NCBI RefSeq assembly: GCF_000166715.1
Contig: NZ_AEMI01000019.1
Coordinates: 62,001 to 126,000, forward strand
Reading direction: 5' to 3'
From: Leuconostoc gelidum subsp. gelidum KCTC 3527
GTDB taxonomy: Bacteria; Bacillota; Bacilli; Lactobacillales; Lactobacillaceae
Length of the DNA: 64,000 nucleotides
Below, one piece after another: positions 1 through 64,000 of this stretch. A program made the translations under genes and the position numbers. The notes beneath the pieces were generated by a model. That model searched no databases and had not been told where the DNA came from. It saw nothing but the letters and a program-made list of their open reading frames with translations. Position 1 is the stretch's first letter; the number at the start of each line of letters is the position of its first letter.

Positions 1-234
1 TATCAGCAAGATAAGATACACACATCTGAATTGTATCACAACGGTGCAGGCTGTACTTTATCTGCAAGTCTTGCTGCTAATTTAGGGCATTCATTTAATG
101 TGGTTCATGCGCTTAAGGATGCGAAAGATTTTGTTTGGCAGGGCATTCAAAATGGGGTGACATTAAATTCAAAATTCAGTGATGGTAACGTATGGCAGGG
201 TGCACGGAGAAAGAATCATGAAACAAAAATTTAA
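1..234 (+). CDS. C-terminal part of a ThiD/PdxK-type kinase (cut by window edge)
   Basis: The frame is open from base 1 to the TAA at 232-234, so only about 77 C-terminal residues are seen. They contain HNGAGCTLSASLAANL, the anion-hole and Cys motif of ribokinase-fold kinases that phosphorylate hydroxymethylpyrimidine or pyridoxine, followed by the usual alternating helix ending in AKDFVWQGIQNG. In this family GxGC ends the catalytic loop. The next gene, an ECF S component, overlaps the 3' end by 17 bp, which points to vitamin B1 or B6 precursor uptake coupled to phosphorylation. Whether the substrate is HMP or pyridoxine cannot be decided from this fragment. Confidence 0.8.
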   Translation, partial: YQQDKIHTSELYHNGAGCTLSASLAANLGHSFNVVHALKDAKDFVWQGIQNGVTLNSKFSDGNVWQGARRKNHETKI

Positions 235-721
235 TACAAAGCAAATGACTATGTTAGCAGTGATGATTGCACTGAATGTTTCACTGTCATATATTGTTAG
301 AATTCCAGTACCAGCAACAAATGGTTTCGTCAATTTAGTTGAAGCTGGCATATTTCTGACTGCAATACTTGGTGGTTCACGTAATGGCTTAATTGTTGGT
401 GGACTCAGTGGTTTGCTATTGGATTTGTTGGCTGGCTATCCACAATGGATGATTTTTTCGTTGGTTATCCATGGTATGGAAGGTTTAGTTGTTGGTTATT
501 TTGGTTATCAAAAAAAATTACCTAGTCAAATTATTGGTTTAGTAATTGGTTCATTAATTATGATTATTGGTTATCTGTTAGCTGGCACATTTTTATATAA
601 TTGGACGGCTGGCTTAGCATCAATTGTTGGTAACGTTGCACAGGCAGTTATGGGTTTGATTATTGCACTCGTTTTAATCCCAGTATTTAAACAGTTACCA
701 CAAATTAATTTTAAAAACTAA
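218..721 (+). CDS. ECF transporter S component, probably for a thiamine or B6 precursor
   Basis: 167 residues and mostly hydrophobic, with about five to six membrane segments, the size of ECF substrate-binding (S) subunits. The N-terminal RIPVPATNGFVNLVEAG and the later DLLAGYPQWMIF resemble the HmpT/PdxU group. S components bind the vitamin and borrow the shared EcfA-A'-T energising module, which is not in this window. I start at ATG 218 because GGAGA lies at 206-210; the longer frame to 179 has no such site. The 17-bp overlap with the upstream kinase suggests coupled translation. Ligand assignment is inference. Confidence 0.8.
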   Translation: MKQKFNTKQMTMLAVMIALNVSLSYIVRIPVPATNGFVNLVEAGIFLTAILGGSRNGLIVGGLSGLLLDLLAGYPQWMIFSLVIHGMEGLVVGYFGYQKKLPSQIIGLVIGSLIMIIGYLLAGTFLYNWTAGLASIVGNVAQAVMGLIIALVLIPVFKQLPQINFKN

Positions 722-776
722 AAGTAGAGGCGACAGGTTTTTGTCTGTTGCTTTTTCATGTTATGAGGTGTATTTC

Positions 777-1970
777 ATGAAGTATCATTTTTCACGTGAT
801 TTACGTGATAGCGATAGAGCGCAACTCTATCGTGCATTAGACTTTTTTAATATTGCGGCTTATTTTAAAACCGTGGCTGATCAAGAAGAATTATTTGGTT
901 TCGGATCACAGCAAGAGGCTGATGTGCCAAATAAATTAAATGGTAATATTATATTTGGTGGTTATCCTTTTGATGAACAAGTCGTGCAAAGTTCTAAATT
1001 GATGAATGGCATTTGGTTTATACCACTAATTTTTGTAAAAATTACTCGAAATATCATTATTTTTGAATCTGATACTGTCGATAATTTTAACGAATGGTTA
1101 ACAAAATTCAAGGTCATACCTATATCAAAAGTTGCTAGCCATGTTATCACGAGTGAATTAGATTGGACATTACGGACACAAAAGTTAATTAATACGATAA
1201 TTAGTAATGACAAGCTCAAGAAAGTCGTTTTGGGACGACAACATCAGTATGCACTTTCAGATACATTATTGGCCTCAGCGCTTGTTCATGCGTTAATCAC
1301 ACAAAAAAATACGTATCACGTTATTTTAAAATATCAGCAGGAAATGTTTGTTTCGGCAACACCAGAACGTTTAGTTAAGGTGACTGATGGGCAGGTTAAA
1401 ACAGCAGCAGTTGCTGGCACAATCCGTAGAGGAAATACACAAACTGAAGATAAATTGCTTGGTGATGCATTACTAAATAGTCATAAAAATCAACAAGAGC
1501 ACCGATATGTTGTCAATAACATTTATCAAAAACTACAAAATATGACAACAAACTTATATTTACCATCTCAACCAATTTTATTACAAAACAGGCAATTACA
1601 GCATCTGTATACACCAATTAGTGCCAATTTAATTAAAGAGTACACAGTACTTGATGTTGTTAATGCCTTACATCCGACGCCAGCACTTGGTGGTGTACCA
1701 CAAGAAGAGGCGCTGCACTACATTAAAGTGCATGAAAGATTGCCACGTGGCTTATTTGCAGCACCTATTGGCTATTATACGTCAAATAATAGTGGTGAGT
1801 TTGTTGTAGGTATTAGATCAATGTATATCAATCAAGTAGCGCATACGGCAACTTTATTTGCTGGTGCAGGTATTGTTTCTGATTCTAATGCGACACAAGA
1901 ATACCAAGAAACTAATTTAAAATTAGAACCAATGCGACAATTACTGAAAGGTGATGTCAATGACAATTAA
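777..1970 (+). CDS. menF: Isochorismate synthase MenF
   Basis: Converts chorismate to isochorismate, the committed step to menaquinone. The 397-residue protein carries the chorismate-binding fold in its C-terminal two thirds: VLGRQH, VAGTIRRG near residue 212, HPTPALGGVP, ERLPRGLFAAPIGYY and GAGIV near residue 362 followed by the metal-binding ETNLKLEPM. ATG 777 is chosen because GAGGTG sits six bases upstream; the TTG at 741 would add 12 unconserved residues. The 3' end overlaps menD by 11 bp. First gene of menF-menD-menH-menC. Anthranilate or salicylate synthase paralogues are excluded by the menD neighbour. Confidence 0.93.
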   Translation: MKYHFSRDLRDSDRAQLYRALDFFNIAAYFKTVADQEELFGFGSQQEADVPNKLNGNIIFGGYPFDEQVVQSSKLMNGIWFIPLIFVKITRNIIIFESDTVDNFNEWLTKFKVIPISKVASHVITSELDWTLRTQKLINTIISNDKLKKVVLGRQHQYALSDTLLASALVHALITQKNTYHVILKYQQEMFVSATPERLVKVTDGQVKTAAVAGTIRRGNTQTEDKLLGDALLNSHKNQQEHRYVVNNIYQKLQNMTTNLYLPSQPILLQNRQLQHLYTPISANLIKEYTVLDVVNALHPTPALGGVPQEEALHYIKVHERLPRGLFAAPIGYYTSNNSGEFVVGIRSMYINQVAHTATLFAGAGIVSDSNATQEYQETNLKLEPMRQLLKGDVNDN

Positions 1971-3588
1971 TTCGCTTACTAAAAATACGAAGCATCTATT
2001 GCACGCACTTTATCAAAGTGGTGTTCGGCATTTTGTTGTGTCACCAGGATCCCGCACAACACCAGTGGCATTATTATTAGCAGAATATGCACGGCAAAAT
2101 AAAAACATTAAACTATATATTGATGTAGATGAACGTTCGGCTGGCTTCTTTGCGTTAGGTATTGCTAAAAAATTGCTTGAACCAGTGGCACTTTTAGGAA
2201 CCTCTGGCACAGCAATTACTGAGTATACCTCGGCCGTTGCTGAAGCTCATATTTCACATATTCCACTTATTGTTTTATCGACAGATAGACCGGTAGAATT
2301 GCAAGATAATGGTGCACCGCAAACAATACCACAACATCAAATATTTGGTGCATTAACAAAAAAATTTGTAGTATTTACTTTGCAGGATGAACAACCAGAT
2401 GTGACATCATATATTGATTTCATGACACAAAAGTTAGTTCATGAGATAGTGATGTCACCTAGGGGGCCACTGCAGATCAATTTACCACTACGTAAACCAT
2501 TAATGCCACAATTAAATGAACCAACCGCAATTATTGTGCCACTCCTAAAATTTGATGCGATAGATGATAGTATGTCTCCAATGAAGCTTTCTGAATCACG
2601 AGTAGTTATTATTGCAGGTCCAAATGAAGGCGCTGACTATCAGTCTGAACTGCTAAATTTTTCAAAAAAATATCATGTACCAGTTATTGCTGATGTGTTA
2701 AGCCGTACGCGACAAAAAACAACCATTTATGGTATTGATGCGCTGATTAAGGCCAATATTTTGACGTCAGCTTATCAACCGGATCTTGTGATTCGATTTG
2801 GTGCAACACCGGTTTCGGCTCGTATATTGGAATGGTTAAAATCAGAAAATATACCAGTTTGGTTTGTTGGTGAAAATACGTTAGCTGATCACTCAAGACA
2901 TGTATCACGTGTCTTGCAACTAACACCAACTTCATTTTTATCACAAATATCTGTCGATAATAATGCTGAATTTTATCAGCGATGGCAAGATTTGAATCAA
3001 AAAAAGCGATACATTACTGGGGAGGCAAGTATTGCAAATGTCTTAGATCGTGTGTTACCAGATCAAACAGCTGTTTTTGTTGCTAATAGTATGGCCATTC
3101 GTGATATGGATGATGTCTTTACTGGACAAACAACACAAAATATTTATGCCAATCGTGGTGCAAATGGTATTGATGGTATTATCTCGACTGCCTTAGGAAT
3201 GAGCAGCACTTCACAAAAACGTAGTGTATTGTTAACTGGTGATTTAACGTTATTTCATGATATGAATGGTCTCATGATGGCGCGGCAATATCATCTACCA
3301 ATTGATATCATTGTGATCAATAATAACGGTGGTGCTATCTTTTCTTTTTTACCACAGGCAACGGCAGAGCCCTATTTTGATATGTTATTTGGGACACCAC
3401 TTAATTTAAATGTATCAAAAATTGCCGACTTATATGAATTAGCGTATGTGAAAATAAAAATGGCTGATGAATTAGAACGGGTGATTAAAATCCCTGTTAC
3501 TGGAACAAGATTGATTGAATTTGAAAGTAATCGCTCGAATAATGTTAAAGCACATCAGCAGTTAATGGGTGGTGTACAGCATGAATAG
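1960..3588 (+). CDS. menD: SEPHCHC synthase MenD
   Basis: A thiamine-diphosphate enzyme joining isochorismate and 2-oxoglutarate to give SEPHCHC. The 542 residues match the usual length. Seen in order: VVSPGSRTTP near residue 26, DVDERSAGFFALG near 55 whose Glu activates the ThDP, a central domain, then NRGANGIDG and the ThDP/Mg motif running from GDLTLFHDMNGL near 427 to NNNGGAIF near 454. Of three possible starts (GTG 1951, ATG 1954, ATG 1960) the last is best placed behind AAAGG at 1947-1951. Overlaps menF and menH, so the operon is probably translationally coupled. Confidence 0.94.
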   Translation: MTINSLTKNTKHLLHALYQSGVRHFVVSPGSRTTPVALLLAEYARQNKNIKLYIDVDERSAGFFALGIAKKLLEPVALLGTSGTAITEYTSAVAEAHISHIPLIVLSTDRPVELQDNGAPQTIPQHQIFGALTKKFVVFTLQDEQPDVTSYIDFMTQKLVHEIVMSPRGPLQINLPLRKPLMPQLNEPTAIIVPLLKFDAIDDSMSPMKLSESRVVIIAGPNEGADYQSELLNFSKKYHVPVIADVLSRTRQKTTIYGIDALIKANILTSAYQPDLVIRFGATPVSARILEWLKSENIPVWFVGENTLADHSRHVSRVLQLTPTSFLSQISVDNNAEFYQRWQDLNQKKRYITGEASIANVLDRVLPDQTAVFVANSMAIRDMDDVFTGQTTQNIYANRGANGIDGIISTALGMSSTSQKRSVLLTGDLTLFHDMNGLMMARQYHLPIDIIVINNNGGAIFSFLPQATAEPYFDMLFGTPLNLNVSKIADLYELAYVKIKMADELERVIKIPVTGTRLIEFESNRSNNVKAHQQLMGGVQHE

Positions 3589-4396
3589 AAAAATTGTTAC
3601 TGTAGCAGGTTATTCATATCATGTTTTCCATCAAATAAATGATGAGACGGCAACAAAGTGGGTGTTACTTCATGGGTTTATGGGAACACATCATGATTTT
3701 GATGCGTTGATTGATGAGTTACCAGGTGAGGTAATGACTTTTGATTTGCTAGGATTTGGTGAAAGCGCAAATATAGTCGATGATCCAACACGTTTTGAAA
3801 TGGCAGCACAAATTGCTGATATTCAAATGATTTTACAAACCTATCATTGGTCCAATATTAATTTGTTAGGTTACTCAATGGGTGGTAGATTGGCACTTGG
3901 ATTCGCATTTTCTCACAATGAATTGGTTGATCAGTTATTTCTTGAAAGTGCATCAGCTGGTCTTAATTCAGCCTTAAATCGTAAAAAACGTCGTGCAGCA
4001 GATACTGAAAAAGCAAAACAAATACTGACAGATTTTCATGAATTTGTTTTAAACTGGGAAAAATTACCATTGTTTGCAACACAAAAAAAATTGACAGCAA
4101 CACAACGTCAGGTCATTAGGGCACAACGTTTAGCACAGCAACCGCAAAATGTTGCTAATTCTTTAAACTATATGGGAACAGGGGTACAGGTCAATTTTTG
4201 GCCCAAGCTAGCACAATTAAAATTACCAACCATATTGCTTGTTGGTGAGTTTGATCAAAAATTCAATCAAATCGCAGATGACATGATGATGCTTTTGCCC
4301 AATGGACAAAAGCATGTGATTAAAAATGCTGGCCATAATATGCATGTGGAGCAACCAAATCAAGTCATTGAGGTATTGAAAAATGTATCGTATTGA
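3581..4396 (+). CDS. menH: SHCHC synthase MenH (alpha/beta hydrolase fold)
   Basis: Removes pyruvate from SEPHCHC to give SHCHC. The 271 residues contain the oxyanion segment LHGFMGTHHDF, the nucleophile elbow GYSMGG with Ser99, Asp225 in VGEFDQ and His252 in NAGHNMH, a complete catalytic triad. The start ATG 3581 lies 8 bp inside menD with a GGGTGG-type site upstream. The fold alone would allow any hydrolase; the position between menD and menC decides the name. Confidence 0.9.
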   Translation: MNRKIVTVAGYSYHVFHQINDETATKWVLLHGFMGTHHDFDALIDELPGEVMTFDLLGFGESANIVDDPTRFEMAAQIADIQMILQTYHWSNINLLGYSMGGRLALGFAFSHNELVDQLFLESASAGLNSALNRKKRRAADTEKAKQILTDFHEFVLNWEKLPLFATQKKLTATQRQVIRAQRLAQQPQNVANSLNYMGTGVQVNFWPKLAQLKLPTILLVGEFDQKFNQIADDMMMLLPNGQKHVIKNAGHNMHVEQPNQVIEVLKNVSY

Positions 4397-5471
4397 AGCA
4401 TTGGAAATGATACCCATTTCTTTAAGATTAAAGCAAACTTTTAAAACCGCGCATAGTACCACTAAAAACCGTCCATTGACACTAGTTAAACTGACAGTTA
4501 GTCACAGTGCTACCGGTAAAAAAACAATTGGGTTAGGTGAAATACAATCTTTTGCTGACTTTAGTTATACGCTTGAAAACCAATCGGCTAGTCGAGAAAT
4601 TGTGAATACTATGATTAATCCAGTGATCCAAAACGCAACGTTTGAATCACCACAAAAATTTGCTGAAAAGCTGGAACGTTTGACGCCGTTTGGTTCTTTT
4701 GCAAAGGCTGGTGTTGAAATGGCGGCTTGGGATGCCGTAGGTAAACTAACAAATCGATCTTTGGCACAAATGATTGGTGGCACAAGGCAACGTGTGCCGG
4801 TAGGGACTGTACTCGATTTAAATGCTGATATCAGTGATATTAAACGGGCTATTGATAAGGGGTATCAACGTATCAAAATGAAGATTGACGCACAATCGTT
4901 AGATAAACAGAAATTAATTGCGCGATTAAATCAATTTCCCAATCAACAATTTTCATTGGATGCTAATAGTAGCTTTAGTGCACAGACAGCAGAATTTTTT
5001 AATCAACTACCTGAAAATGTTGCTTTTATTGAACAACCCTTTTCTGAAAACGATTTTGTTAATCATGCTTTTCTTCAAAAAAATACACCACATTTTTTAA
5101 GTTTAGATGAAAGCATTAATAGCTTAGATGATATCAATACAATGATTGCGTTGCATGCTGCCAAAGCGATCACCATTAAACAAGCCAAAATAGGCGGCAT
5201 TACTGCAGCATTGAAAGCAATTCAACTTGCTAGTCGTGCTGGCATTAAACCTTGGATAGGTGGCATGTTGAGTAGTAATTTAGGCCGAGCTGTTGATTTG
5301 GCAATGGCTAGTCTGCCAAACATTACTTTTGCGGGAGATATTTCTGAAAGTAGTCATTATTTTGAGCATGATATTACAGTTGAAACATTCGAAATAACAG
5401 AAGGATTAATGACTGTGCCAACCCAGAATGGTCTTGGCGTGACTTTAGATGACTCTTTTGACGTGTTATAA
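4383..5471 (+). CDS. menC: o-Succinylbenzoate synthase MenC
   Basis: Dehydrates SHCHC to o-succinylbenzoate. A 362-residue enolase-superfamily protein with an N-terminal capping domain and barrel residues in order: RIKMKID with Lys165 and Lys167, metal ligands in LDANSS (Asp193), IEQPF and LSLDES, then KQAKIGG for the second-face Lys. ATG 4383 overlaps menH by 14 bp. The block lacks menB, menE and menA, which must lie elsewhere if the pathway is complete. In related lactic acid bacteria menaquinone supports haem-dependent respiration. Confidence 0.92.
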   Translation: MYRIEALEMIPISLRLKQTFKTAHSTTKNRPLTLVKLTVSHSATGKKTIGLGEIQSFADFSYTLENQSASREIVNTMINPVIQNATFESPQKFAEKLERLTPFGSFAKAGVEMAAWDAVGKLTNRSLAQMIGGTRQRVPVGTVLDLNADISDIKRAIDKGYQRIKMKIDAQSLDKQKLIARLNQFPNQQFSLDANSSFSAQTAEFFNQLPENVAFIEQPFSENDFVNHAFLQKNTPHFLSLDESINSLDDINTMIALHAAKAITIKQAKIGGITAALKAIQLASRAGIKPWIGGMLSSNLGRAVDLAMASLPNITFAGDISESSHYFEHDITVETFEITEGLMTVPTQNGLGVTLDDSFDVL

Positions 5472-5505
5472 TAGACTTATAATTGGAAAGGAATGGCATA
5501 TAATC

Positions 5506-6693
5506 ATGATGAATAATTTTAAATTTCAAAACAAAACGTCTATTCGTTTTGGAAAAGATCGCTTAGAAGCTGAACTGCATGATGCTGTCGCACAATTTGG
5601 CAATAATGTTTTATTGGTCTTTGGCAGTGGTTCAATTAAAAAATCAGGTCTTTACGATCGTGTTATTGGCTTATTGTCTGGCATGAACGTCGTTGAACTG
5701 TCAGACATCTCACCTAATCCTAAAATCAGTTCCGTACGTGAGGGCCAAGCGCTGGTAAAAAATCATGATATTGATGTTATCTTGGCTGTTGGTGGTGGAT
5801 CAGTAATTGATGCTGCTAAAGTGATTGCTTCTTCTAAATTTTATGATGCAGATCCATGGGAGTTAGTAACAGATGCAGCAAAACGTCAAACAATTGAACA
5901 ATTACCATTAGTTGATATTCTGACATTATCAGCGACAGGGACAGAAATGAATACTGGATCAGTGATTTCTAACCCAGATACACATCAAAAATTAGGAACA
6001 TATGGTCCTAAAACACCGGCAGTGTCATTTTTGGATCCACAATTGACATACTCGGTTTCAAAGTGGCAAACAGCTGCCGGATCAATTGATATTTTTAGTC
6101 ATTTGACAGAGCAATATTTCGATAATGGCGCCAATGATGTGACATCAGGTATTATGGAAGGATTATATCGAGCAGTTATTAAAAATGCACCGATTGCCTT
6201 AGCAGAACCTGATAATTATGATGCACGTGCATCATTAATGTGGACCGCAACAATGTCATTAAATGGTCTAACGAATGTTGGTAATCAAAATGGCTGGACT
6301 GTACATCCTATTGAACACGAGTTATCAGCTTATTATGATATTACACATGGCGTTGGCTTAGGAATTATGACACCCCGATGGATGAAACATGTGTTGTCCG
6401 ATAAAACCTTACCAAGATTTGCTCAGTTTGGCCGTCATGTTTGGGAATTAACTGGTACTGATAAAGAGGTTGCTCATCTCGCTATCCAAAAAACGTTTGA
6501 TTGGATAAAATCTCTTGAAGTCCCAACTACATTACCCGAAGTTGGTATTATCGATGGCACATATTTCCAAGACATGGCTGAAAGTGCCGTAATGGTTGGT
6601 CATTTGAATCATGCAGCATATGTGACACTACAAGTTGCAGATGTGGTTCATTTATTTGAAGAAGCAATGACAGATCACGATTTCAGCAAGTAA
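5506..6693 (+). CDS. Iron-containing alcohol dehydrogenase (BdhA/YqhD type)
   Basis: A 395-residue group III alcohol dehydrogenase. The NAD(P)-binding half shows VGGGSVIDAAKVIA and TLSATGTEMN; the metal half shows HPIEHELSAYYDITHGVGLG with the His ligands and SIDIFSHLTEQYF. The closest family pattern is the NADPH-dependent butanol/aldehyde reductases, so reduction of aldehydes is the likely role. GGAAAGGA at 5485-5492 is a strong site but sits 13 bases before ATG 5506, an unusually wide gap. TATAAT-like boxes at 5467-5472 and 5478-5483, the first overlapping the menC stop, suggest its own promoter. A terminator follows. Confidence 0.87.
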   Translation: MMNNFKFQNKTSIRFGKDRLEAELHDAVAQFGNNVLLVFGSGSIKKSGLYDRVIGLLSGMNVVELSDISPNPKISSVREGQALVKNHDIDVILAVGGGSVIDAAKVIASSKFYDADPWELVTDAAKRQTIEQLPLVDILTLSATGTEMNTGSVISNPDTHQKLGTYGPKTPAVSFLDPQLTYSVSKWQTAAGSIDIFSHLTEQYFDNGANDVTSGIMEGLYRAVIKNAPIALAEPDNYDARASLMWTATMSLNGLTNVGNQNGWTVHPIEHELSAYYDITHGVGLGIMTPRWMKHVLSDKTLPRFAQFGRHVWELTGTDKEVAHLAIQKTFDWIKSLEVPTTLPEVGIIDGTYFQDMAESAVMVGHLNHAAYVTLQVADVVHLFEEAMTDHDFSK

Positions 6694-6704
6694 GCAGTGT
6701 TCAG

Positions 6705-6730
6705 GTTAGCAAATCAATGCTAGCTTTTTT
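6705..6730 (+). terminator. Rho-independent terminator after the alcohol dehydrogenase gene
   Basis: Seven-pair stem GTTAGCA / TGCTAGC with one G-T pair, six-base loop, then six T. It closes the transcript of the gene ending at 6693. Confidence 0.75.
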
Positions 6731-6801
6731 GTTAGCACATAATGAGTAAATAATCATAAAATATCTAATCGTGATATACTAAATATTAAAGGATTTTAAC
6801 T

Positions 6802-7491
6802 ATGGATAGCATACATCTTTCACCGCGCTTAAAAGCAGTTGCTGATTTTGTACCATTAAATGCGCGATTGGCAGATATTGGTTCAGATCATGCTTACCTG
6901 CCAGTAAACTTACTACTTAATGATAAAATTAGCCATGCCATTGTTGGCGAAGTAGCTAAAGGGCCGCTAGATAATGCGCATCATGAATTAAAAAAGCGTC
7001 ATCTCCTAGAGCGTGCCGATGTAAGGCTAGCTAGTGGTTTAGCAGCAATCAATGATACGGACAATGTCGATACGGTCACTATTGCTGGTATGGGAGGCAT
7101 TTTAATTAGTAACATCTTAAATGCGGGTAAACAGCAAGAAAAAACTTTTAAGACGCTTGTGCTACAGCCGAATACAGATGAGCAAATTGTTCGGAGGTGG
7201 TTAACGACACAGCACTATCAAATTATTGATGAGACAATTGTACAAGAAGAGAGTCATTTTTATGAAATTATTGCTGCAGTAGTTGGAGAACAACAGTTAT
7301 CTGACCTTGATTTAATATTTGGACCTTACCTAAGAGTAGAAAAAACGGCAACTTTTGTTGCTAAATGGCAAAAAGAGAGTGAACGTATTGCGCTAATATT
7401 CAAACAGTTACAGGCTGCAGGTAAATCAGATACAGATACGTATAGGCAATGGCAATTACGTTACAATCAAATTCAGGCGGTTATTTCATGA
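6802..7491 (+). CDS. trmK: tRNA (adenine-22-N1)-methyltransferase TrmK
   Basis: 229 residues of the class I SAM-dependent fold: ADIGSDHAYLPVNLL for SAM binding, GEVAKGPLDNA, RLASGLAAI, VDTVTIAGMGG as the catalytic-site loop, LQPNTDEQIVRRWL, then a C-terminal coiled-coil-like helix region, as in the TrmK (YqfN) family that methylates A22 of bacterial tRNA. AAAGGA precedes ATG 6802. It overlaps the next gene by four bases (ATGA), the same trmK-nif3 arrangement known in many Firmicutes. Confidence 0.92.
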   Translation: MDSIHLSPRLKAVADFVPLNARLADIGSDHAYLPVNLLLNDKISHAIVGEVAKGPLDNAHHELKKRHLLERADVRLASGLAAINDTDNVDTVTIAGMGGILISNILNAGKQQEKTFKTLVLQPNTDEQIVRRWLTTQHYQIIDETIVQEESHFYEIIAAVVGEQQLSDLDLIFGPYLRVEKTATFVAKWQKESERIALIFKQLQAAGKSDTDTYRQWQLRYNQIQAVIS

Positions 7492-8282
7492 TTATTGCAC
7501 AGGATTTAATTCAAAAAATTGAAGCGTTTGCGCCCAAATATCTGGCTGAGTCAGGAGACCCTGTTGGTTTACAAATTGGAGACCCACATCAAGTAATTCA
7601 TCGTGTGATGACGGCGCTTGACGTCAGGCCCGCAGTTGTCCAAGAAGCCATTGAACAACATGTCGATTTTATTTGGGCACATCATGAAGTTATGTTTTTG
7701 CCAGCGAAAAATTTAGATTTAAGTATTCCGCAAAACAAAATGTACGCTGATTTGATCAAACATAATATTGTTGTTTACGCAACGCATACTAATCTTGATA
7801 GTACAGTTGATGGTATGAACGATTGGCTTGCTGAAGCAATTGGCATTCAAAATGTTACACCACTAAAACCAAATGATGATGGTACAACAGGACTAGGCCG
7901 CATAGGGTATCTGACTAAAAGTATGACTGTGCAGGCATATGCTGAAAAAATACGCGATGTGTTTGGCGTTAAAACGGTTCGAATTATTGCCAATGATTTA
8001 AACCAATCAATTCAAAAAGTAGCGGTGCTTGGTGGCGATGGTGGTAAGTTCTGGCGTATCGCTAAGGATGCAGGTGCTGATGCTTACGTGACGGCTGATA
8101 TATACTATCATGTTGGACATGATATTTTGGCCGCTGACTTTGTAGTCATTGATCCAGATCATCATATGGAAGCCATAGCCAATAAGCATATGTCTGAAAA
8201 AATAAAATTATGGTTTGAAAATGACAAGACGCTCACCGTTTTTCCAACCAGTATTAACACTGATCCATATACTTATCTTTAA
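7488..8282 (+). CDS. Nif3-like dinuclear metal centre protein
   Basis: 264 residues, the short form of the family without the central PII-like insertion. Putative metal ligands are visible in WAHHEVMF, ATHTNLDS and ADIYYHVGHD. The family forms hexameric toroids and its reaction is unsettled; some members are annotated as GTP cyclohydrolase type 1-like. The start ATG 7488 overlaps the trmK stop as ATGA, so translation is probably coupled. The common HHP of the family reads HHE here. Confidence 0.85.
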   Translation: MIIAQDLIQKIEAFAPKYLAESGDPVGLQIGDPHQVIHRVMTALDVRPAVVQEAIEQHVDFIWAHHEVMFLPAKNLDLSIPQNKMYADLIKHNIVVYATHTNLDSTVDGMNDWLAEAIGIQNVTPLKPNDDGTTGLGRIGYLTKSMTVQAYAEKIRDVFGVKTVRIIANDLNQSIQKVAVLGGDGGKFWRIAKDAGADAYVTADIYYHVGHDILAADFVVIDPDHHMEAIANKHMSEKIKLWFENDKTLTVFPTSINTDPYTYL

Positions 8283-8328
8283 AAATAATGGCGTTTTGAC
8301 GTCAATAATTCCAAATTTGAAAGGAAAA

Positions 8329-8397
8329 ATGATTTTAATTTTGCTAATGTTTGTTAATAGCAATAGCTCAAAATCATATGATACGCATGAAAAATGA
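8329..8397 (+). CDS. Possible 22-residue leader ORF overlapping the pepT start
   Basis: ATG 8329 follows GAAAGG at 8319-8324. It encodes 22 residues beginning MILILLMFVNSNSS and stops at 8395-8397, inside the first codons of pepT (ATG 8387). pepT itself has no recognisable ribosome binding site, whereas this ORF does. Coupled reinitiation is therefore plausible. It could equally be a chance ORF. Confidence 0.3.
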   Translation: MILILLMFVNSNSSKSYDTHEK

Positions 8398-9622
8398 AAA
8401 GTATCCAGAACTAACACAACTTTTTTTGAAATATGTTGCAGTTGACACACAATCTGATGAAAATTCACAAACAGTCCCTTCATCTCCTAAGGAAGTCGAT
8501 TTTTTGTCTAACTTAGCTGAAGAACTACAAGTTATTGGATTAACAAATGTTCGCATAATGCCAGATGGCTATGTTTTTGCTGAGTTAGCAAGTAATACTG
8601 ACAACAAAAAAATACCAACCATTGGTTTTATTGCGCATGTTGATACGGCAGATTTTAATGGTAGCAATGTTAAACCACAAATAATTGAAAATTATGATGG
8701 TGAATCCAATATAAACTTGGGGAATAGTGGTTATATACTTAAACCAACAGAATTTCCAAGTTTGAAAAAATACGTTGGCCACACTTTGATCACAACAGAC
8801 GGTATGACTTTACTTGGGGCTGATGACAAGGCTGGAGTTGCAGAAATAGTAACCGCTGCAAAATATCTCGTGTCTCATCCAGATATTTTGCATGGGGATT
8901 TACGTTTTGCTTTTGGCCCAGACGAAGAAATTGGTATTGGGGCAGACAATTTTGATACGAATGCCTTTGGTGCTGATTTTGCTTACACAGTTGATGGTGG
9001 ACCTGCTGGTGAGTTGGAATGGGAAACATTTTCGGCAGCAAGCGCAATAGTTGATATACAGGGACGTAATGTTCATCCTGGTACTGCAAAAGATACCATG
9101 GTTAATGCTATTCAAGTCGCATTTGATTTTCATGCGCAATTACCTGAAACTGATCGTCCGGAATATACGACAGGCCGTGAAGGCTTTTGGCATGTAATGG
9201 CAATTGAAGGCAATCCAGAATCAGCACAATTACGTTACATTATACGTGATCATGACCGTGATAAATTCGACAACCGCAAGCAAAAATTATTGGATATTGT
9301 AAACCAGTTCAACACGAAATTTGGTCAAGAACGTGTAACTATCACACTAAAGGATCAGTATTATAATATGGGCGAAATTTTAAAGGATGATATGCGATCA
9401 GTATCATTAGCCAAAGAAGCGATGCTAGCACTAAACATTAATCCTATTATCGAACCTGTTCGTGGTGGTACGGATGGTTCAAAGATCACTTTTCTTGGTT
9501 TGCCAACACCAAATCTGTTTGCTGGTGGTGAGAATATGCATGGTCGTTTTGAGTATGTGTCTACGACTGTGATGTCACAGGCCACCGATACGATTTTAAA
9601 AATTATTGCATTAGCAAAATAA
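8387..9622 (+). CDS. pepT: Peptidase T (tripeptidase)
   Basis: Cytoplasmic zinc tripeptidase of family M20 that removes N-terminal residues from tripeptides. The protein from ATG 8387 has 411 residues, the normal size. Metal and catalytic segments appear in order: AHVDTA, GADDKAG, PDEEIGIGA, YTVDGG, the dimerisation domain with GRNVHPGTAK, RGGTDGSKI, and ENMHGRFE. The start is chosen by family alignment (MKNEKYPELTQLFLKYV); in-frame ATG 8378 is also possible. No good ribosome binding site lies before either, see the leader ORF at 8329. Confidence 0.93.
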   Translation: MKNEKYPELTQLFLKYVAVDTQSDENSQTVPSSPKEVDFLSNLAEELQVIGLTNVRIMPDGYVFAELASNTDNKKIPTIGFIAHVDTADFNGSNVKPQIIENYDGESNINLGNSGYILKPTEFPSLKKYVGHTLITTDGMTLLGADDKAGVAEIVTAAKYLVSHPDILHGDLRFAFGPDEEIGIGADNFDTNAFGADFAYTVDGGPAGELEWETFSAASAIVDIQGRNVHPGTAKDTMVNAIQVAFDFHAQLPETDRPEYTTGREGFWHVMAIEGNPESAQLRYIIRDHDRDKFDNRKQKLLDIVNQFNTKFGQERVTITLKDQYYNMGEILKDDMRSVSLAKEAMLALNINPIIEPVRGGTDGSKITFLGLPTPNLFAGGENMHGRFEYVSTTVMSQATDTILKIIALAK

Positions 9623-9632
9623 AAACTGTTAG

Positions 9633-9657
9633 AGCAATCATGGTTGGTTGCTTTTTT
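9633..9657 (+). terminator. Terminator after pepT
   Basis: Stem AGCAATC / GGTTGCT with one T-G pair around a six-base loop, followed by TTTTTT. Confidence 0.8.
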
Positions 9658-9754
9658 AAATCCTAATGCACAAAATTTCATGACTTGAGTGGCGGTTCAG
9701 CGCGGGTACGGTATTTTTGATACAATGGAGTATACATATTTCTAGGGGAAACCG

Positions 9755-10681
9755 ATGAGAAAAAATTTAAAAATATTAATCGCATTCATTGTTGTTGCTG
9801 CATTGGGAATGGTTGCATTTATTTTGCTCAAACAAACGCAACCATCGGTTAAAACTGCTTTACCACAGAAAGCAGCGAAATTAGCTAAAGTAAAGCGTAT
9901 TAATTTGGTTACATTGGGTGACTCCTTAACAGAAGGTATTGGTGATGATAAAGGAGAGCAAGGTTATTCTGGACGCATTGCAAAAAAAATTGAAACACAG
10001 TATAATGTTGCTGTCACTATGTCAAATTTTGGCAAAGCAGGTGATCGATCAGATCAAATTCAGGAACGTTTAAATGCACAACCCAAATTTCAACATGCCG
10101 TTAAACAAGCTAATGTCATTGTTTTGACTTCTGGGGGGAATGATCTACAGCAGTCATTGTTAAAAAACGTATTTGCAAAAACGCCCACGGACTTAACGGC
10201 TGCTGTAGTCAGTGACCAGGCTACCTATCAAACTAAATTAACACGACTTTTCCATGAAATTAGAACATACAATCGTCAGGCACCTATTTTTATTTTTGGT
10301 AATTATAATCCATTATTCGTTCACTTTCCACAAAGAAAAGATTTGAACCAAGATGTACAGTTATTTAATACAATTAATAGTCATGTTGCTAAGCAAGATA
10401 AAAATGGTTACTACGTTGGGTCGTTTGATTTAACTTTTGGTCAATATCGATCAAAAAAAATGCGGCAATCATTGGGCCAACAAGCTGCTAAAAAAACGAC
10501 TGAAAATCAAAACAGCGATCAAGCCATGACAGCAACTTTGATGGGTGAAACACATGTCAAAAATACATGGATTAGTCAGACAGATAACTACCATCCAAAT
10601 AGTATAGGTTATAATTATATGACAACACAGTTATATCATGTCATGAGAAAGGAACAGGAAAAATGGTTGATAAAACACTAA
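9755..10681 (+). CDS. Membrane-anchored SGNH/GDSL lipase or esterase (YpmR-like)
   Basis: 308 residues with one N-terminal membrane helix (about 7-25) and an extracellular SGNH domain: block I GDSLTEG with the catalytic Ser, block II Gly in NFGKAGD, block III GGND, and block V HPN with the catalytic His near the C-terminus. Such proteins act on acyl or acetyl esters at the envelope. GGGGAAACC precedes ATG 9755. Overlap by 19 bp with the YpmS-like gene and the YozE-like gene behind it reproduce the ypmR-ypmS neighbourhood of Bacilli. The natural substrate is unknown. Confidence 0.85.
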   Translation: MRKNLKILIAFIVVAALGMVAFILLKQTQPSVKTALPQKAAKLAKVKRINLVTLGDSLTEGIGDDKGEQGYSGRIAKKIETQYNVAVTMSNFGKAGDRSDQIQERLNAQPKFQHAVKQANVIVLTSGGNDLQQSLLKNVFAKTPTDLTAAVVSDQATYQTKLTRLFHEIRTYNRQAPIFIFGNYNPLFVHFPQRKDLNQDVQLFNTINSHVAKQDKNGYYVGSFDLTFGQYRSKKMRQSLGQQAAKKTTENQNSDQAMTATLMGETHVKNTWISQTDNYHPNSIGYNYMTTQLYHVMRKEQEKWLIKH

Positions 10682-11274
10682 AAAGACCGCAATTTTTGAA
10701 ACGGAAACAGTCACCTTGGTTTTGGTCCTTTTGGGCACTTTTAGGTATCATCTTATTAACTGGTATTTTTTTCTTTCGTATTGCGGCACAACCAGTATCA
10801 ATGACAGATCATAGGTCTAAAATTGCCACTTCGGATGCAACATTTGATGTATCACTCAATAAAAAACAGGTTAATGCGCTAGTTGCTTATTATTTGAGTG
10901 ATTCTAATGTTAATGGCTACACTTTCCGTGTTGAGGATAATATTATGATGTATGGCAGCGCAAAATTTCTCGGGGAAAATTTTAAATTTGGTATGATGTT
11001 GCGACCAGAAATCACAAAAAATGGTAATATTATTTTAACAGCACAAAAATTAGCCATTGGCAACTTACCATTACCAATAGGTGCGGTGCTGCAATACGTT
11101 AAAACGAGTTATAATGCACCAAAGTTTGTGCAAATTAATCCGAAAAAGAAACAAATTTTTATTGATATGACGCAATTACCGGTGACACAAGGCATGTCTT
11201 TTCGAGCGAAAGTGATTGATATGAAATCAGATAGTTTTATTTTTGAAGGAGGTCTCGCCGGTGGCAGGAAGTAA
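10663..11274 (+). CDS. YpmS family membrane protein (DUF2140)
   Basis: 203 residues: a basic N-terminus, one membrane helix at about 19-41, then a soluble extracytoplasmic beta-rich domain with DVSLNKKQVNALVAYYL, LPLPIGAVLQYVK and FIDMTQLPV, as in YpmS proteins. No enzymatic motif is seen. It overlaps the lipase gene by 19 bp and may act with it at the envelope. The function of the family is not established. Confidence 0.85.
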   Translation: MVDKTLKRPQFLKRKQSPWFWSFWALLGIILLTGIFFFRIAAQPVSMTDHRSKIATSDATFDVSLNKKQVNALVAYYLSDSNVNGYTFRVEDNIMMYGSAKFLGENFKFGMMLRPEITKNGNIILTAQKLAIGNLPLPIGAVLQYVKTSYNAPKFVQINPKKKQIFIDMTQLPVTQGMSFRAKVIDMKSDSFIFEGGLAGGRK

Positions 11275-11491
11275 TCGTTCATTTTATAGTTGGTTAATGA
11301 CGAACCGAAACACAGTTTCAGCTAACGAAATACAACAATTTGCGAATAACGCTTTTCTAGATTCAACATTTCCAAAACAAAGCACTGATTTTGATGAAAT
11401 TTCAAAATACTTGGAAGAAAATACAACGTACTTGATGAGTATGACGACTTTTGATCAGGCATGGGAACTATACCATACTGCAAGCACATAA
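11261..11491 (+). CDS. YozE family small protein
   Basis: 76 residues with SFYSWLMTNRNTV, FANNAFLDSTFPKQSTDFDEISKYLE and a C-terminal FDQAWELY, diagnostic of the YozE/SAM-like helical family of Bacilli. The start is GTG 11261, seven bases behind a perfect AGGAGGT at 11247-11253, so it begins 14 bp inside the YpmS-like gene. Role unknown. Confidence 0.88.
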   Translation: MAGSNRSFYSWLMTNRNTVSANEIQQFANNAFLDSTFPKQSTDFDEISKYLEENTTYLMSMTTFDQAWELYHTAST

Positions 11492-11544
11492 ATATTAAGA
11501 TAGGAAATGTATTCACGCGATAGAAAGCGTATACATATATACTC

Positions 11545-12399
11545 ATGGCACAAATAATACAATGGTTCCCTGGCCATATGGCTAAAGCTTTTCGCTTAAT
11601 GCGCGAAAATTTAAAACTAGTTGATGTAATTTTTGAACTCGTCGATGCGCGAATTCCAGAAAGTTCACGAAATCCAGAAGTTGATAAGCTGATTGGTTCA
11701 AAACCACGCCTGTTAATTATGACAAAGGCAGATTTAGCAGATCCTGAACAAATTCGAGCCTGGAAAGCACGTTTTGAATCAGAAGGCCATACTGTTTTAG
11801 TACTCGATACACGTGATCCGCGCACACCACAATTGGTTACAAAAGCAGCTCGACGTGCAGTGGCATCAAAAAAAGCAGCACAAATCGCGCGTGGTATTCA
11901 GGATCAACCTATTCGTGCAATGATTACTGGCATTCCAAATGTCGGAAAATCAACTTTACTTAATCATTTAGTCATGAAAAACGTCGCACCAACTGCGGAT
12001 CGTCCTGGTGTGACTAAAAAAATTGCTTGGTTGAAAACACCAACCAAATTAGATTTATTAGATTCACCAGGTGTTTTATGGCCTAAGTTTGAAGATCAAG
12101 TTATTGGTATGAAATTAGCATTAACAGGTGCAGTTAAAGACACAATTTTTGCCAAAGATGATGCGGCGTTATTTTTGATTGGATTTTTTAGAAATTATCG
12201 ACCTGAATCAATTGTTGAGAGATATCATTTAACAGAAGATATTTTTGATAAAGAAAATGTACAGATATTACTCGAAATTACAAATAAACTTGGTTTTAAA
12301 GATAATTATGAAAAAGCGAGTGAACGGTTATTAAATGATCTACGTAAAGGGAAACTGGGAACCTTTACGTTAGATTTAATTGTGGCGACAGATGACTGA
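11545..12399 (+). CDS. rbgA: Ribosome biogenesis GTPase RbgA (YlqF)
   Basis: Circularly permuted GTPase for late assembly of the 50S subunit. The order of motifs is G4 MTKAD (near residue 57), then G1 GIPNVGKST (near 130), then G3 LLDSPGV, which is the permutation typical of YlqF/RbgA. The N-terminal WFPGHMAKA is also characteristic. 284 residues, normal length. The region before ATG 11545 has no convincing ribosome binding site. It overlaps rnhB by eight bases, the usual rbgA-rnhB pair. Confidence 0.93.
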   Translation: MAQIIQWFPGHMAKAFRLMRENLKLVDVIFELVDARIPESSRNPEVDKLIGSKPRLLIMTKADLADPEQIRAWKARFESEGHTVLVLDTRDPRTPQLVTKAARRAVASKKAAQIARGIQDQPIRAMITGIPNVGKSTLLNHLVMKNVAPTADRPGVTKKIAWLKTPTKLDLLDSPGVLWPKFEDQVIGMKLALTGAVKDTIFAKDDAALFLIGFFRNYRPESIVERYHLTEDIFDKENVQILLEITNKLGFKDNYEKASERLLNDLRKGKLGTFTLDLIVATDD

Positions 12400-13156
12400 A
12401 ACAATTAGTAGCATTAAATCTTTACTGAAACAAATTGATGACATATCTGATATTCGTTTATTAGAATGGCGAACCGATTCGCGTTTAGGTGTTCAAACAG
12501 CGCTGAAATCTTGGGATAAGCATTATTCAAAACTTCGTCAGCAAGAAGAAGCGTTTCAAGAACGCTTTTCTTTTGAACGCCATTATTGGCATCAAGGCAT
12601 AACATATATTGCGGGGATTGATGAGGTTGGTCGTGGCCCGTTAGCAGGTCCGGTAATCGCAGCGGCAGTTATTCTACCATCCAATTTTCATAATATTGAT
12701 GTGATTGATTCAAAACAGTTGTCAGCAAAAAAACGTGAAGAATTGTATCATATCATTATTGAACAAGCTGTCTCAATTGGAGTTGGGGTCGTTGACGCAG
12801 CAACAATAGACGATATTAACATCTATCAAGCAGCCAAATTGGCTATGACAAAAGCAGTAAAAGATCTTGCACCGGAACCAGAAGTACTATTAATTGATGC
12901 GATGTCATTAGATATACCAATCACACAAGAATCACTGATAAAAGGTGATACGTTGAGTAATTCAATTGGTGCTGCAAGTATTATAGCTAAAGTGACACGT
13001 GATCGCTTAATGACAGAGTATAGTGTGATGTATCCAGGCTATGGCTTTGCTAATAACGCTGGTTATGGGACCAAAGAACACTTAGATGGCCTTAAAAAAA
13101 GAGGGATTACGCCAATTCATCGCCAATCATTTCAACCAGTGCATGACCAGCTATAA
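12392..13156 (+). CDS. rnhB: Ribonuclease HII
   Basis: Cleaves the RNA strand of RNA/DNA hybrids and single ribonucleotides in DNA. 254 residues; an N-terminal helical extension of about 70 residues, then the catalytic core with GIDEVGRGPLAGP (acidic residues Asp and Glu), DSKQLSAKKRE, LIDAM and a C-terminal PGYGFANNAGYGTKEH. ATG 12392 overlaps the rbgA stop. A long inverted repeat follows as terminator. Confidence 0.94.
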   Translation: MTETISSIKSLLKQIDDISDIRLLEWRTDSRLGVQTALKSWDKHYSKLRQQEEAFQERFSFERHYWHQGITYIAGIDEVGRGPLAGPVIAAAVILPSNFHNIDVIDSKQLSAKKREELYHIIIEQAVSIGVGVVDAATIDDINIYQAAKLAMTKAVKDLAPEPEVLLIDAMSLDIPITQESLIKGDTLSNSIGAASIIAKVTRDRLMTEYSVMYPGYGFANNAGYGTKEHLDGLKKRGITPIHRQSFQPVHDQL

Positions 13157-13165
13157 ATATGAAAC

Positions 13166-13224
13166 ACTCAAAAAATCTCCAAGCAAGTTAGAAAAAATAC
13201 TAGCTTGCTTGGAGATTTTTGAGT
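13166..13224. terminator. Bidirectional terminator between rnhB and flp
   Basis: Long inverted repeat: the arm starting ACTCAAAAA-TCTCC at 13166 is complementary to the arm ending GGAGATTTTTGAGT at 13224, with CAAG/CTTG continuing the stem. It lies between convergent genes, with T tracts on both sides. Confidence 0.85.
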
Positions 13225-13269
13225 ATGTCATGTTTTTTTTTAATGTTTTAAATTGCAAATAAATCATAA

Positions 13270-13914
13270 TTAAAGTAGGATAATTTTTCGTTTATCTAAT
13301 ATAATAGTTCCATTTGTAACTAGCTTTTTAAATAAGCGACTCAATGTTTCTGGTGTAATATGTAGTGAAACAGCTAATTCTTTTTTGGTTATGGCTAATT
13401 CAAATGTATTGTTCATCTGTATTGCAGCAATTTCATGAAGGTATTTGAGTAAACGTTCATCTGCACTTTGTAATGATAAACTAATTTGGCGCTGTTCTAA
13501 TTCAGTTAAACGTTCACCATACACATTCAACATATGTAAAGATAATTTTGGATTTTCTTGTAATAAATTTTGAAAATCTGTTCGGCGAATCATGCAAACA
13601 CTTGAATCAGTCTTTGCACGAGCAAAGTGATGATGAAGTGCATCGGTAAACAAAGAAGACTCGACGTCAACTTGATGACTATGTAACGTGTATAAAAGCA
13701 GTTCTTTACCATTCTCGTTAACATTTAAAACGTCAATTTTTCCAGTATCAACAATAATTAATGCAGACAAATCGTCATCAGGTTCATAAATATAACTGCC
13801 AGCAGCATATTGCTTTTGGTGTATGGATATTTTGACTAGTGCTTCAATCAACATATCAGGCAGTTGGGAAAAGATAGGCGCAGCTTTAATACAGGCAAAA
13901 GCAGAATGTGACAT
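13270..13914 (-). CDS. flp: Crp/Fnr-family regulator resembling FLP
   Basis: 214 residues: an N-terminal cyclic-nucleotide-binding-like jelly roll (about 15-130), a dimerisation helix, and a C-terminal winged helix with ELAVSLHITPETLSRLFKKL. It contains exactly two cysteines, Cys8 and Cys107. In Lactobacillus casei FLP two cysteines with almost this spacing form a reversible disulphide that controls DNA binding, and the N-terminal FeS cysteine cluster of true FNR is absent here too. It is divergent from nox, with an FNR-like box between them, so it may regulate itself and nox by redox state. Confidence 0.82.
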   Translation of the reverse strand: MSHSAFACIKAAPIFSQLPDMLIEALVKISIHQKQYAAGSYIYEPDDDLSALIIVDTGKIDVLNVNENGKELLLYTLHSHQVDVESSLFTDALHHHFARAKTDSSVCMIRRTDFQNLLQENPKLSLHMLNVYGERLTELEQRQISLSLQSADERLLKYLHEIAAIQMNNTFELAITKKELAVSLHITPETLSRLFKKLVTNGTIILDKRKIILL

Positions 13915-13927
13915 TTTTCACTCTTTC

Positions 13928-13941
13928 TTGATCTAAGTCAA
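13928..13941. promoter_or_regulatory. FNR/FLP-like operator
   Basis: TTGAT-CTAA-GTCAA, one mismatch from the FNR consensus TTGAT-N4-ATCAA, 13 bases upstream of the flp start codon and within the flp/nox divergent region. Autoregulation is inferred. Confidence 0.55.
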
Positions 13942-14010
13942 TTTTTTGTATGTGAATTAATTATACAATAAAAGTATCAAGAAAAGTAATCTGCCCTTGG
14001 AGGACAAAAC

Positions 14011-15357
14011 ATGAAAGTTATTATTATTGGTGCAACACATGCTGGCACGGCCACAATTAAATCCATAACAAAACGCCATTCTGATGTTGAAGTAGATGTT
14101 TATGAAAAAAATGACAATGTTTCTTTTCTTTCTTGCGGTATTGCACTAACAGTTCAGGGAGAAGTTAAAAATATTGAAGATCTATTCTATTCGTCACCAG
14201 CAATTTTAAAAGAAGCGGGTGCGAATATTCACATGAAGCATGAAGTAACACGCGTAGATACAACTAATAAAACAGTTGATATTTTAAATCTTGTTACAAA
14301 TGAAACGTTCACAGAAAGCTATGATAAATTAGTCGCTTCTACTGGATCCTGGCCAGTTGTACCGCCCATTCCAGGAATTGATGATAAACGGATTGTTTTA
14401 TCGAAAAACTATACACATGCGCAAGAACTAATACGTTATGCCAATGATGCTAGTATCAAACGCGTCGTTATTATTGGCGGCGGTTACATTGGTACTGAAC
14501 TCGTTGAGGCGTTTAATGTCAAAGGATGCGAAGTCACATTAATTGATAATCAACCGACAGTTTTGAATCGCTATTTTGATGCCGAATTTACCAAAAATGT
14601 AGCGCAATTATTTGCCAGTCACGGAGTTGCTGTTGAAACAGGCAAAACAGTACAAGCATTTGAAAGTACGGAAGAAGCAATTATTATTAAAACGGATGAT
14701 GGTGATTTTTCAGCTGATTTAGTTGTCATGTCTGTTGGGTTTCGACCAACAACACAACTATTTCAAAATCAACTTGAAATGACTCAAAATGGCGCCTTAA
14801 TTGTTAACGATTATATGCAAACTAGTGACCCAGATGTTTTTGCTGCTGGAGATTCAGTCGCTGTTCATTATAATCCTACTGGTGAAAATGCCTATATTCC
14901 TTTGGCAACTAATGCGGTACGTCAAGGCACACTGATTGGTTATAATCTGATAAGTCCAACCATTAAATATATGGGCACGCAATCTACTTCTGGTTTGAAG
15001 CTGTATGATTTAAATATGGCATCTTCAGGTTTGACTGCGGCTCACGCAAAAGAATTAGGACTTGATGCTGATAGTTTGACAATGACTGATAATTTCCGAC
15101 CTGAATTTATGTCGTCTACTGAACCAGTATTGATGACGATTACTTGGGAGAAGGGGACCCAACGAATTTTAGGTGTTCAACTGCAAAGTAAATACGATAT
15201 TTCTCAATCAGCTAATACGGCGTCAGTAGCGATTCAAAATCGTATGACCCTAACTGAGCTAGCTTTTGTAGATATGCTATTTCAACCCTGGTTTGATCGA
15301 CCATTTAATTATTTAAATCTTCTAGCACAAGCGGCATTAGATAAAGAAGAAAATTAA
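14011..15357 (+). CDS. nox: NADH oxidase, water-forming type
   Basis: 448-residue FAD-dependent pyridine nucleotide-disulphide oxidoreductase: IIIGATHAGTA for FAD near the N-terminus, the redox Cys in FLSCGIAL, IIGGGYIGTELVEAF for NADH, and DVFAAGDSVAV for the second FAD contact, then the dimerisation domain. A single redox Cys is the hallmark of NADH oxidase and peroxidase. TTGGAGGA precedes ATG 14011. The enzyme regenerates NAD+ with oxygen, sparing ethanol formation in heterofermenters. The four-electron (water) outcome is the common one in this group but is not proved by sequence. Confidence 0.88.
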   Translation: MKVIIIGATHAGTATIKSITKRHSDVEVDVYEKNDNVSFLSCGIALTVQGEVKNIEDLFYSSPAILKEAGANIHMKHEVTRVDTTNKTVDILNLVTNETFTESYDKLVASTGSWPVVPPIPGIDDKRIVLSKNYTHAQELIRYANDASIKRVVIIGGGYIGTELVEAFNVKGCEVTLIDNQPTVLNRYFDAEFTKNVAQLFASHGVAVETGKTVQAFESTEEAIIIKTDDGDFSADLVVMSVGFRPTTQLFQNQLEMTQNGALIVNDYMQTSDPDVFAAGDSVAVHYNPTGENAYIPLATNAVRQGTLIGYNLISPTIKYMGTQSTSGLKLYDLNMASSGLTAAHAKELGLDADSLTMTDNFRPEFMSSTEPVLMTITWEKGTQRILGVQLQSKYDISQSANTASVAIQNRMTLTELAFVDMLFQPWFDRPFNYLNLLAQAALDKEEN

Positions 15358-15385
15358 GCAACAGGAAAAAATATTTTCAAAAATG

Positions 15386-15660
15386 AGCTGTACCCCCAAA
15401 GTTAAAGTATTAAATTTAACTTTGGGGGTACTTTTTATGACTAAAATTTCAAAAGAAACAAAACTTCGAGTTTGGCGTTAAAAAATGAATAAAACACATA
15501 TAACAGCAATCATGCCTAGACGATCCAAGACTTATATTGAAAATTTTTTTAAACAAGTTAAAGGTTGAATTGGATGATTTATTACAATACAGCGTCAAAT
15601 AAATTCAAATGAAAATAGGCAGCACCAAACCGATAAAATATCGACTTCGGGCTACCTAGA
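15386..15660 (+). mobile_element. Degenerate IS3-family insertion sequence remnant
   Basis: A left-end-like inverted repeat (TACCCCCAAAGTTAAA and its complement, 15389-15431) is followed by ATG 15437 reading MTKISKETKLRVWR then stop, the start of an IS3-type OrfA. Further on, frames contain IENFFKQVKG and YYNTASNKFK-like pieces that resemble the end of OrfB. Almost all of the transposase is missing. The inverted repeat may also terminate nox. Confidence 0.5.
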
Positions 15661-15732
15661 AAAGACAAACAAATATTTATTTTTGCTTTTGGGATATGTT
15701 TCAAAATTGGCGGACTATGATCAAACAGGACT

Positions 15733-16041
15733 TTATTTTGAAAGATATTTATCTGTTTTTTGTGCAATCGTTAAAACATCCCCATCCGGCGTCATATTGA
15801 TTTTACTATATAACATGACTGGAATATCTGTTACTTCTGCTGCAACTAGGGGTAGGGCTTTTAAAATGTCCATAAGTTGGTTATAATCACCTTCCAAAGT
15901 TGATTCAAAAGCACCTACTTGATAATTTACACCGGAGTGATCGATATAGGCAATTACATGGTCAACAATACGAATTATTTCTGATTTGTTGGCGGTCATA
16001 GGTAATACTTGAACAGCAATACTTGCATTAATTTGAGACAT
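15733..16041 (-). CDS. Thiamine-binding protein, MTH1187/YqgV family
   Basis: 102 residues from ATG 16041, which has TAAGGA seven bases upstream; the longer frame to 16092 lacks a site. Sequence features NASIAVQVLP, VNYQVGAFESTLEGDYNQLMDIL and a final amphipathic helix match the small ferredoxin-like-fold family that binds thiamine as a tetramer. No catalytic motif. It stands alone between an IS remnant and a long intergenic stretch. Confidence 0.8.
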   Translation of the reverse strand: MSQINASIAVQVLPMTANKSEIIRIVDHVIAYIDHSGVNYQVGAFESTLEGDYNQLMDILKALPLVAAEVTDIPVMLYSKINMTPDGDVLTIAQKTDKYLSK

Positions 16042-16375
16042 TAGAATATCCTTACTTTCGGTTGATTTAAAATAGTCAGTTGAGTAACGCACTTATATAT
16101 TTTGTAACCAAACACGCTATCAAATAGTGGTATTGTGACGTTTGAGAAACTATTGTATTCATCACAAGCTAGCTTATCTAGTCTGAATGTTAGCTAGACA
16201 CGTCTATACGCGTTATTCTATCACAATGTGAATGCTCCTGCAATTTTTTTTGACCGGTATGATAAAAGTTGCCAAAAGCCCATTGTTTTATTATACTAAA
16301 ATAGTATAATATTTATACTGTAATTAATGTTTGAACAATCATTGACAACTAACTATATTTTGGAGTGTTATTAAT
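16042..16375. other. Intergenic region, no gene seen
   Basis: 334 bp between the divergent thiamine-binding and YdcZ-like genes. Apart from the promoter at 16283-16310 and a partly palindromic TATACT/AGTATA overlapping its -10 box, I see no coding or RNA gene. Confidence 0.6.
16283..16310 (+). promoter_or_regulatory. Promoter for the YdcZ-like gene
   Basis: TTGTTT, 16-base spacer, TATAAT. The spacer and -10 carry an inverted repeat ATACT-N5-AGTAT which could be an operator. Confidence 0.55.
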
Positions 16376-17320
16376 ATGCTTTATTTTCTTGGTTTATTTG
16401 CTGGCTTTATTTTGGCTAATCAGAGTCCGATTAATGCTAGATTGGGTGATACCGTAAAATCACCATTCATTTCGAGCCTTATTTCTTTTACTATCGGCAC
16501 AATATTTTTGGCAGTTGTTTATTTTGTTAGTGGGCAACACGCTGCAAACCTGATTTATACTGCTACCGCTAATCCTTGGTGGATTTGGTTTGGCGGCGTC
16601 ATAGGCGTCGTTTATTTGACTTCTAATATTCTAATGTTTCCAAAAATAGGCGCGATTCAAACAATCATTTTACCTATTGTGGGACAAGTTTTGATGGGTG
16701 TTATCATTGATAGTTTCGGCCTCTTTGGTGTCAGACAAGTGCCGATATCTTTAATAAAAATAAGTGGTGTATTTATTTTGTTTATCGGTATTTATATTGC
16801 CGTTGTATTGGCCAATAAAAAAGTTGCAAACAAAGTCTCGACAACGGGTGCAGAGCAAACAACAGCAATATTAAATATGTGGCGTATTTGGGGCGTGTTT
16901 GTTGGTTCATTATCAGCAATTCAACAAGCTATCAACGGTCATTTAGGGTATTTACTTGATTCAGCAGTAGCTAGTGCGGTTATTTCATTTATAATTGGCA
17001 CTGTGATTATTTTAATATTTATTTTGGTAAGAGAGCCGCATTTATTAGCCAAGGCCATGGCCATGCCACTTAAAAATAAACCATTATGGTTGCTCACTGG
17101 TGGTATTTTGGGCAGTTTGTTTGTCTTTTCAACAACATTTTTAGTTCCCAAAGTTGGTGCTGGTATGACTGTTACATTAGGCTTGACGGGGTCTATATTA
17201 GGATCAATGGTTGTCTCACAGTTTGGCTTATGGCAATCACCAAAACAGCAAGTAACGCGTATGCAAGTCGGTGGTATTTTATTCATGATTATGGGTGTCG
17301 TGTTGATTAAGTTTGGGTAA
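16376..17320 (+). CDS. YdcZ-type DMT transporter (DUF606), fused double unit
   Basis: 314 residues with about ten membrane helices in two homologous halves: the first begins LGLFAGFILANQSPINARLG, the second IWGVFVGSLSAIQQAINGHLG, each followed by a helix pair and a PxxGA-type motif (FPKIGAIQT and VPKVGAGMT). Many DUF606 proteins are 150-residue halves encoded in pairs; here they are fused. Members of the drug/metabolite superfamily export small molecules, but the substrate is unknown. TTTTGGAGTG precedes ATG 16376. Confidence 0.85.
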   Translation: MLYFLGLFAGFILANQSPINARLGDTVKSPFISSLISFTIGTIFLAVVYFVSGQHAANLIYTATANPWWIWFGGVIGVVYLTSNILMFPKIGAIQTIILPIVGQVLMGVIIDSFGLFGVRQVPISLIKISGVFILFIGIYIAVVLANKKVANKVSTTGAEQTTAILNMWRIWGVFVGSLSAIQQAINGHLGYLLDSAVASAVISFIIGTVIILIFILVREPHLLAKAMAMPLKNKPLWLLTGGILGSLFVFSTTFLVPKVGAGMTVTLGLTGSILGSMVVSQFGLWQSPKQQVTRMQVGGILFMIMGVVLIKFG

Positions 17321-17367
17321 AGCGTAATGCTTGCAGTAAGAATTATTTTATTAAAGAAGGAAAGTGT

Positions 17368-18381
17368 ATGTTTCAAAAAATAAAAAAGTGTTTAAAGTGG
17401 CTTGGCATATTATTAACCACCATGATCATCATTGTGACAATAGCTTTTACTGTGTCTCCATGGCCCAGCGCCTATGTCATCGGACGTATGTTTAATGGTC
17501 CTGTAAAAATTACTGATAAAGAAGTGTTCGGACAAGCAAAGAAAAATGTGACGGTTAAAAGTGATGTGCGCTATGAGTCAACAACCAAAAATAATACGTT
17601 AGATATATACACACCCAAAAAGGAGACAAAACCAGTAACGACTTTGATATGGGTACATGGTGGTGGGTACGTTGGTGGCGATAAGTCAGGTCTGCGGGAG
17701 TTTGCCACAAAATTAGTCAACGATACACATGTTGCTGTTGTTAGTATCAATTACCAAACTGCACCATCAGCTGTATATCCGAGTCAAGTGCGGCAAGTCA
17801 ATGATGTTATAAAGTTTTTGAAAATGACTCCCATGTACCAACAAAAATTGAATTTGTCACGTATTATGTTTGGCGGTGATTCAGCGGGTGCGCAGATTGC
17901 ATTGCAATACGCAACTATTCAAACAAACGCAAGTTATGCCAAAGAGATGGCAATGCCTGCTGAATTAGAAAGTGGTCAAATTAAAGGAACAATCTCTTAT
18001 TGTGGGCCACTTGATTTACAACAGGTAGCTAAGCAACAACCAAAATCATTGTTCATGAGATGGTTTATCAATACCGTTGCATGGAGTGAGTTGGGGGACA
18101 GAAATTGGCGAAAATCGTATACGCTGCAACAAGCATCACTTGTTAAACAAATTACGAGTCAATTTCCGCCAACCTACATAACGGATGGCAATGCTTATTC
18201 TTTTCAAGAACAAGGATTAGCATTTGAAAAGCGGTTACAACAATTGCACGTACCTGTCACGAGTTTATTTTTCAATCACGATGAAAAAGAGGTGACACAT
18301 GAATATCAGTTTAACTACCAAACGTCATTGGCTCAAAAATGTTACGATGAGACACGTCATTTTGTGATGCATTATCAATAA
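17368..18381 (+). CDS. Membrane-anchored alpha/beta hydrolase (HSL-type esterase)
   Basis: 337 residues. One N-terminal membrane helix (about 11-31), then an alpha/beta hydrolase-3 domain: oxyanion motif HGGGYVGGD near residue 95, nucleophile elbow GGDSAGA, and a C-terminal His in TRHFVMHYQ. Such proteins hydrolyse short acyl esters. AGAAGGAAAG precedes ATG 17368, 47 bp after the transporter gene, so cotranscription is likely. Confidence 0.82.
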   Translation: MFQKIKKCLKWLGILLTTMIIIVTIAFTVSPWPSAYVIGRMFNGPVKITDKEVFGQAKKNVTVKSDVRYESTTKNNTLDIYTPKKETKPVTTLIWVHGGGYVGGDKSGLREFATKLVNDTHVAVVSINYQTAPSAVYPSQVRQVNDVIKFLKMTPMYQQKLNLSRIMFGGDSAGAQIALQYATIQTNASYAKEMAMPAELESGQIKGTISYCGPLDLQQVAKQQPKSLFMRWFINTVAWSELGDRNWRKSYTLQQASLVKQITSQFPPTYITDGNAYSFQEQGLAFEKRLQQLHVPVTSLFFNHDEKEVTHEYQFNYQTSLAQKCYDETRHFVMHYQ

Positions 18382-18595
18382 GTGTGTTAGACAATTCATA
18401 ATTTACGACGAACAAACAGTAAACCGATGTTTTAAATTTTTATGATCCCTTAAGTGATCTGTTATTGATTTATTTTTAAATTTTTAGGATAGTCATTTTA
18501 TTTTAATTTAACATGGTAAACGACTGTTATGTTCAGTGTCCTATTTAAATATTCATTTTATTTGTAACAAATATTGTTAAAAACAAGAATTTTAT

Positions 18596-18624
18596 TTGAC
18601 TTTTTATATTTGTTTTTCTACAAT
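18596..18624 (+). promoter_or_regulatory. Promoter of cfa
   Basis: TTGACT, 17-base spacer, TACAAT, with the 5' end expected about 20 bases before the AAGGGG site at 18641-18646. Confidence 0.75.
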
Positions 18625-18653
18625 GCATTATATAGTATAAAGGGGAAAAACAG

Positions 18654-19850
18654 ATGTTAGACAAAACAATTTACAAGCAGATTTTTAAAGCTAGTTTTAA
18701 CGCCCCAATCGACGTTGAATTCTGGGATGGTGAACAGGTGAGCTATGGTGTGGGAGAACCTATCGCTAAAATCATCTTACATGAAGTTATACCAATTAAA
18801 GATATCATGTCACATGCCTCATTGACTTTTGGTGAAGCCTATATGGATGGTAAAATTGAGATTCAAGGTGATTTACAAAAATTAGTTAATACAGTATATA
18901 GTTCAAAGGAAAGTTTTTTGAACAATTCTAAATTTTCTAAATTGATTCCAAAACACGCACACACAGAAAAAATTAGTAAGGCAGACGTTCAAAGTCATTA
19001 TGATATCGGCAATGACTTTTACGAGATGTGGCTTGATCCAACAATGACTTATTCTTGTGCCTATTTTGCTAGTGAGGATGATTCATTAGAAGATGCACAA
19101 TGGAATAAAGTCCGTCATATCTTAAATAAATTACATACTAAACCTGGCGAAACGGTGTTAGACATTGGTTGTGGTTGGGGGACATTAATGTTTATTGCAG
19201 CCAAAGAATATAATTTAGAGGCCACAGGTGTTACCTTAAGCCAAGAACAGTATGACTTTGTGTCCAACAAAATTGAAGCAGAAGGTCTACAAGATCGCGT
19301 TCATGTTTATCTAAAAGATTATCGTGAACTTGAACAAACTTATGATCATGTCACTTCTGTTGGTATGTTTGAACATGTTGGTAAAGAAAACTTGGCAGAA
19401 TATTTTATGCAAGTTAAAAACCGATTGGTTGATAACGGTACTGCTTTAATTCATGGTATTACTGGACAACATGATGGCGCTGGTGTGGATGCTTGGATTA
19501 ATAAGTATATTTTCCCAGGTGGTTACATTCCTAATATTGCTGAAAATATCGGTCACATTATGAATTCATCAATGCAAATAGATGATGTGGAACCATTACG
19601 TCGTCACTATCAAAAAACGTTAGAGATTTGGACTGAAAACTTTCATCATGTGAGTGAAGAAGTTATTTCAAAGTACGGAGAACGTTTCTACCGCATGTGG
19701 GATCTTTATTTACAAGCATGTGCTGCCTCGTTTGAATCGGGCAACATTGACGTTGTTCAATATTTGCTTACAAAAGGCCCTTCGGGGACAAAATTACCAA
19801 TGACGCGTTCTTACATTTACAACGCCGATATTGCACACAGTGTGAAATAA
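18654..19850 (+). CDS. cfa: Cyclopropane-fatty-acyl-phospholipid synthase
   Basis: Transfers a methylene group from SAM to the double bond of membrane phospholipid acyl chains. 398 residues: an N-terminal lipid-binding domain ([18 protein letters not shown]), then [25 protein letters not shown], the SAM motif [13 protein letters not shown] near residue 165, and [11 protein letters not shown]. In lactic acid bacteria the product is mainly lactobacillic acid and the gene responds to acid and stationary phase. It has its own promoter and terminator. Confidence 0.94.
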
Positions 19851-19856
19851 TTTAAT

Positions 19857-19894
19857 AAAAAATGCTAATGATCTTGTGATTATTAGCATTTTTT
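19857..19894 (+). terminator. Terminator after cfa
   Basis: AAAAAATGCTAAT paired with ATTAGCATTTTTT around a loop, seven bases after the stop codon. Confidence 0.85.
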
Positions 19895-19948
19895 CTTGAA
19901 TTATAGTGCTGTATAAAGTACCATAATTGTGATTATAATAACTAATGG

Positions 19949-19977
19949 TTGACATAGACGTTAAATAAGACTATATT
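19949..19977 (+). promoter_or_regulatory. Promoter of gnd
   Basis: Perfect TTGACA, 17-base spacer, TATATT. The -10 box lies in the left arm of the palindrome at 19964-20003 and abuts the cre site. Confidence 0.8.
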
Positions 19978-20003
19978 GTAAGCGATTACATTATAGTCTT
20001 ATT
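19964..20003. promoter_or_regulatory. 40-bp palindrome with central cre (CcpA site) in the gnd promoter
   Basis: TGTAAGCGATTACA at 19977-19990 matches the cre consensus TGWAANCGNTNWCA at every position. It is flanked by a perfect 12-bp inverted repeat, AATAAGACTATA at 19964-19975 and its complement at 19992-20003. The expected transcription start lies inside the cre, a position where CcpA represses. The extended arms could also form an RNA hairpin or a second operator. Confidence 0.75.
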
Positions 20004-20072
20004 TGTTTTAGTCGAAACATTTTTATAAACAATAAGGTAGAACAGTTTTTGCAAACAGAAAGCAGGTAAAAA

Positions 20073-21500
20073 ATGTTAGAAGCTGATTTTGGTGTTGTTG
20101 GTTTGGCAGTCATGGGGCGTAATTTAGCGCTTAATATAGAATCACGTGGTTACAACGTTGCAGTATATAATCGCTCACGTGAACGTACTGACGATTTGAT
20201 CACAAAGCACGCAGATAAAAAATTTGTGCCTAGTTATTCAATTGCGTCATTTGTGCAAGCGATTAAAACCCCAAGACGTATTTTATTAATGGTTAAAGCT
20301 GGCAAAGGAACAGATGCTGTGATTGATGAATTATTGCCACAACTAACAAAAGGAGATATGTTAATTGATGGCGGTAATACTTTTTTCGAAGATACAATAC
20401 GTCGTTCTGAAAAATTAGCGCAGTCTGGTATTAATTTTATTGGAATGGGTGTTTCAGGAGGAGAACTTGGTGCGTTGCAAGGCCCCTCATTGATGCCTGG
20501 TGGCCAACGAGAGGCATATGACCTAGTTGCACCTGTTTTACGTAAAATTGCTGCTAGAGCACCTGAAGACGATCAACCGACAGTTACTTATATTGGCCCT
20601 AATGGTGCAGGTCACTATGTTAAAATGGTACATAACGGTATCGAGTATGGCGACATGCAACTCATTTCAGAATCATATGATATTTTAAAACGCCTGTTAA
20701 AATTGGATTCTAACAATTTATCATCAACTTTTGCTCATTGGAATGATGGCGAATTGAACTCGTATCTAATCGAAATTACAGCTGATATTTTGACAAGAAA
20801 AGATGATTTAGGTTCTGATAAACCAATTGTCGATATGATTTTAGACAGAGCAGGAAATAAAGGTACTGGTAAGTGGTCTTCACAATCTGCGTTGGCTGTT
20901 GGTGCGCCACAGTCATTAATTACAGAATCTGTTTATGCTCGTTATATTTCTGCTATGAAATCTGATCGTGTTGCGGCCTCTAAGGTGTTGTCAGGTCCAG
21001 AATTCACATTTACAGGAGATGTTGATGCCGCAAAGGAAGATATTCGCCAGGCACTATACTTTGGTAAAATTATGTCTTATGCACAAGGATTTGATCAATT
21101 ACGCATGGCTTCTAATCACTATAATTGGAATTTACCTTTTGGTGAACTAGCACAATTATGGCGTGCAGGGGCGATTATTAGAGCACAATTCTTACAACGA
21201 ATTACCGATGCGTACAGTACGAATCATAATTTGCACAATTTACTTTTGGATACTTATTTCAAAAATATTGCCGAGTCATATCAAGCTGCCACACGTCGTG
21301 TCGTGGCAATGGCGGTTAGTGCGGGTGTACCTACGCCAGCACTCTCAGCTGCTATTGCTTACTATGATTCCTATCGATCAGAAGTTTTGCCAGCAAACTT
21401 GGTACAAGCACAACGTGATTACTTTGGCGCACATACTTATGAGAGAACTGACAAACCATCAGGTGAGATGTATCATTTTTCATGGTATGATGAAGCTTAA
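20073..21500 (+). CDS. gnd: 6-Phosphogluconate dehydrogenase, decarboxylating
   Basis: Oxidises 6-phosphogluconate to ribulose-5-phosphate and CO2, the entry to the phosphoketolase route. 475 residues: NADP fold [36 protein letters not shown], the signature [20 protein letters not shown], catalytic [13 protein letters not shown], and the C-terminal helical domain with [23 protein letters not shown] precedes ATG 20073. The promoter carries a cre, so catabolite control is expected. Confidence 0.95.
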
Positions 21501-21514
21501 TAAAAAATGTGACG

Positions 21515-21542
21515 GCGCTTTTAAAACGTGAAGCGCTTTTTT
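21515..21542 (+). terminator. Terminator after gnd
   Basis: GCGCTT paired with AAGCGC around a ten-base loop, followed by TTTTTT. Confidence 0.8.
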
Positions 21543-21594
21543 GTTTGCAGTCAACATTTTCAATTGTGTAGCCACTTTCTAAGGATAATGCAAT

Positions 21595-21623
21595 TTGATT
21601 TTAATGTATTTATCTGGTAAAAT
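21595..21623 (+). promoter_or_regulatory. Promoter of the Mn riboswitch / P-type ATPase transcript
   Basis: TTGATT, 17-base spacer, TAAAAT. A second TATAAT lies at 21628-21633. Both precede the riboswitch by about 30 bases. Confidence 0.55.
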
Positions 21624-21660
21624 TAACTATAATAAATCACTTTTTTATAATCTTGTACCT

Positions 21661-21753
21661 CTTGCGGGAGTAGCGACGAACCATCGTGGGAAACCGACTA
21701 TAATCATACTTTATCATAGGTATGACGGCCAACCTTAATCAGCGAGACGCAAA
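21661..21753 (+). ncRNA. yybP-ykoY class Mn2+ riboswitch
   Basis: A 5' strand CTTGCG-GGAGTAGCGACG and a 3' part CGGCCAACCTT then GCGAGACGCAA carry the conserved blocks of the class: GGGAGUAG, the GGCCAAC loop and the AGAC before the closing strand. P1 pairs TTGCG at 21662-21666 with CGCAA at 21748-21752. The class binds Mn2+ and switches on manganese export. In Lactococcus lactis the same motif precedes the P-type ATPase yoaB, as here. The region 21754-21785 holds AAAAGGAGTG, the binding site of the ATPase gene, so control could be translational. Confidence 0.88.
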
Positions 21754-21785
21754 AAAACTTTTCTTAAAAGGAGTGTTACAAGAAC

Positions 21786-24476
21786 ATGAAAGCAAAGAAG
21801 GAAGACAACGTCCCGATACCTGATCCATTAGCGCATAATTATCACGCTGATAGCTGGCAGAAAGTTATCAAAGATTTTGATGGACACTATCCATCAGGTT
21901 TAAAAGATAACGAAGTCAGTGCTAAGCGAGTGAGCTATGGATTTAATGAAATGTTGTTAAAATCGACACCAAAATGGCTGATTTTTTTAAAACAATTTAA
22001 TAATGTTATTATTTATATTTTAATTATGGCAGCATTATTAACATTGCTGATGCGTCACTATTCTGATGCTACAGTTATTGGATTAGTTGTTATTATTAAT
22101 GCACTAATTGGCTATTTTCAAGAAATTAACGCCAGCAATGCCTTAGAAAAAATTAAAAATATGTTGTCGGTTGAAGCAACAGTCATTCGTAATGGCAACA
22201 GATTTGACATACCATCTAGAAATTTAGTACCTGGAGACCTTGTCTACTTAGAGGCAGGAGACAATGTTCCTGCTGATTTGAGAATTATGGATGCTGATAA
22301 TTTGCGAATCCAAGAATCATCTTTAACTGGTGAATCTGATTCAGTGTTGAAATCTAATGCAAGTGTTGCAATTGAAACACCCTTAGCTGAGCGTGTTAAT
22401 ATGGCATATGCAACAACGGCAGTTACTAATGGTAGCGCTACTGGTATTGTTACTGCGACAGGTCTTAAAACAGAAATTGGTTTAATTTCACAAAGTGTTT
22501 CAGATGTCAAAGACAATAAATCACCTTTGACAAAAGAATTAGATACATTGGGCCGAGGCATTTCATGGTTTATTATTGGGGTTGCAGTCATCACTTTTGT
22601 ATTAGGTTGGGTCATGAATGTTTATACATTGCCTGTGCTGGCAATGGCTATTATTACAATGATTGTTGGATCAATGCCGGAAGGATTGCCAGCCGCAACA
22701 TCCGTTATTTTGGCCACGGGTGTGCAAGCATTAACTAAAAAGAGTGCCATTGTTAAAACTTTGCCTGCGGCAGAAACCCTAGGTGCTGTTGATATTATTG
22801 CTTCTGATAAAACTGGTACATTAACTAAAAATGAAATGACATTGCAAGATATTGTGATTGGCCAAACACATTATCGTGTTACTGGGACAGGTTATGCACC
22901 TAATGGTCAAATTTTTAAAAATAATCTTGTCATTGATGCTTCTCAAAACAAAGAATTAGAAATGTTTTTAACAATGGGCCAGCAAGCCAATGATACATTT
23001 CTTGTACCAGAAAATGATCAATGGCAAATCAATGGTGAACCCACTGATGCGGCATTTTTGTCTGCTTATTATAAGGCCTTTGGTCAAAAGACACCCAAAC
23101 TAAAAGAAATTGATCGCATTCCTTTTGATTCAGACTATCGTTATATGGCACGTTTAGTAGAAAATCAAAGTGGGCACCGTTTTATTGCTATTAAGGGCGC
23201 ACCAGATAAACTATTTGAACTGGCGAGTCATTCAAAAAATTTTGATCGTGATTATTGGTTGCAGTTATCGCAACAATTTGCCAAAACTGGCAAACGTGTT
23301 ATTGCGGTTGGTTATCATAATGTCGCAAGTGATGAAGACAAAGTGACACATGAACTATTGTCAACAACCGGTATCACTTTTCTCGGATTGGCGGCCATCA
23401 TTGATCCACCAAGACCAGAAGTTGTTGAAGCGATTAAAGACATGCGTCATGCTGGTATTCGTGTCAAAATGATTACTGGAGATAGTTCAGATACAGCTAT
23501 GGCAATTGGACGACAATTAGGATTAGCTCATGATATTAAGGCAATGACAGGTGTTGATGTTGATGCATTAAACGATCAAGATCTTGCAGCAAGTGTAACC
23601 AAATATGATGTGTTTGCCCGCACGACACCGCAAAATAAGTTACGAATCGTACAAGCATTTCAAGCAAATGGTCTGATAACTGCAATGACAGGGGATGGTG
23701 TCAACGATGCACCGGCACTTAAAAAAGCTGATATTGGTGTGGCAATGGGTATCAAAGGAACTGACGTCGCCAAAGACTCTGCTGATATGGTTTTGGCAAA
23801 TGATAATTTTTCAACGATCAAAATTGCAATTGAACAGGGCAGAAGGTTATATGACAATATTCGAAAAACAATATTGTTCTTACTGCCAACAAGTTTTGCC
23901 GAAGGTTTGATTGTCGTTATGAGTATTTTTTTACAGCAACCTATGCCATTGACACCAACACAATTATTATGGATTAATATGGTTTCAGCAATTACGATTC
24001 AATTAGCATTTATTTTTGAGCCGGCTGAACCGGGGTTAATGAACCGACCACCACGTAAAACAAGTGCTAAATTGATGAATCGGCATGATATCTTTCAAAT
24101 GACTTATGTCAGTGTATTAATTGCTGCTACTGGACTAGCTGTATTTGAATCACTTGGATCTAATGTGAGTTTCACTGTTGCTAGTACAATGGTTGTTAAT
24201 ATTATTATTTTCGGAAAAATATTTTACTTATTCAACATTCGAACAGAAGCACCTGTACTAAGTCGTTCTTTGTGGTCTAATCCCATGGCTTTTGTTGCCG
24301 TTGGGTTAATGATTGTCTTACAAATATTCTTTACTTACGTGCCTTTCATGCAAAATGTTTTTTCAACTGCCGCTTTATCGTGGTTTGATTGGCTAATTGT
24401 TATCCTGACAGGTACTATTGTATTAGTTATCACAGAAATTCATAAATATTTTCGTCTACGTAAACAAGTGAACTAA
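21786..24476 (+). CDS. yoaB: P-type cation ATPase, probable Mn2+ exporter (YoaB-like)
   Basis: 896 residues with about ten membrane helices. Seen in order: actuator TGES at 181-184, PEGLPA at 298-303 in helix M4 as in Ca2+/Mn2+ pumps, phosphorylation site DKTGT at Asp341, nucleotide domain KGAPDKLFE, hinge MTGDGVNDAPALKKADIGVAMG, and a C-terminal cation ATPase domain. The fold alone would suggest Ca2+; the upstream Mn2+ riboswitch makes manganese efflux the better call. AAAGGAGTG at 21767-21775 precedes ATG 21786. A terminator-like repeat overlaps the stop codon. Confidence 0.88.
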   Translation: MKAKKEDNVPIPDPLAHNYHADSWQKVIKDFDGHYPSGLKDNEVSAKRVSYGFNEMLLKSTPKWLIFLKQFNNVIIYILIMAALLTLLMRHYSDATVIGLVVIINALIGYFQEINASNALEKIKNMLSVEATVIRNGNRFDIPSRNLVPGDLVYLEAGDNVPADLRIMDADNLRIQESSLTGESDSVLKSNASVAIETPLAERVNMAYATTAVTNGSATGIVTATGLKTEIGLISQSVSDVKDNKSPLTKELDTLGRGISWFIIGVAVITFVLGWVMNVYTLPVLAMAIITMIVGSMPEGLPAATSVILATGVQALTKKSAIVKTLPAAETLGAVDIIASDKTGTLTKNEMTLQDIVIGQTHYRVTGTGYAPNGQIFKNNLVIDASQNKELEMFLTMGQQANDTFLVPENDQWQINGEPTDAAFLSAYYKAFGQKTPKLKEIDRIPFDSDYRYMARLVENQSGHRFIAIKGAPDKLFELASHSKNFDRDYWLQLSQQFAKTGKRVIAVGYHNVASDEDKVTHELLSTTGITFLGLAAIIDPPRPEVVEAIKDMRHAGIRVKMITGDSSDTAMAIGRQLGLAHDIKAMTGVDVDALNDQDLAASVTKYDVFARTTPQNKLRIVQAFQANGLITAMTGDGVNDAPALKKADIGVAMGIKGTDVAKDSADMVLANDNFSTIKIAIEQGRRLYDNIRKTILFLLPTSFAEGLIVVMSIFLQQPMPLTPTQLLWINMVSAITIQLAFIFEPAEPGLMNRPPRKTSAKLMNRHDIFQMTYVSVLIAATGLAVFESLGSNVSFTVASTMVVNIIIFGKIFYLFNIRTEAPVLSRSLWSNPMAFVAVGLMIVLQIFFTYVPFMQNVFSTAALSWFDWLIVILTGTIVLVITEIHKYFRLRKQVN

Positions 24477-24497
24477 TGATATTATTTCACTTGTTTA
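24461..24497 (+). terminator. Inverted repeat at the end of the ATPase gene
   Basis: TAAACAAGTGAA at 24461-24472 and its exact complement at 24486-24497. The arm includes the last codons of the gene. A T run is nearly absent, so termination strength is uncertain. Confidence 0.45.
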
Positions 24498-24596
24498 TCG
24501 CAACGAACAGCATATTACTTGCAATGTAGTATATTAAAAGTTACAATCAAGTCAGATTTCGATGAGAATAGGAATATTATAAAGGAGGATATAAAC

Positions 24597-24716
24597 ATGG
24601 CAAAAGAAAAACACGGTACTGGGTTTTGGGGTAAACTATCACTATTACTAGCAGTTGGTCAGTTGTTGTTTAGTCTTTATCATGAAATTCAAAGTTCTCG
24701 ATCACGCAAAAAATAA
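24597..24716 (+). CDS. 39-residue single-helix membrane peptide
   Basis: ATG 24597 sits eight bases behind a perfect AAAGGAGG at 24581-24588. The product starts MAKEKHGTGFWGKL, has one membrane helix of about 18 residues (LSLLLAVGQLLFSLYHEI) and ends SSRSRKK. I do not recognise a family. Strong translation signals and its place beside another micro-ORF and a GlsB-like gene argue that it is real. Confidence 0.65.
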   Translation: MAKEKHGTGFWGKLSLLLAVGQLLFSLYHEIQSSRSRKK

Positions 24717-24780
24717 ATCACTATACTTATATGAACTAGATAACCAGTGATTTCATCTTGTCACTTTAAAGGAGTGTATT

Positions 24781-24915
24781 ATGCTAAAAAATATTATTAA
24801 ATTTGCACTAGCTTCAACGCTAATTGTCAGTGGGTTAGTTATTGGAACAACTATTTTTACGGCTAAAGGTATTGATAGACTCGGGGATAAGTTAGAAGAT
24901 ACGATACACAATTAA
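24781..24915 (+). CDS. 44-residue membrane peptide
   Basis: ATG 24781 follows AAAGGAGTG at 24767-24775. The product begins MLKNIIKFALAST, has one helix (about 5-28) and ends in a charged amphipathic stretch RLGDKLEDTIHN. The ORF is followed at once by a rho-independent terminator, as a real gene would be. Function unknown; the form resembles small envelope-stress peptides. Confidence 0.65.
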   Translation: MLKNIIKFALASTLIVSGLVIGTTIFTAKGIDRLGDKLEDTIHN

Positions 24916-24935
24916 TTTATGAATAGTATAGCTTG

Positions 24936-24971
24936 AAGGAAGACATAAATGCGTTTGTGTCTTCCTTTTTT
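24936..24971 (+). terminator. Terminator after the 44-residue ORF
   Basis: AAGGAAGACA paired exactly with TGTCTTCCTT around a 12-base loop, then T5. Confidence 0.85.
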
Positions 24972-25088
24972 ATTAGTGATTTTGCAAGCAATTTAATTGT
25001 AAGCACTATTAGTTAATGATAAACTGAAATTGTTAGAGTATTGTGTCATAGCATGATAGTAGATAAAAGAAAAAATGGAGGTTGAATG

Positions 25089-25334
25089 ATGATTTGGTCA
25101 TTAATAGTTGGTGCGATCATTGGTGCTATTGCAGGTGCCATTACAAATAAGGGTGAGTCAATGGGATGGATTAGTAATATTATAGCAGGACTAGTCGGTT
25201 CTGCTATTGGTCAAGGACTACTCGGCCATTGGGGACCTAGTCTAGCTGGAATGGCCATTATTCCATCTATTATTGGGGCAGTGATTCTTGTGCTTGTTGT
25301 CTCAATGATATTTGGTTCTCAAGTTAAACGTTAA
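25089..25334 (+). CDS. GlsB/YeaQ/YmgE family membrane protein, copy 1
   Basis: 81 residues, glycine-rich, three helices: GAIIGAIAGAITNKGE, MGWISNIIAGLVGSAIGQGLLG and the final helix. It is the transglycosylase-associated (GlsB) stress family. ATG 25086 is also possible, but 25089 is spaced better from GGAGG at 25077-25081 and matches the start of the near-identical copy at 39978. The two copies differ mainly near the C-terminus (SMIFGSQVKR here, SAIFGIRAKR there). Confidence 0.88.
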   Translation: MIWSLIVGAIIGAIAGAITNKGESMGWISNIIAGLVGSAIGQGLLGHWGPSLAGMAIIPSIIGAVILVLVVSMIFGSQVKR

Positions 25335-25412
25335 AAATGATTTTTAATAACAGTTGTTTTAGAATTTATTAACGATATGCAAGTTATTTATGACTAATCG
25401 TTATTATCATTT

Positions 25413-25443
25413 AAAATCAAAATCAAAATCAAAATCAAAAAAA
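25413..25443. repeat. Hexanucleotide tandem repeat AAAATC
   Basis: Four exact copies of AAAATC plus a partial fifth, about 85 bases upstream of the aldo/keto reductase start. Such short repeats can change length by slippage. Confidence 0.85.
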
Positions 25444-25528
25444 TTAATTGATTTGTCAGTATAAACTTAAAATTGAAAATTGTTGACTCATTTGTATGAC
25501 GAATAATTAACAGTTAGGAGAAAACTCA

Positions 25529-26377
25529 GTGGACAATAATACTTTACCATTTTACAATTTAAACGATGGACACATATTACCTCAGATAGCTTTGGGAACA
25601 TATCAAATACGTGGTATGCAAGGTGTTGATCAAATTTTAGCAGCTATTCAAATTGGTTACCGTTTGATAGATACGTCTACCAATTATGATAGTGAAGGGG
25701 CTGTTGGTGAAGCAATCAGGCGATCAGGCATTCCGAGATCATCATTTTATGTGACGTCAAAGCTTCCAGGTCAATATCATCATAGAGATGATGCTCTAAA
25801 AATGATTGAGGAAACGCTTTTGCGTTTACGCTTAGATTATTTGGACTTGTATTTAATCCATTGGCCATTGCCTAAGCGTGATAATTATGTTGAAGCGTGG
25901 ACTGCTCTTATTGAAGCTCAAAAACGTGGGTTGATACGATCTATTGGGGTCTCGAATTTTGAAGTGGCACACTTGGATCGTATAATTGAAGCAACAGGCG
26001 TTACACCAGCGGTTAATCAAAACGAAATTCACCCTTATTGGATACAGAATAGTTTGTTGCAAGCTAACAAAGATCGTGGAATAGTTACTGAAGCTTGGAG
26101 CCCGTTAGGTCGTGGAAGTGGGGAATTAAAAGAACCAATTATTTTAGAATTAGCAAAAAAATATCACAAAAATGCAGGACAGATTATTCTGCGCTGGCAT
26201 CTTCAACGTGGGGTACTGCCTGTTCCTAAAGCTGGTAACCTCAAACACCAACGCGATAATCTTGAACTCTGGAATTTTGAGTTAACAGCAGATGAAGTAA
26301 CCGCTATTAACTCATTGACCAGAGTAGATGGACGTGTGGACAATCAGGATCCAAATACTTATGAAGAATTTAATTAG
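25529..26377 (+). CDS. Aldo/keto reductase
   Basis: 282 residues of the AKR5-like NADPH-dependent group. The catalytic tetrad is visible: Asp and Tyr in LIDTSTNYDSEGAVG, Lys in VTSKLPGQ, His in YLIHWPLP. RSIGVSNFEVAHLD and PVPKAGNLKHQRDNLE complete the barrel. GTG 25529 is the start, with TTAGGAG at 25513-25519. The family reduces a broad range of aldehydes and ketones; the usual annotation as 2,5-diketogluconate reductase need not hold. Confidence 0.9.
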   Translation: MDNNTLPFYNLNDGHILPQIALGTYQIRGMQGVDQILAAIQIGYRLIDTSTNYDSEGAVGEAIRRSGIPRSSFYVTSKLPGQYHHRDDALKMIEETLLRLRLDYLDLYLIHWPLPKRDNYVEAWTALIEAQKRGLIRSIGVSNFEVAHLDRIIEATGVTPAVNQNEIHPYWIQNSLLQANKDRGIVTEAWSPLGRGSGELKEPIILELAKKYHKNAGQIILRWHLQRGVLPVPKAGNLKHQRDNLELWNFELTADEVTAINSLTRVDGRVDNQDPNTYEEFN

Positions 26378-26473
26378 ATCACGAAACGCGATAGATTAAT
26401 TTATCCTGTTTGTAACATGATTGACTTAAATTTTCGGATGATTCAGTAAGTTCTACTTAATAAATAGACGCTT

Positions 26474-26510
26474 AAAAACCCCACTAACTCTTGATGTTAG
26501 TGGGGTTTTT
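26474..26510. terminator. Bidirectional terminator
   Basis: 15-bp perfect stem AAAAACCCCACTAAC / GTTAGTGGGGTTTTT with a seven-base loop, between the convergent aldo/keto reductase and kdsD genes. Confidence 0.92.
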
Positions 26511-26534
26511 ATTGATTATATGAGGTAAATGTAA

Positions 26535-27497
26535 CTATTCCAGTACATCGTGAATAGTAATAATGCCAACGACAGTATCATCGTCATCTTTGACCACTAA
26601 ATTGGATATATTATTCGATGCCATCTTTTTCCAAGCTGCACTATTACGTGCGTTTTGATTAATACTAATGAATCCTTCAGTCATGTAATCAGCAGCAGCT
26701 GAATTTTTCACTTGATTAATGTATAAAAACTTTTTACGAATATCACCATCCGTTATAATACCAATAACTTTTTCTTCAGGTGTTTTGACCAAAGTCATGC
26801 CAACGCCAAAGTCACTAATACGGTAAATAACATCATTAATTGGTGTTGTTGTTTGAACATAAGGAATTTTAGTGTGCATAGAATGCGCAACATCACGCAG
26901 TAACATTTTACCAATTGAACCACCAGGATGGTATAGTGCAAAATCCTCACGTTTGAATGCTTTTGCTTTTTCGATGGCAATTAGTAGCGCATCACCCATA
27001 ACAAGTGTAGCAGTGGTCGAACTTGTAGGTGCTAGTTTAGTTGGATCAGCTTCTTCTGCAACATCTACTTTCAAAAAAATATCAGTATTTTTAGCTAGCG
27101 TTGCATCTTCAGAACCTGTGACAGCAATCGTTTTTAACTCGTCTTGATGAATGTTTTTCAGTGCAAAAAGTGTTTGTACAACTTCTTGTGTTTCACCACT
27201 ATTTGAAATGAAAATAACTAAATCATCTGCTGAGACACGACCCAAGTCTCCGTGGTATGCGGTACCAGCATCAATGAAAAAACTTGGGACACCAACGGAT
27301 GACAACGAGGCAGCTATTTTCTCAGCAATAATACCTGACTTACCAATGGCGATAAATATTGAGCGGCCTTTTGTATTTAAAACTGCCTCAACCACCTCGT
27401 CAAAATGTTCATCTAATGTCTCACGGACTGTTTGTAAAGCCCCAATCTCTGTGTCAAAAGTTATTTTAGCGTCATCAAAGTAGGTCGTCATTGTCAT
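26535..27497 (-). CDS. kdsD: D-arabinose-5-phosphate isomerase (KdsD/KpsF/GutQ family)
   Basis: Interconverts ribulose-5-phosphate and arabinose-5-phosphate, the sugar used by KdsA. 320 residues: a SIS domain with IAIGKSGIIAEKIAASL, FISNSGETQEV and ALYHPGGSIGK, then two CBS domains with GIITDGDIRKK and VVGIITIHDVLE. This three-part layout is the full-length isomerase. Its start lies 23 bp inside the end of kdsA, so the two are one operon. GutQ-type isomerases of sorbitol pathways share the fold, but the kdsA neighbour favours KDO synthesis. Start ATG 27491 is an alternative. Confidence 0.9.
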   Translation of the reverse strand: MTMTTYFDDAKITFDTEIGALQTVRETLDEHFDEVVEAVLNTKGRSIFIAIGKSGIIAEKIAASLSSVGVPSFFIDAGTAYHGDLGRVSADDLVIFISNSGETQEVVQTLFALKNIHQDELKTIAVTGSEDATLAKNTDIFLKVDVAEEADPTKLAPTSSTTATLVMGDALLIAIEKAKAFKREDFALYHPGGSIGKMLLRDVAHSMHTKIPYVQTTTPINDVIYRISDFGVGMTLVKTPEEKVIGIITDGDIRKKFLYINQVKNSAAADYMTEGFISINQNARNSAAWKKMASNNISNLVVKDDDDTVVGIITIHDVLE

Positions 27498-28326
27498 ACA
27501 CCGCCTTCATTTCGAGATGCTCGTGAAAGAGTTTGTTGGCATTTTCTAGAATAGGTTGAATCTTTGATAAATAAAGTTGACTATCTTGATCAGAAATTGC
27601 TTCAGGTGGGTTAGGGTGTACCTCAGCAAAAATACCATCAATACCTATTGCCAAGGCGGCACGCATCAGAGGAAAAGCGTAATCACGATTACCGCCAGAA
27701 TGATTACCATAGCCACTTGGGATTTGGACAGCGTGTGTTGCATCAAAAATAATAGGATAACCTGTATCACGCATTTGAATTAAGCTTGTCATATCAACAA
27801 CTAATTGGTGATAACCAAACATTGTGCCACGTTCGGTAACTAGAATATGTTCATTTGTCTGAGCGACTTTGTTAACTGCACTTTGAATATCTTCCGGTGC
27901 CATAAATTGTGCTTTTTTTATATTAACCACGCGGCCAGTCTTAGCTGCTGCTACTAATAAATCAGTTTGTCTACTCAAATAAGCGGGAATTTGAAGAACA
28001 TCAGCTACCTTGGCCACAGGTTCACACTGGTAGGATTCATGTACGTCCGTTACTATGGGCACTTGATAATTGTCTTTAATTTTTTGCAAGACTTCCAAAC
28101 CAGTCGTCATACCAGCGCCACGTTCGGATTCAATTGAGCTACGATTAGCTTTATCAAACGAGGCCTTAAAAACGTAATTAATGCCGAGCTCGTCTGTCAA
28201 TTTTTTCAGTGTTTCAACTACCTCAGCACATGTATCATATGATTCAATTGCACAGGGCCCAGCTAACAGCGTCAGCCGATCGTTGCTAAAACCATATCCT
28301 TGAAATACATCAGTTATTTGAGACAT
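27475..28326 (-). CDS. kdsA: 3-Deoxy-D-manno-octulosonate-8-phosphate synthase (KdsA)
   Basis: Condenses phosphoenolpyruvate with arabinose-5-phosphate to KDO-8-phosphate. 283 residues, a single barrel domain: LLAGPCAIES, FKASFDKANRSS, VTDVHE, IPAYLSRQTDLLVAAA, KKAQFMAPED, TERGTMFGYHQLVVDM, DATHAVQ and EVHPNPPEA. The Cys in GPCAIES (Cys25) marks the metal-dependent class; metal-independent enzymes have Asn there. AAGGAGAAAG precedes ATG 28326. KDO is a Gram-negative LPS and capsule sugar, so its presence here is notable. No kdsB, kdsC or waaA is in the window. Confidence 0.92.
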   Translation of the reverse strand: MSQITDVFQGYGFSNDRLTLLAGPCAIESYDTCAEVVETLKKLTDELGINYVFKASFDKANRSSIESERGAGMTTGLEVLQKIKDNYQVPIVTDVHESYQCEPVAKVADVLQIPAYLSRQTDLLVAAAKTGRVVNIKKAQFMAPEDIQSAVNKVAQTNEHILVTERGTMFGYHQLVVDMTSLIQMRDTGYPIIFDATHAVQIPSGYGNHSGGNRDYAFPLMRAALAIGIDGIFAEVHPNPPEAISDQDSQLYLSKIQPILENANKLFHEHLEMKAVYDNDDLL

Positions 28327-28788
28327 AATGTTCTTTCTCCTTCACTTTAATAAAATTAACATTAAATTTAAAAAGTATTATTTTAACATTATGGCCATTA
28401 TATCATCTTTTTATATATAATATGATTTAATAATCATTACAAATAAAAAACAATCAAAATGTTTGCAAATAAACATTAATTTTGATATTCTTTAGAAAAT
28501 TACCTGTTTTTATTAAAAACAAGTTTTAATAGAATTAACATCTTAATTCATTAGTACATAACAAGACGGGATATGGATGGTAAATAAAAGTGAGAAATAT
28601 AAGATAACACATTTTCCAAAAAAATCAACCAAAACCAATTGGTAGAGCCGGATAACCAATTAAACTAGCAGGTGCATATGTTTTTTTGCCTCAGATGGAT
28701 CAAGTTATATGACATGGGAGTCGATTAAAGTTGTGCTGGTGGCTTGTCATAATTACTTTGATTAAATGTTTAGAAAGGAGATCAAAAA
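28327..28788. other. 462-bp intergenic region, no gene seen
   Basis: Very AT-rich on the kdsA side, with a TATAAT -10 for the minus strand at 28397-28402 but no clear -35 box. The right part is less AT-rich and contains a broken inverted repeat ACCAATTGGT...ACCAATT near 28634-28661. I see no ORF with a ribosome binding site. Confidence 0.5.
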
Positions 28789-29187
28789 ATGGTAGTTTTA
28801 TCTCAAAATATGCAAGACATGATTAATGACCAATTTCCTTTTTTGGCGACAACAAGCCCAGATGGTTCACCACAAGTTGGGCCGAAGGGTTCATTACATG
28901 TTTTAGATGATTCACATCTCATTTATTATGAACATACGTTTAGACATGCCTATGAAAATTTACTAACAAATGGTTTAGTCGCTGTTGCAGTAGTCGATCG
29001 AGCGGCAGAAAAAGGGTTTAGATTTGAGGGCAAAGCGCATATTCACGAGAATGATGATTATGCCTCAGAAATTTTAGCAAAAACAAAAATCTATGACAGA
29101 TTTCCACGCGCGGCTGTGGTGATTATAGACGTAGAACGAATTTATAAGTTAGATAATACGCTGGATGCAGGTATGCGATTGGCTTAA
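28789..29187 (+). CDS. Pyridoxamine 5'-phosphate oxidase-family flavoprotein
   Basis: 132 residues with the split-barrel pattern FPFLATTSPDGSPQVGPKGSLHVLDD, LIYYEHTFRHAYENL and KGFRFEGKAHIHE. Members of this size bind FMN or F420 and are small reductases rather than PNPOx proper. GAAAGGAGAT precedes ATG 28789. Monocistronic between a long intergenic region and a strong terminator. Confidence 0.82.
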   Translation: MVVLSQNMQDMINDQFPFLATTSPDGSPQVGPKGSLHVLDDSHLIYYEHTFRHAYENLLTNGLVAVAVVDRAAEKGFRFEGKAHIHENDDYASEILAKTKIYDRFPRAAVVIIDVERIYKLDNTLDAGMRLA

Positions 29188-29237
29188 AATTAAGCGGCGG
29201 TATTGACAACGCGTGTTATTGAACAAATAAAATGCAA

Positions 29238-29278
29238 TAATAGGGCACCAACTTCCTAAAGAAGTTGGTGCCCTATTA
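29238..29278. terminator. Bidirectional terminator
   Basis: 18-bp perfect stem (arm 29238-29255, complement 29261-29278, loop CTAAA) between convergent genes. Confidence 0.9.
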
Positions 29279-29298
29279 ATTTAATATACAAATGATTT

Positions 29299-30180
29299 TT
29301 ATTTTGACAAAGTATCTACTAACATTTTTTCTTCATTGGTTAATAAATGGTTTTTTCTAAATGCGATACTGCCAGTGAAAAAAGGTTGGGGATCATCTAA
29401 TAAAGGTAATACAACTATGTCTGAAGATGTGGTTTTGACAATGTCCGTTAAAATTGCAACGCCTAAGTTTTCTGAAATCATATTCATTAAAAAATGAATA
29501 TCGTTTGTTTTCATAAAATATTTTGGTCGAAAACCAGCCTGTTGACTCATTTTTTTAATGGCTTGGTTGTGAACAAAACTGGAGTCAAGTGCTACAAATG
29601 CTTGTTTCTGCAAGTCCGAAAAATAAAGGTGTGGTTTTTCTGACAACGGATTATTTTTTGAAATATACACACAAAAATTTGCGCGGACAAAAGGAATAAT
29701 AAGTAATTCATCATCTTGCGGAACATTTAAAGCACCCAATAAAGCGATATCTATCTCGCCAGCCATCAAGGCTTGCTTTAAATAGTTAGAACCAGCTTCA
29801 TAGATAGCCATATTATTAATATTAAATTGGCGGTCGAATTCTCTAGCAGCTATAGCAATTTTAGTGAAATAAGCGTTTTTGAGAATAGGTGGCAGGCCAA
29901 TCGTTGTTGTTCGTGATTTTAAATGATCTAACTCATGTTTTGCGCTATCTAATTCATTTAAAATTGACACTGTATGTTGGTGTAACTGTTCACCTGATGG
30001 TGTAAATACTAATTCAGATTGTGTGTTGCCTCTAATAACTAATTTCACTTGAAAAAAATTTTCCAAACGTTTAATAGCACTACTAATAGATGGTTGGCTA
30101 ATATTAAAATGTTTTGCTACTTTAGTAAAATTTTTTTTATTATATAACTCATTATAGTATTTGAAATCATTTATTTGCAT
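29299..30180 (-). CDS. mleR: LysR-type regulator of malolactic fermentation (MleR)
   Basis: 293 residues: N-terminal winged helix (NFTKVAKHFNISQPSISSAIKRLENFF, about 17-43) and a LysR substrate-binding domain. It is divergent from mleA-mleP, the standard MleR position. The start ATG 30180 is seven bases behind AAAGGAA; the longer frame to 30201 would overlap that site. MleR responds to L-malate and activates mle genes in lactococci and leuconostocs. Effector assignment here is by context. Confidence 0.88.
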   Translation of the reverse strand: MQINDFKYYNELYNKKNFTKVAKHFNISQPSISSAIKRLENFFQVKLVIRGNTQSELVFTPSGEQLHQHTVSILNELDSAKHELDHLKSRTTTIGLPPILKNAYFTKIAIAAREFDRQFNINNMAIYEAGSNYLKQALMAGEIDIALLGALNVPQDDELLIIPFVRANFCVYISKNNPLSEKPHLYFSDLQKQAFVALDSSFVHNQAIKKMSQQAGFRPKYFMKTNDIHFLMNMISENLGVAILTDIVKTTSSDIVVLPLLDDPQPFFTGSIAFRKNHLLTNEEKMLVDTLSK

Positions 30181-30218
30181 GAACATTTCCTTTAATATCA
30201 ATCATTTTCAAGAGGCCT

Positions 30219-30280
30219 ATAGTTTATATTTATAACATCATTACAATTTGACTATAAACTATTGATACGAGTATAGTCAA
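30219..30280. promoter_or_regulatory. Nested inverted repeats between mleR and mleA, likely MleR sites
   Basis: ATAGTTTATA at 30219-30228 and its complement at 30253-30262; overlapping it, TTGACTATA at 30248-30256 and its complement at 30272-30280, 15 bases apart. Both pairs are perfect and lie upstream of mleA where a LysR activator and its autoregulatory site are expected. Confidence 0.6.
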
Positions 30281-30319
30281 GCATGTTGTTAAATAAATTA
30301 TAAATATAAGGCGGAAATA

Positions 30320-31951
30320 ATGATGGATGCAAAAGGATATGAGGTATTACGGAATCCCTTTTTGAACAAAGGGACTGGATTTACGTTAATAGAACGAAAG
30401 GCATTGGGTTTAACTGGCACATTACCCAGTCAGGTGCAAACCATTGACGAACAGGCTGAGCAAGCATACCAACAATTCCAATCAAAGACAGCACCACTTG
30501 AAAAGCGTATTTTCTTGATGACCCTCTTTAATGAAAATATTACTTTGTTCTATCATTTAATGGATCAACATGTGTCCGAATTCATGCCAATTGTTTATGA
30601 TCCTGTTGTTGCGGATTCAATTGAGCAGTACAATGACATCTATACAAATCCACAAAATGCCACATTTTTATCAGTGGATAAGCCTGAAGATATCAAGCAG
30701 TCACTTATTAATGCAGCAGACGGTCGCGATATTAAGTTAATTGTGGTAACAGATGCTGAAGGTATTTTAGGTATGGGTGACTGGGGTGTCAATGGTGTTG
30801 ATATTGCTGTTGGTAAATTAATGGTGTATACTGCGGCAGCAGGCATCGATCCAGCCAGTGTTTTACCAATTAGCATCGATGCTGGTACAAACAACCAAGC
30901 ACTACTAGAAAATGAACGTTATCTCGGAAATAAGCATGCACGAATTGCAGGTGATGCCTATCTTGAATTTATTGATCAGTTTGTGACTGCAGAACAAGAA
31001 CTATTTCCAGAGTCATTACTGCATTGGGAAGACTTTGGTCGTGCAAATGCACAGGTTATCTTAGACAAGTATAAAAATAAAATTGCAACCTTTAATGATG
31101 ATATTCAAGGGACAGGCATGATCGTTTTGGCAGGTGTCTTTGGCGCATTAAATATTTCAAAAGAACGACTCATTGATCAAACATTTGTAACATTTGGAGC
31201 TGGAACAGCTGGTATGGGCATTGTTAATCAAATTTTTACTGAGCTACAAGAAGCAGGGTTATCTGCTAAAGAAGCTAAAAAACATTTTTATCTTGTTGAC
31301 AAACAAGGTTTGTTATTTGACGATATGTCAGATTTGACAGTGGCACAAAAACCATTTACACGAACGCGAGACGAATTTAGTCATGCAGAAGAACTAACAA
31401 CATTATCTGCAGTGGTTAAAGAAATAAAGCCAACAGTTTTAATTGGTACATCCACACAACCTGGTACATTCACAGAAGAAATTGTAAAAGAAATGGCAAC
31501 ACATACAGCACGTCCAATTATCTTTCCTCTGTCAAATCCTACGAAACTTGCTGAAGCAACGGCAGAAAATTTAATTAAATGGACTGATGGCAAAGCATTA
31601 GTGGCAACGGGCATTCCTGCAGAAAATGTTGAATACAAAGGTGTCACTTATAAAATTGGTCAAGGTAACAACGCATTGATTTATCCTGGACTAGGTTTTG
31701 GTTTGGTAGCCTCAACTGCAAAATTGTTAACGCAAAAAACAATTTCAGCAGCTATTCATGCATTAGGCGGTTTAGTCGATTCCGATCAAGAAGGTGCAGC
31801 AGTATTGCCACCTGTTTCAAATTTGACTGAGTTTTCGCAAAAAATTGCGGAAGTAACTGCACAGAGTGTCGTAAATCAAGGTTTAAATCGTGAAAAAATC
31901 AGTGATGCTAAACAAGCTGTGCGAGATGCTAAATGGTCTGCTAATTATTGA
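30320..31951 (+). CDS. mleA: Malolactic enzyme
   Basis: Decarboxylates L-malate to L-lactate with NAD+ and Mn2+. 543 residues of the malic-enzyme superfamily: [36 protein letters not shown], the metal/NAD segment [15 protein letters not shown] and [13 protein letters not shown], and [16 protein letters not shown] 30320 or 30323 behind AAGGCGGA. The mleR/mleP context separates it from malic enzyme, which yields pyruvate. Confidence 0.94.
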
Positions 31952-31962
31952 TAGGGATGAAA

Positions 31963-33240
31963 ATGAAGATGAGAAGATTTGGGGAAATAAAAATTAGTGG
32001 TGTAAGTTTACCGCTTTATATCATCATGATAATTATTTTAATGGTGACCATAGCACGCCATAAATTACCACTTAATATGTTGGGCTTGACTTTAATGCTT
32101 GTGTTATTGGGACATTTGTTTTACTATATTGGCAACAAATTACCAATCTTCAAATCCTATCTAGGTGGTGGTTCGGTATTTACCATTTTTGCGGCGGCGG
32201 CTTTAGCCACGTCAGGTGTCATCCCTGCAAATGTTGTTTCTGCGACAAAAATATTTCTGAACGACACTGGGTTGCTAGATTTTTATATTGCCGCTTTAAT
32301 CGTTGGGGCAATTTTAGGTATGAATCGTAATCTGCTTTTAAAAGCAGCAGTCCGGTTTATTCCGGTTTCTTTTGCAGCCATGGTCATTGGGTTTTTCGCA
32401 GTCGGTTTGATGGGCATGTTACTAGGAGTAGGATTTGGACATTCAGTTATGTTTGTCTCAATGCCATTGATGGCAGGTGGCATTGGTGCCGGTGCTGTCC
32501 CATTGTCACATATATATGCGCAGGGACTACAAACAAGTTCAGGTATAATGTTTTCACAGTTAATTCCAGCAGTAACGTTAGGTAATGTCATGGCTGTTAT
32601 AGGTGCTGCTTTGATAGCAAAACTTGGCGCTGATACAAAGTATGATGGACATGGTGTATTACTACCAATAAGTGACGATGAAAAAACCAAGCCACTAGTA
32701 GCACTAGATGCTAATAAAATTGGTGTGGGTATGATGGTATCATTTTCATTTTTCTTAGTTGGCACTATTCTGAACAATTTTGTGCCTAAAGTGCACACGT
32801 ATGCTTTCATCATTATTTTAGTCATTTTATTTAAAGCATGCAATTGGGTGCCTCAAGAATTAGAAAAATCCGTTGTGATGTTTAATACTGTCATCATGGG
32901 TAATTTAACCCACGCCGTGTTAGCAGGCATCGGGTTGGCGTTGATTGATTTACATGTCTTAGCACAATCACTGACTTGGAAGTTTGTTATTTTGACTTTA
33001 ACAAGTGTCGTTGTTATGGGACTCGCTAGTGCATTGATCGGCAAGTTATTTGGTTTATATCCTGTTGAATCAGCTATTGCTGCTGGCATGAGTGATAATA
33101 GTATGGGTGGTACTGGAAATGTTGCCGTATTATCTGCTTCAAATCGCATGGGAATGATTGCATTCGCACAAATGGGCAATCGTATGGGCGGCGCAATTGT
33201 ACTTGTTCTCGGCGGCATTTTAATTCATTACTTTCATTGA
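31963..33240 (+). CDS. mleP: Malate permease, 2-hydroxycarboxylate transporter family
   Basis: About 425 residues, eleven or so helices. Both signature reentrant loops are present: GGIGAGAVPLS near residue 170 and GMSDNSMGGTGNVAVLSASNRM near 380, each with the GGxG-type pattern of 2HCT carriers. It exchanges malate for lactate and so drives the proton motive force of malolactic fermentation. Start ATG 31963 follows GGGA at 31954-31957; ATG 31957 and 31969 are alternatives. Only 11 bases after mleA. Confidence 0.92.
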   Translation: MKMRRFGEIKISGVSLPLYIIMIIILMVTIARHKLPLNMLGLTLMLVLLGHLFYYIGNKLPIFKSYLGGGSVFTIFAAAALATSGVIPANVVSATKIFLNDTGLLDFYIAALIVGAILGMNRNLLLKAAVRFIPVSFAAMVIGFFAVGLMGMLLGVGFGHSVMFVSMPLMAGGIGAGAVPLSHIYAQGLQTSSGIMFSQLIPAVTLGNVMAVIGAALIAKLGADTKYDGHGVLLPISDDEKTKPLVALDANKIGVGMMVSFSFFLVGTILNNFVPKVHTYAFIIILVILFKACNWVPQELEKSVVMFNTVIMGNLTHAVLAGIGLALIDLHVLAQSLTWKFVILTLTSVVVMGLASALIGKLFGLYPVESAIAAGMSDNSMGGTGNVAVLSASNRMGMIAFAQMGNRMGGAIVLVLGGILIHYFH

Positions 33241-33385
33241 TAGTTTTGATTTAAATTGCAAATGATAATATGCTATATATTTTATCGAGACAACAATCAT
33301 AGTATCCATTACCCAGTACTTTTGTTGAACTTGTTCTAAATATTAGAATACCGATGTCATAAACGTACTTGCTGTTTTGAATTTT

Positions 33386-33427
33386 AAAAGCTCATGAACA
33401 TTAATAAAATAATGTTCATGAGCTTTT
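33386..33427. terminator. Bidirectional terminator
   Basis: 17-bp perfect stem beginning AAAAGCTCATGAACATT, loop of eight, between convergent mleP and the MFS gene. Confidence 0.9.
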
Positions 33428-33462
33428 GCGTTTAAATTTATTTTGTCATACTGATCATTGTT

Positions 33463-35034
33463 TTAATTTGAATCACCTTGGCCACCCGTTTTAATTAAAA
33501 TAGCCGCAACAATACCACCAATAATCAAGAGCATAGCATCCAAACGTATAATACTGATAAAACCTTGGTCAAAGGCTTTACGGACGGCTATTTGTAATTC
33601 GTGAGCAAAAGGTGCCTTTATTAATTGTTTACTCATAACAATCATATGACCGGAAAAAGGGCCCGCATCGACAAGTACTTTATGCAAAGTGGCTATAGTC
33701 GTTGCAGATGCACCCGTAACCTCAGGTAGGTGTTTAGCTAGTCCTGCCTGATAACCATCGGCCAAATGTAATCCTTGAAAAACAACACCAAAACTGACAC
33801 CAACTTGCATAAAGGTAGAAATCATGCCGGAAGCCATCCCCATTTGTCGTGGTGCAACTGATGACATGGCTGCCGTTGTCATTGGTGGATTGATTGAGCC
33901 ATTACCAATACCAATAATGATAAATGCTGGCCAAAAATCAGCAAATGTTGCCGTTGTAGTTGTCAACGCACTTAAGGTAAATAAGCCAACACCAATAAAT
34001 AACGCTGATGTTGCTAACATATAGCCATGGCGTAATCTATTAGTGAGTATGCCGGCAATTGGCCCTAATAGTAATGAAAATCCTGAAATTGTGGCTTGCC
34101 GTAAACCTGTGTCCCAAGCTGAATAGCCAACATAATTTTGCATGAAAGTTGATAAATATGCAAAAAAGCCATATAAACCAGCACCTAAGAAAAATGCAAC
34201 CAAAACGGCGCCAGTAAAGCTTGATGACTTGAACATGCCTAAATCCATCATTGGGTTTTTAGCTGTACGTTGTCGCCAAATAAACAAAATAAATAAGATA
34301 ACGGCCATGATTAGATAACCAGCCACTTGCAACTTATCCCATCCCCAGCTAGCATTCATCTCTTTTTGCACTAAGCCAAAAACCAAAGAAAAAATCGTAC
34401 CAGTTGACAATAGCATGCCAAGATAATCAACACTACCTGTTGCGTGATGGGCTTGATGGTTTGAAATAAATAATGATGCCATGATGATTGTTATAATACC
34501 AATTGGTAAATTAATGGTAAAAATTGATTGCCATGAAAAAGTGTCAACTAACCAGCCACCAACTAATGGTCCTGAAGCAGTGGAGAGGCCGATAATGGAA
34601 CTCAAAATACCTAACGCCATACCACGCTCTTTACCATTAAATGTTGTACCAATAAGAGCGAAGGATAGGGACATTAAAGCTGAACCGCCAATAGCTTGAA
34701 CTGCTCGAAAAATATGTAACATACTAATTGATGTTGACACAGCGTCGAGCCCTGATCCAATTGTAAATATGACCAAACCAACGATGAACATTAATTTTCG
34801 ACCATATAAATCTCCTAATTTTGCCCAAATCAGTAATAAAACCGAAAAAACAATAGTGTACGCAGAAATAACCCATTGTAAATCTGAGTATGATGCATTC
34901 AAGCTCGTTTGAATGCTAGGCAAGGCTACATTGACAACTGTTGTGTCAATCAACGCCATAAAGACACCCAAGGAAACGGCTATTAAAGATAACCAGCGTT
35001 TTGGATCTAATTTTTCTTGTAATACAGTTGCCAT
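33463..35034 (-). CDS. DHA2-family (14-helix) multidrug MFS transporter
   Basis: 523 residues. MFS motifs: D1 region ALIDTTVVNVALPSI, motif A GDLYGRKLM, motif C GILSSIIGLSTASGPLVGG, GWLVDTFSWQSIFTINLPIG typical of EmrB/QacA exporters. About 14 helices. The start codon overlaps the stop of the PadR gene by one base (TAATG), so the pair is translationally coupled. A proton-driven exporter of toxic organic compounds; the substrate is unknown. Confidence 0.9.
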   Translation of the reverse strand: MATVLQEKLDPKRWLSLIAVSLGVFMALIDTTVVNVALPSIQTSLNASYSDLQWVISAYTIVFSVLLLIWAKLGDLYGRKLMFIVGLVIFTIGSGLDAVSTSISMLHIFRAVQAIGGSALMSLSFALIGTTFNGKERGMALGILSSIIGLSTASGPLVGGWLVDTFSWQSIFTINLPIGIITIIMASLFISNHQAHHATGSVDYLGMLLSTGTIFSLVFGLVQKEMNASWGWDKLQVAGYLIMAVILFILFIWRQRTAKNPMMDLGMFKSSSFTGAVLVAFFLGAGLYGFFAYLSTFMQNYVGYSAWDTGLRQATISGFSLLLGPIAGILTNRLRHGYMLATSALFIGVGLFTLSALTTTTATFADFWPAFIIIGIGNGSINPPMTTAAMSSVAPRQMGMASGMISTFMQVGVSFGVVFQGLHLADGYQAGLAKHLPEVTGASATTIATLHKVLVDAGPFSGHMIVMSKQLIKAPFAHELQIAVRKAFDQGFISIIRLDAMLLIIGGIVAAILIKTGGQGDSN

Positions 35035-35555
35035 TATTCTAACTCACTTTCAATTATATCTAAATGTTCTAGATAGGTATTAGCTAAGGCATGTTGTAAT
35101 TTATTTATTTGCATAGCTGATTTAAAAAAACTTGCTTCTGAATGGTGAAGCTGTAATTGGTTACTACGTTCTACATATTGTGCACACTGTGATTGCTTTT
35201 CGGCACGAAAATTAGCAATAATTTGCTGGGATAACGTACGATCTACTAATGATAGGCTTGATAATTTAAATAAATAAACATCATCCATATGAGCATTTTT
35301 TGAGATTGGTTCCCGCATTAATGTATCAAACCGGGATCGACCAACTGCGGTAACATGTAACTTTTTTTTACCACGCCAATCTAAATCATTTGTCATCACG
35401 ATGGTGCCAGAATTTTCCATCTTTTCTAGTAATGGATACAGCACACCAAAGCTGACTTTTCGATTTATTCCTAACACGTTCTCAAGGACAAAACGTAATT
35501 TATATGCGGATCGATCAGTAAACAGCAATTGTCCTAATACATATAGTTCGTACAT
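35034..35555 (-). CDS. PadR-family transcriptional regulator
   Basis: 173 residues: winged helix ELYVLGQLLFTDRSAYKLRFVLENVLGINRKVSFGVLYPLLEKMENSG with the PadR-type YPLL, then a C-terminal Vir_act_alpha helical domain. It is first in an operon with the MFS exporter. PadR proteins usually repress such exporters and are released by the drug. AAGGAGAA precedes ATG 35555. A palindrome lies just upstream. Confidence 0.88.
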   Translation of the reverse strand: MYELYVLGQLLFTDRSAYKLRFVLENVLGINRKVSFGVLYPLLEKMENSGTIVMTNDLDWRGKKKLHVTAVGRSRFDTLMREPISKNAHMDDVYLFKLSSLSLVDRTLSQQIIANFRAEKQSQCAQYVERSNQLQLHHSEASFFKSAMQINKLQHALANTYLEHLDIIESELE

Positions 35556-35570
35556 ATTATTCTCCTTAAT

Positions 35571-35585
35571 ATATCTTTTAGATAT
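35571..35585. promoter_or_regulatory. Palindrome upstream of padR, probable operator
   Basis: ATATCT-TTT-AGATAT, 16 bases before the PadR start codon, covering its likely promoter. PadR proteins bind such AT-rich dyads. Inference. Confidence 0.5.
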
Positions 35586-35711
35586 GTAGTAATGCTTGAT
35601 TAAGTTTACTTTTTTTAGTTATCTTTGTCAAGAGACTAAAAATATAGCCATCCTTTTTGCCGTAATCAATACAATCAATCGAATTGGCATTGTAACTATA
35701 ATCTGTCTCGC

Positions 35712-35740
35712 TTGACTAACGGCTAGTAATAAAATATGCT
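35712..35740 (+). promoter_or_regulatory. Promoter of the metallophosphoesterase gene
   Basis: TTGACT, 17-base spacer, TATGCT, with an overlapping TATAAT at 35740-35745. Confidence 0.6.
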
Positions 35741-35786
35741 ATAATTATTATAAAAAAATTATAATTTAATGAAAAAGGGAAGAGAA

Positions 35787-36641
35787 ATGAAACAAAGAAT
35801 TGCTTTGCTGTCAGATGTTCATGGGAATAGCACAGCCTTATCAGCTGTTGTAGATGATCTCAAAAAAAAGGATGTTGATGAATGTTGGTTTCTAGGTGAT
35901 TTAGTCATGCCTGGACCAGGCACTAACGAGTTGTTTGATTTGCTTGGTGATATTAATACAGCAATATATATCAAAGGCAATTGGGATGATTGTTTTCTCG
36001 AGGTTATCAAAAGCAATTCTACTATTGATCTTAATGATGAGTCCGATATTTATATTGGTATTTTAGGTCAATATGTTTATGAGAATTTATCGATGAACAA
36101 CAGAGATAAAATTAAAAAATTTGAGACTTGTGCAACTCGTGTAATAAATAATCTAAAGATTAGTATTTCGCACAACTTACCTGATAAAAATTATGGGTCA
36201 GCATTGATTCCGGTTGCTGAAACAAGCAACTTTAATGAGCTATTTATCAACTCTAGTTTTGATATTGCTGTCTATGGTCATGTACACCACCAATTGTTAA
36301 GATATAGTAGTCAAGGACAATTAGTGGTTAATCCGGGAACCATTGGTGAACCATTTTTTGCGCATGCAAAACTGAATAATGATCGACGTGCGCAATATGC
36401 AATTTTAGAAATAGATGAAACTGGCTTAGCAGACGTTGATTTCAGAAAGGTGGCTTACAATCTTGATCAAGAGGTGTCTCTAGCAAGAAATATTAGATTA
36501 CCTTATACTGAATTGTATTCAGAAATGATTTATGATGGTCGTGCCTATACTCATAATCAAGAAATATTAAAAAAAGTCAATCAGAAAAACAATTATTTAA
36601 ATACATTGCACTCGTTTCTTGATTCATTCTCGGAAGAATAA
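35787..36641 (+). CDS. Calcineurin-like metallophosphoesterase (YfcE/MJ0936-like)
   Basis: 284 residues. Metal ligands appear in order: SDVHGN near the N-terminus, LGDLVMPGP, KGNWDD, SISHNLP and YGHVHHQ, then VNPGTIGEP. This is the single-domain phosphodiesterase pattern. The C-terminal 60 residues are helical and not typical. ATG 35787 is chosen because AAGGGAAGAG precedes it; the frame could start at 35769. The GNAT gene follows 4 bp after the stop. Confidence 0.85.
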   Translation: MKQRIALLSDVHGNSTALSAVVDDLKKKDVDECWFLGDLVMPGPGTNELFDLLGDINTAIYIKGNWDDCFLEVIKSNSTIDLNDESDIYIGILGQYVYENLSMNNRDKIKKFETCATRVINNLKISISHNLPDKNYGSALIPVAETSNFNELFINSSFDIAVYGHVHHQLLRYSSQGQLVVNPGTIGEPFFAHAKLNNDRRAQYAILEIDETGLADVDFRKVAYNLDQEVSLARNIRLPYTELYSEMIYDGRAYTHNQEILKKVNQKNNYLNTLHSFLDSFSEE

Positions 36642-36645
36642 TACT

Positions 36646-37110
36646 ATGGAAAATCAATTTTTGTTTAAAAAATTTAAAGCGTCAAATCGTAATTTATATA
36701 GTCAAAATATAAATTTAAGAAATAAAATATTACGTGAACCATTAGGAAAATCATTATCAGCAGATGATTTACTCATTGAAAAAAACAATCAATTTTATGG
36801 TATTTTATCAAACCAAAAATTGATTGCGACACTTTCAAGTTATGAAACAGATAATTCAGTCATTAGACTCGTTTCTTTCGCTGTTGACACAAATTTTCAA
36901 AAGCAAGGCATAGGTTCTTTACTGCTCAAACAGGTCACTGATGATTATCAACATAGAGGATATGGTGCGTTCAATTTGACAGCCAGAGCCTCAGCTCACG
37001 GATTTTATCTTAAAAATGGGTTTCAAGATATTTCCGGACCATTTAAAAATAAGCATTTGGGTGTTACAAACTATGATATGCAACGCGTGATTGAATGCAA
37101 GCAAGTATAA
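36646..37110 (+). CDS. GNAT N-acetyltransferase
   Basis: 154 residues with the acetyl-CoA pattern VSFAVDTNFQKQGIGSLLLKQV (motif A, QKQGIG loop), LTARASAHGFYLKNGF and a final beta strand. The acceptor is unknown. ATG 36646 follows GGAAGA at the end of the phosphoesterase gene, so the two are cotranscribed. Confidence 0.87.
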   Translation: MENQFLFKKFKASNRNLYSQNINLRNKILREPLGKSLSADDLLIEKNNQFYGILSNQKLIATLSSYETDNSVIRLVSFAVDTNFQKQGIGSLLLKQVTDDYQHRGYGAFNLTARASAHGFYLKNGFQDISGPFKNKHLGVTNYDMQRVIECKQV

Positions 37111-37170
37111 CTTTCAAATCAAAGTATTAAATAATATTTGTCTATCATTTTTAACGAAAATTTTAGTCAT

Positions 37171-37199
37171 AAAAAGCCACTAAATGTTAGTGGCTTTTT
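37171..37199 (+). terminator. Terminator after the GNAT gene
   Basis: AAAAAGCCACTA paired exactly with TAGTGGCTTTTT, loop of five bases. Confidence 0.88.
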
Positions 37200-37293
37200 A
37201 TCTGAACTAGTAGATTGATTAGTTCATTTAAATGGTCGATCAACTATTTGACCTACGAATAACTGAACACTTATAAATTAATATACATTAAAG

Positions 37294-37326
37294 TTGACAT
37301 GATGTCATAAAAGTGACACAATGTCA
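37294..37326 (+). promoter_or_regulatory. Promoter with twin operators for the TetR-ABC operon
   Basis: TTGACA at 37294-37299 is followed after 17 bases by CACAAT at 37317-37322. Two 13-bp dyads, TGACATGATGTCA (37295-37307) and TGACACAATGTCA (37314-37326), cover the -35 and the -10. Their centres are 19 bp apart. A TetR dimer on each would block the promoter. Confidence 0.75.
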
Positions 37327-37347
37327 TATATAGGAGATTAACCATTT

Positions 37348-37875
37348 ATGCCGACCAAAACATTTTTAAACCTGAGCGCAGAAAAACAACATACGATGTA
37401 TGCTGCCATGTATGCTGAATTTTCAACATATACTTTAGCGGAGGCTAAAATATCAAATATTGTTACAACTGCACATATTTCAAGAGGCTCATTTTATACC
37501 TATTTTGATGATATTGATGATGCATATGAATGGGTGTTGAATGATGTTATCGCAGATATACATCAAACCATCGATAAGAAAGATATTATATCATCAACAG
37601 AAGCCTTTATTTTAAAAGCTAAAACAAGTCCACATTTTGATTTTTTGAGTCATTACTATATTGTGAATGAAGCTTTTTTGCAACAAAAAAATGTTAAGGC
37701 TGCGCAGCATGATTTTAGATTACTTGACACTAATTCAACTGCTGACGATATATCACAATGGTTGGTAATTCAATCTGTCCATCAATTAATTAGAGCGTTT
37801 TTTTTAAATCCTGATAAGCAAGCACATATCATAACAACACTTCATATGTTGAAAAACTGGAGAACGGTAGGCTAA
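37348..37875 (+). CDS. TetR-family repressor
   Basis: 175 residues. The N-terminal HTH KISNIVTTAHISRGSFYTYFDDIDDAYEWV is diagnostic; the remaining helices form the ligand domain and match no subfamily I know. First gene of an operon with an ABC permease (3 bp away) and ATPase. It probably represses its own promoter via the twin dyads at 37295-37326. Confidence 0.9.
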   Translation: MPTKTFLNLSAEKQHTMYAAMYAEFSTYTLAEAKISNIVTTAHISRGSFYTYFDDIDDAYEWVLNDVIADIHQTIDKKDIISSTEAFILKAKTSPHFDFLSHYYIVNEAFLQQKNVKAAQHDFRLLDTNSTADDISQWLVIQSVHQLIRAFFLNPDKQAHIITTLHMLKNWRTVG

Positions 37876-37878
37876 ATT

Positions 37879-38934
37879 ATGTATTTAACATTGAATGAGA
37901 TGCACAAAGAAAAGTTGAGATATGGCTTAATCATAGTTGTTATGACATTGATTAGCTATTTAATTTTTATTTTAAGCGCTTTAGCTATGGGACTTGCTAA
38001 TGAAAATACGTCTGCTGTCAATAACTGGGACATTAACCATGTTGCCATGAGTAATGATGCTAATGGTAACTTAAGTCAATCCCTGTTAACAAACGACGAT
38101 ATTGATAAAACTAACCTATCTGCTAATCAAGCAGCAATTGGTGTTGCACCCATTATTGTTAAATCGCATGAAGCACGTGTCTCAGCAATGTTTATTGGTA
38201 TTCAAAAAAATGATTTAATTTATAAACAGATGCAATTAACCAAAGGTCAGTTACCTAAAAATCGTTATGACGTGTTGATTTCGTCGGCACTTACTCAAAA
38301 GGACTTAAAAATTGGAGATCATATTAAACTTGGCATGCTTGCACATGACGTTAAGGTCGTCGGGTACGTGAAAAATGCAACGTATAATATGGCGCCAATT
38401 ATATATGGTAATTTAGCTAATTGGGGGGATGTAAAAGGTGTCAATAACACATTTTACGCCAGTGGCATCGTGTCTAATGGTGCCAAAAAAGCGAATACAA
38501 AAAATCTAAAGAATTACACTAAAGCACAATTGTTTAATAAGATGCCGGGGTATACCGCTCAAAATAGTACCTTTATATTTATGATTGGATTTTTGTTAGT
38601 GATTTCAGCTGTTATTGTTGCCATCTTTTTGTATATTCTAACTATTCAAAAAATACCTAATTTTGCTGTTTTAAGAGCTCAAGGTGTTCCTGGAAATTAT
38701 CTTGTGTTAAATACGATCAGTGAAACATTGATTATTATGATCCTTTCGGTGCTCATCAGCAGCATATTGTGTGGTGTTACGGCGTGGTTTATACCCGAAT
38801 CAGTCCCCATGTTCTTTGATATTAAACTATTAGTATTGTCATCCTTGGGGTTGGTATTGACAGGTATTCTTGGCGCAATTGTGCCAGTGAGATTAATTAC
38901 AAAAATTGATCCAATGTCAGTTATAGGAGGATAA
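37879..38934 (+). CDS. FtsX-like ABC transporter permease
   Basis: 351 residues: helix 1 at about 16-40, a large extracytoplasmic MacB-PCD-like domain (to about 225), then three helices in the FtsX domain (VISAVIVAIFLYILTIQ, ILSVLISSILCGVTAW, LGLVLTGILGAIVPVR) and the terminal KIDPMSVIGG. The layout is MacB/LolC-like. With the following ATPase it forms an exporter or envelope-stress transporter of unknown cargo. Confidence 0.88.
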   Translation: MYLTLNEMHKEKLRYGLIIVVMTLISYLIFILSALAMGLANENTSAVNNWDINHVAMSNDANGNLSQSLLTNDDIDKTNLSANQAAIGVAPIIVKSHEARVSAMFIGIQKNDLIYKQMQLTKGQLPKNRYDVLISSALTQKDLKIGDHIKLGMLAHDVKVVGYVKNATYNMAPIIYGNLANWGDVKGVNNTFYASGIVSNGAKKANTKNLKNYTKAQLFNKMPGYTAQNSTFIFMIGFLLVISAVIVAIFLYILTIQKIPNFAVLRAQGVPGNYLVLNTISETLIIMILSVLISSILCGVTAWFIPESVPMFFDIKLLVLSSLGLVLTGILGAIVPVRLITKIDPMSVIGG

Positions 38935-38939
38935 ACATA

Positions 38940-39611
38940 ATGGGTAATCTTAAACTAATTGATGTTACAAAATTGTTTGGCACAGGGGATAGTCAAGTGA
39001 CGGCTTTAGATCATGTTAATTTCACTGCAAATTCTAAGGAATTAACCTTAATTGTTGGTCCTTCTGGGTCAGGTAAAAGCACACTTCTCACAATTCTCGG
39101 CGGTTTACAGGCTGCTACTAGTGGCCAAATACTTTTAAATGGACGTGATTTGAATACTTTGTCAAAAAAGCAAGCAGATAACTTTAGGCTATCACATATC
39201 GGCTTTGTTTTACAATCTTATAGTTTAGTGCCATATTTAACTGTGCAAAAACAATTTGAGTTAGTTAAGCGAATTAAACCTGACAATAACTTGTCAGCAG
39301 CCTTATTCACACAATATTTAGAACGTCTTGGTATAACTAACTTACTATCAAAATTTCCAGACCAACTCTCAGGTGGACAAACACAAAGAGTGGCTATTGC
39401 AAGAGCGTTATATACTAATCCTGATTATATATTAGCAGATGAGCCAACGTCAGCTTTAGACAGTCAACGTGTAGACGAAGTGGCTAAACTATTTAAAGGC
39501 ATTGCTAAAAATGAAAATAAAGCTGTTGTTATTGTGACACATGATTTAAGAATGCGGGCGTATGCAGATAAAGTTTATGAAATAATTGATGGTAAAGTAG
39601 TGATTGAATAG
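38940..39611 (+). CDS. ABC transporter ATP-binding protein (LolD/MacB type)
   Basis: 223 residues: Walker A GPSGSGKST, Q-loop FVLQSYSLVPYLTV, signature LSGGQTQRVAIARAL, Walker B YILADEPTSALD, H-loop VTHD. GGAGGATAAACATA precedes ATG 38940, five bases after the permease stop. Partner of the FtsX-like permease under TetR control. Confidence 0.93.
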   Translation: MGNLKLIDVTKLFGTGDSQVTALDHVNFTANSKELTLIVGPSGSGKSTLLTILGGLQAATSGQILLNGRDLNTLSKKQADNFRLSHIGFVLQSYSLVPYLTVQKQFELVKRIKPDNNLSAALFTQYLERLGITNLLSKFPDQLSGGQTQRVAIARALYTNPDYILADEPTSALDSQRVDEVAKLFKGIAKNENKAVVIVTHDLRMRAYADKVYEIIDGKVVIE

Positions 39612-39977
39612 TGGCATAGAAGACGCAATAATTTTACTAAAAATGATTGCTCACAGGGTAGTAATACCGAATTATTAGTTGCATACATCGCCGCGTGTTT
39701 TACTTAATAGTAAGTACTTCAAAATGGTCATGAAATTGATAACAATCATTAAATCTATGATATGAAATTATCAGCGAGATTAAATGTTATTTTAAAAAAC
39801 CAAAATTGTTATTTTTTTATTTTCATTGTGAAATATGTTTTTGTGTAAGCGTTGCCAACATAATAGAACAGGCTATTTTATCCGTTTAAAGTTTGTAAAA
39901 TTTTAAAAATAATGATATACTGAAAGTAATAAGTAGCGCTACTTAGATTAAGCAAGAAAAGAATGGAGGATTATATT
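39612..39977. other. 366-bp intergenic region before the envelope-stress operon
   Basis: No ORF with a binding site is seen. It holds a cre-like TGTAAGCGTTGCCA at 39844-39857 (one mismatch at a W position), the promoter at 39893-39921 and a 14-bp palindrome at 39931-39944. Confidence 0.6.
39893..39921 (+). promoter_or_regulatory. Promoter of the glsB-amaP-asp23 operon
   Basis: TTGTAA, 17-base spacer, TATACT. The perfect palindrome AAGTAGCGCTACTT (39931-39944) lies at the expected transcription start and may be an operator. Confidence 0.6.
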
Positions 39978-40223
39978 ATGATTTGGTCTTTAATCGTTGG
40001 TGCAATTATTGGTGCAGTTGCAGGTGCCATTACGAATCGTGGTGAATCTATGGGTTGGATTAGCAATATTATTGCTGGTCTTGTTGGATCAGCAATCGGG
40101 CAAGGCATTCTTGGTCATTGGGGTCCTAGTCTTGCTGGCATGGCAATTATCCCATCAATCATCGGTGCGGTTATCCTTGTCTTAATCGTGTCAGCTATTT
40201 TTGGTATTCGAGCAAAGCGTTAA
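39978..40223 (+). CDS. GlsB/YeaQ/YmgE family membrane protein, copy 2
   Basis: 81 residues, nearly identical to the copy at 25089. Three glycine-rich helices. GGAGGA at 39965-39970 precedes ATG 39978. It opens the operon with amaP, a DUF2273 gene and an Asp23 gene; GlsB and Asp23/Gls24 proteins are linked in Firmicutes envelope-stress loci. Confidence 0.9.
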   Translation: MIWSLIVGAIIGAVAGAITNRGESMGWISNIIAGLVGSAIGQGILGHWGPSLAGMAIIPSIIGAVILVLIVSAIFGIRAKR

Positions 40224-40247
40224 CACAACTATATAAAGGGGTGTGAT

Positions 40248-40802
40248 ATGAAAAAATGGCAAAAAGCCCTGCTGAGTTTGCTTAGCATAGGTTATTTGAT
40301 CGGATTAGCAATCATGCTTTGGCCACGTGTTATTTTGACAATAATGGCTTTATTAGAACGTATAAACCTTAATATCACAATTAGCAGTCAAACGATTGTT
40401 GATTATTATGGTATGACGCTCATTGCGATAACTATAATTATTCTTTTAGTGATATTATTGATACCTTCACAGAAGCCAGATATACAATTGAGTCAAACTA
40501 AACGCGGCCGACTAGCATTAAGCAATGATGGTATCAGTCACTTTATCCAAACGCAATTATCAGGTGGAGGATTATCGAACATCAAAGTAAAAATTAAAAA
40601 CACACGTCATCAAAGACGATTTCATATTGTAGCAGACTCAATCTATCAACAATATGCGATAACAGAATTACCTAGATTGACAAACACTTTAACAGATAAA
40701 ATAGCAGATTTATTGGCAGGCGTTAACACCGTCCCTATTAAAGTCGATATAAAGGTCAATCAGGCAACCAGTGGTAAGCGTAAAGTGACACGGGTTATCT
40801 AG
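40248..40802 (+). CDS. amaP: Alkaline-shock membrane anchor protein AmaP
   Basis: 184 residues: two membrane helices at about 9-30 and 52-72, then a cytoplasmic Asp23-like domain. This is the AmaP layout; in Staphylococcus aureus AmaP tethers Asp23 to the membrane. AAAGGGGTG precedes ATG 40248. Neighbouring DUF2273 and Asp23 genes support the call. Confidence 0.86.
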   Translation: MKKWQKALLSLLSIGYLIGLAIMLWPRVILTIMALLERINLNITISSQTIVDYYGMTLIAITIIILLVILLIPSQKPDIQLSQTKRGRLALSNDGISHFIQTQLSGGGLSNIKVKIKNTRHQRRFHIVADSIYQQYAITELPRLTNTLTDKIADLLAGVNTVPIKVDIKVNQATSGKRKVTRVI

Positions 40803-40819
40803 TAGTTTGGAGTGTAAAA

Positions 40820-41029
40820 ATGATTAATAAAAACAATATCTCAATGATTTGGATTACTGGTGGCATTGGTTTTGTTCTAGCAACCTTGTTAATGACTGTT
40901 GGTTTTCTCAGCACGATTTTTATCATCATTGTAACGCTGATAGCTGCTTTTGGTGGCTATTTACTAGAAAAAAATAATATTGATTTATCGCGTATAGTTG
41001 AAAATTGGCGGCGAAAAAATCAACGCTAA
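40820..41029 (+). CDS. DUF2273 small membrane protein
   Basis: 69 residues, two helices separated by a short turn (IWITGGIGFVLATLLMTVGF and IFIIIVTLIAAFGGYLLE), basic C-terminus NWRRKNQR. Typical DUF2273 protein found between amaP and asp23. TTTGGAGTG precedes ATG 40820. Confidence 0.85.
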   Translation: MINKNNISMIWITGGIGFVLATLLMTVGFLSTIFIIIVTLIAAFGGYLLEKNNIDLSRIVENWRRKNQR

Positions 41030-41050
41030 ACAAACTTGGAGGAAATGATA

Positions 41051-41572
41051 ATGGTTACAGAAAACAAAAATGCACAGCGTTCAGACGTGACGACACCTAA
41101 GGGTGAATTAACATTTAATGACAAAGTGATTCAAAAAGTTATTGGTTATGCGATTGAAAATGTTCCCGGTTTACTAGGTGTTGATGGTGGTTTTATGGCT
41201 AACATTAAAAATAAAATTGTAAACAGCGACAATCCTGTTGATGGCATTTCAGTTGAAGTTGGTAAAGAACAGGTTGCTGTTGACCTAAACGTTATCATGG
41301 CTTATGGGAACAACGCACACGACATTTATAAAACATTAACTGAAGTGATTACCAAGCAACTTACAGAAATAACGAGTTTAGAATTGGTTGAACTTAATGT
41401 TGAAGTGATTGATATTCAAACAAAATCAGAATTTGATGCCGATCAAGTGTCGTTGCAAGATCGTGTGACGGATGCTGGTAACACAATTAAGGAAAAAACA
41501 ACAGACGGTGTTAATACTGTCAAAGAAACAGCATCAAAAGCTAAAAATGATGAAGATGTACGCGTTGTATAA
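41051..41572 (+). CDS. asp23: Asp23/Gls24 family envelope stress protein
   Basis: 173 residues. The Asp23 domain runs about 13-125 (GELTFNDKVIQKVIGYAIENVPGL, VAVDLNVIMAYGNNAHDIY), followed by a hydrophilic tail of repeated Thr/Lys/Val-rich heptads (NTIKEKTTDGVNTVKETA). ATG 41051 is chosen over 41045 because GGAGG at 41038-41042 is then eight bases away. Last gene of the operon; a strong terminator follows. Confidence 0.9.
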   Translation: MVTENKNAQRSDVTTPKGELTFNDKVIQKVIGYAIENVPGLLGVDGGFMANIKNKIVNSDNPVDGISVEVGKEQVAVDLNVIMAYGNNAHDIYKTLTEVITKQLTEITSLELVELNVEVIDIQTKSEFDADQVSLQDRVTDAGNTIKEKTTDGVNTVKETASKAKNDEDVRVV

Positions 41573-41592
41573 ATAAAAAAATATTAAATAAC

Positions 41593-41648
41593 AAATTGGT
41601 CGACATGAATCCGGTATTGAACTGGGCTCATGCCGACCAATTTTATTT
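41593..41648. terminator. Terminator after asp23
   Basis: AAATTGGTCG at 41593-41602 pairs with CGACCAATTT at 41634-41643, and the inner CATGA/TCATG extends the stem; a T-rich tract follows. It also lies at the 3' end of the convergent rgg gene. Confidence 0.8.
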
Positions 41649-41721
41649 TGATCTTGGTCATATTATAAAATATGTTGTCCCATGTCTGCTGACGTGTAAC
41701 TTTGCATTATAACCAATAATA

Positions 41722-42618
41722 TTATAGTTGTGCCTTGCGATATCTTTGACTTAGAGGTAAATGGTAATTGTAGATTTCTTTAAACACGGTATAATCATCA
41801 TGTTGCAGTTTTTGTAGCATTCTTATAAATTCATAACAATTAGCTTCATCACTTTTTTGATCTGATCCCAAATAGAGAAAAATGATCAATCTAGCAAAAT
41901 TCATAGTCAATTTAGCTGTAAAATCCTTTAATGTACTGTAGCAAGAATTATCAGTGATTTTCTGCAAATTACTTGAATTATAGTTAAAATTTGTGAGTTC
42001 AATCTGAACATAATTAAGAACAATACTCGCAACACTTTGTTCGATTATATATGAATATTCTGTAAATCCTTTATACTTTTTGTATACTTCATGAACCTTA
42101 GCCATACATTCAAGTAATTCTGAGGGATCTTTTCTAAATATAAAAATGCCATCAACAAATGCTCTTAATTCAAAAACAGACCAATCTTTAGTCTGATTTA
42201 AGTGCTTTTTTAGTGGATACGCAGGATCAATAGACATTCTTAAAGGATTATTGCCAATAATATATATTTTGATATAAGCAATAGCAGCAAGGATTTGACT
42301 ATCTAGAGATAAATTTTTTTTAAAATCAACATGTTTCTTCATTAACGTGGCTGTTTTTTTCATACTAGCATCATTGTCAATTTGATTTAAAATGTTATTA
42401 AACCAATATTCTGAGTTATTATAGTGAATAAATTGAAACTCATTTGGAGAGACTTCTAATCGTTTGAGAATGGCAAACAATTTTTCGGATTCAATACTGT
42501 TATGTCCATTTTCTAATCGAGATGCGAAATTTCTAGACACAATTCCCATATAAACTTCCTTTTGAGTTAGCCTTTTTTGTTTTCGAATTGCTTTAATCGT
42601 TTCGCCAATTGTTGTCAT
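41722..42618 (-). CDS. Rgg/GadR/MutR-family regulator
   Basis: 298 residues: N-terminal XRE helix-turn-helix (about 5-60, KRLTQKEVYMGIVSRNFASRLENG) and a long C-terminal all-helical region of TPR type, the Rgg layout. Members sense short hydrophobic peptides or respond to acid and often flank bacteriocin genes. I found no peptide ORF in the 111-bp divergent region. It is divergent from an MFS gene. Confidence 0.85.
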   Translation of the reverse strand: MTTIGETIKAIRKQKRLTQKEVYMGIVSRNFASRLENGHNSIESEKLFAILKRLEVSPNEFQFIHYNNSEYWFNNILNQIDNDASMKKTATLMKKHVDFKKNLSLDSQILAAIAYIKIYIIGNNPLRMSIDPAYPLKKHLNQTKDWSVFELRAFVDGIFIFRKDPSELLECMAKVHEVYKKYKGFTEYSYIIEQSVASIVLNYVQIELTNFNYNSSNLQKITDNSCYSTLKDFTAKLTMNFARLIIFLYLGSDQKSDEANCYEFIRMLQKLQHDDYTVFKEIYNYHLPLSQRYRKAQL

Positions 42619-42653
42619 AATTCGTATTTCCTCCGCCTGTATCTAATAACGTA

Positions 42654-42693
42654 AACTATACTACACATATTAATATAATGTCTAGATATAGTT
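42654..42693. promoter_or_regulatory. Divergent rgg/MFS promoter region with inverted repeat
   Basis: AACTATA at 42654-42660 and its complement at 42687-42693 bracket TATAAT at 42674-42679, which has no good -35 box. An Rgg-activated promoter would look like this. Confidence 0.4.
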
Positions 42694-42729
42694 GATGGTA
42701 AATTAGAAATAAGGAAAGGGCGGACGGTA

Positions 42730-43938
42730 ATGTTCAATACAATTATAAAAACATCATTAATTAGTTTAGTTTTTAATTTAGCGATAACCTCTTTAAATTT
42801 TTTTTTCGGATTATACTTTCTGCAAATCACTGGGTCAGCTTTCATTTTTGGGACACTAACAATTATTGGGCCATTGGTCAGCCTCATGCTCACACCGATT
42901 ATGACCAGAATTGTAGACACAGGTTCACACAAGAAGATATTATTAATCGCTCAAATAATTTCATTTGTATTTCTTGTGGTTTATTGGGTCGTGGTTCGTG
43001 ATCATTTAGATGTCGGTACACTATCATATGTCTATATTTTGATGATTATTATCCGTGTTAGTGAAGAACTATTTATCGTTACATTAAAAGCGTCTACGAC
43101 ACAACTAGTTGAAAAATATGACTATCAAAGACTGAATGCATCAGTTCAATCAGCTACTTCGGTTGCAAATATTCTTGGGCCTATTGTAGGCGGATTAGCA
43201 TTTAGTCTCCTCACACTGCCATTCTTTATTTCACTCATAATTTTTCTAGTCGGAATGTCAATCTTATTCACAAGGACGCTAAAACTAGCTCCTTTACATA
43301 GGCTATCAGTTACTGACAAAAATTCTTTTTTGATGGTTATAAAATTTATCAAAGACCGGCCAGAGATTTTATCTCTTGTGATTATTGCGATGTTTATAAA
43401 CTTATTCGCCTCATCCATAACTATTGGTTTACCCATACTTGTTATTAAGCAACTGTCTCTGTCTAAATTAGTTTACAGTTTTTTGGAAAGTTTAACTAGT
43501 GTTGCAATGGTAGGAGGTGGCATCCTATTGACTGTGCATACTATTAAGGATAACTTAAAAATGATGTATCAATCAATGCTATGCTTTACTATAATCATTG
43601 TGTTATTCGGGTTTCCGGAGTTAATAACGCGTAACTATTTAATAATTATTGGCTTTCTAGGAATATTAGTAGTTGTTTTCGGATTAATAGTGGTAGTGGC
43701 TAATACGGCAATGACAACGTATTTACAAATTGAAGTGCCAGAAAATAAACAAGGTGGGGTATATTCCATCATCAATGCCATTTCTCAACTGTTTATTCCC
43801 CTGGGGGGATTATGTTACGGCCTATTGTTTGATCGCTTTGAAAGCTACCAAGTATTTATTTCATCTGGACTTGTAGCCTTTGTTATCATCATTGGCTTAT
43901 TACTACTGACGAAAAAAAGAATTATTAAAAGGATATAA
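42730..43938 (+). CDS. 12-helix MFS transporter (MefA-like)
   Basis: 402 residues with twelve hydrophobic segments; ITGSAFIFGTLTIIGPLVSLMLTPIMTRIVDTGSHKKIL resembles the start of macrolide-efflux-type MFS proteins. AAGGAAAGGGCGG precedes ATG 42730. Likely export of a peptide or drug under Rgg control. A decayed gene follows directly. Confidence 0.82.
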   Translation: MFNTIIKTSLISLVFNLAITSLNFFFGLYFLQITGSAFIFGTLTIIGPLVSLMLTPIMTRIVDTGSHKKILLIAQIISFVFLVVYWVVVRDHLDVGTLSYVYILMIIIRVSEELFIVTLKASTTQLVEKYDYQRLNASVQSATSVANILGPIVGGLAFSLLTLPFFISLIIFLVGMSILFTRTLKLAPLHRLSVTDKNSFLMVIKFIKDRPEILSLVIIAMFINLFASSITIGLPILVIKQLSLSKLVYSFLESLTSVAMVGGGILLTVHTIKDNLKMMYQSMLCFTIIIVLFGFPELITRNYLIIIGFLGILVVVFGLIVVVANTAMTTYLQIEVPENKQGGVYSIINAISQLFIPLGGLCYGLLFDRFESYQVFISSGLVAFVIIIGLLLLTKKRIIKRI

Positions 43939-44035
43939 TTATGATGACTAATTGACAGGATATAAATCTATTATTCAAAAGAAAGATATTGATTTTAAAT
44001 AGTTACTAGAAAATGGTGATATAGAAACAACATTA

Positions 44036-44322
44036 ATTGGTCCACTCCTATTAGCAAATAGTATTGATTAGTTAAGAGTTGATTCAGAAGACTTTATGAT
44101 GAATTTGAAATCAAGATTGATATATCTGATCAAAGGCCAAATAATTTTGAAGTGAAATATAAAGAAACTATATTAGCTTCAACAGAACTTAATTCAATAT
44201 GGTTCAGACATTTTGATGTAAATGTATTAACATCAAAAAACAAGCTGCTTTTTGCCAAGAATCAGTGAGCAAAAACCATCGATTATTTATGTGAATTTAA
44301 TAAATCAACAAAGCCAAAATAA
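44036..44322 (+). pseudogene. Decayed gene, possibly the N-terminus of an MvdC/MvdD-type ATP-grasp enzyme
   Basis: No intact ORF, but a chain of frames reads LIGPLLLANSID-stop-LRVDSEDF, then after a frameshift DEFEIKIDISDQRPNNFEVK, ETILASTELNSIWFRHFDVN, LLFAKNQ-stop-AKTIDYLCEFNKS. The VDSEDF strand and the IWFRHFDV segment are like the N-terminal domain of ATP-grasp RiPP maturases (VWYRR-type motif). The homology is a judgement by eye and weak; the state of decay is certain. The rest to 44522 has no recognisable coding. Confidence 0.35.
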
Positions 44323-44522
44323 TTAAATAGTTGTGAATTGATGTTGATAGAATGAAATAAAAAAATAGTTCATGGTTAGTTTGTGACTCTCATGCCATGT
44401 TTATAAGAAAAATACAATTCAAGAAATATTTTATACTTTAATACTGATAGTTAAGCTTCATTTGGCATTATGAATTTTTATGTGTTCGGAAATCAATAGT
44501 TTAACTATGATATACTACGTTT

Positions 44523-44548
44523 GCTCAGAGAGGCCTCTGAGCTTTTTT
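44523..44548 (+). terminator. Rho-independent terminator
   Basis: GCTCAGAG / CTCTGAGC stem, AGGC loop, six T. The first of two tandem hairpins. Confidence 0.85.
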
Positions 44549-44555
44549 GATTTAG

Positions 44556-44612
44556 ACAATCATTGTACATAAAGGCTCCTCAGCTCTTTGTGTACGGTGA
44601 TTGTTTTTATTT
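44556..44612 (+). terminator. Second, larger terminator-like hairpin
   Basis: ACAATCA pairs with TGATTGT, GTAC with GTAC and AAAG with CTTT, giving a three-part stem from 44556 to 44604 followed by TTTTTATTTT. It could be an attenuator of an RNA starting upstream. Confidence 0.65.
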
Positions 44613-44676
44613 TACAATTGCCGTGTACTTTTCTGACATATTTTAACCCTTTATCTGTTTTGTTTGAATTTTGGCG

Positions 44677-44724
44677 TTGAAAAAACAAAAAAATAGCATA
44701 TCATTAACTAAGTAAGCGCTTACA
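44677..44724 (+). promoter_or_regulatory. Promoter and cre upstream of the xylPQ-like operon
   Basis: TTGAAA at 44677-44682, 16-base spacer, TATCAT. Just downstream AGTAAGCGCTTACA (44711-44724) matches the cre consensus except the first base and contains the perfect palindrome GTAAGCGCTTAC. At the expected start site it would repress when glucose is present. Confidence 0.65.
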
Positions 44725-44771
44725 GTTTTATACTATACTGTTATATTAAAATAGAGTGAAGGAGAATAAAC

Positions 44772-46175
44772 ATGGATAATAGCAACCAGGTTAGTTGGCC
44801 CGAACGATTATCGTACGCATTGTCAGATTTTGGCTGCAACACCATATTCCAAATTGTTGGAACATATTTTATGGTTTTTAGTACTGACACAATGGGAATA
44901 AAAGCATCAGTTGTTGGAGGCTTGTTTGCTGTATCAGCAATTATAGACTCGATTGATGGAGTGATTTGGGGGCAATTCATTGATAGAACACACACAAAAT
45001 GGGGGAAATCAAGACCATATTGGTTATGGTTTTCGGTACCATTTGCTGTGTTCTGTGTGATGTCATTTACAGCGCCAAACATTCCTATGGCATGGAAAAT
45101 AGTGTGGATTTATATTGCTTACCTGGGATCTAAAATATTGTATTCGGGAATCAATATTCCGGTAACTTCAATTTTGCCAGCAATGACTAGTAGTCCAACT
45201 GAACGCATCACATTATCAACGATTCGTCAGTTTTTTGGAAATTTGGGCGCCGCTATATTTTTGCCTCTTACTTTACCAGTAGTTGCTTTATTTGCAGGTG
45301 TGTTTGACAAGAAAAATAATAATCCTTCTACATCTGCAATTGGATGGTTCCTATGGGCATTAATTTTGGGGATTGTTACTGTTATTTGTTTAATGACTGC
45401 TTTTAAAGGCACACGAGAGCGTGTTGTTACCAAAGATTCCAATAGATCAATTCCAATTCGAGAATCAGTAAAAGCTCTGAAAGGAAATTATCCTTGGGCA
45501 ATTATAATCTTTATCAATTTCGTATATTGGGGTAGTTTTGCTATTAGGCAAAGCTCACTTCCTTACTATTTTAAATATGTACTACACAATGAAGAGTTAG
45601 GAAGTGCAGTGCTTGCTGGCACAATTATCACTCTTATATCTACAGCATTAGTGCCCTACTTTTCAAAAATGATTGGGAAACGTAATACTATGCTTCTCGG
45701 TATGATAGGTACGGCAATATCACAATTAATTTTGCATTTTGCTGATAAGATGAATGGTAACGTACCAATGATTTTGTTTGGCATGTTGGTTTATTACATC
45801 AGTTATGGTCTTGTAGGCGCATTGATTGCAGTAATGTTGTCTGATGCTGTCGATTTTGGTGAGTGGAAAAATGGTGTTCGTGCTGAAGGCCTTGTTACTT
45901 CATTTAGTTCATTTAGCGCAAAACTAGGAATGGGGCTAGGAAGTATGCTCCTCTCAACAGTGTTAACTGCAGGAGGTTACATCGCTATTTCGAATGTTTC
46001 TACAGCGTCGCAAAATCTGTCTGCCTTAAATGCTATTAGAATGGGATTTATTTGGATTCCAATGTTTGGATACATTGCATCTGGGATAGTTTTGTTATTC
46101 AATAATGTAGATAAGATTGAAACTAAAATGACTAATGATTTAAGCGTAAAACATCGGTTAGAACAAAGCGAATAA
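44772..46175 (+). CDS. xylP: GPH-family glycoside transporter, XylP-like
   Basis: 467 residues, twelve helices. GPH features: RLSYALSDFGCN at the N-terminus, DGVIWGQFIDRTHTKWGKSRPY with the family RPxW/Y signature, and YGLVGALIAVMLSDAVDFGEWKNG near the C-terminus. The family moves pentosides and other glycosides with H+ or Na+. The alpha-xylosidase next door recalls Lactobacillus pentosus xylPQ, where XylP imports isoprimeverose. AAGGAGAA precedes ATG 44772. Confidence 0.85.
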   Translation: MDNSNQVSWPERLSYALSDFGCNTIFQIVGTYFMVFSTDTMGIKASVVGGLFAVSAIIDSIDGVIWGQFIDRTHTKWGKSRPYWLWFSVPFAVFCVMSFTAPNIPMAWKIVWIYIAYLGSKILYSGINIPVTSILPAMTSSPTERITLSTIRQFFGNLGAAIFLPLTLPVVALFAGVFDKKNNNPSTSAIGWFLWALILGIVTVICLMTAFKGTRERVVTKDSNRSIPIRESVKALKGNYPWAIIIFINFVYWGSFAIRQSSLPYYFKYVLHNEELGSAVLAGTIITLISTALVPYFSKMIGKRNTMLLGMIGTAISQLILHFADKMNGNVPMILFGMLVYYISYGLVGALIAVMLSDAVDFGEWKNGVRAEGLVTSFSSFSAKLGMGLGSMLLSTVLTAGGYIAISNVSTASQNLSALNAIRMGFIWIPMFGYIASGIVLLFNNVDKIETKMTNDLSVKHRLEQSE

Positions 46176-46193
46176 TTTAATAAGGAGAGAAAC

Positions 46194-48332
46194 ATGAAAT
46201 TTTCAGATGGATATTGGTTAGGAAAAGACAATTACATAATCAATTCACCGATCGAGGCTTATGATACTTCTGTGCGCACTGTTGAAGAATCAGGTCAAAA
46301 AAGTAAAACTTTAGTAGTAAATTCTAGTTATCAGCAACTCAAAACTCGTAGCGACATGCTAGATGTGGGAAATTCTACGATTTCATTATTTAGCCCAGCC
46401 CCAGATATTATTGGAGTAGAGCTTAAGCACTTCGATCAGGACGATAGGAATCCTTTATATGATTTAGTGCAATCAACCGTAAATGCAGAAATCAATACCT
46501 CAGATCAATTTGCCAATTATAAAAGTGGCGATTTAGAAGTTAATATTCCACTACATGATAAATTCCGTATGGACTTTAAGTACAAAGGAAATCGAATTAC
46601 TGGGTCGGAACTAAAGGCACAAGCTTCTATAGATGATTTATCTGGTCAAGAGTTAGGACAGGTCATGCATCCCAATACGGTGGTCGGTGCTCAAGCACTG
46701 TTAAGAGATGGTAGCGTTAGATGGGCCGATCATTTCATGCGGGAACAGTTAAGTTTATTACCTGGGACAAAAGTGTACGGATTTGGTGAAACCTTTGGGC
46801 CTTTTGAAAAAAATGGTCAAAGTATTGATATTATTAATCGTGACGGAGGAACAGGTTCAAATCAAAGTTACAAATCTATTCCATTTTACCTGGCTGTCCA
46901 GCCGGGAGTAAAGGGTCAAAAAAAGAATAAATGTTATGGTGTTTTCGTAAATGAAAGCCAACCAACAAGTTTTGAAGTGGCTACAGAAGTAGTTGATAGA
47001 GTGAGCTTTTCAACAAGAGGAGAAAGTTTAGAGTATTATATCATAGCTGGAGATTCTCCAAAGGATGTTATTGGAAAGTACAATAAGTTAACGGGAGGTT
47101 CTACTTTACCACCTGAATGGACATTTGGGTTATGGTTATCAACTTCATTTACAACTGATTATTCTGAGAAGACAGTCATGAAATTTATTGATGGTATGGC
47201 TGAAAGAGATATTCCATTGTCAGTATTTCACTTTGATTGTTTTTGGATGAAAGGTTTCGAATGGAGTAACTTCGAATGGGATAAAGCACAATTCCCTGAT
47301 CCATCTGGGATGATTAAAAGAATTCATGACAAAGGTCTGAAGGTATGTGTGTGGATTAATCCATATGTATCCCAAAAGTCAAGATTATTTAAAATTGGAA
47401 AAGAAAACGGCTATTTCATTAAAAAATCAGATGGGAATGTTTGGCAATGGGATTTATGGCAGCCTGGCAATGCTGTCATTGATTTTACAAATCTTGAAGC
47501 TGTATCATGGTATCAAGGTTTGTTAAAACATTTGCTTGACATGGGAGTTGATTGTTTCAAGACTGACTTTGGTGAGCGAATTCCACTACACGATGCTATT
47601 TATAGTAATGGTGGTAATCCTGAGGGAGAGCATAATTTCTATGCACATAGATATAATAAAGCTGTTTTTGATTTACTAAAACAGGAAAAAGATAATGGAG
47701 AGGCAGTTGTTTTTGCAAGGTCTGCTACAGTTGGGGGCCAACAGTACCCAGTTCACTGGGGTGGTGATAATCTAAGCCAGTTCCATTCAATGGCTGACAC
47801 CCTAAGAGGAGGGTTGAGTTTAATGTCATCAGGATTTACATTTTGGAGTCATGATATTGGTGGATTTGAAGAAAATGCTAGCGCTGCAATTTACAAGCGC
47901 TGGACACAATTCGGTTTACTTTCCAGTCATTCACGCTATCATGGCAATATACAGTATCGGGTCCCGTGGCTATTTGATGAAGAAGCAGTTGAAGTAACTC
48001 GTAAATTTTCTAAATTAAAACAGGAATTAATGCCATATATATACAGTGAGGCAAAAGAATCCGTCAAAGAAGGCATTCCTTTAATGAGGCCAATGTATTT
48101 GGAATTTTCTGATGACGCTAATTGTTCTGGTTTAGATCGACAGTATATGTTTGGATCAAAAATTTTAGTTGCCCCAGTCATGACAGAGGAAGGGGAAGTC
48201 GATTACTATCTGCCTGAAGGTAAGTGGCGGCATATTATTGACAAGCGCGAAATGACAGTTGGGAATCATGGACAATGGATGGCAGAAACCTATGACTTTT
48301 TGAGTTTACCTGTTTGGGAAAAAATTCAATAA
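46194..48332 (+). CDS. xylQ: GH31 alpha-xylosidase (XylQ/YicI-like)
   Basis: 712 residues. N-terminal beta domain with FGFGETFGPFEKNG-like active-site loop, then the barrel: PPEWTFGLWLSTSFTTDY, HFDCFWMKGFEWSNFEWD (YicI-type DxxWM loop), VCVWINPYVSQ, and nucleophile Asp458 in KTDFGERIP, HNFYAHRYNKAVF, WGGDNLSQF, HDIGGFE. FDCFWMK and the KTDFGE nucleophile motif favour alpha-xylosidase over alpha-glucosidase. It would release xylose from isoprimeverose and similar xyloglucan pieces in the cytoplasm; no signal peptide. AAGGAGAG precedes ATG 46194. Confidence 0.88.
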   Translation: MKFSDGYWLGKDNYIINSPIEAYDTSVRTVEESGQKSKTLVVNSSYQQLKTRSDMLDVGNSTISLFSPAPDIIGVELKHFDQDDRNPLYDLVQSTVNAEINTSDQFANYKSGDLEVNIPLHDKFRMDFKYKGNRITGSELKAQASIDDLSGQELGQVMHPNTVVGAQALLRDGSVRWADHFMREQLSLLPGTKVYGFGETFGPFEKNGQSIDIINRDGGTGSNQSYKSIPFYLAVQPGVKGQKKNKCYGVFVNESQPTSFEVATEVVDRVSFSTRGESLEYYIIAGDSPKDVIGKYNKLTGGSTLPPEWTFGLWLSTSFTTDYSEKTVMKFIDGMAERDIPLSVFHFDCFWMKGFEWSNFEWDKAQFPDPSGMIKRIHDKGLKVCVWINPYVSQKSRLFKIGKENGYFIKKSDGNVWQWDLWQPGNAVIDFTNLEAVSWYQGLLKHLLDMGVDCFKTDFGERIPLHDAIYSNGGNPEGEHNFYAHRYNKAVFDLLKQEKDNGEAVVFARSATVGGQQYPVHWGGDNLSQFHSMADTLRGGLSLMSSGFTFWSHDIGGFEENASAAIYKRWTQFGLLSSHSRYHGNIQYRVPWLFDEEAVEVTRKFSKLKQELMPYIYSEAKESVKEGIPLMRPMYLEFSDDANCSGLDRQYMFGSKILVAPVMTEEGEVDYYLPEGKWRHIIDKREMTVGNHGQWMAETYDFLSLPVWEKIQ

Positions 48333-48355
48333 ATTTTAATTAAGGATGGTGGAAG

Positions 48356-49177
48356 ATGACAGATGTCTTGGAAAGTGAATATGAACTAGTATTAAATAAC
48401 AGTGATTTGGACGTCAAAATTTTTAAATCCACTGAAGAAGCAGGTATAAGAACACTTCATTGGCATCGTCATATCGAGATAGTATTAGTCTTAACAGGAT
48501 CCGTTACTTTTCAATATGAATCACAGACAACAGTTTTGATACCGGGTGATTTTATTGCTATCGGATCTGGAATTCTTCATTCTTCTTCTCATTTAAAAAA
48601 TTCTTCTATTGTATTGCAAGTGCCGGTGGCATACATTGCCCGCTATTGGGATAATCCAGAAAATGTTCTTTTTACAATTCATAATAGTCATGAAGATAAC
48701 GAATATAATGAAGTAGTGACCCTTATTAAGCAAATGTTTGAAGTATATGAATCAAAATTACCAGGATATCGATTCAAATTTAATGAATTTTTGTTACGAA
48801 CACTATTCGATCTTTTCACCAAATACAGACAAACAGGATTATTAATCAATTCTATTCATGATAAGCGGCTTGGAGAAGTTATAAGTTATGTAAACAAAAA
48901 TTATTTTCAGCTATTAACCGTTAGTAATTTAGCTCAAAAATTCCACTATAACTCCGATTATTTGAGTAGACTCTTCAAGAAAAAGGCGGGAATATCTTTA
49001 AGCCGATATATTTATGTCGTAAGACTTTCTCACGTTTATTTTGAGATTGTGAATAGCAGTAAAGGCATTCGTAAAATTTTCATAGATAGTGGGATTAATA
49101 ACATTAGACTAGCTACTAAAATATTTGAACAGTATTATGGATCACTGCCTAGTGAAATTAGAAGGCGACGTCAGTGA
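48356..49177 (+). CDS. AraC-family regulator with cupin sensor domain
   Basis: 273 residues: N-terminal AraC-type cupin (HWHRHIEIVLVLTGSVTF, PGDFIAIGSGILHS) and C-terminal two HTH motifs (LTVSNLAQKFHYNSDYLSRLFKKKAGISLSRYI). Third gene after xylP and xylQ, so probably the glycoside-responsive activator of the operon. In L. pentosus the xylPQ regulator is a ROK protein (XylR); the AraC type is a different wiring. Confidence 0.87.
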   Translation: MTDVLESEYELVLNNSDLDVKIFKSTEEAGIRTLHWHRHIEIVLVLTGSVTFQYESQTTVLIPGDFIAIGSGILHSSSHLKNSSIVLQVPVAYIARYWDNPENVLFTIHNSHEDNEYNEVVTLIKQMFEVYESKLPGYRFKFNEFLLRTLFDLFTKYRQTGLLINSIHDKRLGEVISYVNKNYFQLLTVSNLAQKFHYNSDYLSRLFKKKAGISLSRYIYVVRLSHVYFEIVNSSKGIRKIFIDSGINNIRLATKIFEQYYGSLPSEIRRRRQ

Positions 49178-49190
49178 TGTATTTGTAATG

Positions 49191-49338
49191 TGAACCTGAT
49201 AACTTGGACAAAAATAAAATGTCCAGAAAATTATCAGGTTTTATCATGTCTAAATATTCAAATAAATTTAAAATAATGGTTGTTAAAGAATATAGAACGT
49301 TACAAGAATCCCTTAGGCATATGGAAAAAGAAACTTAA
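49191..49338 (+). mobile_element. Left end of an IS3-family element with truncated orfA
   Basis: The terminal repeat TGAACCTGATAACTTGGACA begins at 49191. ATG 49246 opens an OrfA-like frame (MSKYSNKFKIMVVKEYR) that stops after 30 residues. The matching right end is at 54011-54034. Most of the transposase is gone. The first 50 bases also form a hairpin that may terminate the araC gene. Confidence 0.65.
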
Positions 49339-49388
49339 AACAATCCAATTAAACTTGATTCTATCATATTTAAATAATTAGTTTTCGT

Positions 49389-50768
49389 CTATTTTTCAAC
49401 GTATTTTGGTAAAAATATTGATGGTATAATCATTAGTCCAGTTAACAAAACTGACCACCAGAAGACGTGTTGATAAGCAATTATATTTGCTAATGATGTA
49501 TGATGTGTTGAGAGATATGAAGATATGATAGTTGCTACTAAGGCAGAACCGAAAGCACCACCCAAATTTTGAAATATTCTTGCACCAATATTAGCTTGTG
49601 GCATCAACTTTTTATCCATTCCCATTAATATGGTTGTCATTAATGGCATAATAATACCACCAATACCCAATCCACGAATAAACAATACAACGCTGATAAC
49701 CAGAATATTTGTCTTGCTATCAATCCACCCAAATGGCATTGTCCCCAAGATAGATAATGATAGACTTAGCCAGACAACATAGCGAGCACCAATGCGATCC
49801 AGTAATTTTAACAGTAGTGGTCTAATTAAAAGCATCCCAATACCTTGAGGGAGCAACCAAAATCCTGTTTGTAAAATGCTTAAACCACGGCCTTGTTGAA
49901 AATACAATGGCAGAATAAGCATGGGACCAGTTGTTATAATTCCAGCCAGAAATAAATTAACGGTAGACGCAGCATAAACAGGTGCCTTGAAAAGAACTAA
50001 CGGTAGCACTGCTGTTTTTTTTCTTATAAATACCCCAAATAACATAAATAAATAGCGCAAATAGTCCGATGCTTGCAAATAACCATGTATCAGAATTGTT
50101 AAAAATTGCTAGTTTCCCAGCTCGCGACAAATCGTAAATTAATGATGCAGAACCGAATCCTAACAAAGTAATGCCAAGCCAATCTATTTTTGTAGTTTTA
50201 TCAGTCGCAGGAATACTGGGGACTATCCAAAAATTTAATGCTGCAGCTATAAGCATAATTGGCACGTTTATCCAAAAAATCTATTGCCAATTACCATATT
50301 CCACAATAATCGTACCTAAAATCGGATCGAAAACTGGGCCAATCATTATTGGTAACATCACAATCATCATAAGTTTTTGAAAATAGTCACGTGGTGCAAT
50401 ATTGACAAGCAAGTTGCTAACAAGTGGCATAATTAAACCAGCAGAAAATCCTTGAAAAATCCGATAAAATATAAGCACATTTACCGTTGTGCTCAGGACG
50501 CCCCTATGAATGATAAACCAAACATCATCTGTGCAACAAAAAACACATACTTACCATTAAAATGTTGTGTTAGCCAACCAGAAAATGGTATAGCACTGCT
50601 AGTTGATAATACATAGGCAGCTATAATCCATTGAACACTGTTAAGCGTCGTGTGTAGATCATGACTAATATTGTTAATAGTAATATTAGTCATTGTAGTA
50701 TCTAACATTGGCGCTAGTAGACTAAATGCTAAAACTAATGATATGTTTCTTACTCGCTTGGCTAGCAA
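49389..50768 (-). pseudogene. Broken DHA2-type multidrug MFS gene
   Basis: Three frames together encode a full MFS protein of about 460 residues. The first 90 (SLLAPMLDTTMTNITINNI) end in a frameshift near 50485; the next part has a stop at 50281-50283 and runs on to another frameshift near 50050; the last part (VFLIRGLGIGGIIMPLMTTIL) ends at 49389. Two frameshifts and a nonsense codon make function very unlikely. The start is TTG 50768 without a clear binding site. Confidence 0.85.
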
Positions 50769-51134
50769 GCAAAAAATAAAGACGTTAGTTTCTGGTTAAA
50801 TGGCATCACAAAGGTTGTTTATCCTATCCTTAGCTCAAAAAATTGGTCCACCTATCGTTTGTTTATAATGTTACGTACAATACCAAAATTAATTTTGCCA
50901 CACTATTCACAAATCAATTACAAAGTGGTAGTAGTGTATTTGTCTTATAGGAAGAACACGAGTAACAATATCAGGGATTTTTTGAACAATTCAAAGTTAG
51001 ATTCAAAATATTTAAAAAATACTATGGCTATTCATATATTATAGGGGTACACATATATTTTAAAGTGTTATAATTGCTTTTTAATATCCTTGGCATGATC
51101 ATGTCAGTTAAAGGTAAGAAAGCTTGTATTATCA
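50769..51134. other. 366-bp non-coding stretch
   Basis: Between the divergent MFS pseudogene and the peptidase-E-like gene. No ORF of note on either strand; many stops and high AT. AAAGGTAAG at 51110-51118 is the nearest binding site for the next gene, 16 bases away from its ATG. Confidence 0.5.
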
Positions 51135-51758
51135 ATGAAAAAATTACTACTCACTGCTTATGGGTTTTCAACACCTACAATTGGGGCCGTTGCTCTGAAA
51201 ATGATTCATAAAAATAAAGTAACTAAAGCCTGCATTATTTCAACATCTTGGCCAAAAGAAAAAGAAAAACATCCTCAAATGAATCAAATAAAAAATGATC
51301 TGATCGACATGAATGTGACGAAAGTAGATTTCTTAGATGTTGAATTTGAAGATGCAAATAAGTTATATGACTACGATCTTATTTTTTTGAATGGTGGATA
51401 CCCATTTTACCTATTGCATTTTCTAAAAAAGAGCGGGGCAGATCGTATTTTGAAAGAAAAGTTCCGTAGTGGGAGCTTAATAGTTGGTCTAAGTGCTGGC
51501 TCAATTGTAATGGGTCGATCTATAAACTTAATGCAATATCTTTACCCGGAAGACAATCGGTTCAATGATGTGGATTTGACAGGTCTTAATTTAACTCATT
51601 TACAAATCTATCCACATTTTAAAGAAATGCTAACACGTGATGCAACGATCAAAGAAAAAATTTCTGAATACGAAAATAAAACTGGAGTGCATATAACAAG
51701 ACTAAATAACAATCAAGCCGTGAAAATTGATAACGATACTTTAACATTTTTAGGTTAA
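51135..51758 (+). CDS. Peptidase E-like protein (family S51, class I amidotransferase fold)
   Basis: 207 residues. FLNGGYPFYLLHFLKK and the nucleophile elbow GLSAGSIVMG with Ser are those of S51 serine peptidases (dipeptidase E, cyanophycinase group). LQIYPHFKEM supplies the His-containing strand typical of the group. Substrate unknown; PepE cleaves Asp-X dipeptides. Intact although it lies between two IS halves. Confidence 0.82.
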   Translation: MKKLLLTAYGFSTPTIGAVALKMIHKNKVTKACIISTSWPKEKEKHPQMNQIKNDLIDMNVTKVDFLDVEFEDANKLYDYDLIFLNGGYPFYLLHFLKKSGADRILKEKFRSGSLIVGLSAGSIVMGRSINLMQYLYPEDNRFNDVDLTGLNLTHLQIYPHFKEMLTRDATIKEKISEYENKTGVHITRLNNNQAVKIDNDTLTFLG

Positions 51759-51881
51759 TTCATGTAGATTTGTTTTATATTTCACTCTAAGTTCACCCAA
51801 ATGGATGGGCTTTTTTCGCGTAAATGAAGCAATGAACGATCTTTACCCCCTCGTTATGCTGTACGTGTGTTGATAATATAA

Positions 51882-51939
51882 CAACGAGAAAGTCAAATGC
51901 ACAGGACAAGTTTTTATGAGAGTATTGACTTTCTCGTTG
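51882..51939. repeat. Perfect 15-bp inverted repeat
   Basis: CAACGAGAAAGTCAA at 51882-51896 and its exact complement at 51925-51939, 28 bases apart. It is not followed by a T run, so it is not an ordinary terminator. Its size and the plasmid-like surroundings would suit a replication or mobilisation site. Confidence 0.6.
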
Positions 51940-52217
51940 ACAACAAATATCAGCTGTCTCATTGCCAATGTGGCTACCGACGGCATGCTGTGAGACACTT
52001 TAGTGGTCAGGCAGTAACATCAATGATTGTAACATTATTCAAGGCATTGAAAATGCAAAAACAATTGCAGTGTATTATAGCAGAGAGTTTGCCAAATATG
52101 ATGAGATTGAAGAAATTTGAGGCATTCGACAATAATTTTGAGGACAAGGTACTGCCAAAATGGCAGTCAAGCGATTATGTTTTAGATCAATTGTTATTTT
52201 TGCGTGTGATATACTAG
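51897..52217 (+). CDS. Unrecognised ORF, doubtful
   Basis: 106 residues from ATG 51897, which lies in the loop of the inverted repeat; no binding site. The composition (many Cys, Gln, Arg and a KFEAFDNNFEDKVLPKWQ segment) is not typical of a folded protein, and other frames of the same stretch also read openly in pieces. It may be a decayed plasmid or phage gene. Confidence 0.2.
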   Translation: MHRTSFYESIDFLVDNKYQLSHCQCGYRRHAVRHFSGQAVTSMIVTLFKALKMQKQLQCIIAESLPNMMRLKKFEAFDNNFEDKVLPKWQSSDYVLDQLLFLRVIY

Positions 52218-52286
52218 AAACGAACTGTAGAGATGTTAAAAAATAGACGTCAAGATAATTCTTTTATTTCGAAAGGTGTGTGATTG

Positions 52287-53084
52287 ATGATTTTAATAAA
52301 AGTTGCTCATTTGTTATTTAGAGCGCTAAAATTTGTATTTATTATGACTATTTGTTATTTGGTCTATATCTCTCTTTTATCTGACATACTGACAAAGGGA
52401 TATCATATAATAGCATATCTAACCATCTGGTTATTGTCATCATACGTGATTGCACCAAAAGTCAACAGATTTATATCTAATCATTACTTACCAAATTACT
52501 TCATTGGTAGGTCTGTTACCAGTGATGGGTTGTTAGGTGATCCCGTAAACATAGCGATTAACGGCTCAGAAGAAAATATGAAGAAATTATTTTTAGAATC
52601 AGGATGGCATATCGCAGATAATCTAACTTTTAAATCTTCTGTTAAAATTGTAATAGCCTCGTTATTAAAAAATTCTTATCCAACAGCACCTGTCAGCACT
52701 TTGTACCTTTTCAATGACAAACAAAGTTTTGCTTTTGAAAAAGAAATAAATAATAACCCGAGAAGACGTCACCACATTAGAGTCTGGAAAACCCCCGGTA
52801 ATTGGTACTTACCTGGGGGTTACAAAACTGATTGGTTATGTGCCGCAACATTTGATCAAAAGGTTGGTTTATCTTTGTACAATGGTCAAATCACTCATAA
52901 AATTATAGGTAATGTAGACCAAGAACGTGATTTTGTGTTAGATACATTCAAAAATTCAAATATTTCATATCAGATAAATGTTGTTAAAAATTTTACTACT
53001 GGTTATCATAGTAAAAATGGTGGCGGAGATAGAATATACACGGATGGTGCTTTACCTTTTGTTGATCTGAGTAAAGACATTTAA
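52287..53084 (+). CDS. Membrane protein with LssY C-terminal domain
   Basis: 265 residues: two N-terminal helices (about 8-30 and 36-56), then the LssY_C pattern DGLLGDPVNIAINGSEENM, ESGWHIADNL, YPTAPVSTLYLFNDKQSFAFEKE, RRRHHIRVWKT, CAATFDQKVGLSLYNGQITHKI and VDQERDFVLD. The domain occurs alone or fused to PAP2 phosphatases; its activity is unknown. ATG 52287 follows AAAGGTG at 52272-52278. Confidence 0.82.
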   Translation: MILIKVAHLLFRALKFVFIMTICYLVYISLLSDILTKGYHIIAYLTIWLLSSYVIAPKVNRFISNHYLPNYFIGRSVTSDGLLGDPVNIAINGSEENMKKLFLESGWHIADNLTFKSSVKIVIASLLKNSYPTAPVSTLYLFNDKQSFAFEKEINNNPRRRHHIRVWKTPGNWYLPGGYKTDWLCAATFDQKVGLSLYNGQITHKIIGNVDQERDFVLDTFKNSNISYQINVVKNFTTGYHSKNGGGDRIYTDGALPFVDLSKDI

Positions 53085-53241
53085 AGTTTATAGTAAAATA
53101 AACATAGATGTCCATATCCCCCTGATACACATTCTTAAAAAGAGACAGTTACAATCATTTCATTTAAATATTTTGACATCATAAAGCCCGCTAACTTTCT
53201 GAACAGATTTTTATTTTGTTCAAGTTATCGAGCTTACTTCA

Positions 53242-53268
53242 AAGGCTACTTAATAAGTAGCCTTTTTA
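53242..53268 (+). terminator. Terminator
   Basis: AAGGCTACTTA at 53242-53252 pairs exactly with TAAGTAGCCTT at 53254-53264, leaving too tight a loop so the inner pairs open; T5 overlaps the end of the stem. Confidence 0.75.
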
Positions 53269-53370
53269 ATTTTAGATTATGGAAAATTAAAAAGCGTTCA
53301 AGTTGTATAAGCCAGGTAAGTTGTGGGTTATCTGAGTTCTTGACTTTACGGTGTGGCTGTAAAAATATGA

Positions 53371-53838
53371 TTTGGTGTCATCCATCAAAATACTGATCAT
53401 CTTAATATGCACCTGTGGTTTGCAAAGAAAACCGCTGAAACTAGACCTGAAATGATTAAATCAGGTCCGTACAAAGGGCAACGCAAATAGTCTGAGAATA
53501 AGGACAATGAGTTACGTAAGCGTTTAGCCAATCAACTCTACCGTCATCTAGGACAAATTGAAGATATATAGACGGTTGAAATTGATACTCAAATGACCGA
53601 ACTGTTTAAAAATGTTAAGCAACGTGAATAACCAGAACATATTGCTAGGTCAGATAATATACCATGTGACATACGCTATCCACAAAAGAATCATCGTTTA
53701 ATAAAATTAGTCGTTTTTTGCGTCAAGATATCCGAGCGGAAACCAATGCAGAGCGAAAATTTTTGCAAAATCAAAAACAAGTTAGAAACAAAAAGGCTCA
53801 GGAAGAATACGAATCAACGATTTCAAGAGGAATGTAAT
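53371..53838 (+). pseudogene. Remnant of a plasmid mobilisation relaxase
   Basis: Broken frames read FGVIHQNTDHLNMHLWFAKK, TRPEMIKSGPYKGQRK-stop, DNELRKRLANQLYRHLG, and later DIRAETNAERKFLQNQKQ and AQEEYESTISRGM. TDHLNMHLWF resembles the conserved His motif (TDNxHxH) of MobA/MobL relaxases. Several stops. The family call is by eye. Confidence 0.4.
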
Positions 53839-53910
53839 AATAAAAGTTATGAAAATATTCCTCCTAAAAATATCTTTAGTTCAATTGTATTATAAAAACT
53901 AATTTCAAAT

Positions 53911-54034
53911 GAACACGTTATTGTATTAATGAATCGATATGTTAACTGGTTCAATAATGAGCGATTAAGTTATCAGCAAATATTTTCAAAAGTTAGTTAA
54001 GTTTCAACAATATTTTTGTCCGGATATTTGACAT
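53911..54034 (+). mobile_element. Right end of an IS3-family element with the orfB tail
   Basis: The frame reads RYVNWFNNERLSYQQIF and stops at 53998-54000, as does the end of IS3-type OrfB (YVxWFNNER). The outer repeat TATTTTTGTCCGGATATTTGACA at 54011-54033 is an imperfect complement of the left end at 49191. Confidence 0.6.
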
Positions 54035-54186
54035 AGGAGCAGATGGTATCCTACAATATTAGAGTGATCATTGTATAATGTAGCCAAAGGAAGAAATCAT
54101 GCAAAGATGATAATCAAAAGAATTTAAGGAAACTATATTAGGAGTTTATGTATGATAGAATGTAAAATTTAAGTTGAGGGAAAATT

Positions 54187-54915
54187 ATGAACAGTATAAT
54201 TATAAGTGTTAAAAATATAACTAAGGAAATAGTGTTAGGGAAATCGAATAATAAAATAAGAATAATAAATGACATTTCTTTTGAAATAAATAAAGGTGAA
54301 TTTTTGAGTATAGTTGGTCCATCTGGCTCTGGTAAAAGTACATTATTAAATATTATCTCTGGCTTATCAGCACCGACAACAGGGACGGTTTTTTTAGAAA
54401 GTCAAAATATATATAAGCTAGGATCAACAAAGTTAGCCAGATTAAGAAGAGAAAGAATTGGATTTATTTTTCAACAATACAATTTAATTTCTGCTCTACC
54501 AGTATTTGAAAATATTTCTTTGCAATTAAGATTGAGCCATCAAAAAATTTCTAAGGCTCAAATTGATAAATTACTTAAAAGTATTAATTTTGAACCAAAG
54601 GCAACTGCAAGTATTGATTCCCTTTCTGGAGGAGAGAAACAAAAAGTTGCTATAGCCAGAGTATTAGCAACTGACTCTGAAATTATTTTTGCAGATGAGC
54701 CAACAGGTGCATTAGACTCCATCTCAAGAGAAAAAGTATTTAATATTCTAAAAGAAATAACTAAGCAAGGGAAAACAGTTATCATGGTAACTCATGATAT
54801 TGAGATGGCGTCGAGAACTGATAGAGCAATTATTATACGTGATGGAAAAATACAAAATATTTTATCGAAGCCTACTGAAACTTTAATCCTTCACGAGATG
54901 GGGGGCAACTTATAA
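54187..54915 (+). CDS. ABC transporter ATP-binding protein
   Basis: 242 residues: Walker A GPSGSGKST, Q-loop FIFQQYNLI, signature LSGGEKQKVAIARVL, Walker B IIFADEPTGALD, H-loop VTHD, the MacB/BceA group. GAGGGAAAA precedes ATG 54187. The base composition is more AT-rich than the upstream core genes, which suggests transfer. The permease follows at once. Confidence 0.92.
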   Translation: MNSIIISVKNITKEIVLGKSNNKIRIINDISFEINKGEFLSIVGPSGSGKSTLLNIISGLSAPTTGTVFLESQNIYKLGSTKLARLRRERIGFIFQQYNLISALPVFENISLQLRLSHQKISKAQIDKLLKSINFEPKATASIDSLSGGEKQKVAIARVLATDSEIIFADEPTGALDSISREKVFNILKEITKQGKTVIMVTHDIEMASRTDRAIIIRDGKIQNILSKPTETLILHEMGGNL

Positions 54916-54916
54916 T

Positions 54917-56278
54917 ATGATTTCACAAGCATGGCTTCAATTTAAATATTCTTGGAAAATATGGATTTTTTCGCTTCCTGTTTTTATTACTTCTGCTTTT
55001 ATAATTAATATGTGCCTAACTAATTATTTTAATTTTATTAATAGTAGTTGGATAAATGATGATATATTAGCTAATACACAACTTTTTTTTATTCCAATAT
55101 TATTTGGTAGTATCATGATACCAATAGTTTTAAAAAATACTGTTAGAGAAATATTAAATGGTTTGAGAAAACAAAACAATCTACAAGTTATTTTGGGATT
55201 AACACCAGAGTATCTCGCTATTCTATCAGGTATAGAATTATCTATTGTAAGTACCGTGGGTACAATATTGGGTTCTATTATATCAACTCCCTTTGCTCAA
55301 ATGTTTTATAATTTTTTTGTCAGTACTCAAGGATCTCATCAATTTCCCCCTATGACTATCAAGTTCTCATTTCAATCTTTCATTATCACACTACTACTAA
55401 TTACAATAGTAACTTTTTACAGTGGATATATTCGTTCAAGACGTACATTCTATAAAATCCAAAAAAATATTGAAAACATGAACATAAAAAGTAATGATAG
55501 ATTTTATTACACAAAAGTGATAGTGATGTTAATTTTAAATATAGCTATAATTGCATATTTTCTGTCACTTTTACCAGAAAGATTAGGAATTAATTCTTTT
55601 GGTATCCTAAGCATTTTATTAATTTTCTTAGAAATTATTGCAATATCATTATTAATAATTGTATGTGGAAAAATAATCTTATTGATATTTTCTAAAACTT
55701 TTAATATTATATCAAATAGATTCAAATTATCTTTGTTAAACTTGGCAACTTATAATATTAATGATAATGACGATATTTTCAAAAGGATCTATATTCCAGT
55801 AGCAATTATAAACATATTTATTTCGGGATTTTCGTCACTACTTATTGATTTACCTGATGGTGGGGATTCAGGGACTAGAACATCAAATATGGTTGTATTT
55901 TTAAGTGCTCCAATACTTATTACAGTAGCAAATACTATATGTATGATGCTGCTACTACAAGAAAAAGAAACATTTGAAATGAAACAATTATTTATTTTAG
56001 GTTTAAGACCTTTAGATATTTTTTTAAAAAAAGAATTGGAAATTTTGATTTATTCATTTACAACATTAATAATATCTTTGACGTGTAATTTTGTATTGAG
56101 TTTAATGTTTGTTAGAATAACCCAACTGTTTAATAAAACCATGGTTTGGATTAATATCTGGCTCCCCTCCCTTTTACTTTCATTAGCGATCTTTGTATTA
56201 ATGTCAATTGTAGATATGATAAAGGTAATAAACACGAAATGGGATATTTTAGAATTCAATATAGATACAGATTTCTAG
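54917..56278 (+). CDS. ABC transporter permease (FtsX-like)
   Basis: 453 residues with about ten hydrophobic segments. The N-terminal helix, a first FtsX-like cluster near 55-145, a second cluster near 205-260 and the last helices near 325-445 give a BceB-like or bacteriocin-immunity-like layout with a duplicated membrane part. ATG 54917 overlaps the ATPase end almost directly. No substrate can be named. Confidence 0.82.
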   Translation: MISQAWLQFKYSWKIWIFSLPVFITSAFIINMCLTNYFNFINSSWINDDILANTQLFFIPILFGSIMIPIVLKNTVREILNGLRKQNNLQVILGLTPEYLAILSGIELSIVSTVGTILGSIISTPFAQMFYNFFVSTQGSHQFPPMTIKFSFQSFIITLLLITIVTFYSGYIRSRRTFYKIQKNIENMNIKSNDRFYYTKVIVMLILNIAIIAYFLSLLPERLGINSFGILSILLIFLEIIAISLLIIVCGKIILLIFSKTFNIISNRFKLSLLNLATYNINDNDDIFKRIYIPVAIINIFISGFSSLLIDLPDGGDSGTRTSNMVVFLSAPILITVANTICMMLLLQEKETFEMKQLFILGLRPLDIFLKKELEILIYSFTTLIISLTCNFVLSLMFVRITQLFNKTMVWINIWLPSLLLSLAIFVLMSIVDMIKVINTKWDILEFNIDTDF

Positions 56279-56388
56279 TAAATTAATGTTTTGCAAAATT
56301 AATAAAATAAGAAGACTAGTTGTACCCGCAAATTTTTTTAGTGTTTTATTTTAAGGAATCTTTGAGTAAATTTCAAAAGGAGATTTTT

Positions 56389-56502
56389 ATGAAAGTAACA
56401 AGAGACATGGTTGAGAATGAAATTAAGAAATTGGGCTTAGACATTTTTTTAAATGCACACGAAGTCGATTCAAATATCATAAAAAAGCCAGTTAATAAAT
56501 AG
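56389..56502 (+). CDS. 37-residue peptide downstream of the ABC pair
   Basis: AAAAGGAGA at 56376-56384 precedes ATG 56389. The peptide starts MKVTRDMVENEIKKLG and ends NIIKKPVNK; it has an amphipathic helix, no Cys, no double-glycine and no membrane segment. It has the best translation start of the neighbourhood. It might be a secreted peptide precursor, an unrecognised small regulator, or a truncated gene. Confidence 0.5.
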   Translation: MKVTRDMVENEIKKLGLDIFLNAHEVDSNIIKKPVNK

Positions 56503-56533
56503 TCAATGCAGTGATGACATTGGATAATTTTTG

Positions 56534-56750
56534 CTATCCGTCTTGCTGAAGCTGTAATTTTTTTGCGGTGAAAATGGGTTGATTATTATTGATTTCAACA
56601 ACTATTTGTCCACTGTAGTTTAAACTCGCAAGTTCATCATTTTGCGTTGGTGTACTACTTTGTTTTTCGAGATTGACAACTTGTGACTGCGTTTCAATTG
56701 AAGCAATTCTTTGTAAAATAGTGACACGGTTTAAATGTGCAATTCGGTAT
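56534..56750 (-). pseudogene. Truncated minus-strand coding remnant
   Basis: On the minus strand an open frame reads RIAHLNRVTILQRIAS, later SGQIVVEINNNQPIF and ends TAKKLQLQQDG-stop at 56534. It looks like genuine coding by composition but has no start; sequence upstream in frame degenerates. Family not recognised. Confidence 0.35.
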
Positions 56751-56836
56751 ATTTATATTCCTTTGTGTTAAAATAAAGATATTAGAAAACTTTTATAAAA
56801 GAACTAAAATAATTCAAAAAGTGGAGGTAAAAGTAA

Positions 56837-57217
56837 ATGAAAGCAGTTATTCCTTTTTTAACATTTCAAACTGAGTCAAAAGATGTTATGGATTATTATG
56901 TTACTATTTTTCCTAATACCCGCGTTGTATCGAGCGTTTCTTATCCAGATCAGCCTGAATTACTCATGAATGGTCAATTGAAACTAAATGGTCTTGATTT
57001 ATATTTTTTAGATATGGGATCAGATGATAAGGTTCCTATTGAATGGGGAATCTCTTTGTATAGTGAGATGGAGTCAGAAGAAGAGTTTTATAAAGTCTTT
57101 AATCCCATTGCAAAAGATGGCGTCATCATTATGGGACCAATGCCAATTGGTGACTATAAGTTAGCAACATGGGTGACCGATAAATTTGGGGTGACCTGGC
57201 AATTTACTTATAAATAA
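56837..57217 (+). CDS. VOC-family (PhnB-like) protein
   Basis: 126 residues with two beta-alpha-beta-beta-beta units: IPFLTFQTESKDVMDYYVTIFPNTRV, NGLDLYFLDMG, and DGVIIMGPMPIGDYKLATWVTDKFGVTWQF. This is the PhnB/3-demethylubiquinone methyltransferase-like glyoxalase fold. GTGGAGG precedes ATG 56837. Function not established for this group. Confidence 0.86.
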   Translation: MKAVIPFLTFQTESKDVMDYYVTIFPNTRVVSSVSYPDQPELLMNGQLKLNGLDLYFLDMGSDDKVPIEWGISLYSEMESEEEFYKVFNPIAKDGVIIMGPMPIGDYKLATWVTDKFGVTWQFTYK

Positions 57218-57250
57218 CGAACTACTGGAATTAGAATAAATAAAAATCAA

Positions 57251-57400
57251 GGTTCTGTTGCAAGGTTTAAAAAATGAGCTAATTTGTCTCAAAATCAAAA
57301 TTTCAAAAAAATAGAAACGTTGATTTAACAGCGTTTCTATTTTTTATTTATTCCTATTTTTCCGGTTTTCATGAGCTAAATTAAACTTTGCAACAGAACC
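57251..57400. mobile_element. IS6-family 150-bp deletion derivative (MITE-like)
   Basis: GGTTCTGTTGCAAGGTTT at 57251-57268 and AAACTTTGCAACAGAACC at 57383-57400 are the terminal inverted repeats of IS6-family elements (IS1216/ISS1 type), with one mismatch. Only 114 bases lie between them, including a hairpin AATAGAAACG / CGTTTCTATT with a T run at 57307-57345. No transposase. No 8-bp target duplication is visible. Confidence 0.75.
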
Positions 57401-57627
57401 ACACTACTAAATGGTACAGAGAAATTTCAAAGAATGCTGCTGAAGATGCCCGTAATCATGATCTTTTGAATATTGCTCCTACTGATTTTTTTAGTACTTT
57501 TTTGATGATTCCAAATTCAATAGATGAACAAGAAAAAATCGGATTATTCTTCAAGCAACTCGCCAATACTATCACTTTTCATCAGCGTAAGTTAAACCTT
57601 CTTAAGGAACAAAAAAAGGGTTTCTAA
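57401..57627 (+). pseudogene. Truncated hsdS (type I restriction specificity subunit) tail
   Basis: Directly after the IS6 right repeat the frame reads into IPNSIDEQEKIGLFFKQLANTI and FHQRKLNLLKEQKKGF-stop. This is the conserved end of HsdS (PxxxEQxKIGxFFxxLDxxIxxHQRKLxxLKxxKKG). The rest of the gene is missing, so an IS6 event probably cut it. No hsdM or hsdR in the window. Confidence 0.8.
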
Positions 57628-58083
57628 AAACAATGTTTGTTTTATAAATTTGTTTTGCGCAACAATCAACTAATACAATATATTAATTTCGTTGATGTAC
57701 CGACACAAGTTATGACTCGTGCCATTGAAGCCTGTAATCAAGCGTTGGCAAAGATACCACAAAATCATCAATGGGTGGCATCTTGGCATTGACTATGTCT
57801 GGTTTAATTGCTTTAGGTGTTTTGATATGCAAGCATAAGAATTTGTAACATTCTTTCCTTTGCAGTTAAGAATAATTTGCTATTTCACATTAAAAAAACT
57901 AGGATTAATCATTCGTATAGGTATATTATAATACAAAGGCATTAATACTATATTGATCTTTTTCAGTACTTTTAAAAAAATTGGAGGATTAATAAAAATA
58001 CCTTGCGTTGTTTTTATTGCATTAGAGGCTGTAGTCAAATTAGGGTGTTCATTCAAAGATTAAATAAACTATGAGGTTAAAAA
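57628..58083. other. 456-bp stretch with coding fragments only
   Basis: Short reads such as MTRAIEACNQALAKIPQNHQ and GGILALTMSGLIALGVLICK (57690-57850) look like broken plasmid membrane-protein pieces in shifted frames. A GGAGG at 57982-57986 is not followed by a start codon in range. No gene can be supported. Confidence 0.4.
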
Positions 58084-59106
58084 ATGGACACCCGAAAAAA
58101 ATCTAAACTATCAGTAGCATTACTGTGCTTATTAATTGGCTTTCCTCAAATAAGTGAGTCAATATTTACACCAATATTACCCACACTGAGCAATGCATTA
58201 AATGTTACCGATTCTAACATTCAACTGACTGTGAGTATTTATTTTATTGGATTCGCTCTAGGCGTATTAATTTGGGGTATACTATCTGATAAATATGGCA
58301 GAAAGCCAATCATGCTACTAGGGCTTTTGATATATCTGTTAGGAAATATCTTTTTACTCTGTTCTAATGACTTTCACTCAATTGGGCCGATTATTGGCGC
58401 ACAATTAGAAACTCATTTTCATTATATGAGCGTATTTTTATTTCTGATAGCATTGGCCACGATCTTGTTGATACTCAATTTCGTGAAGTTACCTGAAACT
58501 AACTTGCTAAAAGTTGATTATTCAACCAAAGACATAATTGCTGTTGTATTGAGATTACTAAAAGACAGATTCGTTCTGTTGAATGCTTTTGCAATTGCCG
58601 TATTTAATGCAATATTGTTTAACTTTTACTCCGAAGCACCATTCATTTTTATTAATAATTTAAAACTTAGTACAGGTGCATATAATACGGGAATTTTAAT
58701 TGCTCTAGGAACGATTACAGGAGCCTATGTAGTGAATAGTTTGGCTGTCAAAACTAGTAGTTTCGATGTTATTCGATTAGGAATTAGTATAGCAGTTGCT
58801 TTCTCAATTTTTTCAATTTTTACTTTTGCTAACGCCAATATTTTTATGATTTATATCTCGATTTTTGGCATATTCTTAGGTATCAATATTGCATTACCTG
58901 TCATTCTTAAAACATCTTTATACGCTTATGAAGATGTAATCGGGATTGCTAGTGGCATTTTTGGTTTTATGTATTATTGTATGATTGGTGTTTTAACATT
59001 CATCATGAGCGTAATTCATACAGGCAACATATTAGTTTTTCCAATATACACGTTGGCGTTGGCAATAGGTTTATCCGTACTGATTTTGATCAATAAAAAA
59101 TTTTAA
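58084..59106 (+). CDS. Bcr/CflA-type MFS drug transporter with internal deletion
   Basis: 340 residues; relatives have about 400. N-terminal helices and motif A (GILSDKYGRKPIM) are normal. At LLCSNDFHSIGPIIGAQL the sequence jumps from the end of helix 3 loop to the GPxIG motif of helix 5, so roughly 55 residues covering one or two helices (including the RFLQAxG segment) are missing while the frame is kept. The remaining C-terminal half is intact. Function is doubtful. Confidence 0.8.
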   Translation: MDTRKKSKLSVALLCLLIGFPQISESIFTPILPTLSNALNVTDSNIQLTVSIYFIGFALGVLIWGILSDKYGRKPIMLLGLLIYLLGNIFLLCSNDFHSIGPIIGAQLETHFHYMSVFLFLIALATILLILNFVKLPETNLLKVDYSTKDIIAVVLRLLKDRFVLLNAFAIAVFNAILFNFYSEAPFIFINNLKLSTGAYNTGILIALGTITGAYVVNSLAVKTSSFDVIRLGISIAVAFSIFSIFTFANANIFMIYISIFGIFLGINIALPVILKTSLYAYEDVIGIASGIFGFMYYCMIGVLTFIMSVIHTGNILVFPIYTLALAIGLSVLILINKKF

Positions 59107-59181
59107 AAAAATGTCTAACTGACTATCAATTATGCAAAATCAATCATTTTATATGATTGGTTTTTATTTTTCTAAAAATTA

Positions 59182-59980
59182 TTGAAAGATATTCAAGACT
59201 TTACACCAGTCAAAAATCCTGAAATACAGGCAGTTGAACAAAAGTATGGCACACGGCTATTTTAAAAAGCCTTGTTAGAACAAAATATGACTTGGCATGA
59301 TTTCTTTCCAAAAAACGAGAAAATATCAAGGATATTTCACCCGTTTAGATATTGCTATCAACGATAAATGGGGGTCTACTAAGTATGAACTACCTCGTAA
59401 AAGCGGGACAAGAAAAACGTTTTTGGAGTAAATCAAAGTCCTATGCCGTTCATGGCAACGTTGATGATGGTTGGATGGTTAACTTTGGGAAATTGCCATT
59501 TGTTATTCGTGCTTATGACAAACGCAAGAAACAAGCCAGTAAAGAGAATATGATACGGGCATACAAAACCGTGTGGAACTAGAATTGCATCAAGATAAAG
59601 CAGAATATGTGATTAATGCGTGGTTTACTGATAAACTTATTGAGAAAAAGCTACTAAAAGCTGATAAAGTGCGTGATACGATTGAAGATTCAGTTGAATC
59701 GATGCCGTCATGGTCATTACTAACAGCGTTAGGTCATAAGCCCAAAGAACAGAGTGTGGAACGCATTGAAAAATGGGTTTTAGAGTCAATTTTACCAAGT
59801 CTAGCAGTCTTAAAGAAAACCGGTCATTGGTAAGAAGTTATTGAAGCAATGAATAATACTGAGCTATCAGCAGAACATCAAAAATTAGTTATGGCAACAA
59901 TGAAAACTGCCATTACACAGGCCAGTAAGACGTTGAATATCAATTTTGAAGACCCTAAGAAGAAATGTATTGAGTATTGA
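59182..59980 (+). pseudogene. Rep_trans-type replication initiator, degenerate
   Basis: Pieces in several frames: LKDIQDFTPVKNPEIQAVEQ, YFTRLDIAINDKWG, AGQEKRFWSKSKSYAVHG, FVIRAYDKRKKQAS, then after a frameshift near 59575 ELELHQDKAEYVINAWFTDK, and a stop at 59831 before EVIEAMNNTELSAEHQ. RLDIAIND, the IRAYDKRKEQ segment and VELELH are marks of the replication initiation factor family of plasmids and ICEs. At least three lesions plus a deletion. Confidence 0.7.
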
Positions 59981-60073
59981 GTCTAGTAATCAGGAAAAAG
60001 GAAAATACTGAAGACATTACTTGACGGAGAACAATTAGTCAGGATAATATAAAAATTATTTTGGAAAGTTAAC

Positions 60074-60102
60074 TTTACATTCAAAAAATAAAGTAGTATA
60101 CT
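60074..60102 (+). promoter_or_regulatory. Promoter of the HTH/membrane-protein pair
   Basis: TTTACA, 17-base spacer, TATACT. CTTTACATT occurs at 60073-60081 and again at 60117-60125, flanking the start site; the repeat may be the operator of the HTH protein. Confidence 0.6.
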
Positions 60103-60142
60103 TAATGGAAAGGGTGCTTTACATTAAGAAAGGTGACTTACC

Positions 60143-60358
60143 TTGTTAAATAATTTGGAAAAATTACGCAAAGAACACAAAGTTAGCCAACAAGATTTTG
60201 CGCAGTATCTAGGTGTGACTAGACAAACAATTAGTTCACTAGAAAATGGTCGTTACAATCCTTCTATTTTATTAGCAATGAAGATTGCAAGATACTTTGG
60301 GAAGAGTGTTGAGAATATTTTTATTTATACTGAGGAAGAAGATAATGATGAAACATAA
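60143..60358 (+). CDS. Small XRE-family helix-turn-helix regulator
   Basis: 71 residues, almost only the HTH: LEKLRKEHKVSQQDFAQYLGVTRQTISSLENGRYNPSILLAMKIARYF, then an acidic tail. The start is TTG 60143 behind AAAGGTGA at 60129-60136. It belongs to the YozG/YgzD-like group of very short regulators and overlaps the next gene by 14 bp. Confidence 0.88.
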   Translation: MLNNLEKLRKEHKVSQQDFAQYLGVTRQTISSLENGRYNPSILLAMKIARYFGKSVENIFIYTEEEDNDET

Positions 60359-60725
60359 AGAAAATAGAGTTAATTATAAGGAAATTGGCATTTTTATTTT
60401 GGTATTACTAGCAATTATATTCATTTTGCTAAGAGTAATACCAACTAATTTTAGATATGGTATTTTGATAGCTGTTGGTATTTCTATGATTGTTATGCCT
60501 ATGACAAAGAAAAAAATTGTTGACCATGATGAAAGAAATTATCAAATTGATCTTCAATCTAAAGCATTTGCATTTAACATACTTGAGATGGTGTTTGGTT
60601 TGTTTTTACTCAGTTTTAGTATCATGCATGTCACATTCATTGCTTTAGTTTTAACTTTGACTGCTTACTTAATTATAAAAATCGTTAATCTGTTGGCTTT
60701 CTCTTATTATCATAAAAACAATTAA
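60345..60725 (+). CDS. Four-helix membrane protein paired with the HTH regulator (DUF2178-like)
   Basis: 126 residues with hydrophobic segments near 15-32, 38-55, 80-97 and 100-118, and the DERNYQID motif between helices 2 and 3 that is common in these regulator-linked membrane proteins. ATG 60345 (or 60348) follows GAGGAAG. The HTH plus small membrane protein pair is widespread; the task of the membrane protein is unknown. Confidence 0.75.
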   Translation: MMKHKENRVNYKEIGIFILVLLAIIFILLRVIPTNFRYGILIAVGISMIVMPMTKKKIVDHDERNYQIDLQSKAFAFNILEMVFGLFLLSFSIMHVTFIALVLTLTAYLIIKIVNLLAFSYYHKNN

Positions 60726-60828
60726 CTAGAAAATGCATGAGAATTTTTAACGATAAACATTACTACAAACCTGTGGCTAAAGCGATAGGTTTTTAATTTA
60801 CAATCGATATCGACTGAAAAAATAAATA

Positions 60829-61200
60829 ATGAAACAAAAAATATTGTTAAAACTAGATCAACTAGAAAATTATATTGCCCAGTTACAGGGGTTTAGAAAC
60901 ACTTATCAATCATTATTGACAGTTTTAGCATCTGACCGCCAAAATTTTGTGTTCAAACGAGATTCACCAAATTTTAAAAATACGCTCCAGATGTCAATGG
61001 AGATACATCGTTACATTCAATCAGTACAGTCAACAAGCCTTTGGGATGTCCTGATTTTTGATAAAGAGTTAGATAAGCAAGTACAAACTTTAATTGAAAC
61101 CAGTACCACTTTAACCTTTGAATACCGTGACTTAACCAACTTATTAAATGGTCGTGATGTGAATAGTGAAAGTCATCTTGATGTTATAAACGTTTGTTAG
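60829..61200 (+). CDS. Hypothetical helical protein
   Basis: 123 residues, predicted all-helical and partly coiled coil (LKLDQLENYIAQLQGFRNTYQSLL). ATG 60829 has no clear binding site. I do not recognise it. Such proteins are common on Leuconostoc-type plasmids. Confidence 0.5.
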   Translation: MKQKILLKLDQLENYIAQLQGFRNTYQSLLTVLASDRQNFVFKRDSPNFKNTLQMSMEIHRYIQSVQSTSLWDVLIFDKELDKQVQTLIETSTTLTFEYRDLTNLLNGRDVNSESHLDVINVC

Positions 61201-61244
61201 TCTGAAATTGTATATTATTGAGCAAAGGAAGATAAATAACAATA

Positions 61245-61385
61245 ATGAAAGAAAACACTTTGTCACAAATTAAAAAGTTAAATCAAGGTGAAGCAATATT
61301 GACTAATATCAATTTATTGCATGATATTCATGTTCATTTTGAAAAAACGAATCGAATACATGATAACGATACACCGTTACTATAA
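61245..61385 (+). CDS. Possible 46-residue ORF, probably truncated
   Basis: ATG 61245, 46 residues starting MKENTLSQIKKLNQGEAI. AAAGGA at 61225-61230 is too far upstream. Polar and unrecognised; may be the 5' remnant of a plasmid gene. Confidence 0.25.
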   Translation: MKENTLSQIKKLNQGEAILTNINLLHDIHVHFEKTNRIHDNDTPLL

Positions 61386-61916
61386 ATTTCTTATTTCACG
61401 TACGAACCATATTATAATATTAATTAGCTAGGCCTCTAATAATGAAGAATGTTATAGACAGCATTAACTCTAAAGATTTCAATAAACTGCGACGTATAAC
61501 TTATATCAAAGCACAGCAAAAATATAAATATCATGATTTTTGAAATAAAATTGTGAATTCAAGATGTTAAATAGCCTTAAAATAAGCTTTAGAAACCGTG
61601 AATAACTATTTAACATTGATGTATGAGATTGGTACAAAAGAAGTATCTTACAAATTGATTAAGCATCTGATGAATTACTTGCAAGTTTCCCCGAACACAT
61701 TAGTTAACATAATATATATTATCGAAAGTAGCATATGTCGGAAGATTTCAAGACATTTTTCCTATCTATAAAGGTATGTTAAAATATCATTCCTATTCAT
61801 TGGATTTAATTACAAATAAAAAAGCCAACACATATTCATGCTAACTTTGCAACCTAGTCCTCAATAATGAGCTAAATTGCTGTAAAAATAAAATATAGCA
61901 ACTTTGCTTAAAAAAA
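61386..61916. other. 531-bp stretch without a gene
   Basis: Multiple stops in all frames. A short frame LMYEIGTKEVSYKLIKHLMNY (61618-61680) may be a leftover of a helix-rich protein. Near 61843-61855 AACTTTGCAAC recalls an IS6 end but lacks the rest. Confidence 0.45.
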
Positions 61917-62886
61917 CTATATTTCTTGTACGTTAACTTTAATCTTATCACTGCTACTTGCAGTAACCATGATATTTTGGCCCAATGGCACGGTGAATAT
62001 TGGTTGAGTATGTCCAAAATCTAAATCATATATTACTGGTATTGTTTTTAAGATTAAAAACTTATCTAAAATAGCTCGAAGTTTCTGTTCACTCATTTCA
62101 TTAACAGTAGGAAATCTGCCTATTACAAGTGCCTTTATATCAGTGTGTATTTGTAATATCTGAGCTAACTCACGAGAAAACTCAAGTGGGTCTCCATCTT
62201 CTGCTTGTTCAATAAAAACAATTGGACTTTGTGTTTTCGGAAAAAATTTTGTTCCTGCTTGTAAACAGTATGTCTGACTATTGCCACCAGTTGAGATACC
62301 TGTCTCTTGACCATTAGTATACACTTTTCATTTATTTGCCATTGGATTACGTGCCAATGACTTGTCAAACCACAAATCACTAGTCCAAACATTACTAGGT
62401 TTTAATTCAAATGAACTATTTAATGCTGCCTTTAACCACTCTGTTGTTTGATATTTTTGTAAATCGTCCATCTTGAATGAAGAATAACATGGTCCATAAT
62501 AAGTAACCTCATTTGTCATTGCACGAATTGCGTTATGTAAACTGGTTGTATCCGAATACCCAAAAAACATTTTTGGATTCAAACGCACAACATTCCAATC
62601 AATATGTGGCAATAATTCGTTCGAATTCAACCCGCCAATGGTAGTCATAATTGCTTTAACATTTTTGTCACCGAACGCATCGTGAAAGTCCGAAACTCCG
62701 CGATGATATACTACTAGAATAGAACGCATCGTTTTCAAGAATATGTTTCCCGAAAGTTACTTTAAATCCCAAGTTCTCTAATCGTTTTTTTGCAATTAAA
62801 TTGTCCTTAAAACCACCAACTCTCTTTATTGAGGAACTGGGAGATATAATTCTAATTTCGTCACCTTTTGTTAGATTTAAGGCCAT
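61917..62886 (-). pseudogene. Broken LD-carboxypeptidase/MccF-like gene (family S66)
   Basis: Three pieces form one S66 protein: MALNLTKGDEIRIISPSSS at the start, a frameshift near 62700, then KNVKAIMTTIGGLNSNELL and FFGYSDTTSLHNAI with the catalytic Ser, and a stop at 62331-62333 between NPMANK and VYTNGQETGISTGGNSQTY. The tail contains VFIEQAEDGDP and YDLDFGHTQP. Such enzymes trim murein tetrapeptides or inactivate microcin C-like nucleotides. Inactive as read. Confidence 0.82.
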
Positions 62887-62920
62887 AGATCACCATTTTT
62901 CTTTTAACATTAATTATTTA

Positions 62921-64000
62921 TTATACCTTACGATAACGACGCAGTCCAAAAATATTGGCCACTAGTAAGACAACTATAAATATAATTAGCATCAAAAGTT
63001 CAGGTAAAATATTTGCAAAACTTTTCCCATACAAAATAACATCAGTCATTGCATTTGAAGCGTACTTCATTGGCAATATATTGCCAATCCATTGTGCCCA
63101 GGTTGCCATAGAATCTAATGGTATAATTCCTGAAAAAATAATTTGTGGTACAACAATAATAGGAATAAATTGCATCATTTGAAATTCTGAATTTGCCAAT
63201 GTTGATAGTAGTAATCCAAAAGTTAATGCAACTAAAGCCAGTAATAGATTAATTATGAATACATTGAGTATCAAGCCTGTTACTTGGACATTTAATACAT
63301 AAATGGTGAAAAATACAATTATCGTTGTTTGAATAATAGCCACTAAACTATAACTCAAAATATATCCAAAAACTATTTCTGATCTTTTAACCGGTGTGGC
63401 GAGTAACCTGCCCAGTGTGCCTGAAGTACGTTCTTTGAGTAAAGACATGCCTGAAATCAAAAAGACAAATAGGAAAACAAAAAATCCCATAAATATTGGC
63501 ATTATTGATGAAAAATAAGTTGTATTTTTATTGCCGTAGTTATATGACTCTTTTAAATTAACATCATTAGTAGTATTTTTATTATCAGAATTCATGCCAA
63601 GTTTTTCTGTCATTTGTTTAAGCGTATCAGCCATTTGAAAAGTTTTTTCTTGAGTAAATGAAGCGCTCAAAATACGCCTAATCATCGCAGTTTTTGAGGC
63701 AGAAGTGTTTGCGTACAACACACTATAGTCATCATGTTGGTTTTCTTCGAAAATTGCATCTACTTTTTGATTATCTAACGCTTTTTTAGCTTCTTTTTTA
63801 TTATCATATTCCTTTATATTAACATGTTTAACGTCATTAATAGTAGATTTCATAGACCTTTGCACATTAACAACACCTATATTTACATTTGTACTAGTAT
63901 TAATTGAAAAAACATAATTTAGCAGTGTCAATATTAATACAGGCGCTAAAAATAGCATAGCTAAAGTTCTCTTATCTCTTATTAATTCTAAAAATATTCG
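62921..64000 (-). CDS. ABC-2 type transporter permease (cut by window edge)
   Basis: The frame is open to base 64000 and beyond; the visible protein reads RIFLELIRDKRTLAMLFLAPVLIL at its N-terminal side, so only a few residues are lost. A long extracytoplasmic loop (about 40-165) is followed by five helices with LLKERTSGTLGRLLATPVKRSEIVFGYI, the ABC-2 membrane signature, as in YhaP/linearmycin-type exporters. The partner ATPase is expected outside the window. Confidence 0.88.
   Translation of the reverse strand, partial: RIFLELIRDKRTLAMLFLAPVLILTLLNYVFSINTSTNVNIGVVNVQRSMKSTINDVKHVNIKEYDNKKEAKKALDNQKVDAIFEENQHDDYSVLYANTSASKTAMIRRILSASFTQEKTFQMADTLKQMTEKLGMNSDNKNTTNDVNLKESYNYGNKNTTYFSSIMPIFMGFFVFLFVFLISGMSLLKERTSGTLGRLLATPVKRSEIVFGYILSYSLVAIIQTTIIVFFTIYVLNVQVTGLILNVFIINLLLALVALTFGLLLSTLANSEFQMMQFIPIIVVPQIIFSGIIPLDSMATWAQWIGNILPMKYASNAMTDVILYGKSFANILPELLMLIIFIVVLLVANIFGLRRYRKV

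Follow-up and report, generated by a model that had tools for sequence, protein, structure and literature searches.

A 150-bp unit delimited by IS6-type terminal repeats is present in the 64,000-nucleotide stretch of Leuconostoc gelidum subsp. gelidum KCTC 3527 DNA analyzed here (hereafter, the window), and it is probably a single, non-autonomous relic with IS6-family ends that lies at a rearrangement junction in imported DNA. It looks like a real, ordinary, one-off scar of a past rearrangement rather than a spreading mini-transposon. The positions of the unit, its component parts and its flanking features are given in Table 1.

Table 1. Coordinates of the 150-bp unit, its internal features and its immediate surroundings in the window
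Feature	Position	Strand	Remarks
PF06983 gene	56837–57217	+	81% protein identity to Vagococcus allomyrinae
Left flanking 8-mer	57243–57250		AAAATCAA; without duplicate on the right
150-bp unit with IS6-type inverted repeats on both sides	57251–57400		One copy found
Left IS6-type terminal repeat	57251–57270	+	Shares its outer 13 bases with the IS1216 ends; 19/20 against right repeat
Internal 12-bp direct repeat, first copy	57274–57285	+	11/12 alike; may be chance
17-pair terminator-like hairpin	57306–57345	+	Common lactobacillale sequence; folding and terminator scan
Internal 12-bp direct repeat, second copy	57371–57382	+	11/12 alike; may be chance
Right IS6-type terminal repeat	57381–57400	-	Outer 18 bases identical to both IS1216 ends
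Right flanking 8-mer	57401–57408		ACACTACT; hsdS homology from 57403
hsdS 3' remnant (end of target-recognition domain and conserved end region)	57403–57647	+	DNA and protein homology; frame-shifted near the end

Terminal repeats and copy number

The 150 bp at positions 57251–57400 are bounded by 20-bp inverted repeats which match at 19 of 20 positions. The outer 13 bases of both repeats, GGTTCTGTTGCAA, represent the exact outer end of IS6-family elements, and position 14 is G in the left end and A in the right end. According to PMC6807381, members of the IS6/IS26 family end in conserved inverted repeats of 14 bp with a GG start and a G at position 7, features that are also exhibited by the unit; no open reading frame corresponding to a transposase gene was found across its 150 bp. 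Where the repeat is taken as 18 bp, the interior comprises 114 bases, in agreement with the initial annotation, in which both IS6 terminal repeats were described as retained around an interior of that length.

Across the draft genome as a whole (1.96 Mb in 43 contigs), there are four occurrences of the 13-mer, two at the unit and two forming the ends of a single intact IS1216; the reversed control pattern is absent from the same genome. The 13-mer is present in exact form in eight of the 19 genomes of the genus, including that of the strain itself, and is not wholly IS6-specific, at least three of its ten occurrences in the other genomes of the genus having a continuation unlike that of an IS6 end. 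Nor is a bare inverted 13-mer at such spacing rare, with two in the window and a mean of 0.4 and a maximum of 4 in 30 simulated windows. The unit is judged to be real because its two ends face each other and match IS6 ends across 18–20 bases.

The intact IS1216 (contig C31, positions 8666–9474; 809 bp) is 100% identical to plasmid copies annotated as IS1216 and represents the one match to PF13610, the IS6-type transposase, in the genome. This element stops one base before the contig end, and further, collapsed IS1216 copies are thus possible. Contig C31 is plasmid-like as judged by reading of its open reading frames, with putative replication and mobilization genes, frames that read as an ArsR-like regulator and a P-type ATPase for heavy metals, and a putative cation-efflux gene that extends into IS1216.

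The unit resembles IS1216 in the outer 13 bases of both of its ends and in the outer 18 bases of its right end, yet it differs in that it is without a transposase, has an unrelated interior and carries GTTTAA where IS1216 has GTTTTA. On the left, agreement with IS1216 breaks off at base 14. The hexamer GTTTAA, at positions 15–20, is common to both unit repeats, and this sharing against the GTTTTA of IS1216 suggests that both ends come from one IS6-type element other than IS1216. Derivation from IS1216 was rejected, as only short low-complexity matches align beyond the ends.

The initial annotation had regarded the unit as a possible MITE, i.e., a short non-autonomous element mobilized in trans by an IS6 transposase such as that of the resident IS1216, and had advised a search of the genome for further copies, a single copy being named as the outcome that would speak against it. 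The unit is indeed short and retains both ends without a transposase, its right end equals that of IS1216 across 18 bases, an intact IS1216 resides in the genome, and two IS6-family MITEs are listed in ISfinder (PMC7986276, PMC6807381). However, the search returned only one copy, no target duplication accompanies it and its left end leaves the IS1216 sequence at base 14, so that the proposal was not upheld and mobilization as a true MITE is considered improbable.

The searches on which this copy number is based covered several collections. In the strain's own genome, a blast-type search in which 38 of 38 candidates were scored yielded one full-length match, a second row representing the hairpin matched to itself on the opposite strand. 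Among 397 genomes of the family, 95 matched at E 1e-3, with both ends matched only in the strain's own genome; among 395 genomes of the order, seven matched at E 1e-7, with the whole unit again matched only there (two candidates per genome were scored in both searches). The two sets together comprise 719 different species genomes, the strain's own included, and with one genome per species searched, multiple dispersed copies were not found. A pattern of two exact 13-base ends 96–156 bases apart located no units of 122–182 bp between inverted repeats elsewhere, its matches (1/397 in the family and 1/395 in the order) both being the strain's own genome. The viral contigs searched returned no match to the unit, nor did phage records at E 1e-5, while 31 plasmid records matched it, none of which covered 80% of the query. 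A MITE family was accordingly rejected for want of copies in the own-genome, family, order, viral, plasmid and phage searches. A candidate second, decayed copy at 61830–61910 was also rejected: its score of 32 was equalled by 0.6% of shuffles, the region had been picked for its similarity, and in a scan of the whole window a low-complexity stretch near 25400 attained a higher score of 38.

Interior of the unit

A hairpin within the unit, as initially annotated, is well supported by folding, with an MFE of -19.2 kcal/mol on the + strand (z -8.5; 0 of 200 shuffles equal) and of -14.9 on the - strand (z -4.2). Its stem contains only four G-C pairs. On the + strand it is flagged by the terminator scan and has the stable hairpin followed by a T-rich tail of a predicted intrinsic terminator; the - strand is not flagged. 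The hairpin part is also what the plasmid records match, 30 of the 31 at 91–95% identity across 40–45 bases and the remaining one, from Enterococcus, at 85% across 61 bases around the hairpin. For example, in a Lactiplantibacillus plasmid the hairpin adjoins an annotated Tn3-family transposase gene (tnpA), and is positioned between that gene and what we take, from its motif, to be a Tn3-type end. In another locus (L125), the same hairpin follows a 12-tRNA cluster, starting 24 bases beyond its last gene, and matches to the hairpin part are present in many lactobacillale genomes in the family and order searches. The hairpin is thus a predicted terminator common among lactobacillales and says little about the origin of the unit.

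Two explanations concern the interior. The unit may consist of the ends of two different IS6 copies which bracket plasmid DNA after deletions, being what remains of a pseudo-compound structure. The hairpin, including that of the Enterococcus plasmid with its 61 bases at 85%, adjoins apparent Tn3-type transposon ends (the end motif beside the plasmid hairpins is presumably of that type, while tnpA is annotated), which speaks for this explanation; yet the hairpin type also occurs elsewhere, such as after the 12-tRNA cluster, which leaves a plasmid origin unproven, and the shared GTTTAA argues for one element, rendering a two-copy origin quite improbable. It is more improbable still that the unit is a terminator cassette, in which non-IS DNA with a terminator would be held between working IS6 ends and could be moved by the IS1216 transposase; were this so, it would shut off read-through wherever it landed.

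The remainder of the interior resembles no IS6 element compared. When the left 50 and right 56 bases were searched against 72,556 plasmid records (E up to 10), 551 and 1456 records matched, respectively, and none of the matches listed exceeded 42 bits; the six plasmid regions examined match either the IS6 end with at most ~35 bases inward or A-/T-rich sequence. Furthermore, the interior is shared with none of the 26 other sequences that start with the 13-mer (up to one mismatch allowed, the unit's own two left out), the best score being 28 as compared to 110 for identity and the best-scoring sequences representing A-rich stretches; judged by how they continue, at least five of these sequences (L084, L086, L157, L158 and L159) are not IS6 ends. 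The term 'IS6 derivative' used in the initial annotation is consequently only half apt, the ends being IS6-type while the bases inside match none of the IS6 elements compared.

A simple internal deletion of an unsampled IS6 element, with the inner flanks as its subterminal sequence and the hairpin as its tnp terminator, would also account for this arrangement. Such a case is known from the Staphylococcus aureus plasmid pUB101, where a 174-bp IS257-type element (L146, positions 1201–1374) retains both ends without a transposase and is apparently an internal-deletion form. The GTTTAA common to both repeats is what a pair derived from a single element should show, and two genus g19 genomes contain IS6 elements whose right ends are 89% identical to the left 28 bases of the unit. 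In contrast, the interior is shared by no IS6 element in the examined plasmid matches, the aligned sequences or the searched genomes, and no trace of the start or end of tnp was found in it on reading. An internal deletion is on balance unlikely; it concerns the origin of the interior and may be combined with the preferred explanation of the unit as a relic at a rearrangement junction.

The motif TGAGCTAAWTT occurs four times in the window (48926, 57275, 57372 and 61868) as compared to 0.26 expected, and none of 100 shuffles reached four; this motif was picked after the fact, two of the four occurrences are those of the direct repeat inside the unit, and the alignments extend little. An Rfam search of positions 56500–58100 returned no match, and no tRNA genes were found in 56000–59000.

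Flanking sequences and the hsdS remnant

No 8-bp target duplication is present at the unit, the left (AAAATCAA) and right (ACACTACT) flanking 8-mers being alike at 3 of 8 positions. The 8-bp target duplication of IS6 elements can disappear after a deletion or cointegrate event. As the 8-mers are unduplicated, the present flanks do not look like the product of one clean insertion.

On the right, similarity to plasmid hsdS genes sets in at 57403 on the DNA level, 2 bp outside the repeat, and at residue 6 of the reading frame on the protein level, in support of the earlier description of an hsdS end that abuts the repeat. The extent given to this hsdS end required revision: a shift of reading frame close to its terminus carries the homology beyond the open reading frame stop at 57627, as far as 57647. 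The top protein matches are plasmid HsdS proteins, the best with 77% identity over 74 residues (6–79; Lactococcus). Compared with the HsdS of Lactococcus plasmid pG325 (420 codons including the stop), the remnant matches residues 127–200 best. Its final bases correspond to the 3' terminus of that gene, and the remnant is therefore most readily taken as the 3' end of an hsdS gene in which the matching recognition domain would have occupied second place. An hsdS gene encodes two target-recognition domains and two conserved regions, of which one domain end and one conserved region are left here, and the PF01420 score of the remnant (18.9 bits) is below the 22-bit cut-off.

A Methylase_S profile search of the strain's own genome returned no match, the remnant itself being missed (the control rang in 9 of 14 genomes), and no HsdM relative was found there in a search run without a positive control; small pieces may therefore have been missed by both. 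Elsewhere in the genus, 10 of 18 genomes contain HsdS relatives, whose similarity is confined to short stretches and does not exceed 74%. The initial annotation held that the remnant marks the loss of a type I restriction system, a view which agrees with the lack of any other HsdS or HsdM in these searches of the genome; the import of a plasmid fragment that was already broken would give the same picture.

On the left, DNA homology to the PF06983 gene of V. allomyrinae ends with the stop codon, which lies 33 bp short of the unit. In the scan of species genomes, V. allomyrinae provides the closest relative of this gene (81% at the protein level), the next best being 48% among the best 80 loci. 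Further upstream, within 54178–56373, genes for an ABC transporter ATPase and permease exhibit 85.3–85.6% identity to a Melissococcus plutonius plasmid pair (four records), which suggests, by sequence similarity, transfer between the M. plutonius lineage and this one. Downstream, two neighbouring reading frames at 59352–59833 with weak Rep_trans matches below cut-off possibly represent a broken rolling-circle plasmid replication gene; a plasmid DNA search of the rep-like region (59180–60010) returned no match. The neighbourhood as a whole looks like a mosaic of decayed imported DNA.

Proposed origin and relation to known elements

Under the relic explanation, an IS6-type element other than the resident IS1216 would have been located in, or would have jumped into, a plasmid-type hsdS gene. 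The 5' part of hsdS would subsequently have been deleted, either by an intramolecular event of the IS6 type (adjacent deletion) or through integration of a plasmid, so that the opposite end of the element came to lie against what follows the PF06983 gene. The transposase gene would have been lost, leaving both ends around ~110 bases with the terminator-like hairpin, and at most the present function of the unit would be to terminate transcription between the PF06983 gene and downstream sequences. Intramolecular transposition of the IS6 type is described in PMC7986276 as generating deletions or inversions that adjoin the element. An adjacent deletion would explain both the truncation of hsdS at the outer edge of the repeat and the foreign flank opposite. 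The order of these events is inferred, as are a deletion mediated by IS6 and a transposase gene that was once present; as the interior matches no IS6 element compared, the loss of that gene from an ordinary IS6 element is similarly a matter of inference. Both ends are intact across at least 13 bases, and a transposase could thus in principle still use them.

As it stands, the unit carries little weight, being a further example of a scar with IS6 ends from a lactic acid bacterium, and it illustrates that an intact pair of IS6 ends is by itself insufficient ground for a MITE call. Should copies turn up, it would provide a small and easily assayed substrate for an IS6 transposase acting in trans.

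Short IS6 forms that lack a transposase are already known, i.e., the two ISfinder MITEs and the 174-bp form of pUB101. A literature search for IS6-family MITEs in lactic acid bacteria listed no paper, and among the papers searched the names MITEBth2 and MITEHarch3 appeared only in PMC6807381. These two MITEs resemble the unit in possessing both IS6 ends and no transposase, and two unnamed examples of IS6-family MITEs are 227 and 336 bp in length (PMC7986276); compared by description only, the unit is shorter and was found once. The pUB101 form likewise lies between inverted repeats, is similar in size and is without a transposase, but its bases 1–137 are up to 97.8% identical to full IS6/IS257 elements, whereas the interior of the unit matches none of those compared. 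Finally, the hsdS remnant shares its 77% identity over 74 residues with HsdS proteins of lactococcal and enterococcal plasmids such as pG325, and differs from such systems in being a frame-shifted 3' piece without an adjoining hsdR or hsdM gene.
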